NCBI GenBank assembly: GCA_022825665.1
Contig: JAJDWI010000004.1
Coordinates: 16,248 to 80,247 of the forward strand
Direction of reading: 5' to 3'
Source: Candidatus Poribacteria bacterium
GTDB taxonomy: Bacteria; Poribacteria; WGA-4E; WGA-3G
Length of the DNA stretch: 64,000 nucleotides
Part shown: positions 1 through 64,000 of the stretch, in pieces
Numbering within the stretch: the first letter of the stretch is position 1
How the letters are laid out: every line of letters begins with the position of its first letter
Made by a program: the position numbers and the translations under genes
The notes under the pieces: model-generated
What the model saw: the letters and a program-made list of their open reading frames with translations, nothing else
What the model was told of the DNA's origin: nothing
The model's database searches: none

Positions 1-185
1 TGATTCGTCACAGCATGCGTGTCCATATAGAACGCCTCCACATGCCACGTATGCACAAGCTGCTTATAAAAAGAATCGTTATCGTTACTTCCCATCTCAA
101 ACTTACCAGCAGGTATCAACACCATGTTTTCGGAGTTGGTGTGGTCTGTTTTGATATAAGACTCATCTTTTTTAGATAGATTCAT
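1..185 (-). CDS. Formylglycine-generating enzyme/SUMF1-type domain protein, N-terminal part (truncated by window edge)
   Basis: Reverse strand reads MNLSKKDESYIKTDHTNSENMVLIPAGKFEMGSNDNDSFYKQLVHTWHVEAFYMDTHAVTN; 'MVLIPAGKFEMGS...V.AFYMDTHAVTN' is typical of the FGE-sulfatase domain N-terminus. Not in the ORF track because it runs off the window. Confidence 0.8.
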   Translation of the reverse strand, partial: MNLSKKDESYIKTDHTNSENMVLIPAGKFEMGSNDNDSFYKQLVHTWHVEAFYMDTHAVTN

Positions 186-677
186 GATAACAACCACCTA
201 TGTCATTTCTGCATCCCGAAAGAAAAAATAATTAAGTAGATTATAGCCGCGTGCATGATCCCATGAATTGTTATGGTAAAAAAATAGCGAAGTTTTGTCA
301 ACATTTTAGATGAAAGTGTCCAATGCCTTTAAACACCTTACACCGCAATGAATTCAGAAACAACTTGACAAAAATTCACTTTTTTTTTACACTCTTAACA
401 ACATCACTTATTCGTTACTACCAAGCATAAACCAAGAAAGGAATTCCAACGATTCCACCTGAATGCTACAACACTCTTGCTCATTTTCACGCACCCAAAT
501 CTTTATCAAGACATAAGGAATATTCCATCGTTCGTTTTTTATAATAAAGGCAATAATGTGATACGCAATTTATTTACTATTGATTGATTCATTTTCTAAT
601 TCGGTTACCAAAAAGGAAGGATCACCCTCTAAATCTCTCATGAATCTTCCTTAGCCACATACATAACAGGAATTAAC

Positions 678-1472
678 ATGCATCCACTTGTTAACTTGAA
701 AGTCCCAGATGGGACAGTCGCTGTTCACTGGTTTGAACAGAGTAGTTTTGCATTAAAAGACGCAGCGGGTACTATCATCCAAATTGACCCTTATTTTTCA
801 AGAAACCGTCCGCCTAACCGTTTTATTCATCCTAACCCACCTCTTGATGAATCGGAACTTCCGACTGATTTTGTATTATTGACGCACGCTCACGGTGATC
901 ATACGTGTCCAGAATCCATTCGTAGAATTTGGGATACTTCAAACAATACACGATTCATAGGACCCGAAGAAAGTGTACGTCAGATTTCATCAGAAACAGA
1001 TGTTGATGCCAACAGTGTTTCAGAGATTAGTGCCGGTGAATCCGCGGAACTAAACGGTATAACTGTGCACGCTGTATATGCGAAACCACCTACTGGTGAT
1101 CCATCTGCTAATATTTCCCCACCTGATGTTACACATTTGGGATATATCGTTGCCAACAATGGTGTAACGCTTTACTTTAGCGGTGATCCAATAAATAACT
1201 TTGCTGAACATGATAACCTTATTTCAGCCATAGCAGCGCATAAGCCGGATATCGGTTTCTTGACAAACCATCCAACCGAAGGTGAATTTCCGTTCTATGA
1301 TGGATGTGTAAAAATGGCGACCCGTATCGGCTTAAAACATGCGGTTCCGGTGCATCGTGCCTGTTTCGTAACACGAGATTATGATCCAAACGAGTGGGCA
1401 ATGCAATTTCCGAAAGGTGGTCCTGAACCGCTTATTATTGAAAGAAATTCACATATTATTTATCCACAATGA
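678..1472 (+). CDS. MBL-fold metal-dependent hydrolase (UlaG-like)
   Basis: ORF 264 aa with LLTHAHGDHTCPESI motif and later FSGDP / VPVHRA motifs. Confidence 0.8.
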   Translation: MHPLVNLKVPDGTVAVHWFEQSSFALKDAAGTIIQIDPYFSRNRPPNRFIHPNPPLDESELPTDFVLLTHAHGDHTCPESIRRIWDTSNNTRFIGPEESVRQISSETDVDANSVSEISAGESAELNGITVHAVYAKPPTGDPSANISPPDVTHLGYIVANNGVTLYFSGDPINNFAEHDNLISAIAAHKPDIGFLTNHPTEGEFPFYDGCVKMATRIGLKHAVPVHRACFVTRDYDPNEWAMQFPKGGPEPLIIERNSHIIYPQ

Positions 1473-1545
1473 AAACAGTTTATAGATATAAAATTAGTTT
1501 TCCATTCAGATTCAACTTGATTTACATTTGAGGTATACAATAAAT

Positions 1546-2073
1546 ATGTCACTTAATGAACGAAAAACACCACTTGTTGGTATTGTAATGGGGAGTGATT
1601 CAGATTTAGAAAAAATGTCTGAAGCAGCTAAGGTATTAGAGGATTTTGAAGTACCGTTTGAGATTACGATCTCTTCAGCACACCGTTCGCCGGAAAGAAC
1701 GTTAACATGGACGGAAAAGATCAAAGCAGAAGGCGGTCAGGTAATCATTGCAGGAGCAGGACGTGCTGCACATCTTGCTGGTGTCATTGCTGCGCACACA
1801 ACGTTACCAGTCATCGGTGTACCGATAGACGGTGGACCGCTCAATGGTGTGGACGCGCTTTATGCGACGGTACAAATGCCCCCTGGTATTCCTGTTGGAA
1901 CGATGGCAATTGGATCAGGTGGAGCAAGAAATGCTGGGATATTCGCAGTGCAAATTCTGGCACTTCAATATCCCGAATTGGAAGAAAAACTGCAAGCGTA
2001 TAAAACCAAAATGAGCGATGGTGTTGCGGAAAAAGCCGCGCGTCTCCAAGAAGTCGGCTATCAAAATTATTAG
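1546..2073 (+). CDS. purE: 5-(carboxyamino)imidazole ribonucleotide mutase PurE
   Basis: [23 protein letters not shown]...SAHRSPERT...[21 protein letters not shown] signature; ATG at 1546 preferred over the TTG at 1528. Confidence 0.95.
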
Positions 2074-2096
2074 AAGTTTAAACTTAGGAAACCATC

Positions 2097-2780
2097 ATGG
2101 AAACCGAAGAAAAAAGAGTGTGGGAAAACGACTCAGAACTTTTTGAAATGATGGAAGATCAGTTATATGCTGCAGTAATTTCAGATGCTTTAGATGCAGC
2201 TGGTTTTCGTGAACAGGTTCTGCGTCACACCATTCGCCCATTGCTTCCAGAAACGGTTGTTGTCGGTCGTGCAATGCCAGTACTGTGCCTTGATGTGTAT
2301 GAAATACCTGATGAACCGTACCAACAAGAAATTGCAGCCGTCGACAGTCTAAAACAGAACGATGTTATTATTTGCTCAACGAACGGCAGTACGCGTATCT
2401 GCTTTTGGGGTGAACTTCTTTCAACAGCAGCACAAGCGCGTGGGGCACGTGGGGCAGTGATTGATGGTTTCATCCGTGATATTCGCAAGATTGTTGCAAT
2501 GCGATTTCCGATATTTACGACCGGATTGTCCCCTGTGGATTCTAACGGACGCGGAGAAGTAGTAGCATACAACGTTCCGATAGAATGTGGTGGTGTCACA
2601 GTAAATCCTGGTGATATCGTGTTCGGTGATGCTGATGGTGTTGTCATTATACCACAATCCGTTGAACAGCAAGTGATAGAAGCTGCTTTAGAAAAGGTAC
2701 AAGGTGAAAACCAAACCCGAGACGCACTCCGGGAAGGGGCAACACTAAGAGAAATATACGACAAATATGGAATTCTGTAA
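2097..2780 (+). CDS. RraA family protein / 4-hydroxy-4-methyl-2-oxoglutarate aldolase-like
   Basis: RGARGAVIDGFIRDIRKI...GGVTVNPGDIVFGDADGVVIIP typical of RraA family. Confidence 0.88.
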   Translation: METEEKRVWENDSELFEMMEDQLYAAVISDALDAAGFREQVLRHTIRPLLPETVVVGRAMPVLCLDVYEIPDEPYQQEIAAVDSLKQNDVIICSTNGSTRICFWGELLSTAAQARGARGAVIDGFIRDIRKIVAMRFPIFTTGLSPVDSNGRGEVVAYNVPIECGGVTVNPGDIVFGDADGVVIIPQSVEQQVIEAALEKVQGENQTRDALREGATLREIYDKYGIL

Positions 2781-2819
2781 CGCATACAGTGTGTTCTTAT
2801 CTTTTTTAAGGAGAAATAG

Positions 2820-3149
2820 GTGATTTACGAATTACGGACGTATCAGGTCGTACCGGGAAAAATGAAAAATCTCAATGACCGATTTGCAAATATAACGTTG
2901 CCATTGTTTAAAAAATATGATATGAAAGTTATCGGATTTTGGGAGACAGCTATCGGTGAAGCAACAACAACGGAATTAGTTTACCTGCTTGCTTTTGAAG
3001 ATATGGGGCATTACCAGCGTGCATGGAATGCATTCATATCTGACCCTGAATGGCAAGCAGCAAAACGACTTACAGAAGTAGGTGGTCCATTAGTTAACAT
3101 CGTAAGTAATAAAATCCTTGAACCGACCGATTATTCACCTTTGCAATGA
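2820..3149 (+). CDS. NIPSNAP family protein
   Basis: MIYELRTYQVVPGKM...; GTG start after GGAG. Confidence 0.85.
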   Translation: MIYELRTYQVVPGKMKNLNDRFANITLPLFKKYDMKVIGFWETAIGEATTTELVYLLAFEDMGHYQRAWNAFISDPEWQAAKRLTEVGGPLVNIVSNKILEPTDYSPLQ

Positions 3150-3304
3150 GATTTTGACATTTAATTGTTCCTAAGAATTTATGTTGGGTTTCTTAGGTTT
3201 GTTTGAAACAAGATTTGTAAGATTAGTCCTTCACGTTTTTTTAGAATTAATCTGAAAGCAATCCTAATTTAGAAATAATTTTGATTTAAATTTTGCCAAT
3301 TAAC

Positions 3305-3333
3305 TTGAAAAAAAATTATTAAAATGCTACAAT
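3305..3333 (+). promoter_or_regulatory. Putative sigma70 promoter upstream of dnaA
   Basis: TTGAAA-N17-TACAAT. Confidence 0.5.
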
Positions 3334-3395
3334 TTATGTCCGTGTTATTGGTAGATTTTTTAGCAATACTTTAAAACATTTTAATAATCTGACTC

Positions 3396-4769
3396 GTGCA
3401 ATTGGCACCTTATTTTGTAAGGAACATTCCGATGCAATATACCCCCGATTCCCTCTGGTTTGAAATGCTTGAGACGCTTGGTGAAACTGCCCGTAACGAT
3501 ATTTATCTATGCCAAGCCATCCCACGTACACTTAACGATGAGGCTTTCATCATTGCAGTTCCTTCCGATTATACACAAGACGAAATTGAAAATAGATTTC
3601 TTAGCGATATCAATAATGTATTAGCAAAGCGAATAAGTTCGGACTGTACGTTGGAAATTTCTGTAGATCCTTCGCTTGCCGTAGTTCCTGAGTTTGAACA
3701 AACTGAACCTAATCCCGAAGATAATACTCCCCAAACAACAGGATTGAATCCGAACTATATTTTTGACAATTTTGTTGTTGGTAGGAGCAATAGGATATGT
3801 CACGCGACTGCCTACGCTGCATCTCAAGACCTTGGCGGAGAGTACAATCCACTTTTTATATATGGAGGTGTAGGACTCGGAAAAACACATCTCCTTCATG
3901 CTATCGGTAATTGTGTTCAAGAGGCAGACCCAAAAAGGAAAGTACTTTACGTTACATCTGAAACGTTTATGAATGAATATATTGATTCAATAATGAACCG
4001 GACTTCTTCCCAAGGATTTCGCTCAAAATACCGAACAACCGATCTTCTACTAATTGATGACATTCAATTTTTACAAAGAAAAGAAGGCACACAAGAGGAA
4101 TTCTTTAATACGTTCAACGAATTATATAAAAGGTCTAATCAAATTGTGATGACGAGTGACAGATCTCCGGATATGCTTGAGAACTTAGAAGAAAGACTCA
4201 GTTCACGTTTTGAATGGGGAATGGTGGCAGAAATTGATAAACCGAATTATGAACTTCGACTTTCAATACTGCGACAGAAATGTGAAGACCAAGGTTTTTC
4301 TAATATTCCAAGTGAAGTGCTTAACTATATTGCTGAGATAGTGACAGCAAACATACGTCAATTAGAGGGGACACTGGTTACTCTGAAAGCACGTGCCTCC
4401 CTCCTTGATGAAGAATTAACTATTGACCTTGCCCGTAGCGTCTTAAACGATACACCTACGACTATAACAGGTGGATCACGAAAAAAATCGGTTACACCAG
4501 AAGTTATACAAGAACTTGTTGCTACACATTTCCAACTAAACAATGGCGATTTAACATCGGCAAAACGGACAAAAGTCCTTGTTTATCCTCGTCAAATTGC
4601 AATGTATCTTTGTAGGGAACATACGCAACTTTCTCTAACAGATATTGCTGAAGTTTTCAATAGACAAAACCATAGAACCATTACATACGCTTGTGAACAG
4701 ATTGAAAAACTACTTGAAGAGGATGAAACAAAAAAGATTATACAACACCTAACTGCCGAATTGGCGTAA
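3396..4769 (+). CDS. dnaA: Chromosomal replication initiator protein DnaA
   Basis: GGVGLGKTHLLHAIGN Walker A, LLIDDIQFLQ Walker B, C-terminal domain IV (VYPRQIAMYLCREHTQLSLTDIAEVF). Confidence 0.97.
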   Translation: MQLAPYFVRNIPMQYTPDSLWFEMLETLGETARNDIYLCQAIPRTLNDEAFIIAVPSDYTQDEIENRFLSDINNVLAKRISSDCTLEISVDPSLAVVPEFEQTEPNPEDNTPQTTGLNPNYIFDNFVVGRSNRICHATAYAASQDLGGEYNPLFIYGGVGLGKTHLLHAIGNCVQEADPKRKVLYVTSETFMNEYIDSIMNRTSSQGFRSKYRTTDLLLIDDIQFLQRKEGTQEEFFNTFNELYKRSNQIVMTSDRSPDMLENLEERLSSRFEWGMVAEIDKPNYELRLSILRQKCEDQGFSNIPSEVLNYIAEIVTANIRQLEGTLVTLKARASLLDEELTIDLARSVLNDTPTTITGGSRKKSVTPEVIQELVATHFQLNNGDLTSAKRTKVLVYPRQIAMYLCREHTQLSLTDIAEVFNRQNHRTITYACEQIEKLLEEDETKKIIQHLTAELA

Positions 4770-4787
4770 AATTCAGGTAGAAAAACC

Positions 4788-4955
4788 TTATCTACACACG
4801 ATTCATGCGAGTTATTATCAATAATTGATAATAACTTGATAATAACTTGATAATAACTTCCAATCTTTGCTAATAAATTGCTAATAACTTTTCTATTAAT
4901 TTGTCGCGTTGATAATATGATAATAACTCCATAAGTTATTATCAAGTTATTATCA
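4788..4955. other. Candidate oriC / DnaA-binding iteron array
   Basis: Three head-to-tail TTGATAATAAC units (4825-4857), inverted GTTATTATCAA at 4811-4821 and 4935-4945, GTTATTATCA 4946-4955, TGATAATAAC 4918-4927; a one-mismatch DnaA box TTATCTACA at 4788-4796; sits between dnaA and recF. Confidence 0.65.
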
Positions 4956-5156
4956 GCCACCAAACCATTCCCAAACAAGGTTAAAAGCAGTTATTAACAT
5001 ATTATCACACCCTACTACTACTACTAAGGTACAATTTAAATTTTTATTTGGTACTTAATAATATAATAAGAGTATGTGAATACTTATTAAATATATAAGA
5101 ATTTATAGCAAACAACCTATAAAATATTATGGCAGAAAGAACATGGAAAGGTTCAG

Positions 5157-6317
5157 ATGTATTTAGAACGTTTGTGTCTACGTAATTTCCGAAATTATAA
5201 AGAGTGTGATATAACGTTTCATTCACTGGTGACGTTAGTTGTTGGAAAGAATGCAATGGGAAAGACAAGTCTACTTGAATCACTCTATTTTCTTTGTACC
5301 GGTGAATCCTACCGAGCTAATTCTGCTGTTGAATTAATTCGTCATACATCTGAAGGCTTTGCTGTTATTGGTTATTTCCGTAGTGATGAAAGACAAGGAA
5401 CGCATATTCGTCTTGATGCTATTAAACCTCGTCAAGGAGCTTTCCGACTAAAAACTGATGGTGTGTTACAACGAAGACGATCTGATTGGATAGGTAAGTT
5501 TAACGTTGTTGTTTTTTCTCCAGAATCTCTGGATATTGTTAAAGGATCACCCACATTCCGTAGACGGTGGCTTGACCTGCTTTTATCCCAACTGAATCGA
5601 GAATATTTGGAGGAACTTCAACGCTATGGTGATATTTTACAGCATCGGAATGCTTTGTTGAAGCGATTAAGTATAGGAAAGGGATCTGTCAACGAAATAT
5701 CTATTTGGGATAAACTTTTGCTTGAATCTGGTGTTGCGTTGGTAGGTGCAAGACATACTGCGTTAGTACAGTTAAGCGGTATTGTGGAGACGACACATTT
5801 GTCGTTAACGGGTGAACGAGAACGGCTTTTATTGCAATATACACCTGGACTTGATACTCCCGGCATGGTACTTTCCGATATAACAAATCTTACGGATAGC
5901 TTTAGTGAAGCATTAGCGCGTTCACGAAGAAATGAACTGAGGAGAGGTGTAACACTTGTCGGACCGCATCGTGACGACTTCACGTTGGATTTGGAAACAT
6001 TGAACGGAAATGAAACTCTTTCGCGTGAAACAGCGCGAACTTATGCATCCCAAGGACAGTGTAGAACTATAGCACTCGCGTTAAAACTTGCAGAATTAGA
6101 GTTTATTCGTGGGGATACAGGTGTTGCCCCTCTTTTTTTACTCGATGATGTTCTATCTGAGTTAGATGTGAAAAGACGTGAATACCTATTAGCATACCTC
6201 CAAGATATTGCTGCTCAAACCGTGATTACGGCAACTGATAAAGATGTAATGGGAGACGAACTAACAGATGTACATCTATTAGTAGTTGAGGAAGGTGTAA
6301 TCATTAATGAAAATTAA
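5157..6317 (+). CDS. recF: DNA replication/repair protein RecF
   Basis: LRNFRNYKECDI, VGKNAMGKTSLLESLY Walker A, LLDDVLSELDVKRREYL signature. Confidence 0.95.
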   Translation: MYLERLCLRNFRNYKECDITFHSLVTLVVGKNAMGKTSLLESLYFLCTGESYRANSAVELIRHTSEGFAVIGYFRSDERQGTHIRLDAIKPRQGAFRLKTDGVLQRRRSDWIGKFNVVVFSPESLDIVKGSPTFRRRWLDLLLSQLNREYLEELQRYGDILQHRNALLKRLSIGKGSVNEISIWDKLLLESGVALVGARHTALVQLSGIVETTHLSLTGERERLLLQYTPGLDTPGMVLSDITNLTDSFSEALARSRRNELRRGVTLVGPHRDDFTLDLETLNGNETLSRETARTYASQGQCRTIALALKLAELEFIRGDTGVAPLFLLDDVLSELDVKRREYLLAYLQDIAAQTVITATDKDVMGDELTDVHLLVVEEGVIINEN

Positions 6318-6349
6318 ACGTTACATATAGTAAGATACTTTTTACATGG

Positions 6350-6988
6350 TTGGAAATTGGTTATGGTCTTATTGAGATGAGACATAAGAAGACTGAAAGC
6401 GAACCTATTAGCAAGTTAGATATAAGGAACCGAAGTCCGCGCGGACGGTACCGTAGTACTGTTAAAGTTCAGGACGTTGTAGATGCTGTGATGCGTAAGC
6501 AGGAGTGGGCTGATGAACTTTTTGAGAGAACTGTTTTTGATATATGGGAGTCAGTCGTTGGTAAGGAAATAGCTGCACAGAGTGTCCCAGTTATGTTATT
6601 TTCTGGGGTTTTGCGTGTTGATGTAACGCATCAAGTTTATATTAATGAATTGTCTTTGATGAAACCTGATATCTTATCAAAACTTGAAAATCAGCTTAAA
6701 GATATATATTTACGGAAACGAAGGTTTATTCCAACAAACAAGGTAGTTGATATCCGGTTTCGTTTTAACCCGAATATTACGGAGGAAAAAAACGGTGAAG
6801 ATAGTACAAAATCTACATCAAACCAACAGCAATCGACGAACGACATTCGTAAGGATGCCAAATTCATTTCTCCTGAGATGATAGAAAAGATAGAAGCATC
6901 TGTTTCAGGAATAAGTGATTCTGAGTTACGAGATGCGTTAAAAACACTTTTTATAACACTTAGTGGTGGTATGGAAACTACAGAATGA
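6350..6988 (+). CDS. DUF721 (DciA-like) domain protein
   Basis: Position between recF and gyrB; VFDIWESVVGKEIAAQSVPVMLFSGVLRVDVTHQVYINELSLMKPDILSKL pattern. Confidence 0.75.
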   Translation: MEIGYGLIEMRHKKTESEPISKLDIRNRSPRGRYRSTVKVQDVVDAVMRKQEWADELFERTVFDIWESVVGKEIAAQSVPVMLFSGVLRVDVTHQVYINELSLMKPDILSKLENQLKDIYLRKRRFIPTNKVVDIRFRFNPNITEEKNGEDSTKSTSNQQQSTNDIRKDAKFISPEMIEKIEASVSGISDSELRDALKTLFITLSGGMETTE

Positions 6989-7056
6989 TAAGTATTTAAT
7001 CAAAATTTAATCAAATATAAAATGTAACATTTTTTCACAAAATAGATATAAATAGG

Positions 7057-7085
7057 TTGCACGGAAAAAGCAAATATGCTATAAT
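7057..7085 (+). promoter_or_regulatory. Putative sigma70 promoter for gyrB leader
   Basis: TTGCAC-N17-TATAAT. Confidence 0.5.
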
Positions 7086-7491
7086 TAAATATAGAATAAA
7101 CCTATTTTTATAGATAGAATTGACAGAGTTTTATTCACTTCGGATTCGATGTGAAAGTTGTTGTTGAATGATCTGAATTGCTATAATATCCCGCTTATTA
7201 TAATGTTACGAAATGTAATAATTCGCAAATTAGTTTTATTGTCTAATTTGAATGACTAACAGCAAAATCTGTCAGAAAGAAGAATGAATGAAAAGATCAA
7301 ATAATCTTTCCACGTTGTTCATCCAACCTTTGCTTCATTTATTGTCCTTGCGATTGGTAAAACCGATATCTAATCCAGGTTGTAGAGAATTTTTACCCCG
7401 TATTAACCACAACTGATAATCTATAAAATGAACCTAATGGTTGTGTTAGTGCTTCATTAATCATTTAACAGATAACTAAAATAAGGATTAA

Positions 7492-10008
<2,517 letters not shown>

Positions 10009-10210
10009 TTGAATAGAAGTTAGTTTGTTTGCACATAAGTCGGCAGAAACTAAAAGTTTATGAGGCAGAAGAAATGTCTCAACCAAGAATTTCTAAATCA
10101 ACGGTATGAGTGCCATTTTGCATTCAGCTTAGTGTAGCATTAAACCAAATAACTCTAAAGGAAGTAGTTATCAGTTAGTTTACTACCAGCAACTAATATA
10201 AGAAAGTAAC

Positions 10211-12649
10211 ATGCAAGAAGAAAACATTATCAGACGAGCAATAGAAACAGAGTTACAAACATCATACCTCACCTACGCGATGAGCGTAAATACCAACAGA
10301 GCGATTCCTGATGTAAGGGATGGTTTGAAACCGAGCGCGCGCCGTATCATCTATGCTATGGGTGAAATTAACTTAACGAGTAGTCGTCCTTACGATAAAT
10401 GTGCCGCGGTTGTTGGAGAGGTAATGAAGAATTTTCATCCGCACGGCGATGGTCCAATATACGGTACGCTCGTAGGTCTTGCTCAGGAATTTAGCACACG
10501 GTATCCTTTAATTGATGGACAAGGTAACTTTGGTTCAATAGACGATGACCCCGCTGGGGCAATGCGTTATACTGAGTGTCGACTTTCAAAGATTGCTGAA
10601 ACACTCTTGACCGATATAGATAAAAATACTGTTGACTTCCAACCGAATTATAAAGAATCATTAGATGAACCTACTGTTCTGCCCGGTCTTCTACCCAATC
10701 TCCTTGTGAACGGAACTGACGGTATCGGTATAGGCTATTCAACAAAGATACCGCCCCATAACCTTAACGAAGTCGTTGATACTCTCCTACATGTGCTTGA
10801 TTTTCCAGATGCTACCGTTGAGGAATTGATGGAATTCCTCCCGGGTCCAGATTTCCCAACTTCTGGTATTATCGTTGGGAAAAAGGAAATCAAAGACATG
10901 TATACTACTGGTAAAGGGAGTATGACGATACGTGCTAAAGTGCAAATTGAGCCGATAACGCACGATAAATCTCGTGGAGACCGAGAACAGATTGTAGTTA
11001 CTGAAATACCTTATCAAGTTAAGAAGAATCTACTTCTCGAACAGATTGTTGATCAGGTAGGTAAAACGATTACAGGGATTTCAGATATCCGTGACGAATC
11101 TGATGAGGAGATTCGTATCGTTATTGAGCTTAAACGTGGTGAAGTTCCTCAAGTCATCTTAAATCAACTCTACAAACACACCAAGATGCAACATTTTTTC
11201 GCTGCGAATATTCTTTGCCTTGTGGATGGTATCCCAAAAATCTTAACGCTACCAGAGATTTTGCGCTACTATCTACTCCACCGGCGAGAAGTAATCCGGC
11301 GACGTACACAGTTTGATTTAGCACGAAATGAACGCCGTGCCCGTATTTTAGAGGGATACCGTATCGCCTTGGAGAATATAGAAGAGGTGATTGACATCGT
11401 GCAAACAGCCGAAACACCGCAAGATGCATTAGAACAACTAATGTCGCAATTTGAATTCATTGATGAACAAGCAGGTGAAGTCCTATCAATGACATTACGC
11501 CAGTTAACTGGATTGGAACGCGAACGTATCAACCAAGAATACGGTCAAGTGGTTGAACGAATTGCAGAACTTCGAGCTGTTCTTGATAGTGAGGAACTTG
11601 TCACCGACATCATCAGAACGGAATTGGAAGAATTAAAAGAGGAACATGGAGATGACCGAAGGACTGAGATCGTTTCTGAGATGAAAAGTTTTGAGATGGA
11701 AGATCTCATTGCAGACGAGGAGATGGTTGTTACACTGACACATTCCGGATACCTAAAACGGATTCCAATGGATACCTATCGCACACAAAATCGAGGTGGT
11801 GTTGGCATCAAAGGTGGTAATCCGAAAGACGGAGATTTTCTTGAACAGTTATTAATTGCAACGGCGCATCAATCTCTTCTTTTCTTTACAAACCTGGGGA
11901 AGTGCTATGTCCTGAAAGTTTTTGAGATACCGGAAGGTTCACGTCAAGCAGCGGGGCGAGCAGCGGTAAATATGTTAAAACTAAGTGACTCAGAGAATAT
12001 TACTGCATTTTTACCTATCCGAGAGTTTAATGAAGAGCTCTATATCCTCATGGCAACAAAACAAGGTATTGTGAAGAAAACTTCACTTCGAGAATTTCGT
12101 AATACCCTCTCAACTGGGATCATAGCAATTAAATTAGATCCGGATGACCTTTTAATTGGCGCGCAGCTCACAGATGGAACATACAATGTCACCCTTGTTA
12201 GTCATAATGGGAATTCAATTCGCTTCAACGAAACGGATGTACGGAGTATGGGGAGACCAACACGCGGGGTACGCGGAATAAGACTCGCTGAGGAAGACTA
12301 TGTTGTGGACATGGTTTGTTCCGCTGATGAAAACGATTCTCTCCTCATTGTCACAGAAAACGGGTATGGCAAACGCACAGGACTATCAGCATATCGGTCT
12401 CAGAGACGTGGAGGTATTGGTTTAACTGCTATTAAACGCTCAAAACGTAATGGAGCAGTTGTTTCGGCAAAATTAGTTTCTGATTCTGACGAACTCGTTC
12501 TCATTAGTTCTACGGGATACGTTACACGTATGGCTGTTAGTGATGTTCGCGTGATAGGGCGTACAACACAGGGAGTAAGACTTATGTCGTTACAAGATGA
12601 CGAAACATTGGTGGATGTTGCTAAAATATCAGAAACGAATTCTGAATAA
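10211..12649 (+). CDS. gyrA: DNA gyrase subunit A
   Basis: LTYAMSVNTNRAIPDVRDGLKPSARRIIYAM, HPHGDGPIYGTLVGLAQ, RYTECRLSKIAETLL; C-terminal beta-pinwheel repeats. Confidence 0.96.
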   Translation: MQEENIIRRAIETELQTSYLTYAMSVNTNRAIPDVRDGLKPSARRIIYAMGEINLTSSRPYDKCAAVVGEVMKNFHPHGDGPIYGTLVGLAQEFSTRYPLIDGQGNFGSIDDDPAGAMRYTECRLSKIAETLLTDIDKNTVDFQPNYKESLDEPTVLPGLLPNLLVNGTDGIGIGYSTKIPPHNLNEVVDTLLHVLDFPDATVEELMEFLPGPDFPTSGIIVGKKEIKDMYTTGKGSMTIRAKVQIEPITHDKSRGDREQIVVTEIPYQVKKNLLLEQIVDQVGKTITGISDIRDESDEEIRIVIELKRGEVPQVILNQLYKHTKMQHFFAANILCLVDGIPKILTLPEILRYYLLHRREVIRRRTQFDLARNERRARILEGYRIALENIEEVIDIVQTAETPQDALEQLMSQFEFIDEQAGEVLSMTLRQLTGLERERINQEYGQVVERIAELRAVLDSEELVTDIIRTELEELKEEHGDDRRTEIVSEMKSFEMEDLIADEEMVVTLTHSGYLKRIPMDTYRTQNRGGVGIKGGNPKDGDFLEQLLIATAHQSLLFFTNLGKCYVLKVFEIPEGSRQAAGRAAVNMLKLSDSENITAFLPIREFNEELYILMATKQGIVKKTSLREFRNTLSTGIIAIKLDPDDLLIGAQLTDGTYNVTLVSHNGNSIRFNETDVRSMGRPTRGVRGIRLAEEDYVVDMVCSADENDSLLIVTENGYGKRTGLSAYRSQRRGGIGLTAIKRSKRNGAVVSAKLVSDSDELVLISSTGYVTRMAVSDVRVIGRTTQGVRLMSLQDDETLVDVAKISETNSE

Positions 12650-12716
12650 GGTGTATATATATACGAAAACTGCTATACAACTTATTTATTATTTGGGAAC
12701 GCAAAAGGAGACGAAG

Positions 12717-14372
12717 ATGAAAAATAAACTATGGATAGTTGTGATTCTGCTGAGTGTTTTATATATTTGTTCTGTAAAGATAATAGCAGAGGCACAAGAT
12801 GATACCTCAATTGAAATGCCAGAATTGGTGCCATTGACAGAAGCATCTAAGAACGCAAAACAGGTATACATGCAGCTAATGCAAGCTATATATTTAACAA
12901 ATAATAAAGACCTTGGAACGGCTAATAAAAACCTAAGTAAGGCAAGACATCTATATGATAAGTTAGTAAAACAGGTCCCAAATTCAGCATTTGTTTGGTA
13001 CAAACGAGGGCAACTTCGTAGACAAATGCAGGATATTAACGGTGCCGAAGCTGATATACGAAAGGCACTTGAACTTAACCCTTCCCATACCCCTGCCACT
13101 TGGCAACTTGCGGAAATTCTTAAAGACCGCGCATCCCATTCAGGTGGAAAATATATCAGAGAACTGTTTACGACTTTGAAAAAAGTTATTGAATTAGACC
13201 CAGACCATTTAAATGCACATTATAGGCTTGCAGATTTGGCATTCGGACTTGATGAATATTCAACCGCAGAAATATCTTACAAAGCATTAACTCGTATCCT
13301 ACCTTTTGAAGATCATTTTCATAGACGACTTGGTCATATTTACTATAATATGGGACGACTACAAGAAGCAGTAGATGCATATCAACGCGTGGTTAAAATA
13401 AAATCGGATGATGTAGAGGTACTAAGAATTCTGGGACGTCTCAACCTCAATTTAGATCAACCCCAAGAAGCAATTGACACATATCAACGTGTAGTTAAAA
13501 TAAAACCGGACGACATTGAAGCACTTAGGGCATTGGGACATCTATACCTTACTAATGATAAACTCACTGACGCACAACAATCTTATCAGCAGCTACTTGG
13601 CTTAGTACCGAACGACATTAGAGGGAACTTAGGTCTCGGATTGGTATATCAAGAACTTGCTCAACAAGCAGTTAGGACAAAAAATAGTACCCCGTCAAGT
13701 GAAACGGATGATTTAGCAACACTCATTCAACACGCAGAGACGTACCTTGAACGAGCGATTATGTTAGCAAAAGAGGTAATCAATAAATCAGAGAATGTAG
13801 CACAACGCACAAATTACCAAAAACTTGTTACCGATGCCCAGTTTGCACTTGCTAACATTTATATCATTTTTGAAAAACTTGAGAAAGCCAAAGAGACATT
13901 TGCAAAATTGCTTGTGGATGACCCAGACCATATTGACGCGATGTACGGTTATGCATCTGTTTATCAAACATTGGGTGAATTCGATCAGGCGGAAATATAT
14001 CTGCGGAAAACGCTTATGTTACATCCGACGCACGAATACGCACTCAATGCCCTCGGTTATCTCTATGCTGAACAAGGACGGCATCTTGATGAAGCCGAGG
14101 CGTTAATAAAGCGCGCCCTCAAACAATCACCAGATAACGGCGCATTTCTCGATAGTCTCGGTTGGGTTCTCTTTAAACAGGGACGTTTCGCGGAATCTGT
14201 CACTACTTTAGAAAGTGCTAATCAGCGTATGCCAGATAATGTTGAAATCCTGATGCATCTTGGAGATGCATATATTAAAAGTGGCGATTCAGAAAAAGCA
14301 CGTCGTGTTTGGGAACAAGCACAAACGATAGCACCTGATAATCAAGAAATACTGGAACGTCTCAAGCAATAG
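12717..14372 (+). CDS. Tetratricopeptide repeat protein with signal peptide
   Basis: Multiple TPR units (A..AYQRVVKIKPDDIEALRALGHLYL); ATG 12717 preceded by AAGGAG (ORF track start 12597 overlaps gyrA and is unlikely). Confidence 0.85.
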   Translation: MKNKLWIVVILLSVLYICSVKIIAEAQDDTSIEMPELVPLTEASKNAKQVYMQLMQAIYLTNNKDLGTANKNLSKARHLYDKLVKQVPNSAFVWYKRGQLRRQMQDINGAEADIRKALELNPSHTPATWQLAEILKDRASHSGGKYIRELFTTLKKVIELDPDHLNAHYRLADLAFGLDEYSTAEISYKALTRILPFEDHFHRRLGHIYYNMGRLQEAVDAYQRVVKIKSDDVEVLRILGRLNLNLDQPQEAIDTYQRVVKIKPDDIEALRALGHLYLTNDKLTDAQQSYQQLLGLVPNDIRGNLGLGLVYQELAQQAVRTKNSTPSSETDDLATLIQHAETYLERAIMLAKEVINKSENVAQRTNYQKLVTDAQFALANIYIIFEKLEKAKETFAKLLVDDPDHIDAMYGYASVYQTLGEFDQAEIYLRKTLMLHPTHEYALNALGYLYAEQGRHLDEAEALIKRALKQSPDNGAFLDSLGWVLFKQGRFAESVTTLESANQRMPDNVEILMHLGDAYIKSGDSEKARRVWEQAQTIAPDNQEILERLKQ

Positions 14373-14392
14373 TCGGTGCGGTAACGATAAAA

Positions 14393-16099
14393 ATGCGATT
14401 TACCATTTTCACGTTTTTCTTTCTTACGCTTTTCCTCTTTACACAGCACGGTGAAGCGTTCCGTTGTGGTACACCGCACCTGAAAATGGAATTGGGACAC
14501 CAACCTACATCGGAAGTACCAACCGCACCTGCACCTCCGGCAGCTCCAGCACTACAAATCGGTTTCCAACGCCCCTTCTTTGCTATAGATTTTGCAAGAA
14601 AACAGCAGTATACAATCAACGCAGCCTTGCGAGCAAGCGGTCCCCACTGCTATATCTTCGTTGAGGATTCAGAATGGAGAGAAACTGTCACACCGCTCAC
14701 TGTACAAAACATTCAAAGAGCGTTTGATAATGCTACACCGGCAGACCCACGGCGCGGTATATATGACATCTTAACGGATGACTTTGACACACCACCAGAT
14801 ATTGATGGAAACCAAAAAGTAATTTTGCTTTTCCTCGGTATCCGTGATATAGGTAACCGCACCGTAACCGCAGGCTATTTCATGCCGATTGATCAACAAA
14901 GGGGTGTCCTTCACCATCCAACTCTTGGACCAATACGGAGCAACGAAGCCGATATTTTATATTTAAATTCAAAAATTCGCTATACGAATTCTGCTGAAAT
15001 TGAGGCTGTTATTGCTCATGAACTTCAACATCTCATTCATTGGAAGCATTCTCCAAACGAAGAAATATGGATAGATGAAGGATGTGCTGGTTACGCAACC
15101 TTTCTATGTGGTTATAACCTTTATCAACATATTCAAGCTTTTCAAAAAACACCAAATATTTCACTAACTGATTGGGCACAGATGAACCAGACACACCTAC
15201 TGGCACACTATGGGGCTGCTTTCTTTTTTATGCAGTATTTACATGATCATTACGGTGGTACGGCAACTGTTGCTGCGATTGTAAAAAATCGGTTAGATGG
15301 AATTAACGGGATTACACATGCGTTGGCTGCACGCGGGATGCCGAACAAATTCTCTAACATATTTTCAGACTGGAAAGTAGCGAATTATCTTAGCACGTGG
15401 CACCCAATTGGAAATGTTAATACACCTTATCGGTATAATACATCTATTCCAGTGATAAAACCGTTATTTATCCATGACACATATCCTGCAACAGGAAGAA
15501 ATAGACCGCTTGCTAATTTCGCTTCACATGCAATTGAATATAAGGTTGCCAATGCAGAACAGGCAGGTCTTACCCTTAGTTTTACGACACAACGGAACAC
15601 AAATGTGGACATTAAGGTAGCATATCTATATAATACAGGTGAGGTACTCGTAGAATCATTACCGCTGAAAACCACTGACGGAACCGCCACATTAGATATT
15701 CCTACATTTGGAACTAACGTCCAACGTTTAATGTTTATACCAAGCTTACAAATTGAAAATCAGAGTTTTTCTCAGCAATCTATAAACTATAACTATGATG
15801 CGGTTGAAGGAATCCTCGGGACATATACAACACACGTCCTTCCCAATCCGGTTCATCCGAATTACTGGGAAATTATCGCTATACCAAGCGAGGCAACAGT
15901 TGCACATGCACTAACAGTAACCTTGACTTACCAGAATCGCACACTTCATGATGCAAAACCGATGGTCTATATTCAAAACAATAACCAAGTAGCCTATCGT
16001 TATGCGTTTCATATCAAACCTGATATTGCACCAACAAAAGTAGCATGGAGCATTACGCGAGGGGATACTATTGTTGATGAAGGAGTTCTTGAAGATTAA
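14393..16099 (+). CDS. Secreted zinc metalloprotease-like protein
   Basis: Signal peptide; AVIAHELQHLIHWKHSPNEEIWIDEGCAGYA = HExxH plus downstream E (gluzincin-like). Confidence 0.75.
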   Translation: MRFTIFTFFFLTLFLFTQHGEAFRCGTPHLKMELGHQPTSEVPTAPAPPAAPALQIGFQRPFFAIDFARKQQYTINAALRASGPHCYIFVEDSEWRETVTPLTVQNIQRAFDNATPADPRRGIYDILTDDFDTPPDIDGNQKVILLFLGIRDIGNRTVTAGYFMPIDQQRGVLHHPTLGPIRSNEADILYLNSKIRYTNSAEIEAVIAHELQHLIHWKHSPNEEIWIDEGCAGYATFLCGYNLYQHIQAFQKTPNISLTDWAQMNQTHLLAHYGAAFFFMQYLHDHYGGTATVAAIVKNRLDGINGITHALAARGMPNKFSNIFSDWKVANYLSTWHPIGNVNTPYRYNTSIPVIKPLFIHDTYPATGRNRPLANFASHAIEYKVANAEQAGLTLSFTTQRNTNVDIKVAYLYNTGEVLVESLPLKTTDGTATLDIPTFGTNVQRLMFIPSLQIENQSFSQQSINYNYDAVEGILGTYTTHVLPNPVHPNYWEIIAIPSEATVAHALTVTLTYQNRTLHDAKPMVYIQNNNQVAYRYAFHIKPDIAPTKVAWSITRGDTIVDEGVLED

Positions 16100-16193
16100 T
16101 TTCGCTGCAGGAAGCAGGAATATGAAATAAGATATTGATGTAATTAACTTTTCGTCCTACTGATAGACGATGATTATAAACAAGGAGGTATAC

Positions 16194-17174
16194 ATGGCAA
16201 ATACACTATATGCAGGGACAATTGGACAAAGTATTTGGCGGAGCACCGATGTGGGCAAGACTTGGAATCGCGTAAGTAACGGTATTTTTCCAGAGGCGGA
16301 TATTCGCGCAATCGTCGTTCATCCGACAGATTCTAATATATTATATGCTGGCACTGAAAAAGGTGTTGTCAAAACTACTGATGGTGGCGATAATTGGACG
16401 CATCTGCCGAGTGAAATGGACAATCGTGAAGTTTGGTCTCTTGCTATTCATCCAACTTCACCAGATACGCTCTTTGCAGGCACTTGTCCATCTGCCTTTT
16501 TCAAAACAACAGATAGCGGTGAGACGTGGACACAACTTGACGCTGAACTTGCCCAAGAGTGTGAGGGGATTCCCATCATTCCGCGCGTGACGACTATCAT
16601 TATTGATCCAGAAGACCATGATACTATCTATGCAGGAATTGAAATTGACGGTATGCGTCTTAGTAGCGATGGTGGAGAAACATGGGAAAACCGAAGTGAA
16701 GGGTTGAGCAGTCAAGATATACATGGATTGACGGTGGTCCCCGGAGAACAGAAAACGCTTGTTGCTGCCACAAATAACGATGTATGTATCACCACAGATA
16801 TGCACAATTGGACACCGTTGAAGGTTCGCGAACATTTCCCGTGGCCCTATTGCCGTGCAGCGTTCTATCTGAACGGAGATAACGCAAAAGTATTTATCGG
16901 AGCAGGCAACGGTCCTCCCGGAGACCAAGGGGGTATTTTCTATATGAGAGATGCAGATGCAGCGTCAGATGCACAGGCAATTCGTTGGGATCGTTCAGAT
17001 ATAGGTATGACTTCAAATAGCACTATTTGGTGTTTCGGACACAATCCAAGTGTAGATGGATTGCTGATAGCCTGTAGTGTGAGTGGACAGCTTTTCTTAA
17101 GTGAAGATAATGGGGGACGCTGGGAAAAGTTGTCGCACGAATTCGGGGAGGTACGTGCCTTAGCGATTGCCTAA
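16194..17174 (+). CDS. BNR/sialidase-like beta-propeller protein
   Basis: Repeated S.D.G.TW/S.DGG.TWE motifs; ATG 16194 after AAGGAGG. Confidence 0.8.
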   Translation: MANTLYAGTIGQSIWRSTDVGKTWNRVSNGIFPEADIRAIVVHPTDSNILYAGTEKGVVKTTDGGDNWTHLPSEMDNREVWSLAIHPTSPDTLFAGTCPSAFFKTTDSGETWTQLDAELAQECEGIPIIPRVTTIIIDPEDHDTIYAGIEIDGMRLSSDGGETWENRSEGLSSQDIHGLTVVPGEQKTLVAATNNDVCITTDMHNWTPLKVREHFPWPYCRAAFYLNGDNAKVFIGAGNGPPGDQGGIFYMRDADAASDAQAIRWDRSDIGMTSNSTIWCFGHNPSVDGLLIACSVSGQLFLSEDNGGRWEKLSHEFGEVRALAIA

Positions 17175-17201
17175 CAGCCAATAGTAAAGTAATATAAGGT
17201 G

Positions 17202-17250
17202 AAAAGTCCCTATGTGGTTGTTCTTATAGATACTGCATTAGGGACTTTTT
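17202..17250 (+). terminator. Rho-independent terminator-like hairpin
   Basis: AAAAGTCCCTATG ... CATTAGGGACTTTTT. Confidence 0.6.
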
Positions 17251-17356
17251 CTAAATTATGCATCGCGAGTTCCCAAACGCATCTATACTTAACGTGAGTT
17301 CGGAATAAGTAATACCATTTCTAAATAATTACTTCTCATTAACAAAAAACACATTC

Positions 17357-17376
17357 GTAGTCGCGCAATTCATTGC
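17357..17376. repeat. Dispersed 20-bp repeat GTAGTCGCGCAATTCATTGC
   Basis: Identical 20-mer at 27624-27643, both intergenic. Confidence 0.7.
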
Positions 17377-17703
17377 ACCATGTGGTTTTATTTATTAGAA
17401 TTAGTATAACTTACGGAATCGGCTGAATCCACATCCTAAATTCCATTGTCATTGTTTTATGTAGAAGCATCCGAATTTTCAGAGTCATTCCTGACTAAAT
17501 AAGTCATAATAGCCCTATAAAACCATACTGCATATAGGTTCGTGGCACACGCTAAAATTGTGAAAATTTCCCTCTGACTCTGAAAACTCTGAATCTTTAG
17601 AACGTAAGTAATGTAAATATCATCATATCAAAGGGTTTCCTACTGACACACAATACTATCATTAGTGTTACAAAAAAAAGATAAAAATGATAAAAATTGT
17701 CAC

Positions 17704-17733
17704 TTGACTTTTTTGCACAATTTATGCTAAACT
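17704..17733 (+). promoter_or_regulatory. Putative sigma70 promoter with extended -10
   Basis: TTGACT-N18-TAAACT preceded by TGC. Confidence 0.45.
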
Positions 17734-17741
17734 TTTTGAAA

Positions 17742-17895
17742 CAGACGGGTTGTGTGCTTAACTCAATGATTTATTGATTAGAATATCAGATACTCTTCTT
17801 AAAGATGGAATAGTGAAGCACAAAAGTGCAAGGGTATACGAAAAGAGTTCAAATTATTGCCCTTTACATAAAATGCACAACACACAAACGTTCTG
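17742..17895 (+). ncRNA. Candidate structured RNA (low confidence)
   Basis: Closing helix CAGAC..GTTGTGTG (17742-17756) / CACACAAACGTTCTG (17881-17895), inner helix ACTCTTCTT/AAAAGAGT, hairpins TCAAT/ATTGA and GCAC/GTGC, just downstream of a promoter-like sequence. Confidence 0.3.
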
Positions 17896-17994
17896 AGACC
17901 AACTCACCTGTAAACCTTGACTGGCACAAATTGTAAGATAGGTTTGAAGGGCATTAATTAACAATCCCAGCATTTATGCTTGGGTCAGAAAACC

Positions 17995-18023
17995 TTGACT
18001 TTTATAAGTTTTTATGATAGAAT
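17995..18023 (+). promoter_or_regulatory. sigma70-type promoter for structured RNA copy 1
   Basis: TTGACT (17995-18000)-N17-TAGAAT (18018-18023), 5 nt before P1 of the RNA. Confidence 0.75.
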
Positions 18024-18028
18024 ATATA

Positions 18029-18111
18029 CCAGCATCTTTGGATAGGATTTCTACCTCAACACTCACCTGTGTTGAGTCCTATCCCCAATCGTAGAAAATT
18101 GGTGGTGCTGG
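18029..18111 (+). ncRNA. Structured RNA, copy 1 (three-way junction with bulge-loop pseudoknot)
   Basis: P1 CCAGCATC/GGTGCTGG; P2a GGATAGGA/TCCTATCC; bulge TTTCTAC; P2b CTCAACAC/GTGTTGAG; P3 CCAAT/ATTGG with loop C-GTAGAAA; pseudoknot TTTCTAC x GTAGAAA. Supported by covariation with the copy at 54385-54463. Confidence 0.88.
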
Positions 18112-18290
18112 TGCGAAATCACTCAAAACATTAGAATGTCGTCGTGGATAATTTTATATACGTTGTTAGGACAACGCCCCTACTACATTCGCTAATTAAT
18201 TACCGTAGGATATACGGAAAGTTACGCCTGTGGAGTCCGAATAAGACCTCTTATGGAGGCACGAGAGACGGAAGCAGGAATCACACAGGA

Positions 18291-18320
18291 GAGTTGTGTG
18301 CTAAAAGAAGCACACGGCTC
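18291..18320 (+). other. 12-bp hairpin in the leader downstream of RNA copy 1
   Basis: GAGTTGTGTGCT-AAAAGA-AGCACACGGCTC, all 12 positions pair allowing two G-U. Confidence 0.5.
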
Positions 18321-18370
18321 TATGCTGTCGTGAGTATCACAAAGTTTTTACAAGGAGGCATATCACTATT

Positions 18371-19138
18371 ATGCGTTTTTACAGTTTTCTTTTAATTTTT
18401 ATTCTCCTCATCTCATTTGCTGGATGTTTTGGAGATGGAGAGATTAAGATTGACACTCCTCCATCTTTTAACGAAGCAAAACGAATTGTAGTAACCAATT
18501 TTCTTGCTGAAGGGGAAAATGCACAAGCACTTGGTAAAAGAGTTAGCGTTAATTTAGCAACCCGCCTAAAACTAATCTTGAAAGATAATGAATGGATTTC
18601 TGACCAAGCGCAAAAAGTGCAACCGGTAACTGAAAAAATTAATGAATTAGGATTAACTCTAAATGATATCTATACAGATCCAACATTAGCAGCAAAAGTT
18701 GGAGAAGCCCTTAATGCTAATATTATTATCACTGGCATGGTAGAAAATCCTAAATTAGATCGTAATGATTACAATGAACACCTCATGAAACAAGGCAGAC
18801 AAACTGGAATATCAGGCACGTCTACCTTTATCCGTACGCGCCAATCGGCAGTAGGTAAAGTACGTATTAAGGCTATAGATGTCGCTACAGGTGAAATCCT
18901 CTATAATAATAAGATTACCTCGTATCTTAAGTACTGGTATGCTTACCAAACACAGCAGAGCGGACAAATCATTTTCAAAGAGAATATTGAGATGCTCGCG
19001 GATTTAGGAAACCATTTGCCAGTTCGAATTACATATATGCTTTACCCAACTGGACTCAAAAAAGAACCTGAAGAAAAGGTATTGCTAAAACCAGAGATTA
19101 AGCTTATAGGAACTGGTGGAGAAGTTAAGTTCAACTAA
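18371..19138 (+). CDS. Putative lipoprotein (CsgG/LPP20-like, penicillin-binding-protein-activator-like fold)
   Basis: MRFYSFLLIFILLISFAGCFGDG lipobox; RIVVTNFLAEGENAQALGKRVSVNLATRL...ANIIITGMV...ATGEILYNNKI. Confidence 0.6.
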   Translation: MRFYSFLLIFILLISFAGCFGDGEIKIDTPPSFNEAKRIVVTNFLAEGENAQALGKRVSVNLATRLKLILKDNEWISDQAQKVQPVTEKINELGLTLNDIYTDPTLAAKVGEALNANIIITGMVENPKLDRNDYNEHLMKQGRQTGISGTSTFIRTRQSAVGKVRIKAIDVATGEILYNNKITSYLKYWYAYQTQQSGQIIFKENIEMLADLGNHLPVRITYMLYPTGLKKEPEEKVLLKPEIKLIGTGGEVKFN

Positions 19139-19295
19139 AATTGACGAAACATTATTGCAATGTCGTTGGGTGGGTGGAAGTATAAACTTCTACTCACCTT
19201 GTTTTTTTTCTAAATTCTGATGATAATGTCTGATGTCGGTAGGTGTGGTTTTAAACGCTGTCTACTGAATTTATAAATGGTTTTGGAATCAATAG

Positions 19296-19766
19296 TTAGG
19301 ATGATGTTGGATTAGTATCTTGAAAAAAATTATTTATCTGCTGTGTATAGACTTTGCCGTGTTGTAGTAGTTGTGAAGATACATCATAAAGTTCGTTGGC
19401 TGGAAGCCCTTCATAAGGGTTAGCAATTTTCTGATAGCAGTCCAAGGCATGTTCAAAAAAATCTAACGTTTCCTGATCAATAGCACCACTCTCTTGAACA
19501 GCACGGAATCCTTGAAATTTTTGGTACGGAGGTGTTTTCCCACTAAATTCTATGATGGCATTGTTAATGTCTACGGCGCGTTGAACAATCATCAGAAAAC
19601 AACTTTTGATGTAAGAATGTGTTAACCTATCAGCATTAATATATTCATCCTTGTTGGCAGGAAGACCATTCTGTAGTTGACCAAAACATTCATCTATATA
19701 CACCAATTTTGATTTCACAGGATTGAACTGACGCTGTAATGAGGTTTCTTGAGTTGCTTTTGACAT
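19296..19766 (-). CDS. HepT/DUF86-like HEPN protein with degenerate catalytic motif
   Basis: QRAVDINNAIIEFSGKTPPYQKFQGFRAVQESGAIDQETLDFFEHALDCYQKIANPYEGL resembles DUF86; the usual RNxxxHxY position reads YQKIANPY. Confidence 0.65.
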   Translation of the reverse strand: MSKATQETSLQRQFNPVKSKLVYIDECFGQLQNGLPANKDEYINADRLTHSYIKSCFLMIVQRAVDINNAIIEFSGKTPPYQKFQGFRAVQESGAIDQETLDFFEHALDCYQKIANPYEGLPANELYDVSSQLLQHGKVYTQQINNFFQDTNPTSS

Positions 19767-19900
19767 TGTGTGTACTCCTAAGAAGTTAATAGATATTGTC
19801 AGAATATAGTTTTTTAGACGTGTTTAAATCCTAAAAGTTGTAGCACCACCAAAATTTCTAATAATTGATTGCTATGCGTTCACACATTCACACCAACCTA

Positions 19901-19916
19901 CTGCGAATATTCGCAG
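19901..19916. promoter_or_regulatory. Perfect 16-bp palindrome (candidate operator)
   Basis: CTGCGAATATTCGCAG in the divergent intergenic region between the HepT-like gene (-) and the quinone oxidoreductase gene (+). Confidence 0.5.
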
Positions 19917-19999
19917 GATATTAGATTTCAGCATAAAGTAAATTGGCAGAACGGTATCTTATATGATAAAATTCTGATTGTTTAAAAGGGTGGATAATA

Positions 20000-20977
20000 A
20001 TGAAAGCAGTTACAAGAACTGGTGATGGTGGACCAGAAGTTCTACAATTAGGTGAGGTCCCTCCACCGCAACCAACCGAAACTCAGTTATTAGTCAATGT
20101 TCGGGCAACTTCACTAAATCGAGCAGACCTAATTCAGCGGCGCGGAGGATATCCACCACCGCAAGGTGAGTCTGAAATACTCGGTTTAGAAATTGCCGGA
20201 ACGGTATTAGGAATGGGAACAGAAGTCAACGGATTTAATGAAGGTGATAGAGTCTTTGGACTCGTCGGAGGTGGTGGGTATGCTGAACAAGCTGTTATTG
20301 ATTATCGGATGGCGATGTTAATACCGAGTGACTGGAGTTTTGAACAAGCTGCGGCTGTTCCAGAGGTGTTTTTCACCGCAAATGAGAACATATTCACTTT
20401 AGGGAGGTTGTCCGCCGGTGAAACAATTCTAATTCATGCAGGCGGTAGCGGTGTTGGCACAGCAGGAATCCAGATAGCGAATCATGCTGGCGCGCGTGTG
20501 TTTGTTACTGCGGGGACTGATGACAAAATTGCGAACTGCAAATCGCTTGGAGCTACAGAAGGTATTAATTATAAGCACTCTGATTTTGTCGCTGAAATTG
20601 AGCGTTTAACGGACGGTGAAGGTGTTGATGTCATATTAGACTTTATCGGCGCGCCTTATCTACAACGAAACTTGCAGATACTAAAAATAAAAGGACGTTT
20701 ATTGCAAGTAGGGTTGATGGGCGGTTCGGTTACAGAAATGGACTTAGGAATTGTGATGCGAAAGCGTCTACAGGTTATCGGATCCGTAATGCGACCACAA
20801 TCGCTTGAAGAAAAAATTGCTATCACGCAACGATTTGTGGAACGGTGGTTACCAGAATTAAAGGAAGGTAAACTCCGACCTGTACTTGATTCTGTCTATC
20901 CATTAACAGAGGCACGCGAAGCACATGAATATATGGAAGCAAATCGTAATTTTGGTAAGATTATTTTGAAAATATAG
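20000..20977 (+). CDS. NAD(P)H-quinone oxidoreductase (zinc-type ADH/PIG3-like family)
   Basis: LGLEIAGTVLGMGTEV, ILIHAGGSGVGTAGIQIA, LGATEGINY...GEGVDVILDFIG. Confidence 0.9.
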   Translation: MKAVTRTGDGGPEVLQLGEVPPPQPTETQLLVNVRATSLNRADLIQRRGGYPPPQGESEILGLEIAGTVLGMGTEVNGFNEGDRVFGLVGGGGYAEQAVIDYRMAMLIPSDWSFEQAAAVPEVFFTANENIFTLGRLSAGETILIHAGGSGVGTAGIQIANHAGARVFVTAGTDDKIANCKSLGATEGINYKHSDFVAEIERLTDGEGVDVILDFIGAPYLQRNLQILKIKGRLLQVGLMGGSVTEMDLGIVMRKRLQVIGSVMRPQSLEEKIAITQRFVERWLPELKEGKLRPVLDSVYPLTEAREAHEYMEANRNFGKIILKI

Positions 20978-21127
20978 TTGCAAATTGTAAATGAAAGTAT
21001 CTTATGTATAATATACGTTGACATTTATTGAAGAAAAACGAATCAGTTTGCAACTAAAAATAAGATCTGTCCTTTCTTAACATTGTATCATTAAAAAATA
21101 CGTTACAGATTATTTTAGGTTTTAATA

Positions 21128-24100
21128 ATGGTTTCAATTCGACATCGGAATAGATTTTTATCAGCACACGTCAGATGTACTTGTAGTTTTATTGTTGTAG
21201 GATTACTGTTTGTCCTTAGTCTTATTGCCTTTGCTGATAATACAGAATACCAAACGCGTATCTTGAGTCAGGTAACCTCACCAGATGGCATTACAGTTAA
21301 TTTTAAACTTCCGCAACTCCAGATTACAGAAGTTAAACCAGAAGAACGTTCTGAAAATAAGGGAGGTGTACACCACACGGTGCAATATGCGGAATGCGAT
21401 TGGATCCGAGAACCGGGTTTTCCGAAACTGCCTGCAACACGCGCGCTTTTGGCTATTCCCGCCGATGCCCAGCTAAATATCGCTGAAGTTACAGTCAACA
21501 CAGGGGCATCAAAAACCCATAACGGGGTAAAATTTCTGCCATATCAAGAAGAAATACCGGTGAGTATAGATCGCGTTTCTGTTGATGCAGGACCAATACA
21601 ATCTGGCAGTGGAGAGAGGCATTACCAAAATAATAAAGCCAATCAAAATGCCATATACAGACTATATCCAGCAGTTAATGCTCGTATAGAGATGGACGGT
21701 TACATCCGTTCCCAGCGCGTTATCAGTTTGGCTTTGTATCCGGTACAGTATAATACCACAACGCGTGAACTTCGCTCATATAACAGTATTACAGTTTTCA
21801 TTCCATTTAAAACGCAGTTGCCGACTCGTGGAACAGGAATTGCGTTCGACCATACCATAACAAATACCGACCCCTTTGAACAAACTTATGCACAGCAAAT
21901 TCTCAACTATGCAGATTATCGCAAGGTCTTTAATGTTGACGTGGAGAGGGCAGCAATGTTTCGTCGCAACGCGGGCATAATTCCCGCAGCACCTGCTGCA
22001 CCAGGGCTAACCGACAATACATCTCAGACTCGTTACAAAATCTATGTTGATGAAAGTGGCATATATCAAGTCACTGCTGCATCTCTTAAGGACGAATGGG
22101 GTATCGACCTTATAGGAACTGACCCGCGTAGACTCCGTCTTACACACGCGGACAAGGAAATACCTATCTACGTTAGTGGTGCTATAGATGGACGATTTGA
22201 CGCAGAAGATGCAATTATATTTCTGGCACACAGTTCTACTGATCCAGATAGTCCATTTCCGAAGAATGCGTATACATTGTGGAATATCTATTGGTTAAGT
22301 ATTGCTACCGATACACAACACCCCGCACGCGTCCCACAAATTGAAGCAAGTCCAAGTGACCCAACAGCAATTCAAGTACCAACTTTCCGTTCACGTGTCA
22401 TCTTTGAGGAGGACCACCTAACCAACAATCTTGAGTTCGTTCATCCAAATACCGTTGCAGATGGTGATAAGCACAAATGGTTTGATGCTTTGGATTTCTG
22501 GTACTGGGATGGTGTAAAAAATGCAAGCGATGTCGGGGAACTACGACTTGAATTTCCACTCCATGATGTCGCAAAAAGTTTTGATCCACCGAAAATTCAA
22601 CTTGTGCTACAAGGTGGAACACCTGTTAGGCATGAAATACTGGCAGCCGTTAATGGAGTGCGTATTGATCTCGCAAAATGGGATAGCCAAGAACAAGTGA
22701 CCCTCACAAAAAATCTACGCGTTTGGAATAATCTAAAGGATGCCGCAAAAGGCGAAAAAAATGTTCTATCTCTAACACGGGTTGACACAAATTATGAAGA
22801 GGACACAACACGTTATCCTTATCACATATACTTGAACCGGTTTTGGGTAGACTATACACGTCTCTTTTTGGCAATAAATGACCAACTTCGTTTTGGTACA
22901 CCTATAAAAGCAAGTCAAGAGGATGAAAAGAAAGGTGTTATACATCAATTTCGAATTGATGCTTTCCTTAACCCGCAGGTGTCAGTTTTTGAAACGGATG
23001 GGAATACGCTTACAGCGAAACTTCAAGGCGTAAATATTACACGGTATGTTACTGATGATGTCATACGTGCACGCCTTAGAGCATTGAATAACGGGGATCT
23101 CAGAGAAGTGCCTAATCACACATATACCGCAACTTTCCAGATACCGGATACTCGATCAACTGAGTTTATAGCAGTGTCTGATACCGCACTTCAAAAACCT
23201 GTACAGATTGAAACTGTGCTATCCAGTGAATTACGGAACCCACTAAACGGAGTGGATTATCTCGTCTTGACGCACGCCAGATTTAAAGAGGCAGCCGATA
23301 GATTAGCAAACTGGCGTTCAACCACACAAGGAGGTGGATACCGCACTAAAGTTGTTGATATCATGGATGTTTATAACACTTTTGGCGATGGAAAAGTGCA
23401 TCCGAAATGGATAAAGGATTTTCTGTCATACGCATATCGAAATTGGACACCACCAGCACTCTCATATTTGGTAATCTTAGGGGATGGCACCTTTGACTTT
23501 AGAGGTTTAGATAAAGAGATCCATCTTGAACCACCGGAACTCGCAGGATATATACCTACCCACTACATTACGACAGATTCCTTCGGCAGAACTTCCGCAG
23601 ACCATTGGTATGGTACAGTCTCAGGACACGATGAATTTACTGATTTTTATCTCGGTAGATTGAGCGTTGAAACCGTGGAGGAAGCAGATGGCGTTGTTGA
23701 TAAAATAATCAACTATGAATCACAAAGACCTAACGGTGCTTGGCGACGTCGAATTATCTCTGTAGCAGACGATGAAGTTAGCAATTCAGGCGATCATATC
23801 TTCAAAAAGAGCCTAAACGAAATTGCAAAAGACCATACCCGACTCGGATATGAAACTGTTGAAATATATCTTGAAGATGTTATAGACGAGGTTGAGGCAA
23901 ATCCGGACGATTTCCCAGGTGTCCTCCCTCGGCACGTCGCAAAGAGTAGAATTATTGAATCCTTGGGTGAGGGGGCTGTTGTTGCACAATATGCAGGACA
24001 CGGTGGTCGTATTGTATGGGCACACGAAGCTATTTTTGATAACGCATCCATTGATAAAATTGAAGAGACAAAAAATCTACCTTTTATGTTGGTTCTGAGT

Positions 24101-27100
24101 TGTTATAACGGGTATTTTGATGCACCAGGTGAACCGAGTATGGCGGAAAAACTGCTACGTAAAGAAAGAGGTGGTATCATTGGGATGCTCAGTGCTACCA
24201 GACTTACTTACGGCACTGGAAACGAAGACCTTAACAGGATCATTTTTAATATGCTATTTCAACGCGATGTCAGACAACTCGGTCCAATTAGTTTTGATTC
24301 TAAACTTGAGTATCTCCTAACAGAAGGCACATCGCAGCTTGATATTATGTTGGAATATACGCTTTTTGGTGACCCCGCGATGCGTATCGCTATGGCAGAT
24401 TATGAAATCCTGCCTACAATTGAGACGAAAACTGTAAAAGCAGGCGATATTCTTAAGATTGCCCCCGGATCCATTCAGATTGCCCGATACGATCCAGTGT
24501 CAGGGAAAAAGGTTTTTACACGAAACACCAAATTTGATGGAGAACTTACAGTAAAGGCTACTTTTCCAGGACAACAAGCTGTCGGTGTAGACAAAACCGG
24601 AGCACCAAAAGAGTTTTATTCTGGTGATGTGATTGTAACAGAGACTTTTCCAGTACAGGACGGTAGTTTTCCTGCTGTAGAAATAAAGGTGCCAGAAAAC
24701 ATATCACCAGGTGACGCACATGTGGAGTATTACGCTGAAAATGCAAACGAGATCGCTGTTGGTGGGGATGGGTTTACTGTTGAAATACCGAAAATATTGG
24801 ATATAAAACCACAACTGGTTATCACACCATCTGGTGAGGACATGATTGATATTTCTGTCCGCGTTTCTGATAATGACAAGGAAACAGTGTCTGTCGTTTT
24901 AGAATGGCGAGACCCGGGAACTGCTGGTAGAGAAAAAGTCTCAATGATACCTGCTGAAAGCAACGCAGAATCTACATCAAAAATAGTACCTACAGCAAGG
25001 TGGTGGAAACTTCCGAAACTCTTACCTGCCCCAACTGACGGTTCCGCTTTCCGTTATGATGTTGAGGTTACTGATGCAAGTGGTTTTGTTGTCCTCTCCG
25101 ATTATCTCAGGTTCTATCCCTATATATATCCGAATCTTGCTGTTGTTACGAGACGTTCTACTAGAATTGCAGAGATTCGTTATACTTTCGCTGGAGAAGA
25201 TGACAAAGTAAATGGTCAATTTTTGTCTGCTGATATTGAAGTGGCAGGCAATATCGCTACGCTTGAATCTAATGTTCCTGAAGCTGATTTACTTGAGGTG
25301 TTAGGCATTTCTGATGTTAATGTAGAAGTTGCATTTTTTATCGGAAATCCAGATATAGACGATAATGGTGTCATAGATGTTGATTCCAATTTACTTGGAC
25401 GGACACAAATAAAACCCGACGATTGGGTCGTGAGGAATCCATTACATCAACGATCTAATGCTTATAATCCCGATCCATTGAATATCAATCCTATTGCTAC
25501 TGTCGCGATCCCAGTATCCCTACGAAACGGTATACATGACGTGTTTATCTGTGTTGACCCGATTTTTGGCGAAGGAGATAAACCTGGAAAAGTACTTGAA
25601 AATAATGAACGAGATAATATCGGATATAGGCAGATCACTGTTTCCAGTAGCATCGTTGGAGAAGTACCGACTCAATTTAACAGTGTTGATGGTGGATTAC
25701 GGGTAATTGCTCCCGCAGGGGCAACACAAAATAAATCTTCGGTTTTGTCTGTTCGTCCGATTGTTTCAGACACTTCAGGCAGAAATTACGTCTACTATAT
25801 TAACGGGACAGGACAGGTGAGAAATGATACACCTGCTACTCCCTTTCCTATTAGTGGAGGTGAAGGAAAAGACAACGTCCCCGAAATGCTTTTCTCTGTA
25901 GCGTTGCCAACGCGCCCATCCATGATGGGTTATACATTTCATTTAGGTGAATCCATTTCTACCAATGAATGGAACACATTTGAGTTACAAGCACCTGTGA
26001 CAATTGAACTTGATTTTGATTGGGAAGCACTTAAGCAGGAAGTCATGCGCGAAATATATGGAAATGAGGCTGATTTGACAATTGTCAGTCAAAATATGAC
26101 GGAAAGCCTAAACACTGCTGTAGCAACAAGGGCAAATGACATCGGAGCATATCTCTGGATCGATACCTTAGCCAACTGGGTCCGTCTCGATTCTGATATC
26201 AAAAAACATCAAAATGGTGAGATCTATACATCTACACGAGCGACAAAAATCCGTTCTGAAAATATAGGTAATGGGATACTTAACGATATTTTTATTTCCT
26301 CTGAGGATCCTGACACAGGTGTTTGGATGGTGCTTTTCGAATCGGCGAGAACCTACCGTCTTTTATATACACCTAATACATCCGATGAAGGAAGTGGAGT
26401 AGCAGACAACACGACTGCCCCTCAATTAGTAGAAATCCAAAGAGGAATTTCTACCTCTCCTTTCGGTAATCTGGGTCCAACTCTATCTGACACCAATCTC
26501 GGATTTACTATTGACATTGAGTATGGAGATACGCCATTTCAATTCGGTGATGTGCTACGTTTTAAAATCTCATCACTTGAAGTACCAGGAGAAGAGCCAA
26601 CACAATTTTATTCCTCTTCATTTATCAATAGAAACAGAGGGGATGGTTCAATTCAGTATCTTGACTTAATACCGGACACAACGATACCACAAGACACCTG
26701 GCTCATCATATTTGTTACACCAACACAGTTTAAGATTGAAGGAAGAAACAACGGTGTCTTGATGAGAAATGGAGTACCAATATATGGAACAGTCGGTGAA
26801 CCTTATGAACATAGCGATTATGGCTTGAATCTGCTGATAACGCAAGGACCTGACCGTTTTGAAGTTGGTGACAGATTCTTATTTGATACGAATACGGTAG
26901 GAACAATTCAGGCGAAAACTACGTATTTGGGAGTTATAACCTGTCTGCGGAGTGAAGATACACTATCCCCTGACATACAGATAACGATTGGAAATCAGGA
27001 CCACTTTGTTTCTGGTGCTCCAGTTGACGCTGCACCGCTTATACAAGCAACACTAACCGATGCACGCGGTATAGACTACATCACACGACCTGTTCTGCTT

Positions 27101-27595
27101 GAATTAGGGCGTTTTGGAGAGTTTGAACCAATTGCTGATACTGATTACAAACTTATGCAGCATCCAGGTTCAACACAGCTTATATTGACATATAGTTCAC
27201 CAGAACTTGAACCACGTGAGTATCAACTTCGACTTACTGCCAGCGATCTTGATGGAAATACGGGTCAGAGTGAAATAAACTTTCAGATACATCGCACACT
27301 GCAATTAGTTGAACCTCTGAATTATCCAAATCCTTTTGCGAGAGAAACAACATTGACATGTGAATTGACGCGTCCAGCGGAGTCACTCACTGTCAAAATC
27401 TATACGCTTACTGGACGGCTTATCAGAGAAATAAAAAGAGAAGCACCATCCGGGTTTATACAATTTAAGTGGGATGGCAGGGATGACGATGGGAACGAAG
27501 TTGCCAACGGGGTTTATTACGGTAAATTTATTGTTAAGAGTTTTGATGATGAAGATGATCAGACACACATTCTTAAAATGATGAAATTGAAGTAG
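21128..27595 (+). CDS. C25-family (gingipain/PorU-like) cysteine peptidase with C-terminal FlgD-Ig-like domain
   Basis: 2155 aa; VVAQYAGHGGRIVWAHE and VLSCYNGYFDAP (C25 His/Cys dyad context); C-terminus LNYPNPFARETTLTCELTRPAESLTVKIYTLTGRLIREI..FKWDGRDDDGNEVANGVYYGKFIV. Confidence 0.88.
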   Translation: MVSIRHRNRFLSAHVRCTCSFIVVGLLFVLSLIAFADNTEYQTRILSQVTSPDGITVNFKLPQLQITEVKPEERSENKGGVHHTVQYAECDWIREPGFPKLPATRALLAIPADAQLNIAEVTVNTGASKTHNGVKFLPYQEEIPVSIDRVSVDAGPIQSGSGERHYQNNKANQNAIYRLYPAVNARIEMDGYIRSQRVISLALYPVQYNTTTRELRSYNSITVFIPFKTQLPTRGTGIAFDHTITNTDPFEQTYAQQILNYADYRKVFNVDVERAAMFRRNAGIIPAAPAAPGLTDNTSQTRYKIYVDESGIYQVTAASLKDEWGIDLIGTDPRRLRLTHADKEIPIYVSGAIDGRFDAEDAIIFLAHSSTDPDSPFPKNAYTLWNIYWLSIATDTQHPARVPQIEASPSDPTAIQVPTFRSRVIFEEDHLTNNLEFVHPNTVADGDKHKWFDALDFWYWDGVKNASDVGELRLEFPLHDVAKSFDPPKIQLVLQGGTPVRHEILAAVNGVRIDLAKWDSQEQVTLTKNLRVWNNLKDAAKGEKNVLSLTRVDTNYEEDTTRYPYHIYLNRFWVDYTRLFLAINDQLRFGTPIKASQEDEKKGVIHQFRIDAFLNPQVSVFETDGNTLTAKLQGVNITRYVTDDVIRARLRALNNGDLREVPNHTYTATFQIPDTRSTEFIAVSDTALQKPVQIETVLSSELRNPLNGVDYLVLTHARFKEAADRLANWRSTTQGGGYRTKVVDIMDVYNTFGDGKVHPKWIKDFLSYAYRNWTPPALSYLVILGDGTFDFRGLDKEIHLEPPELAGYIPTHYITTDSFGRTSADHWYGTVSGHDEFTDFYLGRLSVETVEEADGVVDKIINYESQRPNGAWRRRIISVADDEVSNSGDHIFKKSLNEIAKDHTRLGYETVEIYLEDVIDEVEANPDDFPGVLPRHVAKSRIIESLGEGAVVAQYAGHGGRIVWAHEAIFDNASIDKIEETKNLPFMLVLSCYNGYFDAPGEPSMAEKLLRKERGGIIGMLSATRLTYGTGNEDLNRIIFNMLFQRDVRQLGPISFDSKLEYLLTEGTSQLDIMLEYTLFGDPAMRIAMADYEILPTIETKTVKAGDILKIAPGSIQIARYDPVSGKKVFTRNTKFDGELTVKATFPGQQAVGVDKTGAPKEFYSGDVIVTETFPVQDGSFPAVEIKVPENISPGDAHVEYYAENANEIAVGGDGFTVEIPKILDIKPQLVITPSGEDMIDISVRVSDNDKETVSVVLEWRDPGTAGREKVSMIPAESNAESTSKIVPTARWWKLPKLLPAPTDGSAFRYDVEVTDASGFVVLSDYLRFYPYIYPNLAVVTRRSTRIAEIRYTFAGEDDKVNGQFLSADIEVAGNIATLESNVPEADLLEVLGISDVNVEVAFFIGNPDIDDNGVIDVDSNLLGRTQIKPDDWVVRNPLHQRSNAYNPDPLNINPIATVAIPVSLRNGIHDVFICVDPIFGEGDKPGKVLENNERDNIGYRQITVSSSIVGEVPTQFNSVDGGLRVIAPAGATQNKSSVLSVRPIVSDTSGRNYVYYINGTGQVRNDTPATPFPISGGEGKDNVPEMLFSVALPTRPSMMGYTFHLGESISTNEWNTFELQAPVTIELDFDWEALKQEVMREIYGNEADLTIVSQNMTESLNTAVATRANDIGAYLWIDTLANWVRLDSDIKKHQNGEIYTSTRATKIRSENIGNGILNDIFISSEDPDTGVWMVLFESARTYRLLYTPNTSDEGSGVADNTTAPQLVEIQRGISTSPFGNLGPTLSDTNLGFTIDIEYGDTPFQFGDVLRFKISSLEVPGEEPTQFYSSSFINRNRGDGSIQYLDLIPDTTIPQDTWLIIFVTPTQFKIEGRNNGVLMRNGVPIYGTVGEPYEHSDYGLNLLITQGPDRFEVGDRFLFDTNTVGTIQAKTTYLGVITCLRSEDTLSPDIQITIGNQDHFVSGAPVDAAPLIQATLTDARGIDYITRPVLLELGRFGEFEPIADTDYKLMQHPGSTQLILTYSSPELEPREYQLRLTASDLDGNTGQSEINFQIHRTLQLVEPLNYPNPFARETTLTCELTRPAESLTVKIYTLTGRLIREIKREAPSGFIQFKWDGRDDDGNEVANGVYYGKFIVKSFDDEDDQTHILKMMKLK

Positions 27596-27623
27596 TTAAC
27601 GACTGTTGAAATAGAACACGTTT

Positions 27624-27643
27624 GTAGTCGCGCAATTCATTGC
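27624..27643. repeat. Dispersed 20-bp repeat GTAGTCGCGCAATTCATTGC (second copy)
   Basis: Identical to 17357-17376; palindromic core GCGCAATTCATTGCGC. Confidence 0.7.
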
Positions 27644-27701
27644 GCCTCTTACATTCTTTACTACAACACTGAATACTGATAACTGATAGCCTTTTAAAAA
27701 T

Positions 27702-28706
27702 ATGAAAAAAATATTTCTCATATCTGTCCTATTTATACACATCATATTAACTGCTGAAGCTGAACAGTCATACACAGCAGACTTTCTCACATTAGGGACT
27801 GGCGCGCGTCCATTAGGTATGGGAAGCGCATTTACTGCAATTGCTGATGAAGCGAGCACAACCTATTATAATCCTGCAGGTATTTCACAGTTATCGCATC
27901 ATGAAGTTAATTTTATGCATTCCACGCTTGCTGGTCTTGCTGCGTATGATGTCGTCAGTTATATATACCCGTTTTCACAAAAAATGGTTTTCGGTATCAG
28001 TTGGTTACGCGTCGGTGTTGATGATATAAAGGTTACAGGTGTCCCTGTTACCAGTAGAGCAATTGGTCCAGACAACCGTCCTTATGTTGTTAATACCTTT
28101 AGCAATACAAGTAATGCTATACTGCTCAGTGGTGCGCGACATCTCAAAACATTGCCGAGAGATGTCTCTATCCATCTTGGTGCCAGCCTAAAATTGATCT
28201 ATATTGATACGTATCTAAATGCTAATGCTGTTGGTGGAGGAAGTGATCTTGGGGTTCTTGCCCAAACTAATCTGGAAAAACCGGCTGCCTTCTCTTTCGG
28301 CATCGTTGCGAGTGATTTTCTCACAACCAAACTTTATTGGAATACACCTCCAGAAAACGAGGGTGAAACCCCTCACACAGAGACGTTATTACCACGTATC
28401 AAAGTAGGTATGGCTTACCATCAAAAGCTCTCCATTTTTGATAGTAAACTCACATTAGCTGCTGATGTTGATACTCGCAACGACTACGAATTCCATACAG
28501 GGGCGGAATATGTTCTATTTGAACTGTTAGCACTTCGGTGTGGATTTGATGGTCGAAACGGCACTTCACGGGCGATGTTTTTCACTGCTGGTGCTGGACT
28601 CCAACTCCGATTCGTCACAGGTGCAGCGTTTCATGTTGATTACGCATATCAACGGCAACCCGATTTAGGCATCAGTAACCGCCTTTCTCTCCGCATACTA
28701 TTTTAG
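27702..28706 (+). CDS. PorV/PorQ family outer-membrane beta-barrel protein
   Basis: FLTLGTGARPLGMGSAFTAIADEASTTYYNPAGISQL N-terminal signature. Confidence 0.88.
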   Translation: MKKIFLISVLFIHIILTAEAEQSYTADFLTLGTGARPLGMGSAFTAIADEASTTYYNPAGISQLSHHEVNFMHSTLAGLAAYDVVSYIYPFSQKMVFGISWLRVGVDDIKVTGVPVTSRAIGPDNRPYVVNTFSNTSNAILLSGARHLKTLPRDVSIHLGASLKLIYIDTYLNANAVGGGSDLGVLAQTNLEKPAAFSFGIVASDFLTTKLYWNTPPENEGETPHTETLLPRIKVGMAYHQKLSIFDSKLTLAADVDTRNDYEFHTGAEYVLFELLALRCGFDGRNGTSRAMFFTAGAGLQLRFVTGAAFHVDYAYQRQPDLGISNRLSLRILF

Positions 28707-28780
28707 GTAATATTGGGTTGGTAGGCTGTCAGTTTTTGTATGTCTGTATCAATGATAGTGCGGATAATTGATGATAGTCA

Positions 28781-29956
28781 TTATGGACAAACAAACTTCC
28801 CCAAGATCTTTCCACACATTGCCCCAGTCGCATTCGGTACATTGCTAAGATTCCCGTGCATCGCCTCGTTAGCGAGAATAGCAAAAGCAATTGCCTCTTT
28901 TGCATCACCAGAAACCCCAGTTTCTGAGACATCAACAACACGGATCGGATCAAACGCATCGGCAAGACCACGCATGATCAGCGGATTCCGCGTACCACCA
29001 CCACTGACGTACAATATGTTCAATGGTGTTTTTTCCTCAACAAAATCCGTATAATAGCGATAGATACTCTCAACTGTCAATGCAGTTAACGTAGCAAGTC
29101 CGTCATATTCTGATATTTTCTGATCCTTAATCTGCTGCAAACAGTTGTTCGCGTAGGTTATTCCAAACATTTCGCGTCCTGTTGTTTTCGGTGGTGTTAA
29201 ATCAAAAAACGGATTTTCCAGCCATTGCTTCAAGAGTGTAACACAGACTTTGCCTTGCCTCGCGAGTTCAGCATCTTCATCAAACTGCTTCACACCGTCA
29301 GTTATCTTTTCTACGCATGCGTCCAGAATCATATTACCAGGACCTGTGTCTGATGCATGTACTTCTTCTATACCGCAACCTGCTGGCAGCACTGTCAGAT
29401 TAGCAATACCACCAATGTTTAAAAGTCCAATTGTCTGTGTTGCATGATGAAATAGCAGATAATCAATATAAGAAACCAAAGGTGCACCTGCACCACCAGC
29501 AGCAACATCTGCTACACGGAAATCAGCGACGGTTGGAATGCCTGTCTCATGTGCAATCACTGCAGGTTCACCAATCTGTAGTGTTGCGGGGACAGAAGCC
29601 TTGGGTAAGTGGTGAATCGTTTGCCCATGAGAACCGATGAGATCAACCTGAGTTGGTGGTATGTCGATCTTATCCAGCACTGTCAAAACACTCTCTGCAA
29701 ATAATTTTCCTATCATGAAATTCATTGTGCAGATTTCATCAACTCGTGCCGTTTCAACACTAAAAAGGTCAAAGATTCGTGATCGTATCTCAGATGTGTA
29801 TGGAATCGTCTCAAACGCCTTCAGTTCTATTTCGGTAGTCAATGCTGACCCCGAAACTTCAACGAGCGCGACATCCACGCCATCTGCGGATGTGCCGCTC
29901 ATTAAACCGACAATTAGTTTCTTCTCTTTCTGTAGCAGATCGTAAAATGGTTTCAT
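28781..29956 (-). CDS. anmK: Anhydro-N-acetylmuramic acid kinase
   Basis: LIVGLMSGTSADGVDVALV, LIGSHGQTIHHLP, NIGGIANLTVLP; ATG at 29956 preferred over the ORF-track start at 30043. Confidence 0.93.
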   Translation of the reverse strand: MKPFYDLLQKEKKLIVGLMSGTSADGVDVALVEVSGSALTTEIELKAFETIPYTSEIRSRIFDLFSVETARVDEICTMNFMIGKLFAESVLTVLDKIDIPPTQVDLIGSHGQTIHHLPKASVPATLQIGEPAVIAHETGIPTVADFRVADVAAGGAGAPLVSYIDYLLFHHATQTIGLLNIGGIANLTVLPAGCGIEEVHASDTGPGNMILDACVEKITDGVKQFDEDAELARQGKVCVTLLKQWLENPFFDLTPPKTTGREMFGITYANNCLQQIKDQKISEYDGLATLTALTVESIYRYYTDFVEEKTPLNILYVSGGGTRNPLIMRGLADAFDPIRVVDVSETGVSGDAKEAIAFAILANEAMHGNLSNVPNATGAMCGKILGKFVCP

Positions 29957-29969
29957 GTTTATTTTTCGG

Positions 29970-31115
29970 TTAATACAACAAATACGGTTTTCTTCGCTCT
30001 CGGAATCTTTCCACCTCAACTGACCACGACTCAACAATTTCATCGCAAGGAATTCCTGCTAACAAGGAATTACGCAAAGACACGCTACCTGAAAGTCTAT
30101 CAAAGTGTGTTTCTTTAAACTCAAATTCATTAGGGTGTGTATCAATTAACAACCGTAGCATCCATATTGCAATTTCAACAGAGGTTACCTGTTTCTGATT
30201 GGTAGTATGTATTGCCACGCCATGACACACTTCGTCTTTAAATTTAGAAAACTGTGGTGTAAATGTAATCGGATGGAAAAGGACACCTGAGAACTGAAGT
30301 TCGTTCAATTGCGCTGTCAACTTCTGATTATCTATCCACGGTGCACCAATATATTCAAAAGGCTTTGTCGTTCCGCGTCCCTCACTTACATTTGTACCTT
30401 CAAATAGACATGTCCCCGGATATAACGTTGCAGTTTCAAGCGTTGGCATATTTGGGGAAGGTGGCACCCAGAATAGACCTGTTTCGTCATACCACATTTC
30501 TCGATTCCATCCGTCCATTTGAGCAATCTTGAGCGGAAATCGACATCTTTGTTCAACGTGGAATAGAGATGCAATTTCTCCGATTGTCATTCCATAACGC
30601 ACTGGGATTGGATACGGTCCGACAAGTGATGTGTAGTCAGATTCTAACATAGGTCCCTCTATACGAACACCACCTATTGGATTTGGTCGATCTGCAACAA
30701 TACACTCAACACATTTATCCGATTCCATTGCGGATTCAAGTGCTTTCATTACCTCCAGCAACGTGCCAAGATATGTATAATACCGCGTCCCTACATCCTG
30801 TATATCGTAGATAAGCACATCTATGTTGTTTAGAATGTCTGTCCATGCAATCGGGGTTGTCCCGTATAAACTATAAACTTGTATCTGGTTTTGAGAATGT
30901 TTTGAATCTTCTATCTTCACGCCATCCTGCGCTGCGCCCCACAACCCGTGCTCAGGTGAAAATAGCGCGACCAAATTGGCACATTCGCTTAACAACGTTA
31001 TATTTTGGGTTAAGTTTTTATCAACACCGGTGTGATTGGTTAGCAATCCGACAGATTTATCCTTGAGCCATTCCTGCTTGTTTGTCAAGAGTTGGGTGAT
31101 ACCGAGTTTAATCAT
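29970..31115 (-). CDS. DUF1343 protein (NamZ-type exo-beta-N-acetylmuramidase)
   Basis: VGLLTNHTGVDKNLTQNI, LFSPEHGLWGAAQDGV, DVLIYDIQDVGTRYYTYLGTL, EGTNVSEGRGTTKPFEYIGAPW. Confidence 0.9.
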   Translation of the reverse strand: MIKLGITQLLTNKQEWLKDKSVGLLTNHTGVDKNLTQNITLLSECANLVALFSPEHGLWGAAQDGVKIEDSKHSQNQIQVYSLYGTTPIAWTDILNNIDVLIYDIQDVGTRYYTYLGTLLEVMKALESAMESDKCVECIVADRPNPIGGVRIEGPMLESDYTSLVGPYPIPVRYGMTIGEIASLFHVEQRCRFPLKIAQMDGWNREMWYDETGLFWVPPSPNMPTLETATLYPGTCLFEGTNVSEGRGTTKPFEYIGAPWIDNQKLTAQLNELQFSGVLFHPITFTPQFSKFKDEVCHGVAIHTTNQKQVTSVEIAIWMLRLLIDTHPNEFEFKETHFDRLSGSVSLRNSLLAGIPCDEIVESWSVEVERFRERRKPYLLY

Positions 31116-32173
31116 CCGAAGACAATCCTATGGAATTGGTTGCGACATTCAATGATACCAGTCCGTTGCGCATCAGGATGAACCCGATTTGTCAATAGAA
31201 TTGCAGCCAACCCTTTTTCAAGGTCAATTCGTATTGAAGTGCCAGTGAAACCAGTATGGTACATTGACCCATCAGCAAGGATGTGCCAACCGATACTACG
31301 TTGTTCGGCAGCATCAGACGGGGACTGCGGTGTGGCAAATGCTTTTATACTATCAGTTGACAAAAACTTACCATCATCTTGAAGAATCATCTGACAAAAG
31401 GTGATAAGGTCCCTGGCATTAGAAAACAACCCCGCATTACCGGATACTCCACCGAGGTAATTGGCATTTTCATCGTGAACCTCTCCGATGATAACACCTT
31501 CTCGCCAGTTATGACCACGGTAATAGCGACCGTGCTGTCCTGACTTTACCATTCTACGTTCAAAGCTATTTGAGTCCTCTGTCGCAGCACAGTTATCGTG
31601 TATCTGTGATGGTGGGTTGTATAGTGTGCGGTTCATTTTGAGTAGATTAAAGATGGTGTCATGTGCCAAAATGTCTAACGGCTCTCCCATAATGGTAGAG
31701 ATAAGTTTTCCCATAAGGATATATCCTAAACAACTGTAGGTTACCTTTTCACCGGGAGTACTTTCAAGCGGCGTGTTTCCCAAGTGTTCTGTCACATCTT
31801 CGGGGGAATCTGTTTCAATATAGAGCGGCTTCCATGCAGGTAAACCAGATGTATGCGTGAGAAGGTGGCGACACGTTATGTTCGGTTTTTTGAATGCTGG
31901 TAGATATGTTTGTGCTGGTTCGTCTAATGACAACTTGCCAGATGCTACCAATTGCATCGTGAGTGTACCGATGACAATAGGTTTTGTCAGGGAAGCGAGG
32001 TCAAACAACGTGTCGTTTAGCATTGGTGCTTGCTTCGGTTTGATGATACGATTTCCAAACGCTGCATGGTATATCACCTCGTCTTCTGTGAGGATCGCGA
32101 CAACAGCACCGGGGAATATCTGTTCGGTTATCTTCTCTTCAATGAGTGTTGAAATTGCTTGAACATTCATCAT
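31112..32173 (-). CDS. Serine hydrolase (beta-lactamase/AmpC-like family)
   Basis: LFDLASLTKPIVIGT (SxxK), YSCLGYILMGKL (YxN-like region), HTGFTGTSIRID. Confidence 0.9.
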   Translation of the reverse strand: MMNVQAISTLIEEKITEQIFPGAVVAILTEDEVIYHAAFGNRIIKPKQAPMLNDTLFDLASLTKPIVIGTLTMQLVASGKLSLDEPAQTYLPAFKKPNITCRHLLTHTSGLPAWKPLYIETDSPEDVTEHLGNTPLESTPGEKVTYSCLGYILMGKLISTIMGEPLDILAHDTIFNLLKMNRTLYNPPSQIHDNCAATEDSNSFERRMVKSGQHGRYYRGHNWREGVIIGEVHDENANYLGGVSGNAGLFSNARDLITFCQMILQDDGKFLSTDSIKAFATPQSPSDAAEQRSIGWHILADGSMYHTGFTGTSIRIDLEKGLAAILLTNRVHPDAQRTGIIECRNQFHRIVFG

Positions 32174-32374
32174 TCACAAGTGTATCTTATTTTAAGCACG
32201 GTGTCAATAGGATTGTTCAGTAGCATTCAATAGTCGGAATTTACTATAGATGATCGGACACGTGGTCATTTAACGCACATTTCTTTTGTTCTTGCCTTAG
32301 CGACAGATGTTATGCTAAACTATAGCAAAATCGTGAATTTCGATTTAATCTCAATAGAATAGAATCGAGGACTG

Positions 32375-32749
32375 ATGTCATCTATAACAGATCCATCTAA
32401 AGTATTATCAGAGATAATGACAACCGAAAAACCTTGGGGACGCTTTATCCAATACGTCCTAAATCAACCAGTTACCGTTAAAATTTTGGAGATACGTGCT
32501 GGTGAACAGGTAAGTTATCAATATCACCATCATCGGAGTGAGTTGTGGATACCGCTTGACGAAGGCGCATGTATTCGGATTGAAAACAAGGTTTTGCATC
32601 CGGAACCGATGGAACCGGTTTTCATTCCACAAGGTGCAAAGCATCAGCTTATTGGCGAATCACAAGATTATCGAATACTTGAGATTGCTTTCGGACACTT
32701 TGATGAGGAGGACATTGTTCGCCTTAACGATAAATATGGAAGGGCTTAA
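32375..32749 (+). CDS. Cupin, mannose-6-phosphate isomerase type II-like
   Basis: EKPWGRFIQYVLNQPVTVKILEIRAGEQVSYQYHHHRSELW. Confidence 0.85.
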   Translation: MSSITDPSKVLSEIMTTEKPWGRFIQYVLNQPVTVKILEIRAGEQVSYQYHHHRSELWIPLDEGACIRIENKVLHPEPMEPVFIPQGAKHQLIGESQDYRILEIAFGHFDEEDIVRLNDKYGRA

Positions 32750-32803
32750 AGGTAAGCAGTGATAGTAAAATCTTAACCCAAATTGACAATTGAGGAGACT
32801 ACC

Positions 32804-33586
32804 ATGAATCACCTGAAGAATTATCGGATATTGATTTGTGCTGTTCTACTGTTGATTAACTTTATTATGTCAGGGTTTGGACAAGGAGAGAAAGCAGATT
32901 CCCTCGTAGGACATTGGACATTTGAAAAGGGGATTGAACTGGAAGATTTAACGGGTAACTTCGCGGATATTACGCTCGTGGGTGCTGAGATTAAGGGTGG
33001 ACAATTGAATATTGACCTTGGCAAATGGGCAATTGCGAGTGGATATGACGGACCAGATATAGAGGAAAAAACACTGGTGTCGTGGGCAAGTATGGATGAC
33101 CTTGACATACAGAAAGGATCAATATTAACCATTGATCGCCTCTCTGATCCAACATTTGATGGAATTGTTTTTGGAGAACGCCAGAATCGTCGTTGGATGG
33201 CAGGTAGTGGGTGGTTTCACCGCACCAAAGACCCTGAACCCGGTTTTGAGGAAAAGCAAACCGGAGTACTGGTAATGATAGCAATTTCGTATGAGAATGA
33301 TAATGGGACTGCACGCGTGAGATTATACCGGAATGGGGACGAAATCGGCGACTACACATTTGGTCAATTCGTAACTTTCGCAAACAGCGATGCGGAGGCT
33401 ATTTGGGGGAAACGTCACGGTGGATTAGGTGGCGGTCCTGGTGACCTTGACGTGCACATTGAAGATTCACGGATATATGCTGATGTTCTCAGTCAAGCAG
33501 AGATTAAAAAGTTGATACCAGATTCACTTGAAGTAGATGCACAAGGTAAAATCGCTACGACTTGGGCGAGAATAAAGGTTAGATAG
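32804..33586 (+). CDS. LamG/concanavalin A-like domain secreted protein
   Basis: Signal peptide then LVGHWTFEKGIELEDLTGNF...ARVRLYRNGDEIG...IEDSRIYADVLSQAEI. Confidence 0.7.
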   Translation: MNHLKNYRILICAVLLLINFIMSGFGQGEKADSLVGHWTFEKGIELEDLTGNFADITLVGAEIKGGQLNIDLGKWAIASGYDGPDIEEKTLVSWASMDDLDIQKGSILTIDRLSDPTFDGIVFGERQNRRWMAGSGWFHRTKDPEPGFEEKQTGVLVMIAISYENDNGTARVRLYRNGDEIGDYTFGQFVTFANSDAEAIWGKRHGGLGGGPGDLDVHIEDSRIYADVLSQAEIKKLIPDSLEVDAQGKIATTWARIKVR

Positions 33587-33619
33587 ACATTATTCTTGGA
33601 GGTAAAAAGAACAATATTA

Positions 33620-35053
33620 ATGGATTCGATTACAAAACAGATAGAGTTAGGAAGCGAATCGGGTTTAAGACTAAGAATGCTTATCTGTGCAGATACTGGT
33701 GCGCAAGATGCAGATGCACTGGTCAATGAACGTTTGGAAAATATTCAGGCACTGTTTAATGAAGAGATGGACGCGCCACTATCTGTATTAGAACAAAACC
33801 TACGTGCATGGACCCGTAGTCATCTGCAGACAGAACATATACAGCAGGTTCTTGATCTTTCTAATAAAGTGAGAGACGATTTTTCTGTCTTGGTGACTGT
33901 TGGAATCGGTGGTTCCGACTTGAGTGCACGCGTGTTCCACGAAATCGCCAATCACCCATATCACAATCTTCTGACAACATCTGAACGGGGTGGTGCACCA
34001 GAGGTCTACTTTACAGGTGATACGTTCGACCCGCATCGACTTAAAGCATTGCTTGATATGCTGAAATCCCGCAACTTGCTGCACAAAACGCTTTTCAATG
34101 TTATTAGCAAGTCGGGCAAAACAGGTGAAACCCTCGCAACGCTAATGATTATCCAGGAGAGACTACAGCAGGAATTAGGGAATTGGCGTAACCAAATTGT
34201 CGCAACAACTGGCTTGTCTGACAAAAGCCTTCTTTATCAATTTCATCAAGAATCTTCCTTCTACGGTATTCTTCCTGTTCCCGATGGTGTTGGTGGTCGT
34301 TTTTCTGCTTTTTCTCCTGTCGGTCTGTTTTTCTTGGCAATCACAGCTGGTGCAGGAGAGAGACCGAAGGATAGAATACGCGCTGCGGTTGAAGGCATAC
34401 AACATGCTGATAGGAACTTTCAACAACCCTATGCACATCCTGACAACAGTGCATATCATCTTGCACTATGGCTTGACTCTGTTGAGAAATATTACAGCGC
34501 AGGTAGTATTGTCTTCTACAATTACGCAGATAACAGTCGTCTCGGTGAATGGTTTGTTCAACTCTATACCGAATCTATACAAGAAAACGGAATAGGATCA
34601 AACGTTATTGCTGCGAAAGGTCCTACGAGTAATCATTCCATTCTTAACGGTATCCTTGCCGGTCCAAAAGATAAAGCAATCCTTTTTATCCATTGGGAAA
34701 ATCTTGGTGCAGATTTGACAATCCCCAGTGGAAATGAAGGCAGTAGTTTAGAGGCGTTTAAAGGGCTTTCAATGAACGATAGTCAGACTGCTTCTTATCG
34801 GGGGACAGAGATGGATTTCACTGAAAAAGATATTCCAAATGTCACGCTAACACTACCAAGTCGAGATATTAGAAATCTATGTCAATTGATGCGAACACTC
34901 ATGGATACGGTTGCGGTTAAAGGTAGATTACAAGAACTCCACCTTACCGATGGTGTGCCGATACTTGAAAAAGAGTTAACCTACCATCAATCGGCTGTTG
35001 AGGGATATAAAAAGCGTACCGAAGAAATTGCACGTAATATGAAAAGGGGTTAG
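33620..35053 (+). CDS. pgi: Glucose-6-phosphate isomerase
   Basis: VTVGIGGSDLSARVFHE, FNVISKSGKTGETLATLMI, GVGGRFSAFSPVGLF; C-terminal HQSAVEGYK. Confidence 0.88.
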   Translation: MDSITKQIELGSESGLRLRMLICADTGAQDADALVNERLENIQALFNEEMDAPLSVLEQNLRAWTRSHLQTEHIQQVLDLSNKVRDDFSVLVTVGIGGSDLSARVFHEIANHPYHNLLTTSERGGAPEVYFTGDTFDPHRLKALLDMLKSRNLLHKTLFNVISKSGKTGETLATLMIIQERLQQELGNWRNQIVATTGLSDKSLLYQFHQESSFYGILPVPDGVGGRFSAFSPVGLFFLAITAGAGERPKDRIRAAVEGIQHADRNFQQPYAHPDNSAYHLALWLDSVEKYYSAGSIVFYNYADNSRLGEWFVQLYTESIQENGIGSNVIAAKGPTSNHSILNGILAGPKDKAILFIHWENLGADLTIPSGNEGSSLEAFKGLSMNDSQTASYRGTEMDFTEKDIPNVTLTLPSRDIRNLCQLMRTLMDTVAVKGRLQELHLTDGVPILEKELTYHQSAVEGYKKRTEEIARNMKRG

Positions 35054-35118
35054 TAGTACTTTATCTTTCTTATATTTGCTGTTGCTAATTCATTCCATGT
35101 TCAACGAGAACTGTCCGT

Positions 35119-37020
35119 ATGAGATATTCCCAAAGAGTTATCAATAAATTATCTGCAATTCGCCTTCAAAACAAGATATTCTTCACGTATAGCTTGGTAT
35201 TCCTACTGATGTTCGCTGTCATTTTTGGCATTGCCAGTGTTCTGATTGACCGCACTTTTAGTGAACAACTGGACAAAGAGGTTGTTGAGTTACAATCAAA
35301 TATATCCAACAATTATACGTTATTTGTTAATTCTATCCGAACTGAGGTCCAAGCAAAAGGTGAGGACAAAGATACACGGGACACCGTAGAAAGAGCACAA
35401 AGCGGGGGTAATAGATATATTTCAGTAACCAATTTTGATGTTTTTGAATGCGGTAACACTGAAGGGATATTGGTCTTGAGTAACCGGATAGATGAACATC
35501 GTTATGGGGATAGAGTGATTGATATTACTAACGCTACAATGGAGTTGTCATACAAAGAAGGTAAAGGAACAATTCGTGAACGCGTCATTGAAAGCGGTGA
35601 TGATCCGCAATTGGTGGTTGAGGTCACACAGTGGTGGGATTGGGGATATGTAACAGGTGGACGTTCTCTGCAAAAATGGTTAAGAGTTGAAATGTTGAGC
35701 CAACCGTCTGAACATCCAATTTTTCTTGTAAAAAGAAAAGATGAACAAGAGGAATGGATACCATTAAATAGTGTTGCCTACCAAACACCGACTATAAAGA
35801 TGGAGTGGGAGAAACAGAAGCAAGTACATCAGGAAGAAGGGAAACCGGTTGAGGAGTTGGTGGTTACCTTGGAGGATTTACAAGAACAGGATGTAACACA
35901 AACATTAGAGGAAGAGGAACGTACCCGTACCTTTACTGTTGTTCGGGCAGATATCTTGAGTACACCTTTTTCGGATACGCAAAAATTGCCTTTTGTGGAA
36001 TTAATTATCGCATATTCACACCAGTACCGTATTCAATGGCAAGATCAGATGCGGATTATCTTGTTATGGAGCATCGGTGGTTGTGCAGTCTTAGTCTACT
36101 GTATCAGTTACCTTGTAAGTCGACGTATCACTCGTCCCATTGCACAACTTCAGCAAGGAGTAGGTGAAATCGGGGCAGGTAATCTTACTTATCAAATTGC
36201 CGTTCAATCTAAAGGAGAGGTCGGTGAACTTGCAGATGGATTTAATCAGATGGCATTGGCTTTGAAACAGAGCTTGGAGGAGTATAAAGCAGCTGAGAGA
36301 ATCGCAGTATGGCGCGATGTCGCAAGACAACTCGCACATGAAGTCAAAAATCCTTTATTTCCAATCCGACTCTCAGTTGAGAACTTGCAAGCCGCAAAAA
36401 ATAGACCAGAAATCTTTGAGAACATTTTTGATGAGTGCACGGACACAATTATTGAAGAAGTTGACCGTATACGTGAACTAATAGATGAGTTTCATCAATA
36501 TGCACGCTTGCCAGTACCTGACAGATACCCAATTGATTTAAATGACATCGTAGACGCTGTGCTAAAATTGTATATGGAATTATCCCAAGCACAAAACATA
36601 ACAGTCGAAAAACAAACGGGTGCGTTACCTCCTCTCTCCTTAGACAGAGAACAGATGGAGCGCGCAGTTGGAAATCTTGTCAAGAACGCAATTGAAGCCA
36701 TGCCAGATGGTGGAACGCTCACGCTACGGACTTATGCTACATCTAATAATGGCAACCTTATCTCTCTTGAAGTTCAAGATAATGGACACGGTATGTCCGA
36801 AGAGACACGAAAACATCTATTTACACCAGACTATACCACAAAAGCTTATGGAACAGGTCTCGGCATGGCAATTGTCAGACGCATTATTACCGTTCACGGA
36901 GGAGAGATCGCAGTAGAATCGGAGGAGAACGTCGGAACAACAATACGGATTACCTTTAACGAAGCCTCATATCTTACAGAGACTATACCTGTTCTAACAT
37001 CACCCGAACCCATGAATTAA
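35119..37020 (+). CDS. Sensor histidine kinase with HAMP domain (NtrY-like)
   Basis: HAMP region; VARQLAHEVKNPLFPIRLSVENL H-box; DNGHGMSEETRKHLF, GTGLGMAIVRRIITVHGGEI. Confidence 0.92.
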   Translation: MRYSQRVINKLSAIRLQNKIFFTYSLVFLLMFAVIFGIASVLIDRTFSEQLDKEVVELQSNISNNYTLFVNSIRTEVQAKGEDKDTRDTVERAQSGGNRYISVTNFDVFECGNTEGILVLSNRIDEHRYGDRVIDITNATMELSYKEGKGTIRERVIESGDDPQLVVEVTQWWDWGYVTGGRSLQKWLRVEMLSQPSEHPIFLVKRKDEQEEWIPLNSVAYQTPTIKMEWEKQKQVHQEEGKPVEELVVTLEDLQEQDVTQTLEEEERTRTFTVVRADILSTPFSDTQKLPFVELIIAYSHQYRIQWQDQMRIILLWSIGGCAVLVYCISYLVSRRITRPIAQLQQGVGEIGAGNLTYQIAVQSKGEVGELADGFNQMALALKQSLEEYKAAERIAVWRDVARQLAHEVKNPLFPIRLSVENLQAAKNRPEIFENIFDECTDTIIEEVDRIRELIDEFHQYARLPVPDRYPIDLNDIVDAVLKLYMELSQAQNITVEKQTGALPPLSLDREQMERAVGNLVKNAIEAMPDGGTLTLRTYATSNNGNLISLEVQDNGHGMSEETRKHLFTPDYTTKAYGTGLGMAIVRRIITVHGGEIAVESEENVGTTIRITFNEASYLTETIPVLTSPEPMN

Positions 37021-37078
37021 GTGCTATATGCTGGTGATTAAGAGATCTGTCAACAGATAATATATGTAGAGGAAAAAT

Positions 37079-38458
37079 ATGAATACGATTCTCATTGTAG
37101 ATGACGAAAAAAATATATTGAAAATGCTTTCACAAGGGTTAAGTATCCAAGGATACAAAACTTTAACTGCCGCAAGTGGAGAAAAAGCATTACAACTATG
37201 TGCATCTCAGGATGTTGATCTCGTGCTGTTGGATATTATGATGGAAAACGGCATAGATGGTGTTGAGACATTAATAAAACTGCTTGAACAACAACCTGAT
37301 CTTAATGTTGTGATGATGTCCGCACAACAGGATATTGAGATCGCTTTAAAAACACTGGAACTCGGTGCAAAACGGTATATCACAAAACCGGTCAGTATGG
37401 ATAAAATCTTATCTAATATCGAACCGTATTTAGAACTTTCTCGGTTAGCAAAAGAAAATGAAATTCTCAAATCACAAATTGCTGATGAAGATGAAATGGT
37501 CGGAGAAAGTTCTGTGATTTTAAAACTTCGCACAGAAATTCGGCAGGTCGCAGCAAGTAATCTTGGGGTGCTTATCTCTGGGGAAAATGGAACAGGTAAG
37601 CAGCTTGTCGCCAATGCAATTCATAGATATAGCAAACGTTCTGATAAACCCTTTATTCCGTTAAACTGCGCAGCTCTACCCGAAGAACTTGTTGAAAGCG
37701 AACTCTTCGGGCATGAACGCGGCGCATTTACTGGTGCTGATTCTATGCGACAAGGACGCTTTGAGCTTGCTGACGGTGGAACACTTTTCCTTGATGAAAT
37801 CGGGGATATGACCCTAAAGGCACAGGCAAAAGTACTACGCGTGCTTGAATATGGAGAGGTAGAACGACTCGGAAGTCAGCAGATTCGAAATGTTGATGTC
37901 CGAATCATCGCCGCGACTAATAAGAATCTCCCAGAAGAAATTGAACAAGGACAGTTCCGAACAGACCTATATTATCGTCTCAAAATTGTCCCTATAGATG
38001 TCCCGCCGCTACGCGCACGATTAGACGATATACCCTTGTTAGTTAAATATTTTGCTGAACGGCTACAAAAGAATATGGCTTCTACCCCGAAAACCTTCGC
38101 ATCAGAAGCTTATCCTGTTTTTCAATCTTACCACTGGCCCGGCAACATACGTGAACTAAAAAATATCGTTGAACGGCTACTCATTATGGTGAACCGAGAA
38201 ATTATCCAACCAAATGATGTTAATGAAATCTTACCTCTCGAAAAAGATCACATACAAATCTTGGATGTCGCTTCTGCCTACCAACCGAATACACCGTTGA
38301 GTGCTATGGTAGATTCAGCGGAATCGGAATGTATACTTGCAGCTTTGAATGAAAACGGTTGGAATATAAAGAGAACTGCCGATGTGTTGGATGTGGAAAG
38401 AAGTAATTTATACAAAAAGATGAGCAAGTACAATATTACGCGTCCCGATGTGACTTAA
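37079..38458 (+). CDS. Sigma54-dependent response regulator (NtrC/NtrX family)
   Basis: ILIVDDEKNILKML receiver; SGENGTGKQLVANAIHRYS; ELFGHERGAFTGA (GAFTGA); C-terminal HTH. Confidence 0.94.
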   Translation: MNTILIVDDEKNILKMLSQGLSIQGYKTLTAASGEKALQLCASQDVDLVLLDIMMENGIDGVETLIKLLEQQPDLNVVMMSAQQDIEIALKTLELGAKRYITKPVSMDKILSNIEPYLELSRLAKENEILKSQIADEDEMVGESSVILKLRTEIRQVAASNLGVLISGENGTGKQLVANAIHRYSKRSDKPFIPLNCAALPEELVESELFGHERGAFTGADSMRQGRFELADGGTLFLDEIGDMTLKAQAKVLRVLEYGEVERLGSQQIRNVDVRIIAATNKNLPEEIEQGQFRTDLYYRLKIVPIDVPPLRARLDDIPLLVKYFAERLQKNMASTPKTFASEAYPVFQSYHWPGNIRELKNIVERLLIMVNREIIQPNDVNEILPLEKDHIQILDVASAYQPNTPLSAMVDSAESECILAALNENGWNIKRTADVLDVERSNLYKKMSKYNITRPDVT

Positions 38459-38526
38459 AGGTAGTAGGCACACTCCGGGGAATGTCTAACGGCATTCATA
38501 CCGTTGATTTGGTGTGCTGTAAATAT

Positions 38527-38928
38527 ATGACACGTATTCAACTCATTATACTGGCAGCACTGATTATTATAATTGGTGTACTTTCTTATTCACCTTGGAC
38601 AGAATACCGAAAAGTCAGTCAAGCAGATATAGATGTTGAAATACTCGCTACAGCGATAAAAAAATACTATCGACACACACAGACCTATCCAGCAACTTTA
38701 GATCAGTTGGTAACCGATCCTGGCGTAGATGGATGGCGCGGCACCTATCTGGAAACTGTGCCGAAAACACCTTGGGGTGGAAACTATGTCTTGATACCAA
38801 AAACCTATAAAGTCGGAATCGCAAAGGATCATCCGCGTGTACCAACAAAATACCGGTTAGGTGGTATCGCTGAAATCAGCAAGGTCTACCACGCTGATGC
38901 CGTACAAGGCGAAAAATATTGGTGGTAA
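38527..38928 (+). CDS. Type II secretion GspG-like protein
   Basis: Single N-terminal TM then DVEILATAIKKYYRHTQTYPATLDQLV..PGVDGWRGTYLETVPKTPWGGNYVL typical of major pseudopilin domain. Confidence 0.75.
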   Translation: MTRIQLIILAALIIIIGVLSYSPWTEYRKVSQADIDVEILATAIKKYYRHTQTYPATLDQLVTDPGVDGWRGTYLETVPKTPWGGNYVLIPKTYKVGIAKDHPRVPTKYRLGGIAEISKVYHADAVQGEKYWW

Positions 38929-38931
38929 TCT

Positions 38932-39759
38932 GTGGACGAAATCTGGATACCGATCTTCATTTTCATCTTAGGGTTAGCAATCGGCAGTTTCCTCAATGTC
39001 TGTATTTACCGCATTCCCCGCTCAGACATGTCAATTTCCTCACCGCGCAGATCCTTCTGTCCTGAATGCAATCAAACAATAAAATTTTACGACAATATCC
39101 CGCTATTAAGTTATCTGTTCTTACGTGGAAAGTGTCGATATTGCAACACGAATATATCAGTCCTATATCCTATTGTTGAACTTGTTACCGCAGTGCTATT
39201 TCTCGTGGTGTTTTATCGACTTGAGAAAACACTTGGTCTTAATTTGATATATGCCCTCATTTTTGTTTCGTTACTTATACCGATTGCTATTATTGATGCG
39301 CAGCACTACATTATCCCAAATGTTATAAGCCTCACAGGATTGGTCCTTGGGTTGGGAATTGTGTCTGCAATTGCTTATCAGCGCGGTAGCATTGACTACC
39401 TACGAACAGGGCTTATTGGGTTTGTAGCAGGAGGATTAGTGATATGGTTAGTTGCGTTTATTGGGAGTGCAGTTATGCGGAAAAAGGCGATGGGAATGGG
39501 GGATGTTAAACTCATGGCTATTATAGGTTTGTTTCTCGGTGTGTGGCAAGAACCTACTTGGTGGCAAAGCATTATAATGGTAATAGCGTTGTCTGCCTTT
39601 AGCGGTGCTGTTATTGGCACGCTGCTTATCGTAACTGGCAAAAAAAACCGTCAAAGCCCGATTCCTTATGGACCTTTTCTTGCTGGTGCAGCAATCGTTG
39701 TTATGCTGTGGGGCTATCCGCTCTGGGAAAAATACCTGCAGCTCGCTGGATGGAATTAA
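38932..39759 (+). CDS. Prepilin peptidase (A24 family)
   Basis: GLAIGSFLNVCIYRIPR, CPECNQTIKFYDNIPLLSYLFLRGKCRYC, DAQHYIIPN, KAMGMGDVKLMAIIGLFLG; GTG start. Confidence 0.93.
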   Translation: MDEIWIPIFIFILGLAIGSFLNVCIYRIPRSDMSISSPRRSFCPECNQTIKFYDNIPLLSYLFLRGKCRYCNTNISVLYPIVELVTAVLFLVVFYRLEKTLGLNLIYALIFVSLLIPIAIIDAQHYIIPNVISLTGLVLGLGIVSAIAYQRGSIDYLRTGLIGFVAGGLVIWLVAFIGSAVMRKKAMGMGDVKLMAIIGLFLGVWQEPTWWQSIIMVIALSAFSGAVIGTLLIVTGKKNRQSPIPYGPFLAGAAIVVMLWGYPLWEKYLQLAGWN

Positions 39760-39835
39760 CCACGGTAGCATCTACACTCTGTCGTTAGCAAAATGTGAAA
39801 TGCTGACCGCTGTCCGTTGAAGCCATTTCCTAAAT

Positions 39836-40236
39836 ATACATGGAACATATTGGATATATATTGTTCCCGACCCCAGATTAACTACAAAACACCTCGTCCG
39901 TCAGTTATAATTTGCATAACTTAAAATCCTTTTGTTTCAGGAGACGCATTATGCTAACATTTCACCCTACCAAATTTCAGATAAAACAAGAAAATAATTA
40001 CGGAATTGTAGTCAAAAAACCGAAGAATACCCAGAAAATACAAAAGATACCAAATTTAAAATTATTTTCATTGAAAAAACCGATTATAATAACCTATAAA
40101 CACAGACAGGAACTACATTCATACCAATTACACAAAAAGATACCGTAATGTGAAAAAAAGATACCAACGGTATCTTTTTAAGGAGAAAAATTCAAGGAAA
40201 ACACAAACAATTCGTAGTCAAAACACACCGCGGATA
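39836..40236 (+). repeat. Interspersed repeat family, copy A (left motif, K-rich mini-ORF, private hairpin, truncated downstream ORF)
   Basis: ATACATGGAACATATTGGATATATATTGTTCC (39836 on); mini-ORF 39912-40148; AAAAAGATACC-AAC-GGTATCTTTTT hairpin 40155-40179; 'QGKHKQFVVKT' reading just before the ISKra4 end. Confidence 0.6.
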
Positions 40237-40300
40237 GGGTGTGTAAAGTTTTTGTCACTTGAAGAGTTTATTGATGGAGTTGTAAAAAGCATACAAAAAT

Positions 40301-40360
40301 GGTATCCTTTCCAAATAGTTATTTCCAAATAGTTATTTTTTATCCAAAGGAGAGGATACC
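40301..40360 (+). promoter_or_regulatory. Leader hairpin sequestering the transposase Shine-Dalgarno
   Basis: GGTATCCTTTCC (40301-40312) pairs with GGAGAGGATACC (40349-40360), immediately before ATG 40362. Confidence 0.6.
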
Positions 40361-40361
40361 G

Positions 40362-41681
40362 ATGTTTAGTATAACATTAGAGAGTTGTGAAGTCAAAGAA
40401 AATACAGAAGCAGCAATGAACTTGGTAGAAGAAATAAACGATTTAGTAGGAGAACTTGGCACTGGTTCTTATGTGTCGTTGGATGAAGCGGAGCAGCGTA
40501 TTTTAGAAGGGACCCACTCCATAAGACGCAAGTTGTTAGAGATGTCCGTCAACCAAGAGGCATCTGGCAAGGAGGCGGAACCGGTTGCGTGTCCAAAGTG
40601 TGATACCCCCTCTCGTCGGTGGCGTAGAAGAGGACGACAGATTACGACGCGCTGCGGTATCATCCGTGTTCATCGTTGGGTGTATTGTTGTGCGTTGGGA
40701 CATTCCCATAAACCTTGGGATATGAGACAAAGGTTGAAAGGCAAATACACCCATCGTGTTGCTGAAGCGATGTGTCGTTTGTCGGCGCACCTTCCGTTTA
40801 GGGAGGCAGCTGAGGAGTTATCTCGTCAAGGGATAAAAGTGAGCCACACGACGCTGCATAAGAAAGTGCGTGAATGGTCAAAAGATTTGAAAGCACTCGC
40901 GGCGGTGGCACCCCAAACCCTTGAAAAAAATCAGCGTTGGTATGTGAGTTGTGATGGGTGTCACACGAACTCGCCAGAAGGTTGGAAAGAGACAAAAGTC
41001 AGTTGTATTTATAGAGATTATCCACAACTGGGACCCAATAGTGTTGCGAGTGTGCGGACTGAAAGTATTCGTTATACTGCCAATCGTCAGGACGCACAAC
41101 ACTGTGGTAAGGATTTATATGCGTTAGCCACCAATAGTGGTATTTACCAAGAAGCTATAGATACTCAAGAGATCGTGTTTATCGGTGATGGTGCTGCGTG
41201 GATTTGGAACTTAGCAGCTGAATACTTCCCCAATGCTGTTGAGATTGTGGATTACATGCACGCTAAATCCCACCTGTATGATGTTGCGAAATGCGCCTTC
41301 GGAGAGACTGAGACGGAAACGATTGCAGCTTGGATACAAGAGGTCGCCCCGATCCTTTTAGATGGAAACATCCCTGAAGTGGTCGCCCGTATCCGCACTT
41401 TAGAACCACAAAATCCGGAGGATAGAGATACTTTAGAAAGAGAAGCAAGATATTTCCAAAAACATGCGAAGCGGATGCGGTATAAAGCGTTTAGAGAGAA
41501 AGGGTATCAGATTGGAAGTGGTGTCATAGAGAGTGCGTGTCATCATGTTGTTGGGAAAAGATGTAAACACGCTTCTATGAGGTGGACAGAGCCAGGACTA
41601 AATGCCATCCTTGAATGGAGATGTTTGTTAAAGAACAAAACTTGGAATAGGTATTGGTATCCAGAAACAAAAACCGCCTGA
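40362..41681 (+). CDS. ISKra4-family transposase
   Basis: CPKCDTPSRRWRRRGRQITTRCGIIRVHRWVYCC, IGDGAAWIWNLAAEYFPNAVEIVDYMHAKSHLYDVAK, GSGVIESACHHVVGKRCKHASMRWTEPG. Confidence 0.88.
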   Translation: MFSITLESCEVKENTEAAMNLVEEINDLVGELGTGSYVSLDEAEQRILEGTHSIRRKLLEMSVNQEASGKEAEPVACPKCDTPSRRWRRRGRQITTRCGIIRVHRWVYCCALGHSHKPWDMRQRLKGKYTHRVAEAMCRLSAHLPFREAAEELSRQGIKVSHTTLHKKVREWSKDLKALAAVAPQTLEKNQRWYVSCDGCHTNSPEGWKETKVSCIYRDYPQLGPNSVASVRTESIRYTANRQDAQHCGKDLYALATNSGIYQEAIDTQEIVFIGDGAAWIWNLAAEYFPNAVEIVDYMHAKSHLYDVAKCAFGETETETIAAWIQEVAPILLDGNIPEVVARIRTLEPQNPEDRDTLEREARYFQKHAKRMRYKAFREKGYQIGSGVIESACHHVVGKRCKHASMRWTEPGLNAILEWRCLLKNKTWNRYWYPETKTA

Positions 41682-41710
41682 TGCTTAGTGACAAAAACTT
41701 TACACACCCC

Positions 41711-41772
41711 TTTCAACAGCAAGTTTAGCCGTCTACATCCCACAAGTTAAAGCATGGGGATTTGACGGGAGT
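41711..41772 (+). mobile_element. Remnant resembling an IS200/IS605-type right end
   Basis: AGCAAGTTTAGCCGTCTACATCCCACAAGTTAAAGCATGGGGATTTGACGGGAG; hairpin ATCCC(C)A...TGGGGAT. Confidence 0.4.
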
Positions 41773-41862
41773 GTTAAAATATAAATTGTCAAGAAAAACT
41801 ATATAAATATCTAAATAAACGTTGGTGAACATAAAATGTTTACTGATTTTCGTTGCTTTTTC

Positions 41863-42399
41863 TCATGTTGTTTCTAAGACAGCGATATACGGTAAATTTC
41901 TATACATCTGTCCATAATCAAGTCCGTATCCAACGACAAAAACGTTCGGAATTTCAAATCCTGAATAATCAATAGGCACAGAAACTTGACGCCGAGCGGG
42001 TTTATCGAGCAGGGTGCAGATCTTAATCGTTTTTGGGTTTAGTGTTCGCAGGTGTTTCATGAGAAACTTTAAGGTTTGTCCCGAATCAATAATGTCCTCT
42101 ACAATAAGTACATCTTTATTTTCTATGTACCCACTTCCTGACCGTATGAATTTTATATTTTTCGATGGTTCAGTACTATCGTTGTAACTTGAAGTCTGTA
42201 GAAACTCAAACCTTAGCGGCAGCGAAATTTCTCGGGCGAGATCCGCGAAAAAAAGTGCAGCACCTCTCAGCACGCAAACCAAGACCAGTTCTTGATTTTC
42301 ATAATCTTTGGATATCTGTTTGCCAAGTTCTCGTATCCTATTTCGAATTTGTGCTTCAGAAAGCAGGATAGTTTTAGGAATTGATATTATCTCTGGCAT
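41863..42399 (-). CDS. hpt: Hypoxanthine phosphoribosyltransferase
   Basis: LVCVLRGAALFFADLAREI, VLIVEDIIDSGQTLKFLMKHL, VGYGLDYGQMYRNLPYI; ATG at 42399. Confidence 0.93.
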   Translation of the reverse strand: MPEIISIPKTILLSEAQIRNRIRELGKQISKDYENQELVLVCVLRGAALFFADLAREISLPLRFEFLQTSSYNDSTEPSKNIKFIRSGSGYIENKDVLIVEDIIDSGQTLKFLMKHLRTLNPKTIKICTLLDKPARRQVSVPIDYSGFEIPNVFVVGYGLDYGQMYRNLPYIAVLETT

Positions 42400-43789
42400 A
42401 ATGTAAATGAAGATACCTTTGTGTTGTTGGGTGAACTTTGAATTTTTCATTAGTGGTGAAACCGATAACCCACAGAATTTCATTCCCACAAACAAGCATT
42501 GGAATGCGATCACGTTCAAACAGTGGCACTTTTGCATCCATCAAAAAATCTTTTATTTTTTTTGTTCCTCGCATTCCATGAGGTTGAAATCTATCTCCAT
42601 CTCGTCGATTGCGGATTGTCAACGGTGATTTTATCTTACTATAATCAAATATCGCCTCAAAAGTGCCGTCAGGAATGGACAGGACATCACCTTGCGAAGC
42701 ATCGTATATACATGCTGTTATTTCTGCATTTAATTCTGGAATTAGTGTTCTACCAGATATGTTTAACGTGTAGGCAAAGCCTTCAGTTTCAACAGGGTTT
42801 TTCTCAAAAATTAGTTGCTTATAAGCCCGCCTAAACTTTACACTGTGTGGCAACGTAAACACCGCATTTGGTTTATCGGAATTAACGATGTCAAGCATTG
42901 ATTGGTAATGTTCATAGGAATAATCACTAATTTGTCCAATTAAATCAGTGATACTATGTCTTAGTATCCGTCTTTGTAAAATAATGTGATGTTTGAGAAA
43001 TACGTCTCTATCCAATATAATACTTGTGAACTGAGTAAATGAAAGCCTACAGGAGTCATATAATGCGTAAGTTATTTCATCAAGATATTCCGATTCATCA
43101 CGTAGGATTTCAGCAGTTCTGCTTAAACCTGTTTTAATATTCGGGTTATACTCCTGTTCAAGCAATGGTATCAACTCGTGTCGAATTCGGTTCCGTAGAT
43201 AACGTTTATCCGTATTCGTTGAATCTTGTCTTGGAACAATCCCTTCTGATTTAAGATAGGCTTCAATTTCTGCGCGAGTGAACCGGACAAGCGGTCGAAT
43301 GAACTTTCCATCTCTTATAGGTTTAATACCTTGTAATCCAGTGACTCCGGAGCCGCGGATCAAGTTCATTATGACTGTTTCTGCAATATCGTCTTGTTGG
43401 TGTCCGAGTGCTATTTTGGTTGCTCCTACTTGCATACATACTGATTCGAAAAAGTCGTAACGCGCTTTGCGTCCTGCAGCTTCTACAGATAGTTTCCACT
43501 GTTCAATTAAATGTGGTAATTCAACGGAGTGTCCGGTAAAAGGCAGTTCTAAACGGATGGCATGTTCGTGGACGAAGTTTGCGTCAGAGGCAGAATCATT
43601 TCTGAGACCGTGATCTAAGTGAACGACATGCAGATGACAGTTTAGATTTGTATGTAGGGAATGCAACCCGTAAAGCAGTGCAAGGGAATCAGCACCGCCT
43701 GACACTGCAACAAGCACCGTCTCTCCATCCTCAATCATCGCGTGCTGCAAAATGAAGCGATGCATCTCTCGCAGAAAACGGGCTTTCAT
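42374..43789 (-). CDS. tilS: tRNA(Ile)-lysidine synthase
   Basis: VLVAVSGGADSLALLYGL (SGGxDS), HVVHLDHGLR, LGHQQDDIAETVIMNLIRGSG; TilS C-terminal substrate-binding domain. Confidence 0.94.
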   Translation of the reverse strand: MKARFLREMHRFILQHAMIEDGETVLVAVSGGADSLALLYGLHSLHTNLNCHLHVVHLDHGLRNDSASDANFVHEHAIRLELPFTGHSVELPHLIEQWKLSVEAAGRKARYDFFESVCMQVGATKIALGHQQDDIAETVIMNLIRGSGVTGLQGIKPIRDGKFIRPLVRFTRAEIEAYLKSEGIVPRQDSTNTDKRYLRNRIRHELIPLLEQEYNPNIKTGLSRTAEILRDESEYLDEITYALYDSCRLSFTQFTSIILDRDVFLKHHIILQRRILRHSITDLIGQISDYSYEHYQSMLDIVNSDKPNAVFTLPHSVKFRRAYKQLIFEKNPVETEGFAYTLNISGRTLIPELNAEITACIYDASQGDVLSIPDGTFEAIFDYSKIKSPLTIRNRRDGDRFQPHGMRGTKKIKDFLMDAKVPLFERDRIPMLVCGNEILWVIGFTTNEKFKVHPTTQRYLHLHYARDNINS

Positions 43790-43811
43790 GAGACAAGCCT
43801 TTAAAGAACAA

Positions 43812-43883
43812 TGCCGGTGCGGAGAGTCGAACTCCGGACAGCACGATTATGAGTCGTGTGCTCTACCACTGAGCTACACCGGC
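43812..43883 (-). tRNA. tRNA with CAU anticodon (Met elongator or Ile2)
   Basis: GCCGGTGTAGCTCAGTGGTAGAGCACACGACTCATAATCGTGCTGTCCGGAGTTCGACTCTCCGCACCGGCA folds as a cloverleaf; anticodon loop CTCATAA. Confidence 0.93.
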
Positions 43884-44042
43884 ACGTTAAATGTATTGAA
43901 TAAGTATATCACATGTCTTTCTGTAAGTCAAACAATTCTTCATTTAAGCGGAGCCATTCAGTTTTCCAATTCCTATTATTTTATTAAGCCTTCCTTTGTA
44001 GGAGCGATCTCTTATCATGAAAACCTTGGTTCAGACTCTTCT

Positions 44043-44530
44043 CTTATCCTGCAAATCCTGAAATCCTGCAAATCCTGGTTCAGACAACTAAAAACTGAAA
44101 ACTACCCCAAACATACATGAAACATATTGTTCCAACTCCCACAACCCCTTCACACCCTTCCCACCACCTGTTATACTACTACCACTATGAAAAACAGAAA
44201 CCGCTTACACCTCACATTCACAACAAAAACCGACACCCGTCACCCCAAAATATCCACCAAAAAACCGACCAAAATCAAGCAAATAAAAAACGAACCAAAA
44301 ATGAAATTCTCAGAATTTCCAAAAACCCCTATAAACCCAGTTCCAGACTGGCATAACCCCAAATATCAAAACGAACCAAAAACCGAAAAATAGCCGTTTT
44401 TGGTTCGTTTTTAGAAGGAGCAAAAACCGATGTATTTACAAGAAAAGCACAAGCAATTCGCTGTCAAATCTTACGCAAAATTCACGACAAACAATCAAGT
44501 CGCGCAAGCATTCATAGAGAAATTCCCATG
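44043..44530 (+). repeat. Interspersed repeat family, copy B
   Basis: CTTATCCTGCAAATCCTGAAATCCTG..GGTTCAGACAA block, ATACATGAAACATATTGTTCC, K-rich mini-ORF, hairpin AACGAACCAAAAA/TTTTTGGTTCGTT (44370-44409), then SD and MYLQEKHKQFAVKSYAKFTTNNQVAQAFIEKFP fragment. Confidence 0.6.
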
Positions 44531-44720
44531 TAGGAGCGTTGTTTCCCTGTCCATATTACCTCACCCATCTTATCCGTATCTTCCATTTATTCGGACAGAG
44601 AAACCCCTCCCTATGATTGTAATGTGCTGTAGAATCAATCCCTTCTGCGCCTTTCGCGTACTCCGAGATTCAGACAGAAAAATCGACAATTGAATGGCTC
44701 TGTATGACTACTAAAAAAAG

Positions 44721-44749
44721 TTGACATCAGTAACTATACTGTCTATAAT
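44721..44749 (+). promoter_or_regulatory. Consensus sigma70 promoter
   Basis: TTGACA-N17-TATAAT, perfect hexamers and spacing, upstream of the 44812 CDS. Confidence 0.8.
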
Positions 44750-44811
44750 ACATTAGGTATTATCAAAACTATAGGGATGCCGTCCCTTTCTATATTAAAT
44801 AAGTAATAAAC

Positions 44812-45954
44812 ATGAAACAAATAGCAATCTTATTATTAATTACGGTTATATGTGGTATTCAACCACTGTATGCACAAACGCCAGAATCTCCTCCTACACT
44901 CCCAGAAGAAGATAAATCAGTTGAGGATAATAGCCAAATTACCGAACCTGTTTCGCAATCAACACAAGAACAACAATCCACAACACAAGTAGATCAATCC
45001 TCAGAAGACGAAAAACAAGATATCGAAAATAATCCACTACCTCCACCAGAAGAAATACCTACAGACAGCGACGAACAGGATATGATATCTACGATTAAGG
45101 AAATAGAAGAACCACCTGATACACCTGATCCAGCATTACCAAAGTGGAGAGGAGAACGACGGTTTTTCAAAATTGTCAACGATTACTTGTTAGAAGCGGA
45201 TGAAGTTCTGACAACGCTTGTTCTACTTGCCGGAAACGCATCTATACAGGGAACAGTAACAGGGAATGTCTTAGTAATTGGTGGAGATGTTGACATTGCA
45301 CCGGGTGCTGAAATCAAAGGAATGCTCCAAGTGATCGGTGGACAGATATATGGTAACCTTGAATCTGTAGAGCATTTTAACGTAAGTAATGGATGGAGAA
45401 TCGCACCAGCTGCAGCACAACTGTTGATGCATCCGCATACCATCTGGGATATAAAGAAACACAGAAATTTTCGACTAACCGCAATGAAGTTTGGGATTTT
45501 GCTGTTGACATATCTTTTAATCGCTATTGCATTTCCAAGACCAATAAATGCCATCAGTGCTATGTTAACAAACAGACCAATCGGTAGCATCCTTTTTGGC
45601 TTACTCATGTTTGTTGTGGTTCCTGTAGTATCGTGGGTTCTAATTCTTTCCATTGTAGGGTTCCCTTTCCTACTATTAGGCATTTTCCTTTTAGTGCCGC
45701 TCGCGTTATGTGGTAAAACTGCCATCTTTTATACACTTGGAAGCACACTACTTGCCGGACGATTAAGACCTCTCGCGGTGATTTTTGGCTTTATCCCTTA
45801 TTTTATGGCAACTGAGATCCCACATGTGGATTGGGTGACGTTTCTCGTTTTTAATGGTGTTGGCATAGGAATATGTATACTGTCAACCTTAAAAGCAATG
45901 TCATCACCAAGCCAAACTAAAAACGTTCACTGGTCTGAAAGGATAGGTCAATAA
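44812..45954 (+). CDS. Bactofilin-like/polymer-forming repeat membrane protein
   Basis: Signal peptide, P/E/S-rich linker, LLAGNASIQGTVTGNVLVIGGDVDIAPGAEIKGMLQVIGGQIYG, then TM helices. Confidence 0.65.
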   Translation: MKQIAILLLITVICGIQPLYAQTPESPPTLPEEDKSVEDNSQITEPVSQSTQEQQSTTQVDQSSEDEKQDIENNPLPPPEEIPTDSDEQDMISTIKEIEEPPDTPDPALPKWRGERRFFKIVNDYLLEADEVLTTLVLLAGNASIQGTVTGNVLVIGGDVDIAPGAEIKGMLQVIGGQIYGNLESVEHFNVSNGWRIAPAAAQLLMHPHTIWDIKKHRNFRLTAMKFGILLLTYLLIAIAFPRPINAISAMLTNRPIGSILFGLLMFVVVPVVSWVLILSIVGFPFLLLGIFLLVPLALCGKTAIFYTLGSTLLAGRLRPLAVIFGFIPYFMATEIPHVDWVTFLVFNGVGIGICILSTLKAMSSPSQTKNVHWSERIGQ

Positions 45955-46955
45955 TGGTCCTTGAATCTCCCATTTATCTCAGTCTGTATATCTTGTTGCC
46001 GTTATTGGTACTATATCTTTGGTGGCAAAAAAAACAAGGCACCTTACCTGTAATCCGTTTTTCTGAACTTGAAGGAGTTCGCCAAATACCACAGACATTA
46101 GCCATCAAACTACTTCCATCACTTAAAATACTTAGGTTTGTTATAATTGCACTTCTTATTTTCGCACTTGCCAGACCACAACTCTCCCAAAGTCAAGAAA
46201 GGCGTTACGCTGAAGGTATTAATATCTTCTTAGCACTTGACATATCTGATAGTATGCGAGCAGAGGATTTCAATGATACCAACCGTCTCCAAACTGCAAA
46301 GTCGGTTATACGTGATTTTCTCAGATTTCGTGAAAGTGATCGAATCGGGTTAATCGTATTTTCTGGTGAGAGTTTTACGCTATGTCCACTTACGCTGGAC
46401 TATTCAGTATTATCCGATTTACTTGATGATGTAGAAGTTGAAATGGGAGGACAGCTGCAAGATGGCACTGCTATCGGTGATGCGATCGCAATGGCGACAC
46501 ATCGATTGCGTACATCAGAAGCAAAAACCAAGATTGTGATTCTCTTGACAGATGGCGAAAACAACGCAGGAACGATTGAACCTGGAACAGCAGCAGCATT
46601 AGCACAATCCTTCGATATTCGGGTTTACACTATCGGTATGGGTAAAGAAGGAGGGACGCGAATTCCGTACGAAGATACCACATTTGGTAAACGATACACA
46701 GATGTCATAACCTATCTTGATGAAGTGACGCTTAAAATGATCGCTAACACCACTGGTGGACGTTATTTCCGTGCTACTGACATGCAGTCGCTGAAACATG
46801 TCTATGCTGAGATTGACAAACTTGAAAAGACCAAGTTTAAGGTCGTAAACTATACGGTTCGACAAGAGTTAGTGGGATATTTCCTAATACCTGCGGCACT
46901 TCTGTTAGGACTTGAAATACTATTGAGCAACACGGTTCTACGAAAAATACCATAA
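45954..46955 (+). CDS. VWA domain-containing (BatA/BatB-like) membrane protein
   Basis: INIFLALDISDSMRAEDF (MIDAS DxSxS), VILLTDGENNAG; flanking TM helices. Confidence 0.9.
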   Translation: MVLESPIYLSLYILLPLLVLYLWWQKKQGTLPVIRFSELEGVRQIPQTLAIKLLPSLKILRFVIIALLIFALARPQLSQSQERRYAEGINIFLALDISDSMRAEDFNDTNRLQTAKSVIRDFLRFRESDRIGLIVFSGESFTLCPLTLDYSVLSDLLDDVEVEMGGQLQDGTAIGDAIAMATHRLRTSEAKTKIVILLTDGENNAGTIEPGTAAALAQSFDIRVYTIGMGKEGGTRIPYEDTTFGKRYTDVITYLDEVTLKMIANTTGGRYFRATDMQSLKHVYAEIDKLEKTKFKVVNYTVRQELVGYFLIPAALLLGLEILLSNTVLRKIP

Positions 46956-46993
46956 ATATCCAAATATTTACATTCATTTTTTAGGAGATTCTA

Positions 46994-47755
46994 ATGAAAA
47001 ATATCATTGCATGTAACTTAGGAAGTTATAGACAGTTTGGGGCAAATGCTTATACACACTTAGCAGAAATCGGTCTGACTAACGTTGAGATTCGTGTTCC
47101 TGCTGCTGATGGCGTTGATGCATTACAAACGGAATTAAAGGCACACGGACTCACTGCTACCAGTCTACTCGGTGGATGTGATGTTCAGTCTGAGACAGTT
47201 GTTGAGGATTTTCAATCGACGTTAGACATTGCAAATGAAATGGGTGTCAAGGTTATTTTTGTTAGCGTTCACTCAGGGGAGACTGACAAAAAAGTTGTCT
47301 ATGAACGCCTACGTGCTATCGGTGAAAACGCCGAACCGTTGGGAGTAAAAGTGTGTTTAGAAACGCATCCTGATATGGCACACAACGGTGACATCGCACT
47401 TGAGACGATAAAAGGAGTTAACCATCCGAATATCTGCATCAACTTTGATACTGGTAACGTCTATTATTATAACCACGATGTAGATGCTGTCACAGAAGTC
47501 AAAAAGATTATCAAGCATGTTGGTGCTGTCCATCTCAAAGATACAAACGGTGGATATAGGACATGGCATTTTCCAACCCTCGGAGAAGGCGTTGTTGATT
47601 ACAAAGCAGTTTTCCAGACATTGAACGATGCAGATTTCTACGGTCCATTCACAATGGAATTGGAAGGTATTGAGGGTGAAAACTTAGATGAAGCAGGTGT
47701 AAAAGCACGCGTCGCAGATTCACTGCAGCACCTGAAAGACATCGGAGTCATCTAA
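46994..47755 (+). CDS. Sugar phosphate isomerase/epimerase (TIM barrel)
   Basis: CLETHPDMAHNGDIALETIKGVNHPNICINFDTGNVYYY...GAVHLKDTNGGYRTWHFPTLGEG. Confidence 0.88.
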   Translation: MKNIIACNLGSYRQFGANAYTHLAEIGLTNVEIRVPAADGVDALQTELKAHGLTATSLLGGCDVQSETVVEDFQSTLDIANEMGVKVIFVSVHSGETDKKVVYERLRAIGENAEPLGVKVCLETHPDMAHNGDIALETIKGVNHPNICINFDTGNVYYYNHDVDAVTEVKKIIKHVGAVHLKDTNGGYRTWHFPTLGEGVVDYKAVFQTLNDADFYGPFTMELEGIEGENLDEAGVKARVADSLQHLKDIGVI

Positions 47756-48114
47756 TGGATACGAACCTCTGTGTAATTCGACTCAGTAATGGGGAACGGA
47801 TGAGCGATGCACTCGGAAGTACCTTGGATACGCCAGATATGACAACGATTGGACCTTTTGCAGTATCTAAAGAAAGTCCTACTGAACTCCATTTTCATGA
47901 TTTTGATGAATACTGGTATTTCACAGAAGGCACTACAACGGTAACACTCCGCACCGCTGACGGTCAATCCGAATCATATCGTATTGGTCCAGGAGATTTA
48001 GTGGTAACTCCCAAGGGTGTGGAGCATGGACATGTCCCAGACGATGTTGTTAAAGGCGTGCAGTGGGTGAGTGTAATACATCCTGATGCACGCCGTGGGC
48101 ATTTACAACGATAG
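47755..48114 (+). CDS. Cupin domain protein
   Basis: ELHFHDFDEYWYFTEGTTTVTLRTADG...GPGDLVVTPKGVEHGH. Confidence 0.85.
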   Translation: MDTNLCVIRLSNGERMSDALGSTLDTPDMTTIGPFAVSKESPTELHFHDFDEYWYFTEGTTTVTLRTADGQSESYRIGPGDLVVTPKGVEHGHVPDDVVKGVQWVSVIHPDARRGHLQR

Positions 48115-48124
48115 AAGAACAATT

Positions 48125-49027
48125 ATGTCAACTCAATTAACTCCATTGCAGAAACGTAGATTAGGACGAACCGAATTACAAGTCACAAGTCTTAGTCTCG
48201 GTGGGGCGCGTATTGGTGGTAGTAATGTCACTGATGATGAAGCAGTAGGAACGGTGCGTCGCGCCATTACATTAGGTATCAATTACCTTGATACGTCACC
48301 GCTCTACGGTGAAAGTGAAAGTCGTATTGGACTCGCCCTTGCTGATGGATGGCGAGAAAAGATATATCTCGCTACAAAAACTGGAACACATCCGAAATGG
48401 CGTGGTGATTATAGTGCCGCTGGCACGCGGCGAAGCGTAGAAAATAGTCTACGACTGCTAGGTACTGACTATCTTGATGTTTGCTTAGTGCATGACCCTT
48501 CAAATATGGATCCAGTTGTTACCAAAGGCGGGGCATTGGATGAACTCCAACGGATGCGTGAAGAGGGATTGGTAAAGTTCATCGGTCTCGGTGTGAGAGA
48601 GCACGAATTCCATAAGATTGCTATAGAGACGGGTATTGTAGATGTAATTCTCACCTATCTGGACTACACGCTTCTGAGCCAAACAGCGAATGAATGGTTG
48701 TTATCCTTTGCCTCGGAAAATGACATCGGTGTAATCAACGGGAGTCCAATCGCAGCGGGATTGCTTTCTGGAGTTGAACCGAATGTTAAGGAAAGACCTC
48801 CTGAAGGTGAAAAAGCATACAAGCTTTGGCAATGGGCAGTTGACAATAATCTAAACCTGCTGAATCTCGCTATCCAATTCTGCCTTCGTCAACCGTTAAT
48901 TGCAACGAACTTGACAGGATCTAAGAATGCGACAGAAGTAGAACAAAATTTCGCTGCCGCCACTACACCTGTTTCCGAAGATGTTTGGAAACAACTACAA
49001 ACACTTCGTAGGAGAATAATTGAATGA
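48125..49027 (+). CDS. Aldo/keto reductase
   Basis: RRLGRTELQVTSLSLGGARIGG...GINYLDTSPLYGESESRIGLAL...DVCLVHDP; ATG 48125. Confidence 0.9.
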   Translation: MSTQLTPLQKRRLGRTELQVTSLSLGGARIGGSNVTDDEAVGTVRRAITLGINYLDTSPLYGESESRIGLALADGWREKIYLATKTGTHPKWRGDYSAAGTRRSVENSLRLLGTDYLDVCLVHDPSNMDPVVTKGGALDELQRMREEGLVKFIGLGVREHEFHKIAIETGIVDVILTYLDYTLLSQTANEWLLSFASENDIGVINGSPIAAGLLSGVEPNVKERPPEGEKAYKLWQWAVDNNLNLLNLAIQFCLRQPLIATNLTGSKNATEVEQNFAAATTPVSEDVWKQLQTLRRRIIE

Positions 49028-49773
49028 AATTTGAGGGACGGGTTGCTTTGGTAACCGGAGCCAGTCGAGGAATTGGCAAAGAAACTGCTCTCAAACTTGC
49101 CAGTGAAGGCGCAACCGTTGCTGTTCACTACTCCCAATCTGCTGCTAAAGCAGAAGCAGTCTGCGATCAAATCAACGCCTTAGGACAGAAATCAATAACT
49201 GTCCAAGCGGACATCTCCGATAGAGAAGCAGTGAACAGAATGGTGGAAAATATCACCAAAGAACTCGGAACAATTGAACTATTAGTGAACAATGCCGGGG
49301 ATGTCGGTGATATGGTGTTTGATGAACTTACCCCTGAACATTGGGATAAGATTGTTGCGATTAACCTAACCGGTCCTTTCAACGTGCTATGGGCAGTTAA
49401 ACCCGGAATGATTAAACAACAGTTTGGTCGTATCGTCAATGTATCGTCAATTGCTGCGTTAGCAGTGCGTCCGAACCAGCTACCCTACGCAGCAGCAAAA
49501 GCAGGAGTAATTTCCTTGACAAAATCGTGTTGTGGACCGCTTGCACAGCACAACATCCGAATCAATTCAGTAGCACCAGGAGCAATCGCAACAGATATGT
49601 TAAGTGAGGTGTCTGAAGAGATGGTCGAACAGCTCCGTTCTACAACACCACTTGGCAGACTTGGTGAACCAGAAGAGATGGCAAACGTGATTGCTTTTCT
49701 TTTGAGTGAGGAGGCAAGTTATATGACAGGTGCAACTGTGATTGCCAGTGGAGGTAGAATTCTCATTCCGTAA
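49024..49773 (+). CDS. SDR family oxidoreductase (FabG-like)
   Basis: ALVTGASRGIGKETA, NNAGDVGD, YAAAKAGVISLTKS. Confidence 0.93.
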   Translation: MKFEGRVALVTGASRGIGKETALKLASEGATVAVHYSQSAAKAEAVCDQINALGQKSITVQADISDREAVNRMVENITKELGTIELLVNNAGDVGDMVFDELTPEHWDKIVAINLTGPFNVLWAVKPGMIKQQFGRIVNVSSIAALAVRPNQLPYAAAKAGVISLTKSCCGPLAQHNIRINSVAPGAIATDMLSEVSEEMVEQLRSTTPLGRLGEPEEMANVIAFLLSEEASYMTGATVIASGGRILIP

Positions 49774-51028
49774 ACGCGAGTTCTGTGTTCCCAATTTCAA
49801 GATCAAACGCTATATAGGTATGTTTCCCTTCAATAAGAAACGTATCACTCTGAAATTCGCTACGCGAACGAACCTGACGCAGGTCCCATTCATTGATTTG
49901 GACACGACGTAGCGGTGCATCAATAGCTAAGGTAAAGTTTGCTGTTGGAAATTGTGTATCAAGTTTGATCTGCTGATGTTCATGGGTTACCGTAATATCT
50001 GTGAATTCACGTGCCATCCAATAGTGTCCGATTTCGGAGGTTTTCATCCAGAGTGTTTTTGTATTGTCCGGGTCGTAATTATCCAACCGTTCTTTGACAG
50101 TTTTCAGCACATCAAATCCAAGTTTGTCTCCATTGAAATAGAAACCAGGCCAATGTCCGACGAGAACACACGGAAGTTCCTTTTCAAGGATAGGTGGTAA
50201 ACGTCCACCTTGTAGATCCTCAGTAATAAAACGGTCAGCATTTCCCAAATCATATCCGGTCCATCCACCAAACCAGTCACCTGCACATGAAACTATACTC
50301 GCAATAGCGATCCCATTCTCTTTATCAGCATGCCAGATAGGCACATCTGGAAGTTCATCATGTTTAAGCCAAAGAAAATAGAACGGACGTGAGTCGTTGT
50401 TAACCTCTTGTGATGCAGTTAACACCGCTTTTGCGTACGCAGCCTCTTGCCGTTTTCCGAAAGCACCAGGGCTGGTTACACCTTCACACGGAATACCGAC
50501 GTTGTTAAGCATATTCATCGCAGTAATAATATAATCTGTCAGTCTATCATCAACAGGAGGGTTAACCCATTCTACTTGTTCCCATGCATCGGTAAGTGTT
50601 AATGTATCCAACTCAGCGACAGCGGTATGGGTCAACATCTCTGGTGTTAAATCAAAGTTTGGCCAAATGATTTCTCGATAAATGCGCAGCCACGATTGAT
50701 ATTCGTGTGTCGGAAAATCAGGAAATCCCTCATCAACGCGTCCAATTCCCGCAGGATACGGAATAAGACTAAATTTTCCCTTAACACCATTTTCCCAGCA
50801 CCATTCTGCCCACTCCCAAGCAAAATCTGCAGGTATCATATTAGGCATGTTTTTGTGTTGTGCTGCATCCCCTTCCCAACGGTCGGGCGGAACATTGGGT
50901 TGGTGTTTTGCTTTCCACGCATGTCTTTGTTGAATCCAATAGTAGGTGAGGTTAATCACAGGACACGAATCATCTACAATAAGCGACAGTGGTGTTCTAA
51001 GGAGAGGGTTGCAGATAGTAACGTTCAT
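49763..51028 (-). CDS. Conserved hypothetical, polysaccharide deacetylase/glycosidase-like barrel
   Basis: 421-aa ORF, convergent with the SDR gene; LSLIVDDSCPVINLTYYW and KGKFSLIPYPAGIGR; family assignment weak. Confidence 0.5.
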   Translation of the reverse strand: MNVTICNPLLRTPLSLIVDDSCPVINLTYYWIQQRHAWKAKHQPNVPPDRWEGDAAQHKNMPNMIPADFAWEWAEWCWENGVKGKFSLIPYPAGIGRVDEGFPDFPTHEYQSWLRIYREIIWPNFDLTPEMLTHTAVAELDTLTLTDAWEQVEWVNPPVDDRLTDYIITAMNMLNNVGIPCEGVTSPGAFGKRQEAAYAKAVLTASQEVNNDSRPFYFLWLKHDELPDVPIWHADKENGIAIASIVSCAGDWFGGWTGYDLGNADRFITEDLQGGRLPPILEKELPCVLVGHWPGFYFNGDKLGFDVLKTVKERLDNYDPDNTKTLWMKTSEIGHYWMAREFTDITVTHEHQQIKLDTQFPTANFTLAIDAPLRRVQINEWDLRQVRSRSEFQSDTFLIEGKHTYIAFDLEIGNTELAFTE

Positions 51029-51039
51029 ATAATCGCGAT

Positions 51040-51828
51040 TTATGATCTAGTTTCTTCTTCAATCTGTTGTATACAACTTTTGATGTATGGCAAGTCGTCT
51101 ACCCACAGCCCTTGGATATTATTCTTCAATGTCCATGAAACATGTTGCATTGTATGAATATAACCAGCTTCTACAACAATCCCATTGGCATGGAGTTTCT
51201 CAATCTGTCGCGAGACCGATTGTGTAATAGCATTATATATTCTAAAATGATTTATTTTGTCCCATCCCAGGATGATTCGGTTGGCATCAACCTCTGAAGC
51301 TGCCTTGAGATAGTTTGCCAACGGATTAATCAAAATTGCACTCGTCCGCAATTTTGGCTCAAGACGTTTTGCATCAACAAGCAATTGTTTCCGATGGTAA
51401 AAGGTAAGAATACTGACAAGGTGAACAGTATCAAAGTGTCGTACTCGTTCTATGATGATAGGAAGGATTTCTGGTGTGTCTGTTTTCGGTTCAACAAAAC
51501 ACGGTATCTGGTTTTCACTGGCAAATCTGAGGGCATCATCAAGATGTGCTACGGGTTCATCTGATCCTTTCACCTTTAACTCTTGCACTTCATTCCAGCT
51601 TAATTCACTGAGAGAAGTTGAACAACCAGTAACCTCGCGTATATCATACTGGTTGAAATCGACGTGTATGAGGACAGGTTGCTTATCTTGTGTTAGGCAG
51701 ACATCAATTTCAAATCCATCAGCACCGTCAGTAAGTGCCTGTTTAAAGGAAGTAAGCGTGTTTTCTGGCGCGCGCGCCATGCCACCGCGATGGGCAAAGA
51801 GTTGAATGTTCATATATGATTTGCTCAA
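51040..51828 (-). CDS. Glycerophosphodiester phosphodiesterase
   Basis: LFAHRGGMARAPENTLTSFKQALTDGADGFEIDVCLTQDKQPVLIHV. Confidence 0.92.
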   Translation of the reverse strand: MSKSYMNIQLFAHRGGMARAPENTLTSFKQALTDGADGFEIDVCLTQDKQPVLIHVDFNQYDIREVTGCSTSLSELSWNEVQELKVKGSDEPVAHLDDALRFASENQIPCFVEPKTDTPEILPIIIERVRHFDTVHLVSILTFYHRKQLLVDAKRLEPKLRTSAILINPLANYLKAASEVDANRIILGWDKINHFRIYNAITQSVSRQIEKLHANGIVVEAGYIHTMQHVSWTLKNNIQGLWVDDLPYIKSCIQQIEEETRS

Positions 51829-51978
51829 CTAATTTCTGAGGGGTGTTCTCCCAAACTTAACGCGGTATTCTTGAACTTCTTCTTCTGAGAAAATGGGTTT
51901 GTCCTGCGATATGAATAAACCCAATTCAGCCATAATTTGCCTTACTGGTTTTCCCCAACGTTCGGATAATACATTCAT
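51829..51978 (-). CDS. Small conserved-looking ORF, possibly 5'-truncated by the IS630 element
   Basis: MNVLSERWGKPVRQIMAELGLFISQDKPIFSEEEVQEYRVKFGRTPLRN; the same frame stays open upstream (GVHYKRIEG-) to the IS boundary. Confidence 0.4.
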   Translation of the reverse strand: MNVLSERWGKPVRQIMAELGLFISQDKPIFSEEEVQEYRVKFGRTPLRN

Positions 51979-52009
51979 TCCTTCAATACGTTTATAGTGG
52001 ACTCCATAA

Positions 52010-52841
52010 TTACTTATACATTTTTATGATTTCATCAATTGACGTTTGGCTATTGTATTCCCATTTACGCTTTATGTTCGCGAAATCTCTTTCAATAGGA
52101 TTGAGTTCAGGCGAATACGGAGGTAAAAAAAGTAAACTCGCACCACAGGCAGCAATCAATCTCTTTGTCTGTGGACTTTTATGAAAAGACGCATTATCCA
52201 ATATGACAACATGGGATGCGTTAAGTAGCGGACACAGCACATTCTCAAGCCACGCATTGAAAGCAAGTGTATCACAAGCACCTCCAAAAAGCATAGGTGC
52301 TGTAAAACGCCCCTCAATTTGTGCAGCAATGAGCGTCGTGCTTCTATACCGATTGCTTGAGATTTTATCCGCAACGCAAACCCCTCTCGGCGCATAAGCA
52401 TACTGCCGAGCACATTCTATGGTAAAACCGCTTTCATCAACAAAAACAGGTATTTTTCCGTTTTGAAGTGCCATCTCAAGTTGAACCTTATAGGTATCTT
52501 GTTTGACAGTGCATTGTTCCTTATAGGTAAACGTCTTTTTTTCGCGTGTATCCGATCTTCTTCAGACCATACCAGATACAATGCTGCGATACGCAAAAGT
52601 GTGCAGCGCGTTCCTTCAAGGTGCTGTCTGGAAACGCTTTGACATGTGCTGTGAGTGCTTCTGGATCAAGCCGATAAGGATTACGAGGTCCCGGTTTTTC
52701 GTATGTAAAAGGATCGGCTGCGTCTAACCAGTTATAGATACAACGGCGTGAAACACCAAATCTACGGGAAGCTTCTGCTTTACTACCACCAGCTGCTATG
52801 AAATCAAGAACGCGTTTTCGTAAATCTTGTGAATATCTCAT
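52010..52841 (-). mobile_element. IS630-family transposase, two overlapping-frame ORFs (orfA 52521-52841, orfB from 52474 or earlier to 52010)
   Basis: orfA: RYSQDLRKRVLDFIAAGGSKAEASRRFGVSRRCIYNWL HTH; orfB: VFVDESGFT...VVILDNASFHKSPQ...FLPPYSPELNPIERDFANIKRK DDE domain; frames joined by loss of one A at A7 (52536-52542). Confidence 0.88.
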
Positions 52842-53302
52842 AATACAACTATTATTACAAAAATATAGAAAATGTAAAGATATTTATAGAATTAACTATA
52901 ATTCCAACGGATATGATTTAGTAGTGGCATCAGAGCGAGTATTCATATCGACTACCACTTTGACTATATCTTTCCCAAGATTGTGCCGACAAATATAATG
53001 ATAGTAGAAATATTGAGGATGATATTTAGAACGAAAAGTGGATAACAAAACCACTGCAGTTTGGGAAAAACCCCTTTTTCAAGGCGGACCAACTGAGCCA
53101 TCCCCAAAACTACACATAAATGAACCGGGTAAGGCATGAATAAAATTCAACAACATATCCCATAAACCGAGCGTCAGTAATAACCCACCATAAAATTCGA
53201 GGTGTTCTGCCCGTGTGCCATGAACTCGGAATACTGTAAACTTCATGATGTGCGTCCTCAGATTTGCTATGATCATGTATTATCGCGATTACCCCAAACA
53301 AG

Positions 53303-54301
53303 TCAAGTACTCTTTTGTTCTGCGATTATAGACTTATTGCTTATTCCACTTGAAAGTTTCTCTCTAATCTCTGGTGCCAAGTTTTCAATCCTGAGAGGAT
53401 ACATAGACGGAAGACTAATGCTGTGCCCGCCATATTCATTGAAAGCCATCTCTATCATTTTATCTACCATGTGGACAACATAGAAATCATTTGAGTCAAC
53501 GAGCCTGAATACATGGCAATCGAGCAATTGCACAATTTGGTTAATCCAATCAGGAACTTGGCTATAGAACTGCTCATAGTCATTATCTTTATCTTCAACA
53601 AATGGGTTTTGAGGATGCAAAATGTTACTACATTTTTTGTAAACATCAACACACATATCGCGCGTCATGAATCCTTCTTCTATGAACTCAATTTTGCTTT
53701 CGATGTTCTTTTCATAACCGTGTTGAAACTGTTTAATGGGTTTCGGATAGAAGTCTGCATTCCGTTTCTCGATATATTCAAATATCTGTTGCAATTTCCA
53801 GAATGTCTTAATCCTCTCTTCTTGCTCCTTGTAGAGTGGTTCGTTTGCGACCAGTGACGCGAGCGCGATCGACTCTATAATTCTTCGGATTTGTAAAGCA
53901 ACCGTTTCTATCTTAACAGGGTAAGGTATCAAAGATTCCCAAAGGCTCAGATCATCCTTATCCTTGTTATAGCTGTCGTTGCGTTCTATATGCATGACAA
54001 TCTCGGTCCTCCATTTTATCTCAGACATTACCCGAATATAACGATCTACGTCTGGTTGCATTAAATTCACTTCTTCATTGTATTGAGTTGTGAATTCAAT
54101 AACATCATCTATCCCAGAGCAGATATGATCACTTTTTGTATCTTCCTTTAGATTGTGAATTAACACAATGAAACTGCCATCCGATTTAGGGGCTAAACTG
54201 AATTCTCCGATGGTAGTTTTCCAAATCCAAATCGTCTCGCTCTCAAAATTGGGAGCGAAGCCAAGTATTTCAGTAACTTTATCCTTCGATTTAGTACTCA
54301 T
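53303..54301 (-). CDS. Conserved hypothetical protein downstream of structured RNA copy 2 (possible HEPN-like helical region)
   Basis: 332 aa from ATG 54301; helical; DVYKKCSNILHPQNPF segment; family not firmly recognised. Confidence 0.6.
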   Translation of the reverse strand: MSTKSKDKVTEILGFAPNFESETIWIWKTTIGEFSLAPKSDGSFIVLIHNLKEDTKSDHICSGIDDVIEFTTQYNEEVNLMQPDVDRYIRVMSEIKWRTEIVMHIERNDSYNKDKDDLSLWESLIPYPVKIETVALQIRRIIESIALASLVANEPLYKEQEERIKTFWKLQQIFEYIEKRNADFYPKPIKQFQHGYEKNIESKIEFIEEGFMTRDMCVDVYKKCSNILHPQNPFVEDKDNDYEQFYSQVPDWINQIVQLLDCHVFRLVDSNDFYVVHMVDKMIEMAFNEYGGHSISLPSMYPLRIENLAPEIREKLSSGISNKSIIAEQKST

Positions 54302-54384
54302 CTGACTTGTTTCCTTATAGGGCAAGGGTTTGCGTTTCCTACAAGATGATTATATAAATATCTATGGAATAAGTAGAATATCTA

Positions 54385-54463
54385 CATCTGCTCTACTCAA
54401 TGCAATATGAGCGGATAGGACATTAGCAAGGGTGCTAATGATTGCATTCCTATCCAGCAGATA
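54385..54463 (-). ncRNA. Structured RNA, copy 2 (three-way junction with bulge-loop pseudoknot)
   Basis: Minus strand: P1 TATCTGCT/AGCAGATG; P2a GGATAGGA/TCCTATCC; bulge ATGCAAT; P2b CATTAGCA/TGCTAATG; P3 GCTCA/TGAGT with loop T-ATTGCAT; pseudoknot ATGCAAT x ATTGCAT. Confidence 0.88.
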
Positions 54464-54468
54464 CAAGT

Positions 54469-54497
54469 AGAATAGGGCATTTATTGAAAAAAGTCAA
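54469..54497 (-). promoter_or_regulatory. sigma70-type promoter for structured RNA copy 2
   Basis: Minus strand TTGACT (54497-54492)-N17-TATTCT (54474-54469), 5 nt before P1. Confidence 0.7.
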
Positions 54498-54698
54498 GAT
54501 TTTCTACTGCCTGAGTTGAATGTTGAAATGATTGTTCACCACGGTGTAATCTTCAAGAGGGGCAGGTGTGATCTCGCGCTTCAGACAATCAGATATGTAT
54601 CTAACAACAATAGGCGTTTACCGCGTCGTGTAGAGGATCTAATTCGGTTAAGAATTGACATAATAGTAAAGGGAATTGGGTTGGAAGCGGATGTTCAT

Positions 54699-54929
54699 TT
54701 ATTTAAACAATGACATCATATCAAGAGCATTGTTTCCACTACTGAGTTCTAACCAAAGTTCGTGGTATGCCCTTTGTGCTTGATGGTTGTCTTTAAAAAA
54801 GCGAAAGAGGATTATTTCCCTTTCTCCGAAATATGCTGATATTTGATATTGCGATTCTTTTAGTTCAAGTTTTATTTCATCGCAATTCACAAGGTTTACG
54901 ATTGAGTCATCAGGAGTTTTGACAAACAT
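54699..54929 (-). CDS. Small hypothetical protein
   Basis: 76-aa ORF with plausible composition; no recognised family. Confidence 0.4.
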   Translation of the reverse strand: MFVKTPDDSIVNLVNCDEIKLELKESQYQISAYFGEREIILFRFFKDNHQAQRAYHELWLELSSGNNALDMMSLFK

Positions 54930-54996
54930 ATTTCACCTCAAAAATTAGCATTTCTTAATAATTATAGTGATCATTGAAATTAAAGAGACGCATTTC

Positions 54997-55062
54997 TGTA
55001 GGAGCGATCTCCGAATCGCGACAAAAATCACTGATAGGAGGGGATCGGAGTTCCCTCCTACA
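54997..55062. repeat. REP-like imperfect palindrome
   Basis: TGTAGGAGCGATCTCCGAATCGCGAC ... GGATCGGAGTTCCCTCCTACA; partial sister copies of TGTAGGAGCG at about 43997 and 44529. Confidence 0.65.
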
Positions 55063-55064
55063 AC

Positions 55065-55466
55065 TCAAAATGTCCTGTTAATTCTAAAGTTCACTATAGT
55101 ATTCAGAATCGTTAGTTTCCGTACGAGTTCTTGGTACTCCGGTAATTCATCATCGGTCAAAGTTTCATCATCTGATTTACGCCGCAGCTGCCAATAACAT
55201 AGATTCTCATTTTCAGGCAAACTTGAATTTTTCTTTATGAATGCTATCACCTCTGCATCAGATGCCTTTGGATCAACGTCTTCATCTACAAGAACTTCTT
55301 CCTGTTGCCATTCTTGAAACTTCTGCATGAATTCATCCAATTCAGTTGGTGATAATTGTTTAATGCTATTCAGTAAATGTTCAACCTTTACTGCTGAGGA
55401 CATCTCAATGCTTGTCATCACTATTCCTCCAAAGACATTTGATACATCTGAGTGTCCGACTCCCAC
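55065..55466 (-). CDS. Small hypothetical protein (antitoxin-like helical)
   Basis: LLNSIKQLSPTELDEFMQKFQEWQ...LRRKSDDETLTDDELPEYQELVRKLTILN. Confidence 0.5.
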   Translation of the reverse strand: MGVGHSDVSNVFGGIVMTSIEMSSAVKVEHLLNSIKQLSPTELDEFMQKFQEWQQEEVLVDEDVDPKASDAEVIAFIKKNSSLPENENLCYWQLRRKSDDETLTDDELPEYQELVRKLTILNTIVNFRINRTF

Positions 55467-55541
55467 CTACTTATAATTTTCCATCCGATAAGTTTAACAC
55501 AGATTGTTATAGGTTTCAATCCATTCTGTGGACAAGTTGAC

Positions 55542-56273
55542 CTACTGCTCCTGCTTCTTATGCCACATCCACTCAAAGTTATCCTGCGGTTGAAAACCTA
55601 AAATCCGTTTTGTTTTCGCATTTGAGAATTGTTGATGCGGTAAATCAGCAAAGATATTAAATATCTCACACTTTGATGGTAGGTCTTCCAGAGCAACCTC
55701 TAATCCTAAACGAAACGCTTCTCCCGCATCTCGCCAACTGACCGAAAAAGGATTGAGATCAGTGCCTTGTGCATCATAATCAAGTTCTCGGAAACTGAGA
55801 AATAGATAACAGAGGACATATATATCGTAATTCTCGGTAAAAACTTTACATATTTCTTGTCCAAGTCCTTTAGTCAACGGATATAGTCCTGTGCTTGTTT
55901 TAGGTGGGACATCAGGGTTAATTTCGTAATCCCAACTTGTATAATCTTCTCCCTGAATGGTGAAATGGGGACCCGTATTGATAACACGACAGATACCGTG
56001 TTTAACTGCAGCGCGCATTGTGTTGTATGCCCCACGTGTGCTAACATCAAAAGCCAACTGCCAATCATGACGGAGCACAGAGCAATTGATAATAGTGTCC
56101 ATCCCTTCTGCCGCCCGTAAAACTTGATCTAATGAACCTACATCAATGTGCATAGATTCATGTTTTGTATCAATCTCGTTGATGTCCGTTACACGTAATA
56201 TGTAATAAGGTTCTAACGCTTTCACAACATGTGGACCGAGATAGCCGTTACCACCTAAAATGAGAACTTTCAT
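55542..56273 (-). CDS. NAD-dependent epimerase/dehydratase family protein
   Basis: KVLILGGNGYLGPHVVKAL; YPLTKGLGQEI. Confidence 0.85.
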   Translation of the reverse strand: MKVLILGGNGYLGPHVVKALEPYYILRVTDINEIDTKHESMHIDVGSLDQVLRAAEGMDTIINCSVLRHDWQLAFDVSTRGAYNTMRAAVKHGICRVINTGPHFTIQGEDYTSWDYEINPDVPPKTSTGLYPLTKGLGQEICKVFTENYDIYVLCYLFLSFRELDYDAQGTDLNPFSVSWRDAGEAFRLGLEVALEDLPSKCEIFNIFADLPHQQFSNAKTKRILGFQPQDNFEWMWHKKQEQ

Positions 56274-56315
56274 TGTTTTTCCTTCATATTCTTTTGTACA
56301 CAGAGCAGGTATCTG

Positions 56316-57023
56316 CTATTTTGTTGCTGGCACAAATTGTGGGTTGAATTTCAGGTGTCCTTTAGCCTTACCGATATCAAAACGAGAACCGGGGAACTCA
56401 GATTGCACGTGGAATATACCCCATCTTGAAGGTGCATCTATCGCACCTTGGAATGCTGCGACTGCATCGTTTATTTCAAGCCACATTGCGTTGAATTCAG
56501 CATCAGCTGCATCTTCAGCAGTGATAATATCTCCAAGACGAAGACATGTTACATCGATTTTTCTTTCACGTGCAAATTCTCTGCAGGTGAATTCACCGAG
56601 ATGTTTTGCAAGTACAAAACCGTCAATGCTGGGACGCGGTCTCCAATTCTCTTTGACAGTCCAATCTTTACCATGCTGCTCAAACAAACGTAGAGTACTG
56701 GTATAGATAAAATGTTTGACACCTTCTGCGGATGCAGCCATCAGCAAGTTATAGGTGCAACGTGTTTGATAATCAATCTCGTAGTTTTCCGGTTCTTTCG
56801 CTTGTGCTTTAAGTTCAGGTGGCGTTTCTGCAATATGAACTATAGTGTCTATGCCTTTCACCAATTCGTTTGTTGACTCGTCGTGTCCTAACGCACTCTG
56901 CACAAATTCGTAGTTCGTATCAACAGGTTCAAGTTCAGTTAGACGGATCATATAGGATTCCGCGGCAACGTCTGCTAATTTACGCGCCAATTCCGATCCT
57001 GCTGAGGTAATCAAAACATTCAT
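56316..57023 (-). CDS. NAD-dependent epimerase/dehydratase family protein
   Basis: MNVLITSAGSELARKLAD...GIDTIVHIAETPPE...FIYTSTLRLFE. Confidence 0.8.
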   Translation of the reverse strand: MNVLITSAGSELARKLADVAAESYMIRLTELEPVDTNYEFVQSALGHDESTNELVKGIDTIVHIAETPPELKAQAKEPENYEIDYQTRCTYNLLMAASAEGVKHFIYTSTLRLFEQHGKDWTVKENWRPRPSIDGFVLAKHLGEFTCREFARERKIDVTCLRLGDIITAEDAADAEFNAMWLEINDAVAAFQGAIDAPSRWGIFHVQSEFPGSRFDIGKAKGHLKFNPQFVPATK

Positions 57024-57058
57024 AGATAATCTCTCACATTTGTGTGTTATATTATGCT

Positions 57059-57466
57059 CTAAAGTGCCTCTTGAATTTTCGTAGCGATATTACTAATCTC
57101 TTTGATGTCTCCTTCACTCGGTTTCCAAGGTAATCGTAATGGATCTCCTTCCCATCGTGGAATTAGGTGTAGATGGAAATGGAAAACTGTCTGAAATCCT
57201 GCTGCTTCGTTAGATTGGAATAAATTGAGACCGTCTGGGTTTAAGGCTTTACGGATCGCTGTAGCAAGTGGAACTGCTGCTTCCATTATTTTAGTACCGA
57301 CTTCCGCGGGCATATCAAAGATGTTACGATAGTGTTGCTTCGGTATAATCAACAGATGACCCGGATTTGCGGGAGCGATGTCCATAAAAGCGAAGACTTG
57401 TTCGTTCTCATATACCTTTGCGGCGGGGATCTTCCCTTCAACGATTGCACAAAAGATACATTCCAT
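57059..57466 (-). CDS. HIT family hydrolase
   Basis: CIFCAIVEGKIPAAKVYENEQVFAFMDIAPANPGHLLIIPKQHY...VFHFHLHLIPR. Confidence 0.94.
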   Translation of the reverse strand: MECIFCAIVEGKIPAAKVYENEQVFAFMDIAPANPGHLLIIPKQHYRNIFDMPAEVGTKIMEAAVPLATAIRKALNPDGLNLFQSNEAAGFQTVFHFHLHLIPRWEGDPLRLPWKPSEGDIKEISNIATKIQEAL

Positions 57467-57585
57467 TATAATTTGTACCCTCATAAGAATTTGAGGTGAT
57501 TTTAGCAAATTTAGGCTATAAAATCAATAGCAAATCTGGAATTAATTCACCTAAAAGGTGGGATATTATAGTGAAGGCTTGTTAA

Positions 57586-58578
57586 TTAAGGGACTTCAAT
57601 TTTTGAAAACAGTTGTGTAATTATATTTTCAGTATCAATACCTTCTGCTTCTGCTTCGTAGCTAAGGATGACCCGATGTCTTAACACATCCATGCCAACT
57701 TCATGAATATCCTCGGGTGTAACATATCCGCGTTGGGACAGGAATGCTTGAGCTCTGGCAGCGATGGCAAGAAAAATAGTCGCACGCGGTGATGCCCCGT
57801 ATTCAATTAAAGGACTCAATTCATCTAATTGATATGCGTCCGGGGCACGTGTCGCACACACGAGATCCACAATGTAAGTTTCCAACTGTTCTGCCATATA
57901 AATGCTACGTGTAAGTTCACGTAATCTGATTATGTCTTCACAGGAAATCACTTGTTGAATTTCAGGAATCTCTTCAGTCGTCATCCTTCTAAGGATTTGC
58001 AGTTCCTCTGTATGTGATGGGTAGTTGACCTTAACTTTTAGCATAAATCTATCAACTTGTGCTTCGGGCAGTGGGTAGGTTCCCTCATGCTCAATCGGGT
58101 TTTGTGTGGCTAAGACAATAAATGGCTCTTCAAGTGGATATGTTGTCCCGCCAATCGTGACCTGTCGTTCTTGCATCGCTTCCAACAGCGCACTTTGCAC
58201 CTTTGCTGGAGCGCGGTTTATCTCATCTGCAAGGACAACGTTGGCAAAAATAGGACCCGTTTTTGTGTAAAATTCACCTTTCTGTTGATCGTAAATCAAT
58301 GTGCCGATAAGGTCTGCAGGAAGCAGATCCGGTGTGAATTGGAGTCGGTTGAAAGAGGCATCAATGGTCTCTGCAAGTGCAGCAATAGCAGTAGTTTTCG
58401 CAAGTCCCGGGACACCTTCAAGCAAGATGTGTCCGTTACAAAGTAGTCCGATAACTAAACGTTCAAGTAATGCGCGTTGCCCGACGATTATTTTGCCTGC
58501 TTCATTTAGAATATCTTGTATCAAGCTGCTATCGGCTTGGATACGGGCATTTATCGCGTCTAAATCGTAGTTCTGCAT
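57586..58578 (-). CDS. MoxR-family AAA ATPase
   Basis: GHILLEGVPGLAKTTAIAALAETI, VVLADEINRAPAKVQSALLEAMQERQVTIGG, LATQNPIEHEGTYPLPEAQVDRFMLKV. Confidence 0.95.
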   Translation of the reverse strand: MQNYDLDAINARIQADSSLIQDILNEAGKIIVGQRALLERLVIGLLCNGHILLEGVPGLAKTTAIAALAETIDASFNRLQFTPDLLPADLIGTLIYDQQKGEFYTKTGPIFANVVLADEINRAPAKVQSALLEAMQERQVTIGGTTYPLEEPFIVLATQNPIEHEGTYPLPEAQVDRFMLKVKVNYPSHTEELQILRRMTTEEIPEIQQVISCEDIIRLRELTRSIYMAEQLETYIVDLVCATRAPDAYQLDELSPLIEYGASPRATIFLAIAARAQAFLSQRGYVTPEDIHEVGMDVLRHRVILSYEAEAEGIDTENIITQLFSKIEVP

Positions 58579-58593
58579 ATCATAATTGGGTGC

Positions 58594-59964
58594 TTACGAG
58601 AAGAATGGTTGTGTTTCCCCTTCTTGGAAGGACTGTTCAAGCCAAGGATCCTTTGTTTTCTGTCTGAATTCAATGACTTTTCGTCGCATCTCGTTAACAG
58701 TGTCCTGTAACTCAGGATCATCAATGAGATTATTAGATTCTGCCGGATCGTTCTCCATATCAAACAACGCTTCCCGACTTTGATGCACAAAGTCCTCCCG
58801 TTGTCGTTCTCCCAGTTCTTGGATGTTATCGTTCCGGACTGCTGTCCATGAAATAGAACGGAACAAGTCACTCGGAAGCGGCGTTTCTAATTGATACGCT
58901 AAATTACGGACATATTTGTATCTCCGTCCACGCAGGACCCGATACGGATAGTAGTTAGTAATTTCATGGAAACAGTGAGAATAGTATGTTTCTTCCCACT
59001 GTCCGTTGCCAGGATTCTGACTGTCATCTTCAAGGATGGGAAGTAGTGATCTGCCTGGGAGGGCATCTTCTCCATCGGGATGTGAAACACCACACCAATC
59101 TAACATAGTTGGGCAGAAATCAACCCAATTGACAAGTGCCTGATTGTGAAGTCCACGTCGCTGTTGTGTCGGACTGGCAATAAGCAGTGGACAGTGATGT
59201 CCACTATCAAAACTGGATGCTTTTGCACCGGGAAATGGCATTGCATGATCTGTTGTTACAAAAACAAGTGTGTCGTCTGCACGTCCAGAAGCATCAAGTG
59301 CGTCCAGAGCTGCACCAACAACAGCATCCCATCGTGAAACGCTTTCATAATAATCAGCGAGGTCTTCGCGCACAGCGGGAACATCTGGCAGGAAATTCGG
59401 GACAATTATCTCATCAGGACTGTACGATCCCGGTTCAATTCCCGCATGCTGTCTATCATTTCCGAATCCTTTGCCAGCACGATGTGGATATGAGCAACCG
59501 ATATGTAGATAAAACGGGGTATCGGTATTTTGTGAAAGGAATTCTTCAACTTTGTCTGCAACATCTACAGGACTTCTTGAGTTGACATTCGGTTCATAAT
59601 CAAAAGGGTAGACACTTACAGGCTCAACGTGCTTTTTTCCGATACAAGCGGTGGCAAATCCGTGTGCTTTAAGAATCTTTGGGACTGACTGCATGTGGGC
59701 GTGCGTGCGAAAACCGTGAATTCCATGGCAGTGTCCATATTGACCATGTGTATGGCTATGTTGTCCTGTAAGGATACAAGCGCGACTCACTGCACAAGAT
59801 GGACTGGTGCAAAATCCGTAGTCAAAAACGACACCGCGTTCCGCAAATTCATCAATTCGGGGAGTTCTGATAACCTCATTGCCGTAGCATCTCGCGATAC
59901 GGCTCCAATCGTCTGCAATGACGAACATTACGTTTTTATAAGAATTATTCATATTATTTCTCAA
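58594..59964 (-). CDS. Sulfatase (type I, formylglycine-dependent)
   Basis: FVIADDWSRIARCYGNEVIRTPRIDEFAERGVVFDYGFCTSPSCAVSRACILTGQ (CxxxR motif: CAVSR). Confidence 0.93.
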   Translation of the reverse strand: MRNNMNNSYKNVMFVIADDWSRIARCYGNEVIRTPRIDEFAERGVVFDYGFCTSPSCAVSRACILTGQHSHTHGQYGHCHGIHGFRTHAHMQSVPKILKAHGFATACIGKKHVEPVSVYPFDYEPNVNSRSPVDVADKVEEFLSQNTDTPFYLHIGCSYPHRAGKGFGNDRQHAGIEPGSYSPDEIIVPNFLPDVPAVREDLADYYESVSRWDAVVGAALDALDASGRADDTLVFVTTDHAMPFPGAKASSFDSGHHCPLLIASPTQQRRGLHNQALVNWVDFCPTMLDWCGVSHPDGEDALPGRSLLPILEDDSQNPGNGQWEETYYSHCFHEITNYYPYRVLRGRRYKYVRNLAYQLETPLPSDLFRSISWTAVRNDNIQELGERQREDFVHQSREALFDMENDPAESNNLIDDPELQDTVNEMRRKVIEFRQKTKDPWLEQSFQEGETQPFFS

Positions 59965-60100
59965 GAGTTAGATAGGATCGTGATCGGGTAGGACCGGTGT
60001 TGGAGAAAAACTAAATTGACACATAAGAGTAGAACGGAAGCAATCTCTTGCCTATTTGTGCAGTAATGTTGGTAATTCGTCTTCAATGCAACATACAGTG

Positions 60101-60560
60101 CTAAATATTATCCCATTCAATCTCATCAAGTGTTTCCATAGTTGCTGCTTTTTCGAATAGTGCGTCCAGTTTGGTGTAACTTCGGATCGCAGATATCTTT
60201 TTGACAATAGGTTCAGGAATCGAATCAAATCGGAGTTGGAGTAATTTTAGGACATCCTCACGTTTTGCAAGCGTTTCACCTCTTTTTTCACCTAATAATT
60301 GTCCTTGTTTTTGTCCTTGTTCAAATAAGTATTCAGCCATTGTTTCTGCCATGACTTCTCCCTCCGCTCTATGATCAGATTGTTGTACTTCTTGATGAAT
60401 TATCATCTTCAACTCATCGTGTTCTACACTTGGACGACGATGCATAATTAGTAGATACAGATAGAAAATCGCTCGCCGCCATTGCCCTATATTCTCAGCA
60501 TCAATTATATTAATCAATGCCCGGACGAAAACTCGGTCTTCAAGTAACCATCGTATACTT
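60101..60560 (-). pseudogene. C-terminal remnant of Rpn/DUF4351-type PD-(D/E)XK family protein
   Basis: Reading frame IEHFHDRSIRWLLEDRVFVRALINIIDAENIGQWRRAIFYLYLLI.. lacks the nuclease N-terminus; an in-frame stop lies just upstream. Confidence 0.6.
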
Positions 60561-60781
60561 CTGTCATGGAAATGTTCAATCGGAAATCAAAATATGTAAG
60601 GTCTAATATTTCATTGTTTGGCACAGTAGTTAAAGCATATTATATGTGTTTGAGTTTGTCAAGTAAATTTACCAAATATGTGTTTGTAAGTTGTATGGGA
60701 CCATATCACCACTGAATACTTGTATGCGATATTCGGTAGTTGATTGGGGTGTAGCAGCACAGAGAAATTTTGTTCCTATTA

Positions 60782-63106
60782 TTATACCAATCCGGCACGT
60801 TTTCGTAGGAACCATTCAAGACAGAGAAGCAGGAGGATTATTCCAAAAATCATGGGCAGATCCCAGATGTCAACATCAGTTATTTCTGAGGTTGCACTCT
60901 CAACCAAAGAAATCTGATTGACCAATTGGCTTGCTTCGTCAATTGGATAGTACTTGCCACCGCTCATATTTGCGAGGTTTGTTAGTAACGGTACATTCAG
61001 TGCTGCATCGCTGAACTCTGCAAAAGAGGGTTTAACCTCAAAAAGTGCTTGCTGTTTACCGAGGTTTTCACCAGCAAGTGTTCCAGTCGCAGTGACGGTA
61101 TATTCGCCATATTGATTTGGCACAAATCGTGCTGTGTATAAACCATCTTTACCTAACACCTGTTCAAGTTGTAGTTCCTTTCGTGTGCCTTTCTCGTCAA
61201 CAACGACAGCACGCACCTTCGCATCATTTGTCAATGCAAAGGTTTCATCCGTTACAGTTACTTCGATGATGACGGGTTCCTTCAATGTATATTCGGTTTT
61301 CGCAATGTCAAGTTTGAGAGCAGATTTGTGGGCAGTTGTTAACCATTTTGCTGTTTGCCTCCAGAATCGGTGATGGCTGTCATCTTTACTTTCCTGCGAC
61401 ATTTGCCAACGAAATGTATTGTGAGGCGTGAACACCATGACACGACCTGCATTGTAATTGTGGGTTGCCATGAGGATACGATTGCCAAATTCATTTCGGT
61501 CACTTGGATGTTCAGCAAGCACTGTTGCCCCTGCTTTTGCGCGTTTGACTTTACTGTAACGGAAAAGCTCAGGCATCTGATCCCAACGTTTTTGATTATC
61601 AGTTGGGTCATCTGTTAATTCCATCAACTGTTCCGTTTTGCCCTCTGTTGTCAGTTTTAATTTGAATCCTTTTGGATGTGGAATTTGAGCAGGTGACAGA
61701 TGTGAGGGAATAGCTTTGGGGGGTTCCCCTAACTCCAATTCAACCGGAAGTAATTCCGCTATTGGTGTGTTAAGATATGAACCTGTTACGTTTGGATTCC
61801 CTAATGATCTCAAACCGCCTAACATCAAAAACCCTCCACCACGCGTTCGGACAAATTCAACCGTATTCTCAAGTTGGGTAGGTGTAAATTCGGAAGCAGC
61901 AATGTTGCCAAAAATTATCGCATCAAATCTGAAGAGATCTTCTTTTGTGTCTGGATATAAATTGAAGTTCTGAGTTGAACTATCTTGAGTACCACCAAAA
62001 CTACGATCACTGGTTGTAAATCGTACAGTCAACACAATATTCGGGTCATCTTCTAAGGCACGCCTAATGAATTTAAATCCCCAAAACGGATTAGAAACGA
62101 ATAAAACCTTTACACGTTTGGTCGGGGCTACTTTCAGAATGAACGTTTTGGTATTGTTTTGTGGGATCGCTTCGTCTGTTTCAGGCAGAATTTGCACCTC
62201 ATATTTTTGGGTGCCTGGGTGGCGAGGTGTAAATTTGAAGGGAACGCGAACTGTGTCGTTTTTTACAGACATCGGTACCGATTCAAGAATACGTCCGTTC
62301 TCAATTAGTTGAATCGTTGCCTTCTTTGGTGCATTTCCTGTACGTCTGACGGTAGCGGTTATTTCAACGGGGAAATCTTCTTCTGCGTTACGCGGAGCAT
62401 CTACTTTTACCAATTCAAGGTCAGGAACACCTTCTTCGGATCCTATGCCAACTGTATGAATTGGCACTTTCCTTTCGCGGATTTGCATCACAAGTTTTTG
62501 TATATCTGTCCCGCTCCTATCCACACCATCAGTAAAAAGGACAATACCGGAAAGCGGAATACCTTGTAAATCATCAAGTGCTTCAGTTATGGCATTTGGA
62601 ATATTTGTATTTTCTCCTTCTGCGTTTGCTAAAACTGCATTTGGAATCCGTTGCGCATCAGTATCAAACCCAAATAACCGCACCTTAAACTTGTTCGCAT
62701 CCAATTCCTTTAGTAGTCCGTTGCTATCTTCAGGATTGTCCCCGAATAGTAGTTGATTTGCTCTATTCAGTCTCGATTCACCTTCGTCAGAATCGGTTAT
62801 CTGCATGCTCTTGGAACGATCAACCATTACTAAGAGGTAGGAATCATCCGGATTGTTTTGATAAATAGTGAGGAATGGTTTGAGCAAACAGAAGGCGAGG
62901 AAACATAGTACAATAGTACGCAGGACAATGAGAAATCCTCGAAATACCCGTCCAGACCGTCCTCTTGCACTCCGATATGCCCAAATGGTTGCTGCAACAA
63001 GCGCGACCATTAGGACAAAGATAAGAAGTCCCGGTATTGGAATACCAAACGAGAAATCCCCTTCCCGAAAGACATCAATCGGGTACTTCATGAGTTGTTC
63101 AAACAT
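60782..63106 (-). CDS. Large VWA/BatA-like membrane protein with glutamine-amidotransferase-like region
   Basis: VMVDRSKSMQITDSDEGESRLNRA, LFTDGVDRSGTD, GGGFLMLGGLRSLGNPNVTGSYLNTPIAELLPVEL; TM helices at both ends. Confidence 0.85.
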   Translation of the reverse strand: MFEQLMKYPIDVFREGDFSFGIPIPGLLIFVLMVALVAATIWAYRSARGRSGRVFRGFLIVLRTIVLCFLAFCLLKPFLTIYQNNPDDSYLLVMVDRSKSMQITDSDEGESRLNRANQLLFGDNPEDSNGLLKELDANKFKVRLFGFDTDAQRIPNAVLANAEGENTNIPNAITEALDDLQGIPLSGIVLFTDGVDRSGTDIQKLVMQIRERKVPIHTVGIGSEEGVPDLELVKVDAPRNAEEDFPVEITATVRRTGNAPKKATIQLIENGRILESVPMSVKNDTVRVPFKFTPRHPGTQKYEVQILPETDEAIPQNNTKTFILKVAPTKRVKVLFVSNPFWGFKFIRRALEDDPNIVLTVRFTTSDRSFGGTQDSSTQNFNLYPDTKEDLFRFDAIIFGNIAASEFTPTQLENTVEFVRTRGGGFLMLGGLRSLGNPNVTGSYLNTPIAELLPVELELGEPPKAIPSHLSPAQIPHPKGFKLKLTTEGKTEQLMELTDDPTDNQKRWDQMPELFRYSKVKRAKAGATVLAEHPSDRNEFGNRILMATHNYNAGRVMVFTPHNTFRWQMSQESKDDSHHRFWRQTAKWLTTAHKSALKLDIAKTEYTLKEPVIIEVTVTDETFALTNDAKVRAVVVDEKGTRKELQLEQVLGKDGLYTARFVPNQYGEYTVTATGTLAGENLGKQQALFEVKPSFAEFSDAALNVPLLTNLANMSGGKYYPIDEASQLVNQISLVESATSEITDVDIWDLPMIFGIILLLLCLEWFLRKRAGLV

Positions 63107-63562
63107 TATTTATGTAACCTCTACCAACAGAATTATCCTGAAATAAGAAGGTATTATGCATTATGACGATTGTATGTTGTTATTTGTTCATACTATTATA
63201 CCTGTAAGTGTTGTATTTGTTCAACCTATTTTGCGGGATTATACCATTTCTAAAAAATAAAGTGCCATTTTCGGGGAATACTCATAGGATCTACCTCGAA
63301 TCAACGCCAAGTGCGCTTTTGGCATTCCCGGTTATAAACGTCTCACCTCATCAATTGTAATTTTTTCCTAATGAATCGGAATCAACGCTAAATGCGCTTA
63401 TAGCATTTGGCTGGACTTTAGTGTTTATGTCGGAGGTCGTTTCCGATCCCTCCAACCTACCAGACTTTATGTGAAAATGTGGGTGAAGAAACCTCACCCT
63501 TACGATAATGTAATACCATTTCTAAATGATAACAGGACATTATTTGGTAGGTCGGGTAGATT

Positions 63563-63985
63563 TAGTTGTTTTTTAGTTGTTTTTTTTATATTTTTGGATA
63601 AGTGCCCTCGATCCTGTATTGGTAAGGGTTTAAGCCGACTTTTTTTGTTGGAGAAATTTAAAAAAAACAACTACAAGCAAGTTTTTTTAGTTGTTTTTTC
63701 GGTTTTTGTGTTTGGTATGTTATCATCGCATTGCAAAAATTTTATTTGATTTATTTGAAGATTTCGTTTTTGGATTTGGTTGATTGTCATTGGGTTCCTC
63801 AATTTTGTAAGTTGTGAATTGGATGTTAGGTTATATTATACTTGATGGTCATTTGGTTGAGTAGTGTTATTGATTTTGATAACAATATATATCCAATATG
63901 TTTGATGTGCGTTTCAGTTTTTGGTTTAGTTTTCAGTATTGTCTGAACCAGGATTTTCAAGATTTCAGGATTTTCAGGATAAGAG
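63563..63985 (-). repeat. Interspersed repeat family, copy C
   Basis: Minus strand: CTTATCCTGAAAATCCTGAAATCTTG..GGTTCAGACAA block, ACATATTGGATATATATTGTT (63901-63881, 21 bp identical to 39845-39865), K/N/T-rich mini-ORF 63790-63671, private hairpin AAAAAACAACTA/TAGTTGTTTTTT. Confidence 0.6.
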
Positions 63986-64000
63986 ATTTATATGCCAATG

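Follow-up and report, generated by a model that had tools for sequence, protein, structure and literature searches.

Cas12 descends from TnpB, and to our knowledge little has been charted of how TnpB expression is itself controlled. The closest described system is that of IS200, whose tnpA transcript folds at its 5' end into a stem-loop; this structure conceals the ribosome-binding site and gives rise to a stable RNA (PMC12594629). A 2023 study suggested that TnpB, like TnpA, may be under mRNA-level control (PMC10278001). The 5' leader of IS200 tnpA (the 5'tnpA RNA of Salmonella and E. coli) resembles the leader analyzed here in being the structured 5' end of the mRNA of an IS200/IS605-superfamily transposon. 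However, the IS200 leader lies on tnpA and has been described as a stem-loop with an antisense RNA, art200, whereas the leader of the Poribacteria, a sponge-associated phylum, lies on tnpB, has a three-way junction, a bulge-loop pseudoknot and a tandem alternative P1 strand, and is also found as tnpB-less mini-elements.

The omegaRNA (reRNA) of TnpB is encoded by the same elements, and the mini-elements keep the 3' end where it lies. The omegaRNA is the 3' end of the transcript plus a guide, whereas the Poribacteria leader is the guide-free 5' end, before the start codon. The HEARO RNA (RF02033) of IscB elements is likewise a structured RNA upstream of a nuclease gene in an IS200/IS605-like element, but the leader itself has no Rfam match. 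Translational riboswitches with alternative pairing resemble the leader in having a domain with a pseudoknot and a strand able to choose between two partners, one of which lies beside the start codon. Unlike them, the leader has no evident ligand-binding core, almost all of its conserved bases lie in helices, and the genes that follow its class B copies (see below) have no common pathway. A stand-alone riboswitch was considered and rejected, because the downstream genes share nothing (GmrSD, DNA methylase, RtcB, CD-NTase, PD-(D/E)XK and others).

A search of Rfam release 15 (4227 families) gave no match to the leader above the gathering threshold and none at permissive thresholds, in agreement with the first-pass annotation, which had recognized no standard class. 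The suspicion raised there that the RNA might be the Poribacteria-1 motif found no support, nothing of that name appearing even at E<=5 among 4227 models that may not include the motif. HEARO was rejected as well, since its single line scored 14.9 bits on the reverse strand against a cut-off of 83 and the genes are TnpB; the mini-elements matched neither HEARO nor a group I intron. No description of this leader family was recognized in open-access full text on TnpB and Poribacteria and on tnpB leader RNAs. As an RNA family the leader is new; in kind it resembles the leader of IS200 tnpA.

Architecture and covariation of the fold

The stretch of DNA analyzed (64,000 nucleotides of contig JAJDWI010000004.1 of a Candidatus Poribacteria bacterium; hereafter the window) holds two copies of the leader. 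Its sole Rfam match is a tRNA gene on the minus strand (43812-43883). The leader consists, in order, of P1, P2a, a 7-nt bulge, P2b and P3; the P3 loop is complementary to the bulge, and P1 encloses P2 and P3. Copy 1 occupies 18029-18111 of the plus strand, with P1 at 18029-18036/18104-18111, P2a at 18040-18047/18077-18084, the bulge at 18048-18054, P2b at 18055-18062/18069-18076, P3 at 18085-18089/18098-18102 and the pseudoknot strand in the P3 loop at 18091-18097. The sense strand of copy 2 (54385-54463) is the minus strand, with P1 at 54456-54462/54386-54392, P2a at 54448-54455/54413-54420, the bulge at 54441-54447, P2b at 54433-54440/54421-54428, P3 at 54408-54411/54396-54399 and the pseudoknot strand at 54400-54406. 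Every arm drawn in the first-pass annotation is present in both copies where it was placed; the helix lengths, which had been called the same, agree only approximately, with 7 bp in P1 and 4-5 bp in P3 of copy 2. A descriptor of the whole architecture scored 51 for copy 1 and 52 for copy 2, against a next best of 39 on both strands of the window, and its loose form matched 3 of 1200 dinucleotide shuffles.

Further homologues with compensatory changes, whose absence had been named as evidence against a selected fold, were found in number. The 73 distinct homologues were aligned by R1, a covariance model built from 12 sequences and lacking the pseudoknot. Standard pairs fill 91.1% of the pair cells, compared with 36.6-41.2% when one strand is slid, and the pseudoknot, although absent from R1, is 88.5% paired with two-sided changes at 7/7 pairs. 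P2a, though identical in the two window copies, covaries across the family (GGATAGGA, GGACAGGA, GGTTAGGA, GGGTGAGA, GGGAAGCA and others). By the evidence of this covariation, the predicted bulge-loop pseudoknot fold is proven to be a selected RNA structure, as had been proposed from the two copies.

Another 16 sequences, all tnpB leaders, served to build a further model, R2, from which the pseudoknot was left out. Forty of its matches were fetched blind to the pseudoknot, from the top of the ranking, so that the counts describe the best-matching leaders. In all 40 the pseudoknot pairs at 7/7 positions (exactly Watson-Crick in 37), and they contain 22 distinct pseudoknot 7-mers; with loops swapped between leaders, the complement occurred in 1/1498. 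In 17 pairs of copies whose ORFs are at least 88% identical, the 7-mer diverges by 25% and P2b by 24%; P2a (1.5%), the ORF (5%) and the upstream flank (14.5%) all diverge less. Positive selection on the 7-mer is not claimed, because a few pairs dominate the divergence and some are probably recombinant.

A second type of tnpB leader was observed in L018, L154 and L190-L193 (G009 tnpB, 370 aa). It has a short P2 with a 7-nt apical loop, TCGTTAG, that is the exact complement of the next hairpin loop, CTAACGA. This P2/P3 loop-loop kiss beats 60/60 shuffles in L018/L154 and is weak in other lineages.

Promoters, tnpB and the classes of copies

A sigma-70 promoter precedes nearly every copy that was read (TTGAC, about 17 nt, then a TATAAT-like box, often with an extended -10) and was found in 36/40 sampled R2 leaders. 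The first P1 base lies about 7 positions past the -10 box, or within about 2 bases of there, as in copy 1. In that copy the -35 box TTGACT (17995-18000, plus strand) is followed by a 17-nt spacer and the -10 box TAGAAT (18018-18023), which places the predicted +1 at about 18028-18030, that is, at P1; homologues have the same promoter at the same distance. Copy 2 has TTGACT at 54492-54497 and TATTCT at 54469-54474 on the minus strand, the first P1 base being the seventh base downstream. Judging from the promoter, transcription units of IS200/IS605-type elements in Poribacteria are predicted to begin with this structure.

In complete elements of the same genomes, tnpB lies directly 3' of the structure. 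The descriptor finds the full structure in 27/43 Poribacteria tnpB loci having enough upstream sequence, and a frame of >300 aa opens exactly at the predicted ATG in 28 of the 34 sampled R2 leaders with enough sequence. The distance from leader to tnpB start codon is nearly fixed in intact elements, and an obvious Shine-Dalgarno sequence is absent from most leaders. Four of four diverse downstream proteins carry the Pfam OrfB_IS605/TnpB domains (PF07282/PF01385), and the downstream TnpB proteins belong to several lineages, with 28-75% identity to the first. From its sequence context, then, the architecture is best described as a 5' leader that belongs to tnpB in elements of the IS200/IS605 type, persists in derivatives lacking tnpB and is present in hundreds of copies. 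Because it belongs to a mobile element so abundant, it is not the stand-alone class of noncoding RNA that the first-pass annotation had envisaged; that reading had the fold, the pseudoknot and the absence from Rfam right, and missed the tnpB context, the start codon and the additional P1 strand (P1'') of the tnpB versions.

Matches to R1 (E<=0.1) occur in 40/86 genomes of the phylum, and outside the order there were none. R2 matches 49/86 phylum genomes; of the 48 candidates scored for each, as many as 47 in one genome are matches, and the total over the 49 is at least 661 leaders. Exact GGATAGGA-TCCTATCC hairpins number 11 in the source genome (G000) and 13 in the congeneric G009. Several contigs break inside mini-elements (G000 C48, C60, C79, C124 and C170; G002 C32 and C51), with matches about 60-430 bases from the contig ends, and copy numbers in the draft genomes are therefore underestimates. 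The TnpB relatives of archaea, cyanobacteria, Firmicutes and Prevotella gave no descriptor match above background (best 39), in a comparison that is not exhaustive, since at several of these tnpB loci the true start lies upstream of the scanned region. On this evidence the leader appears to be confined to Poribacteria.

Copy 1 is not followed by tnpB, but by a tnpB-type 3' end. Its left end carries an IS200/IS605-type hairpin with one bulged T (CCCAGCA-TTTA-TGCT-T-GGG; 17966-17984, plus strand) and matches that of the tnpB element L194 with 81.8% identity over 77 nt. The 3' end of the element is TnpB 3'-UTR/right-end (omegaRNA-type) sequence (18224-18344, plus strand), including a hairpin GAAGCACACGGCTCTATGCTGTCGTGAGTATCAC at about 18308-18340; it shares 79.9% identity with the L194 3' end (134 nt) and 92.6% with that of a tnpB in L125 (122 nt). 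By this homology, copy 1 is a tnpB-less mini-element in which the leader is fused to a TnpB-type 3' end. The neighboring gene (18371-19138, plus strand; 255 aa) lies outside the element, has a lipoprotein-like start, is unrelated to TnpB and has no Pfam match. At the copy 2 locus neither tnpB nor a left or right end was found, and the gene to its 3' side (53303-54325, minus strand; up to 340 aa) has no Pfam match. Copy 2 is a free-standing promoter-leader, upstream of an unrelated gene of no recognized family. An N-terminal fragment of an IS630-type transposase (PF01710) lies at 52521-52841 on the minus strand.

Many copies (class A) belong to short elements bounded by two hairpins, a left-end one of the IS200/IS605 type about 80-100 nt ahead of the structure and a right-end one about 200-340 nt beyond it; imperfect flanking hairpins (CTTTAG-type) occur in most mini-elements, in copy 1 by homology and not in copy 2. 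The remainder (class B) have neither end, and many lie 30-250 nt upstream of unrelated genes. Judged by eye, the G000 and G009 copies start directly after TTAT or TTAC, which are candidates for a short, fixed insertion target. The region of about 340 nt between leader and right end in the mini-elements of these two genomes (L017 5498-5890 and homologues) looks highly structured and is conserved between the genomes; it has no Rfam match and may be a TnpB guide-RNA scaffold.

At one locus (L034 of G006, 3282-5065, minus strand) a leader copy lies 190 nt 5' of a CBASS-like pair, in which a SMODS-associated 4TM effector comes after a CD-NTase (SMODS). Several species of genus g9 have a copy at one and the same locus, between the same flanking genes (L087, L088, L091, L094, L095, L099 and L126), preceding a gene of about 368 aa that is ParB-like by eye and has no Pfam match, which suggests that the promoter-leader has been domesticated there.

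Alternative pairing of P1

In the tnpB leaders the 3' strand of P1 (P1') is followed almost immediately by a tandem copy of itself, P1''. Examples are GTATCAAGTT ... GACTTGATAC-TTGATAGTCC-ATG and AGTATCCGTT ... GACGGATA-ACGGATATACC-ATG. The end of P1'' is mostly 3-6 nt upstream of the ATG (22 leaders evaluated), and in L140 and L205 the ATG itself is inside P1''. A second, non-overlapping P1 partner beats shuffles (p<=0.05) in 60/97 leaders. Of 19 distinct P1 5' strands, 17 reach a pairing score of at least 5.5 with the P1'' that belongs to them, compared with 14% when strands are swapped; the slide control for P1:P1'' gave 98.3% vs 18-48%, and the same control on A6 agrees. Covariation thus shows that the P1 5' strand is able to pair with either P1' or P1''. 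Taken with the placement of P1'', it suggests that a switch with two registers gates the translation of TnpB. Copies 1 and 2 have at most a weak P1''.

Possible functions of the leader

The leader probably controls the amount of TnpB. The favored reading, given a probability of about 0.6, is that the 5' leader of tnpB elements, retained in mini-elements and promoter-leader relics, acts as a cis control of expression in which a switch between P1:P1' and P1:P1'' limits TnpB. A strong sigma-70 promoter would start the RNA at P1, and bulge-loop pairing would lock the compact P1:P1' form, so that the start codon stays accessible and the 5' end of the RNA is shielded. A slip to P1:P1'' would cover the ribosome-binding region and lower TnpB translation, and the element would thereby limit its own nuclease. 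We infer these ON and OFF assignments, and the protective role, from the pairing alternatives. Across the 22 tnpB leaders evaluated, the stability of P1:P1' usually equals or exceeds that of P1:P1'', so the OFF state would need a trigger. The mini-elements have lost tnpB and have their leader joined to the right end; they and the class B copies would reuse the promoter plus the stabilizing fold.

Because mini-elements and class B copies keep a compensated fold without tnpB, translation control cannot be the sole role of the leader. The GGATAGGA lineage, nearly always tnpB-less and still compensated, likely has some function independent of tnpB translation. A compact 5' end may protect the transcript, which would explain retention in mini-elements and promoter-leader relics. 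The same compensated, tnpB-less copies, together with a P1 that begins at or beside the predicted +1, are consistent with a simpler account, in which the fold is mainly a 5'-end stabilizer: a knot at +1 would block 5'-end-dependent decay of tnpB mRNA and mini-element RNA, and translation would not be regulated. This account does not explain why a tandem P1'' lies by the ATG and covaries with the 5' strand of P1, or why the start codon follows at a nearly constant distance, and it is considered rather doubtful, though the most credible of the alternatives.

The many free-standing copies with their own promoter, and a 7-mer that varies freely while remaining self-complementary, could also point to a trans-acting small RNA that the leader releases or that mini-elements produce, and whose specificity lies in the 7-mer. 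However, the complement is always in cis, a trans target was not found, and within one genome (G082) the 7-mers of mini-elements and tnpB leaders differ; such an RNA is judged improbable. Still less can be said for a DNA feature, that is, a single-stranded hairpin for the TnpA transposase. Members of the IS200/IS605 family do transpose as single-stranded DNA and have hairpins for recognition, but the elements here have separate hairpins of the usual kind at their left and right ends, outside the structure, which is itself kept in copies without ends; the promoter and start-codon spacings are moreover features of an RNA. This last explanation has very little chance of being correct.

An extension of the cis-control reading is judged unlikely. 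The leader could be a self-keyed transposon RNA switch, with a 7-nt lock and key that change as a pair in each element lineage on a near-invariant frame, a two-register P1 that opens or covers the start codon, and keys that prevent cross-regulation. If this were true, the dosage of an RNA-guided nuclease would be set separately for each element family within one genome. 

The leader provides a small, pseudoknotted scaffold with a pairing segment that is exchangeable in nature. With a large, covariation-proven RNA family before tnpB in hundreds of elements, the question of how TnpB expression is controlled becomes testable.
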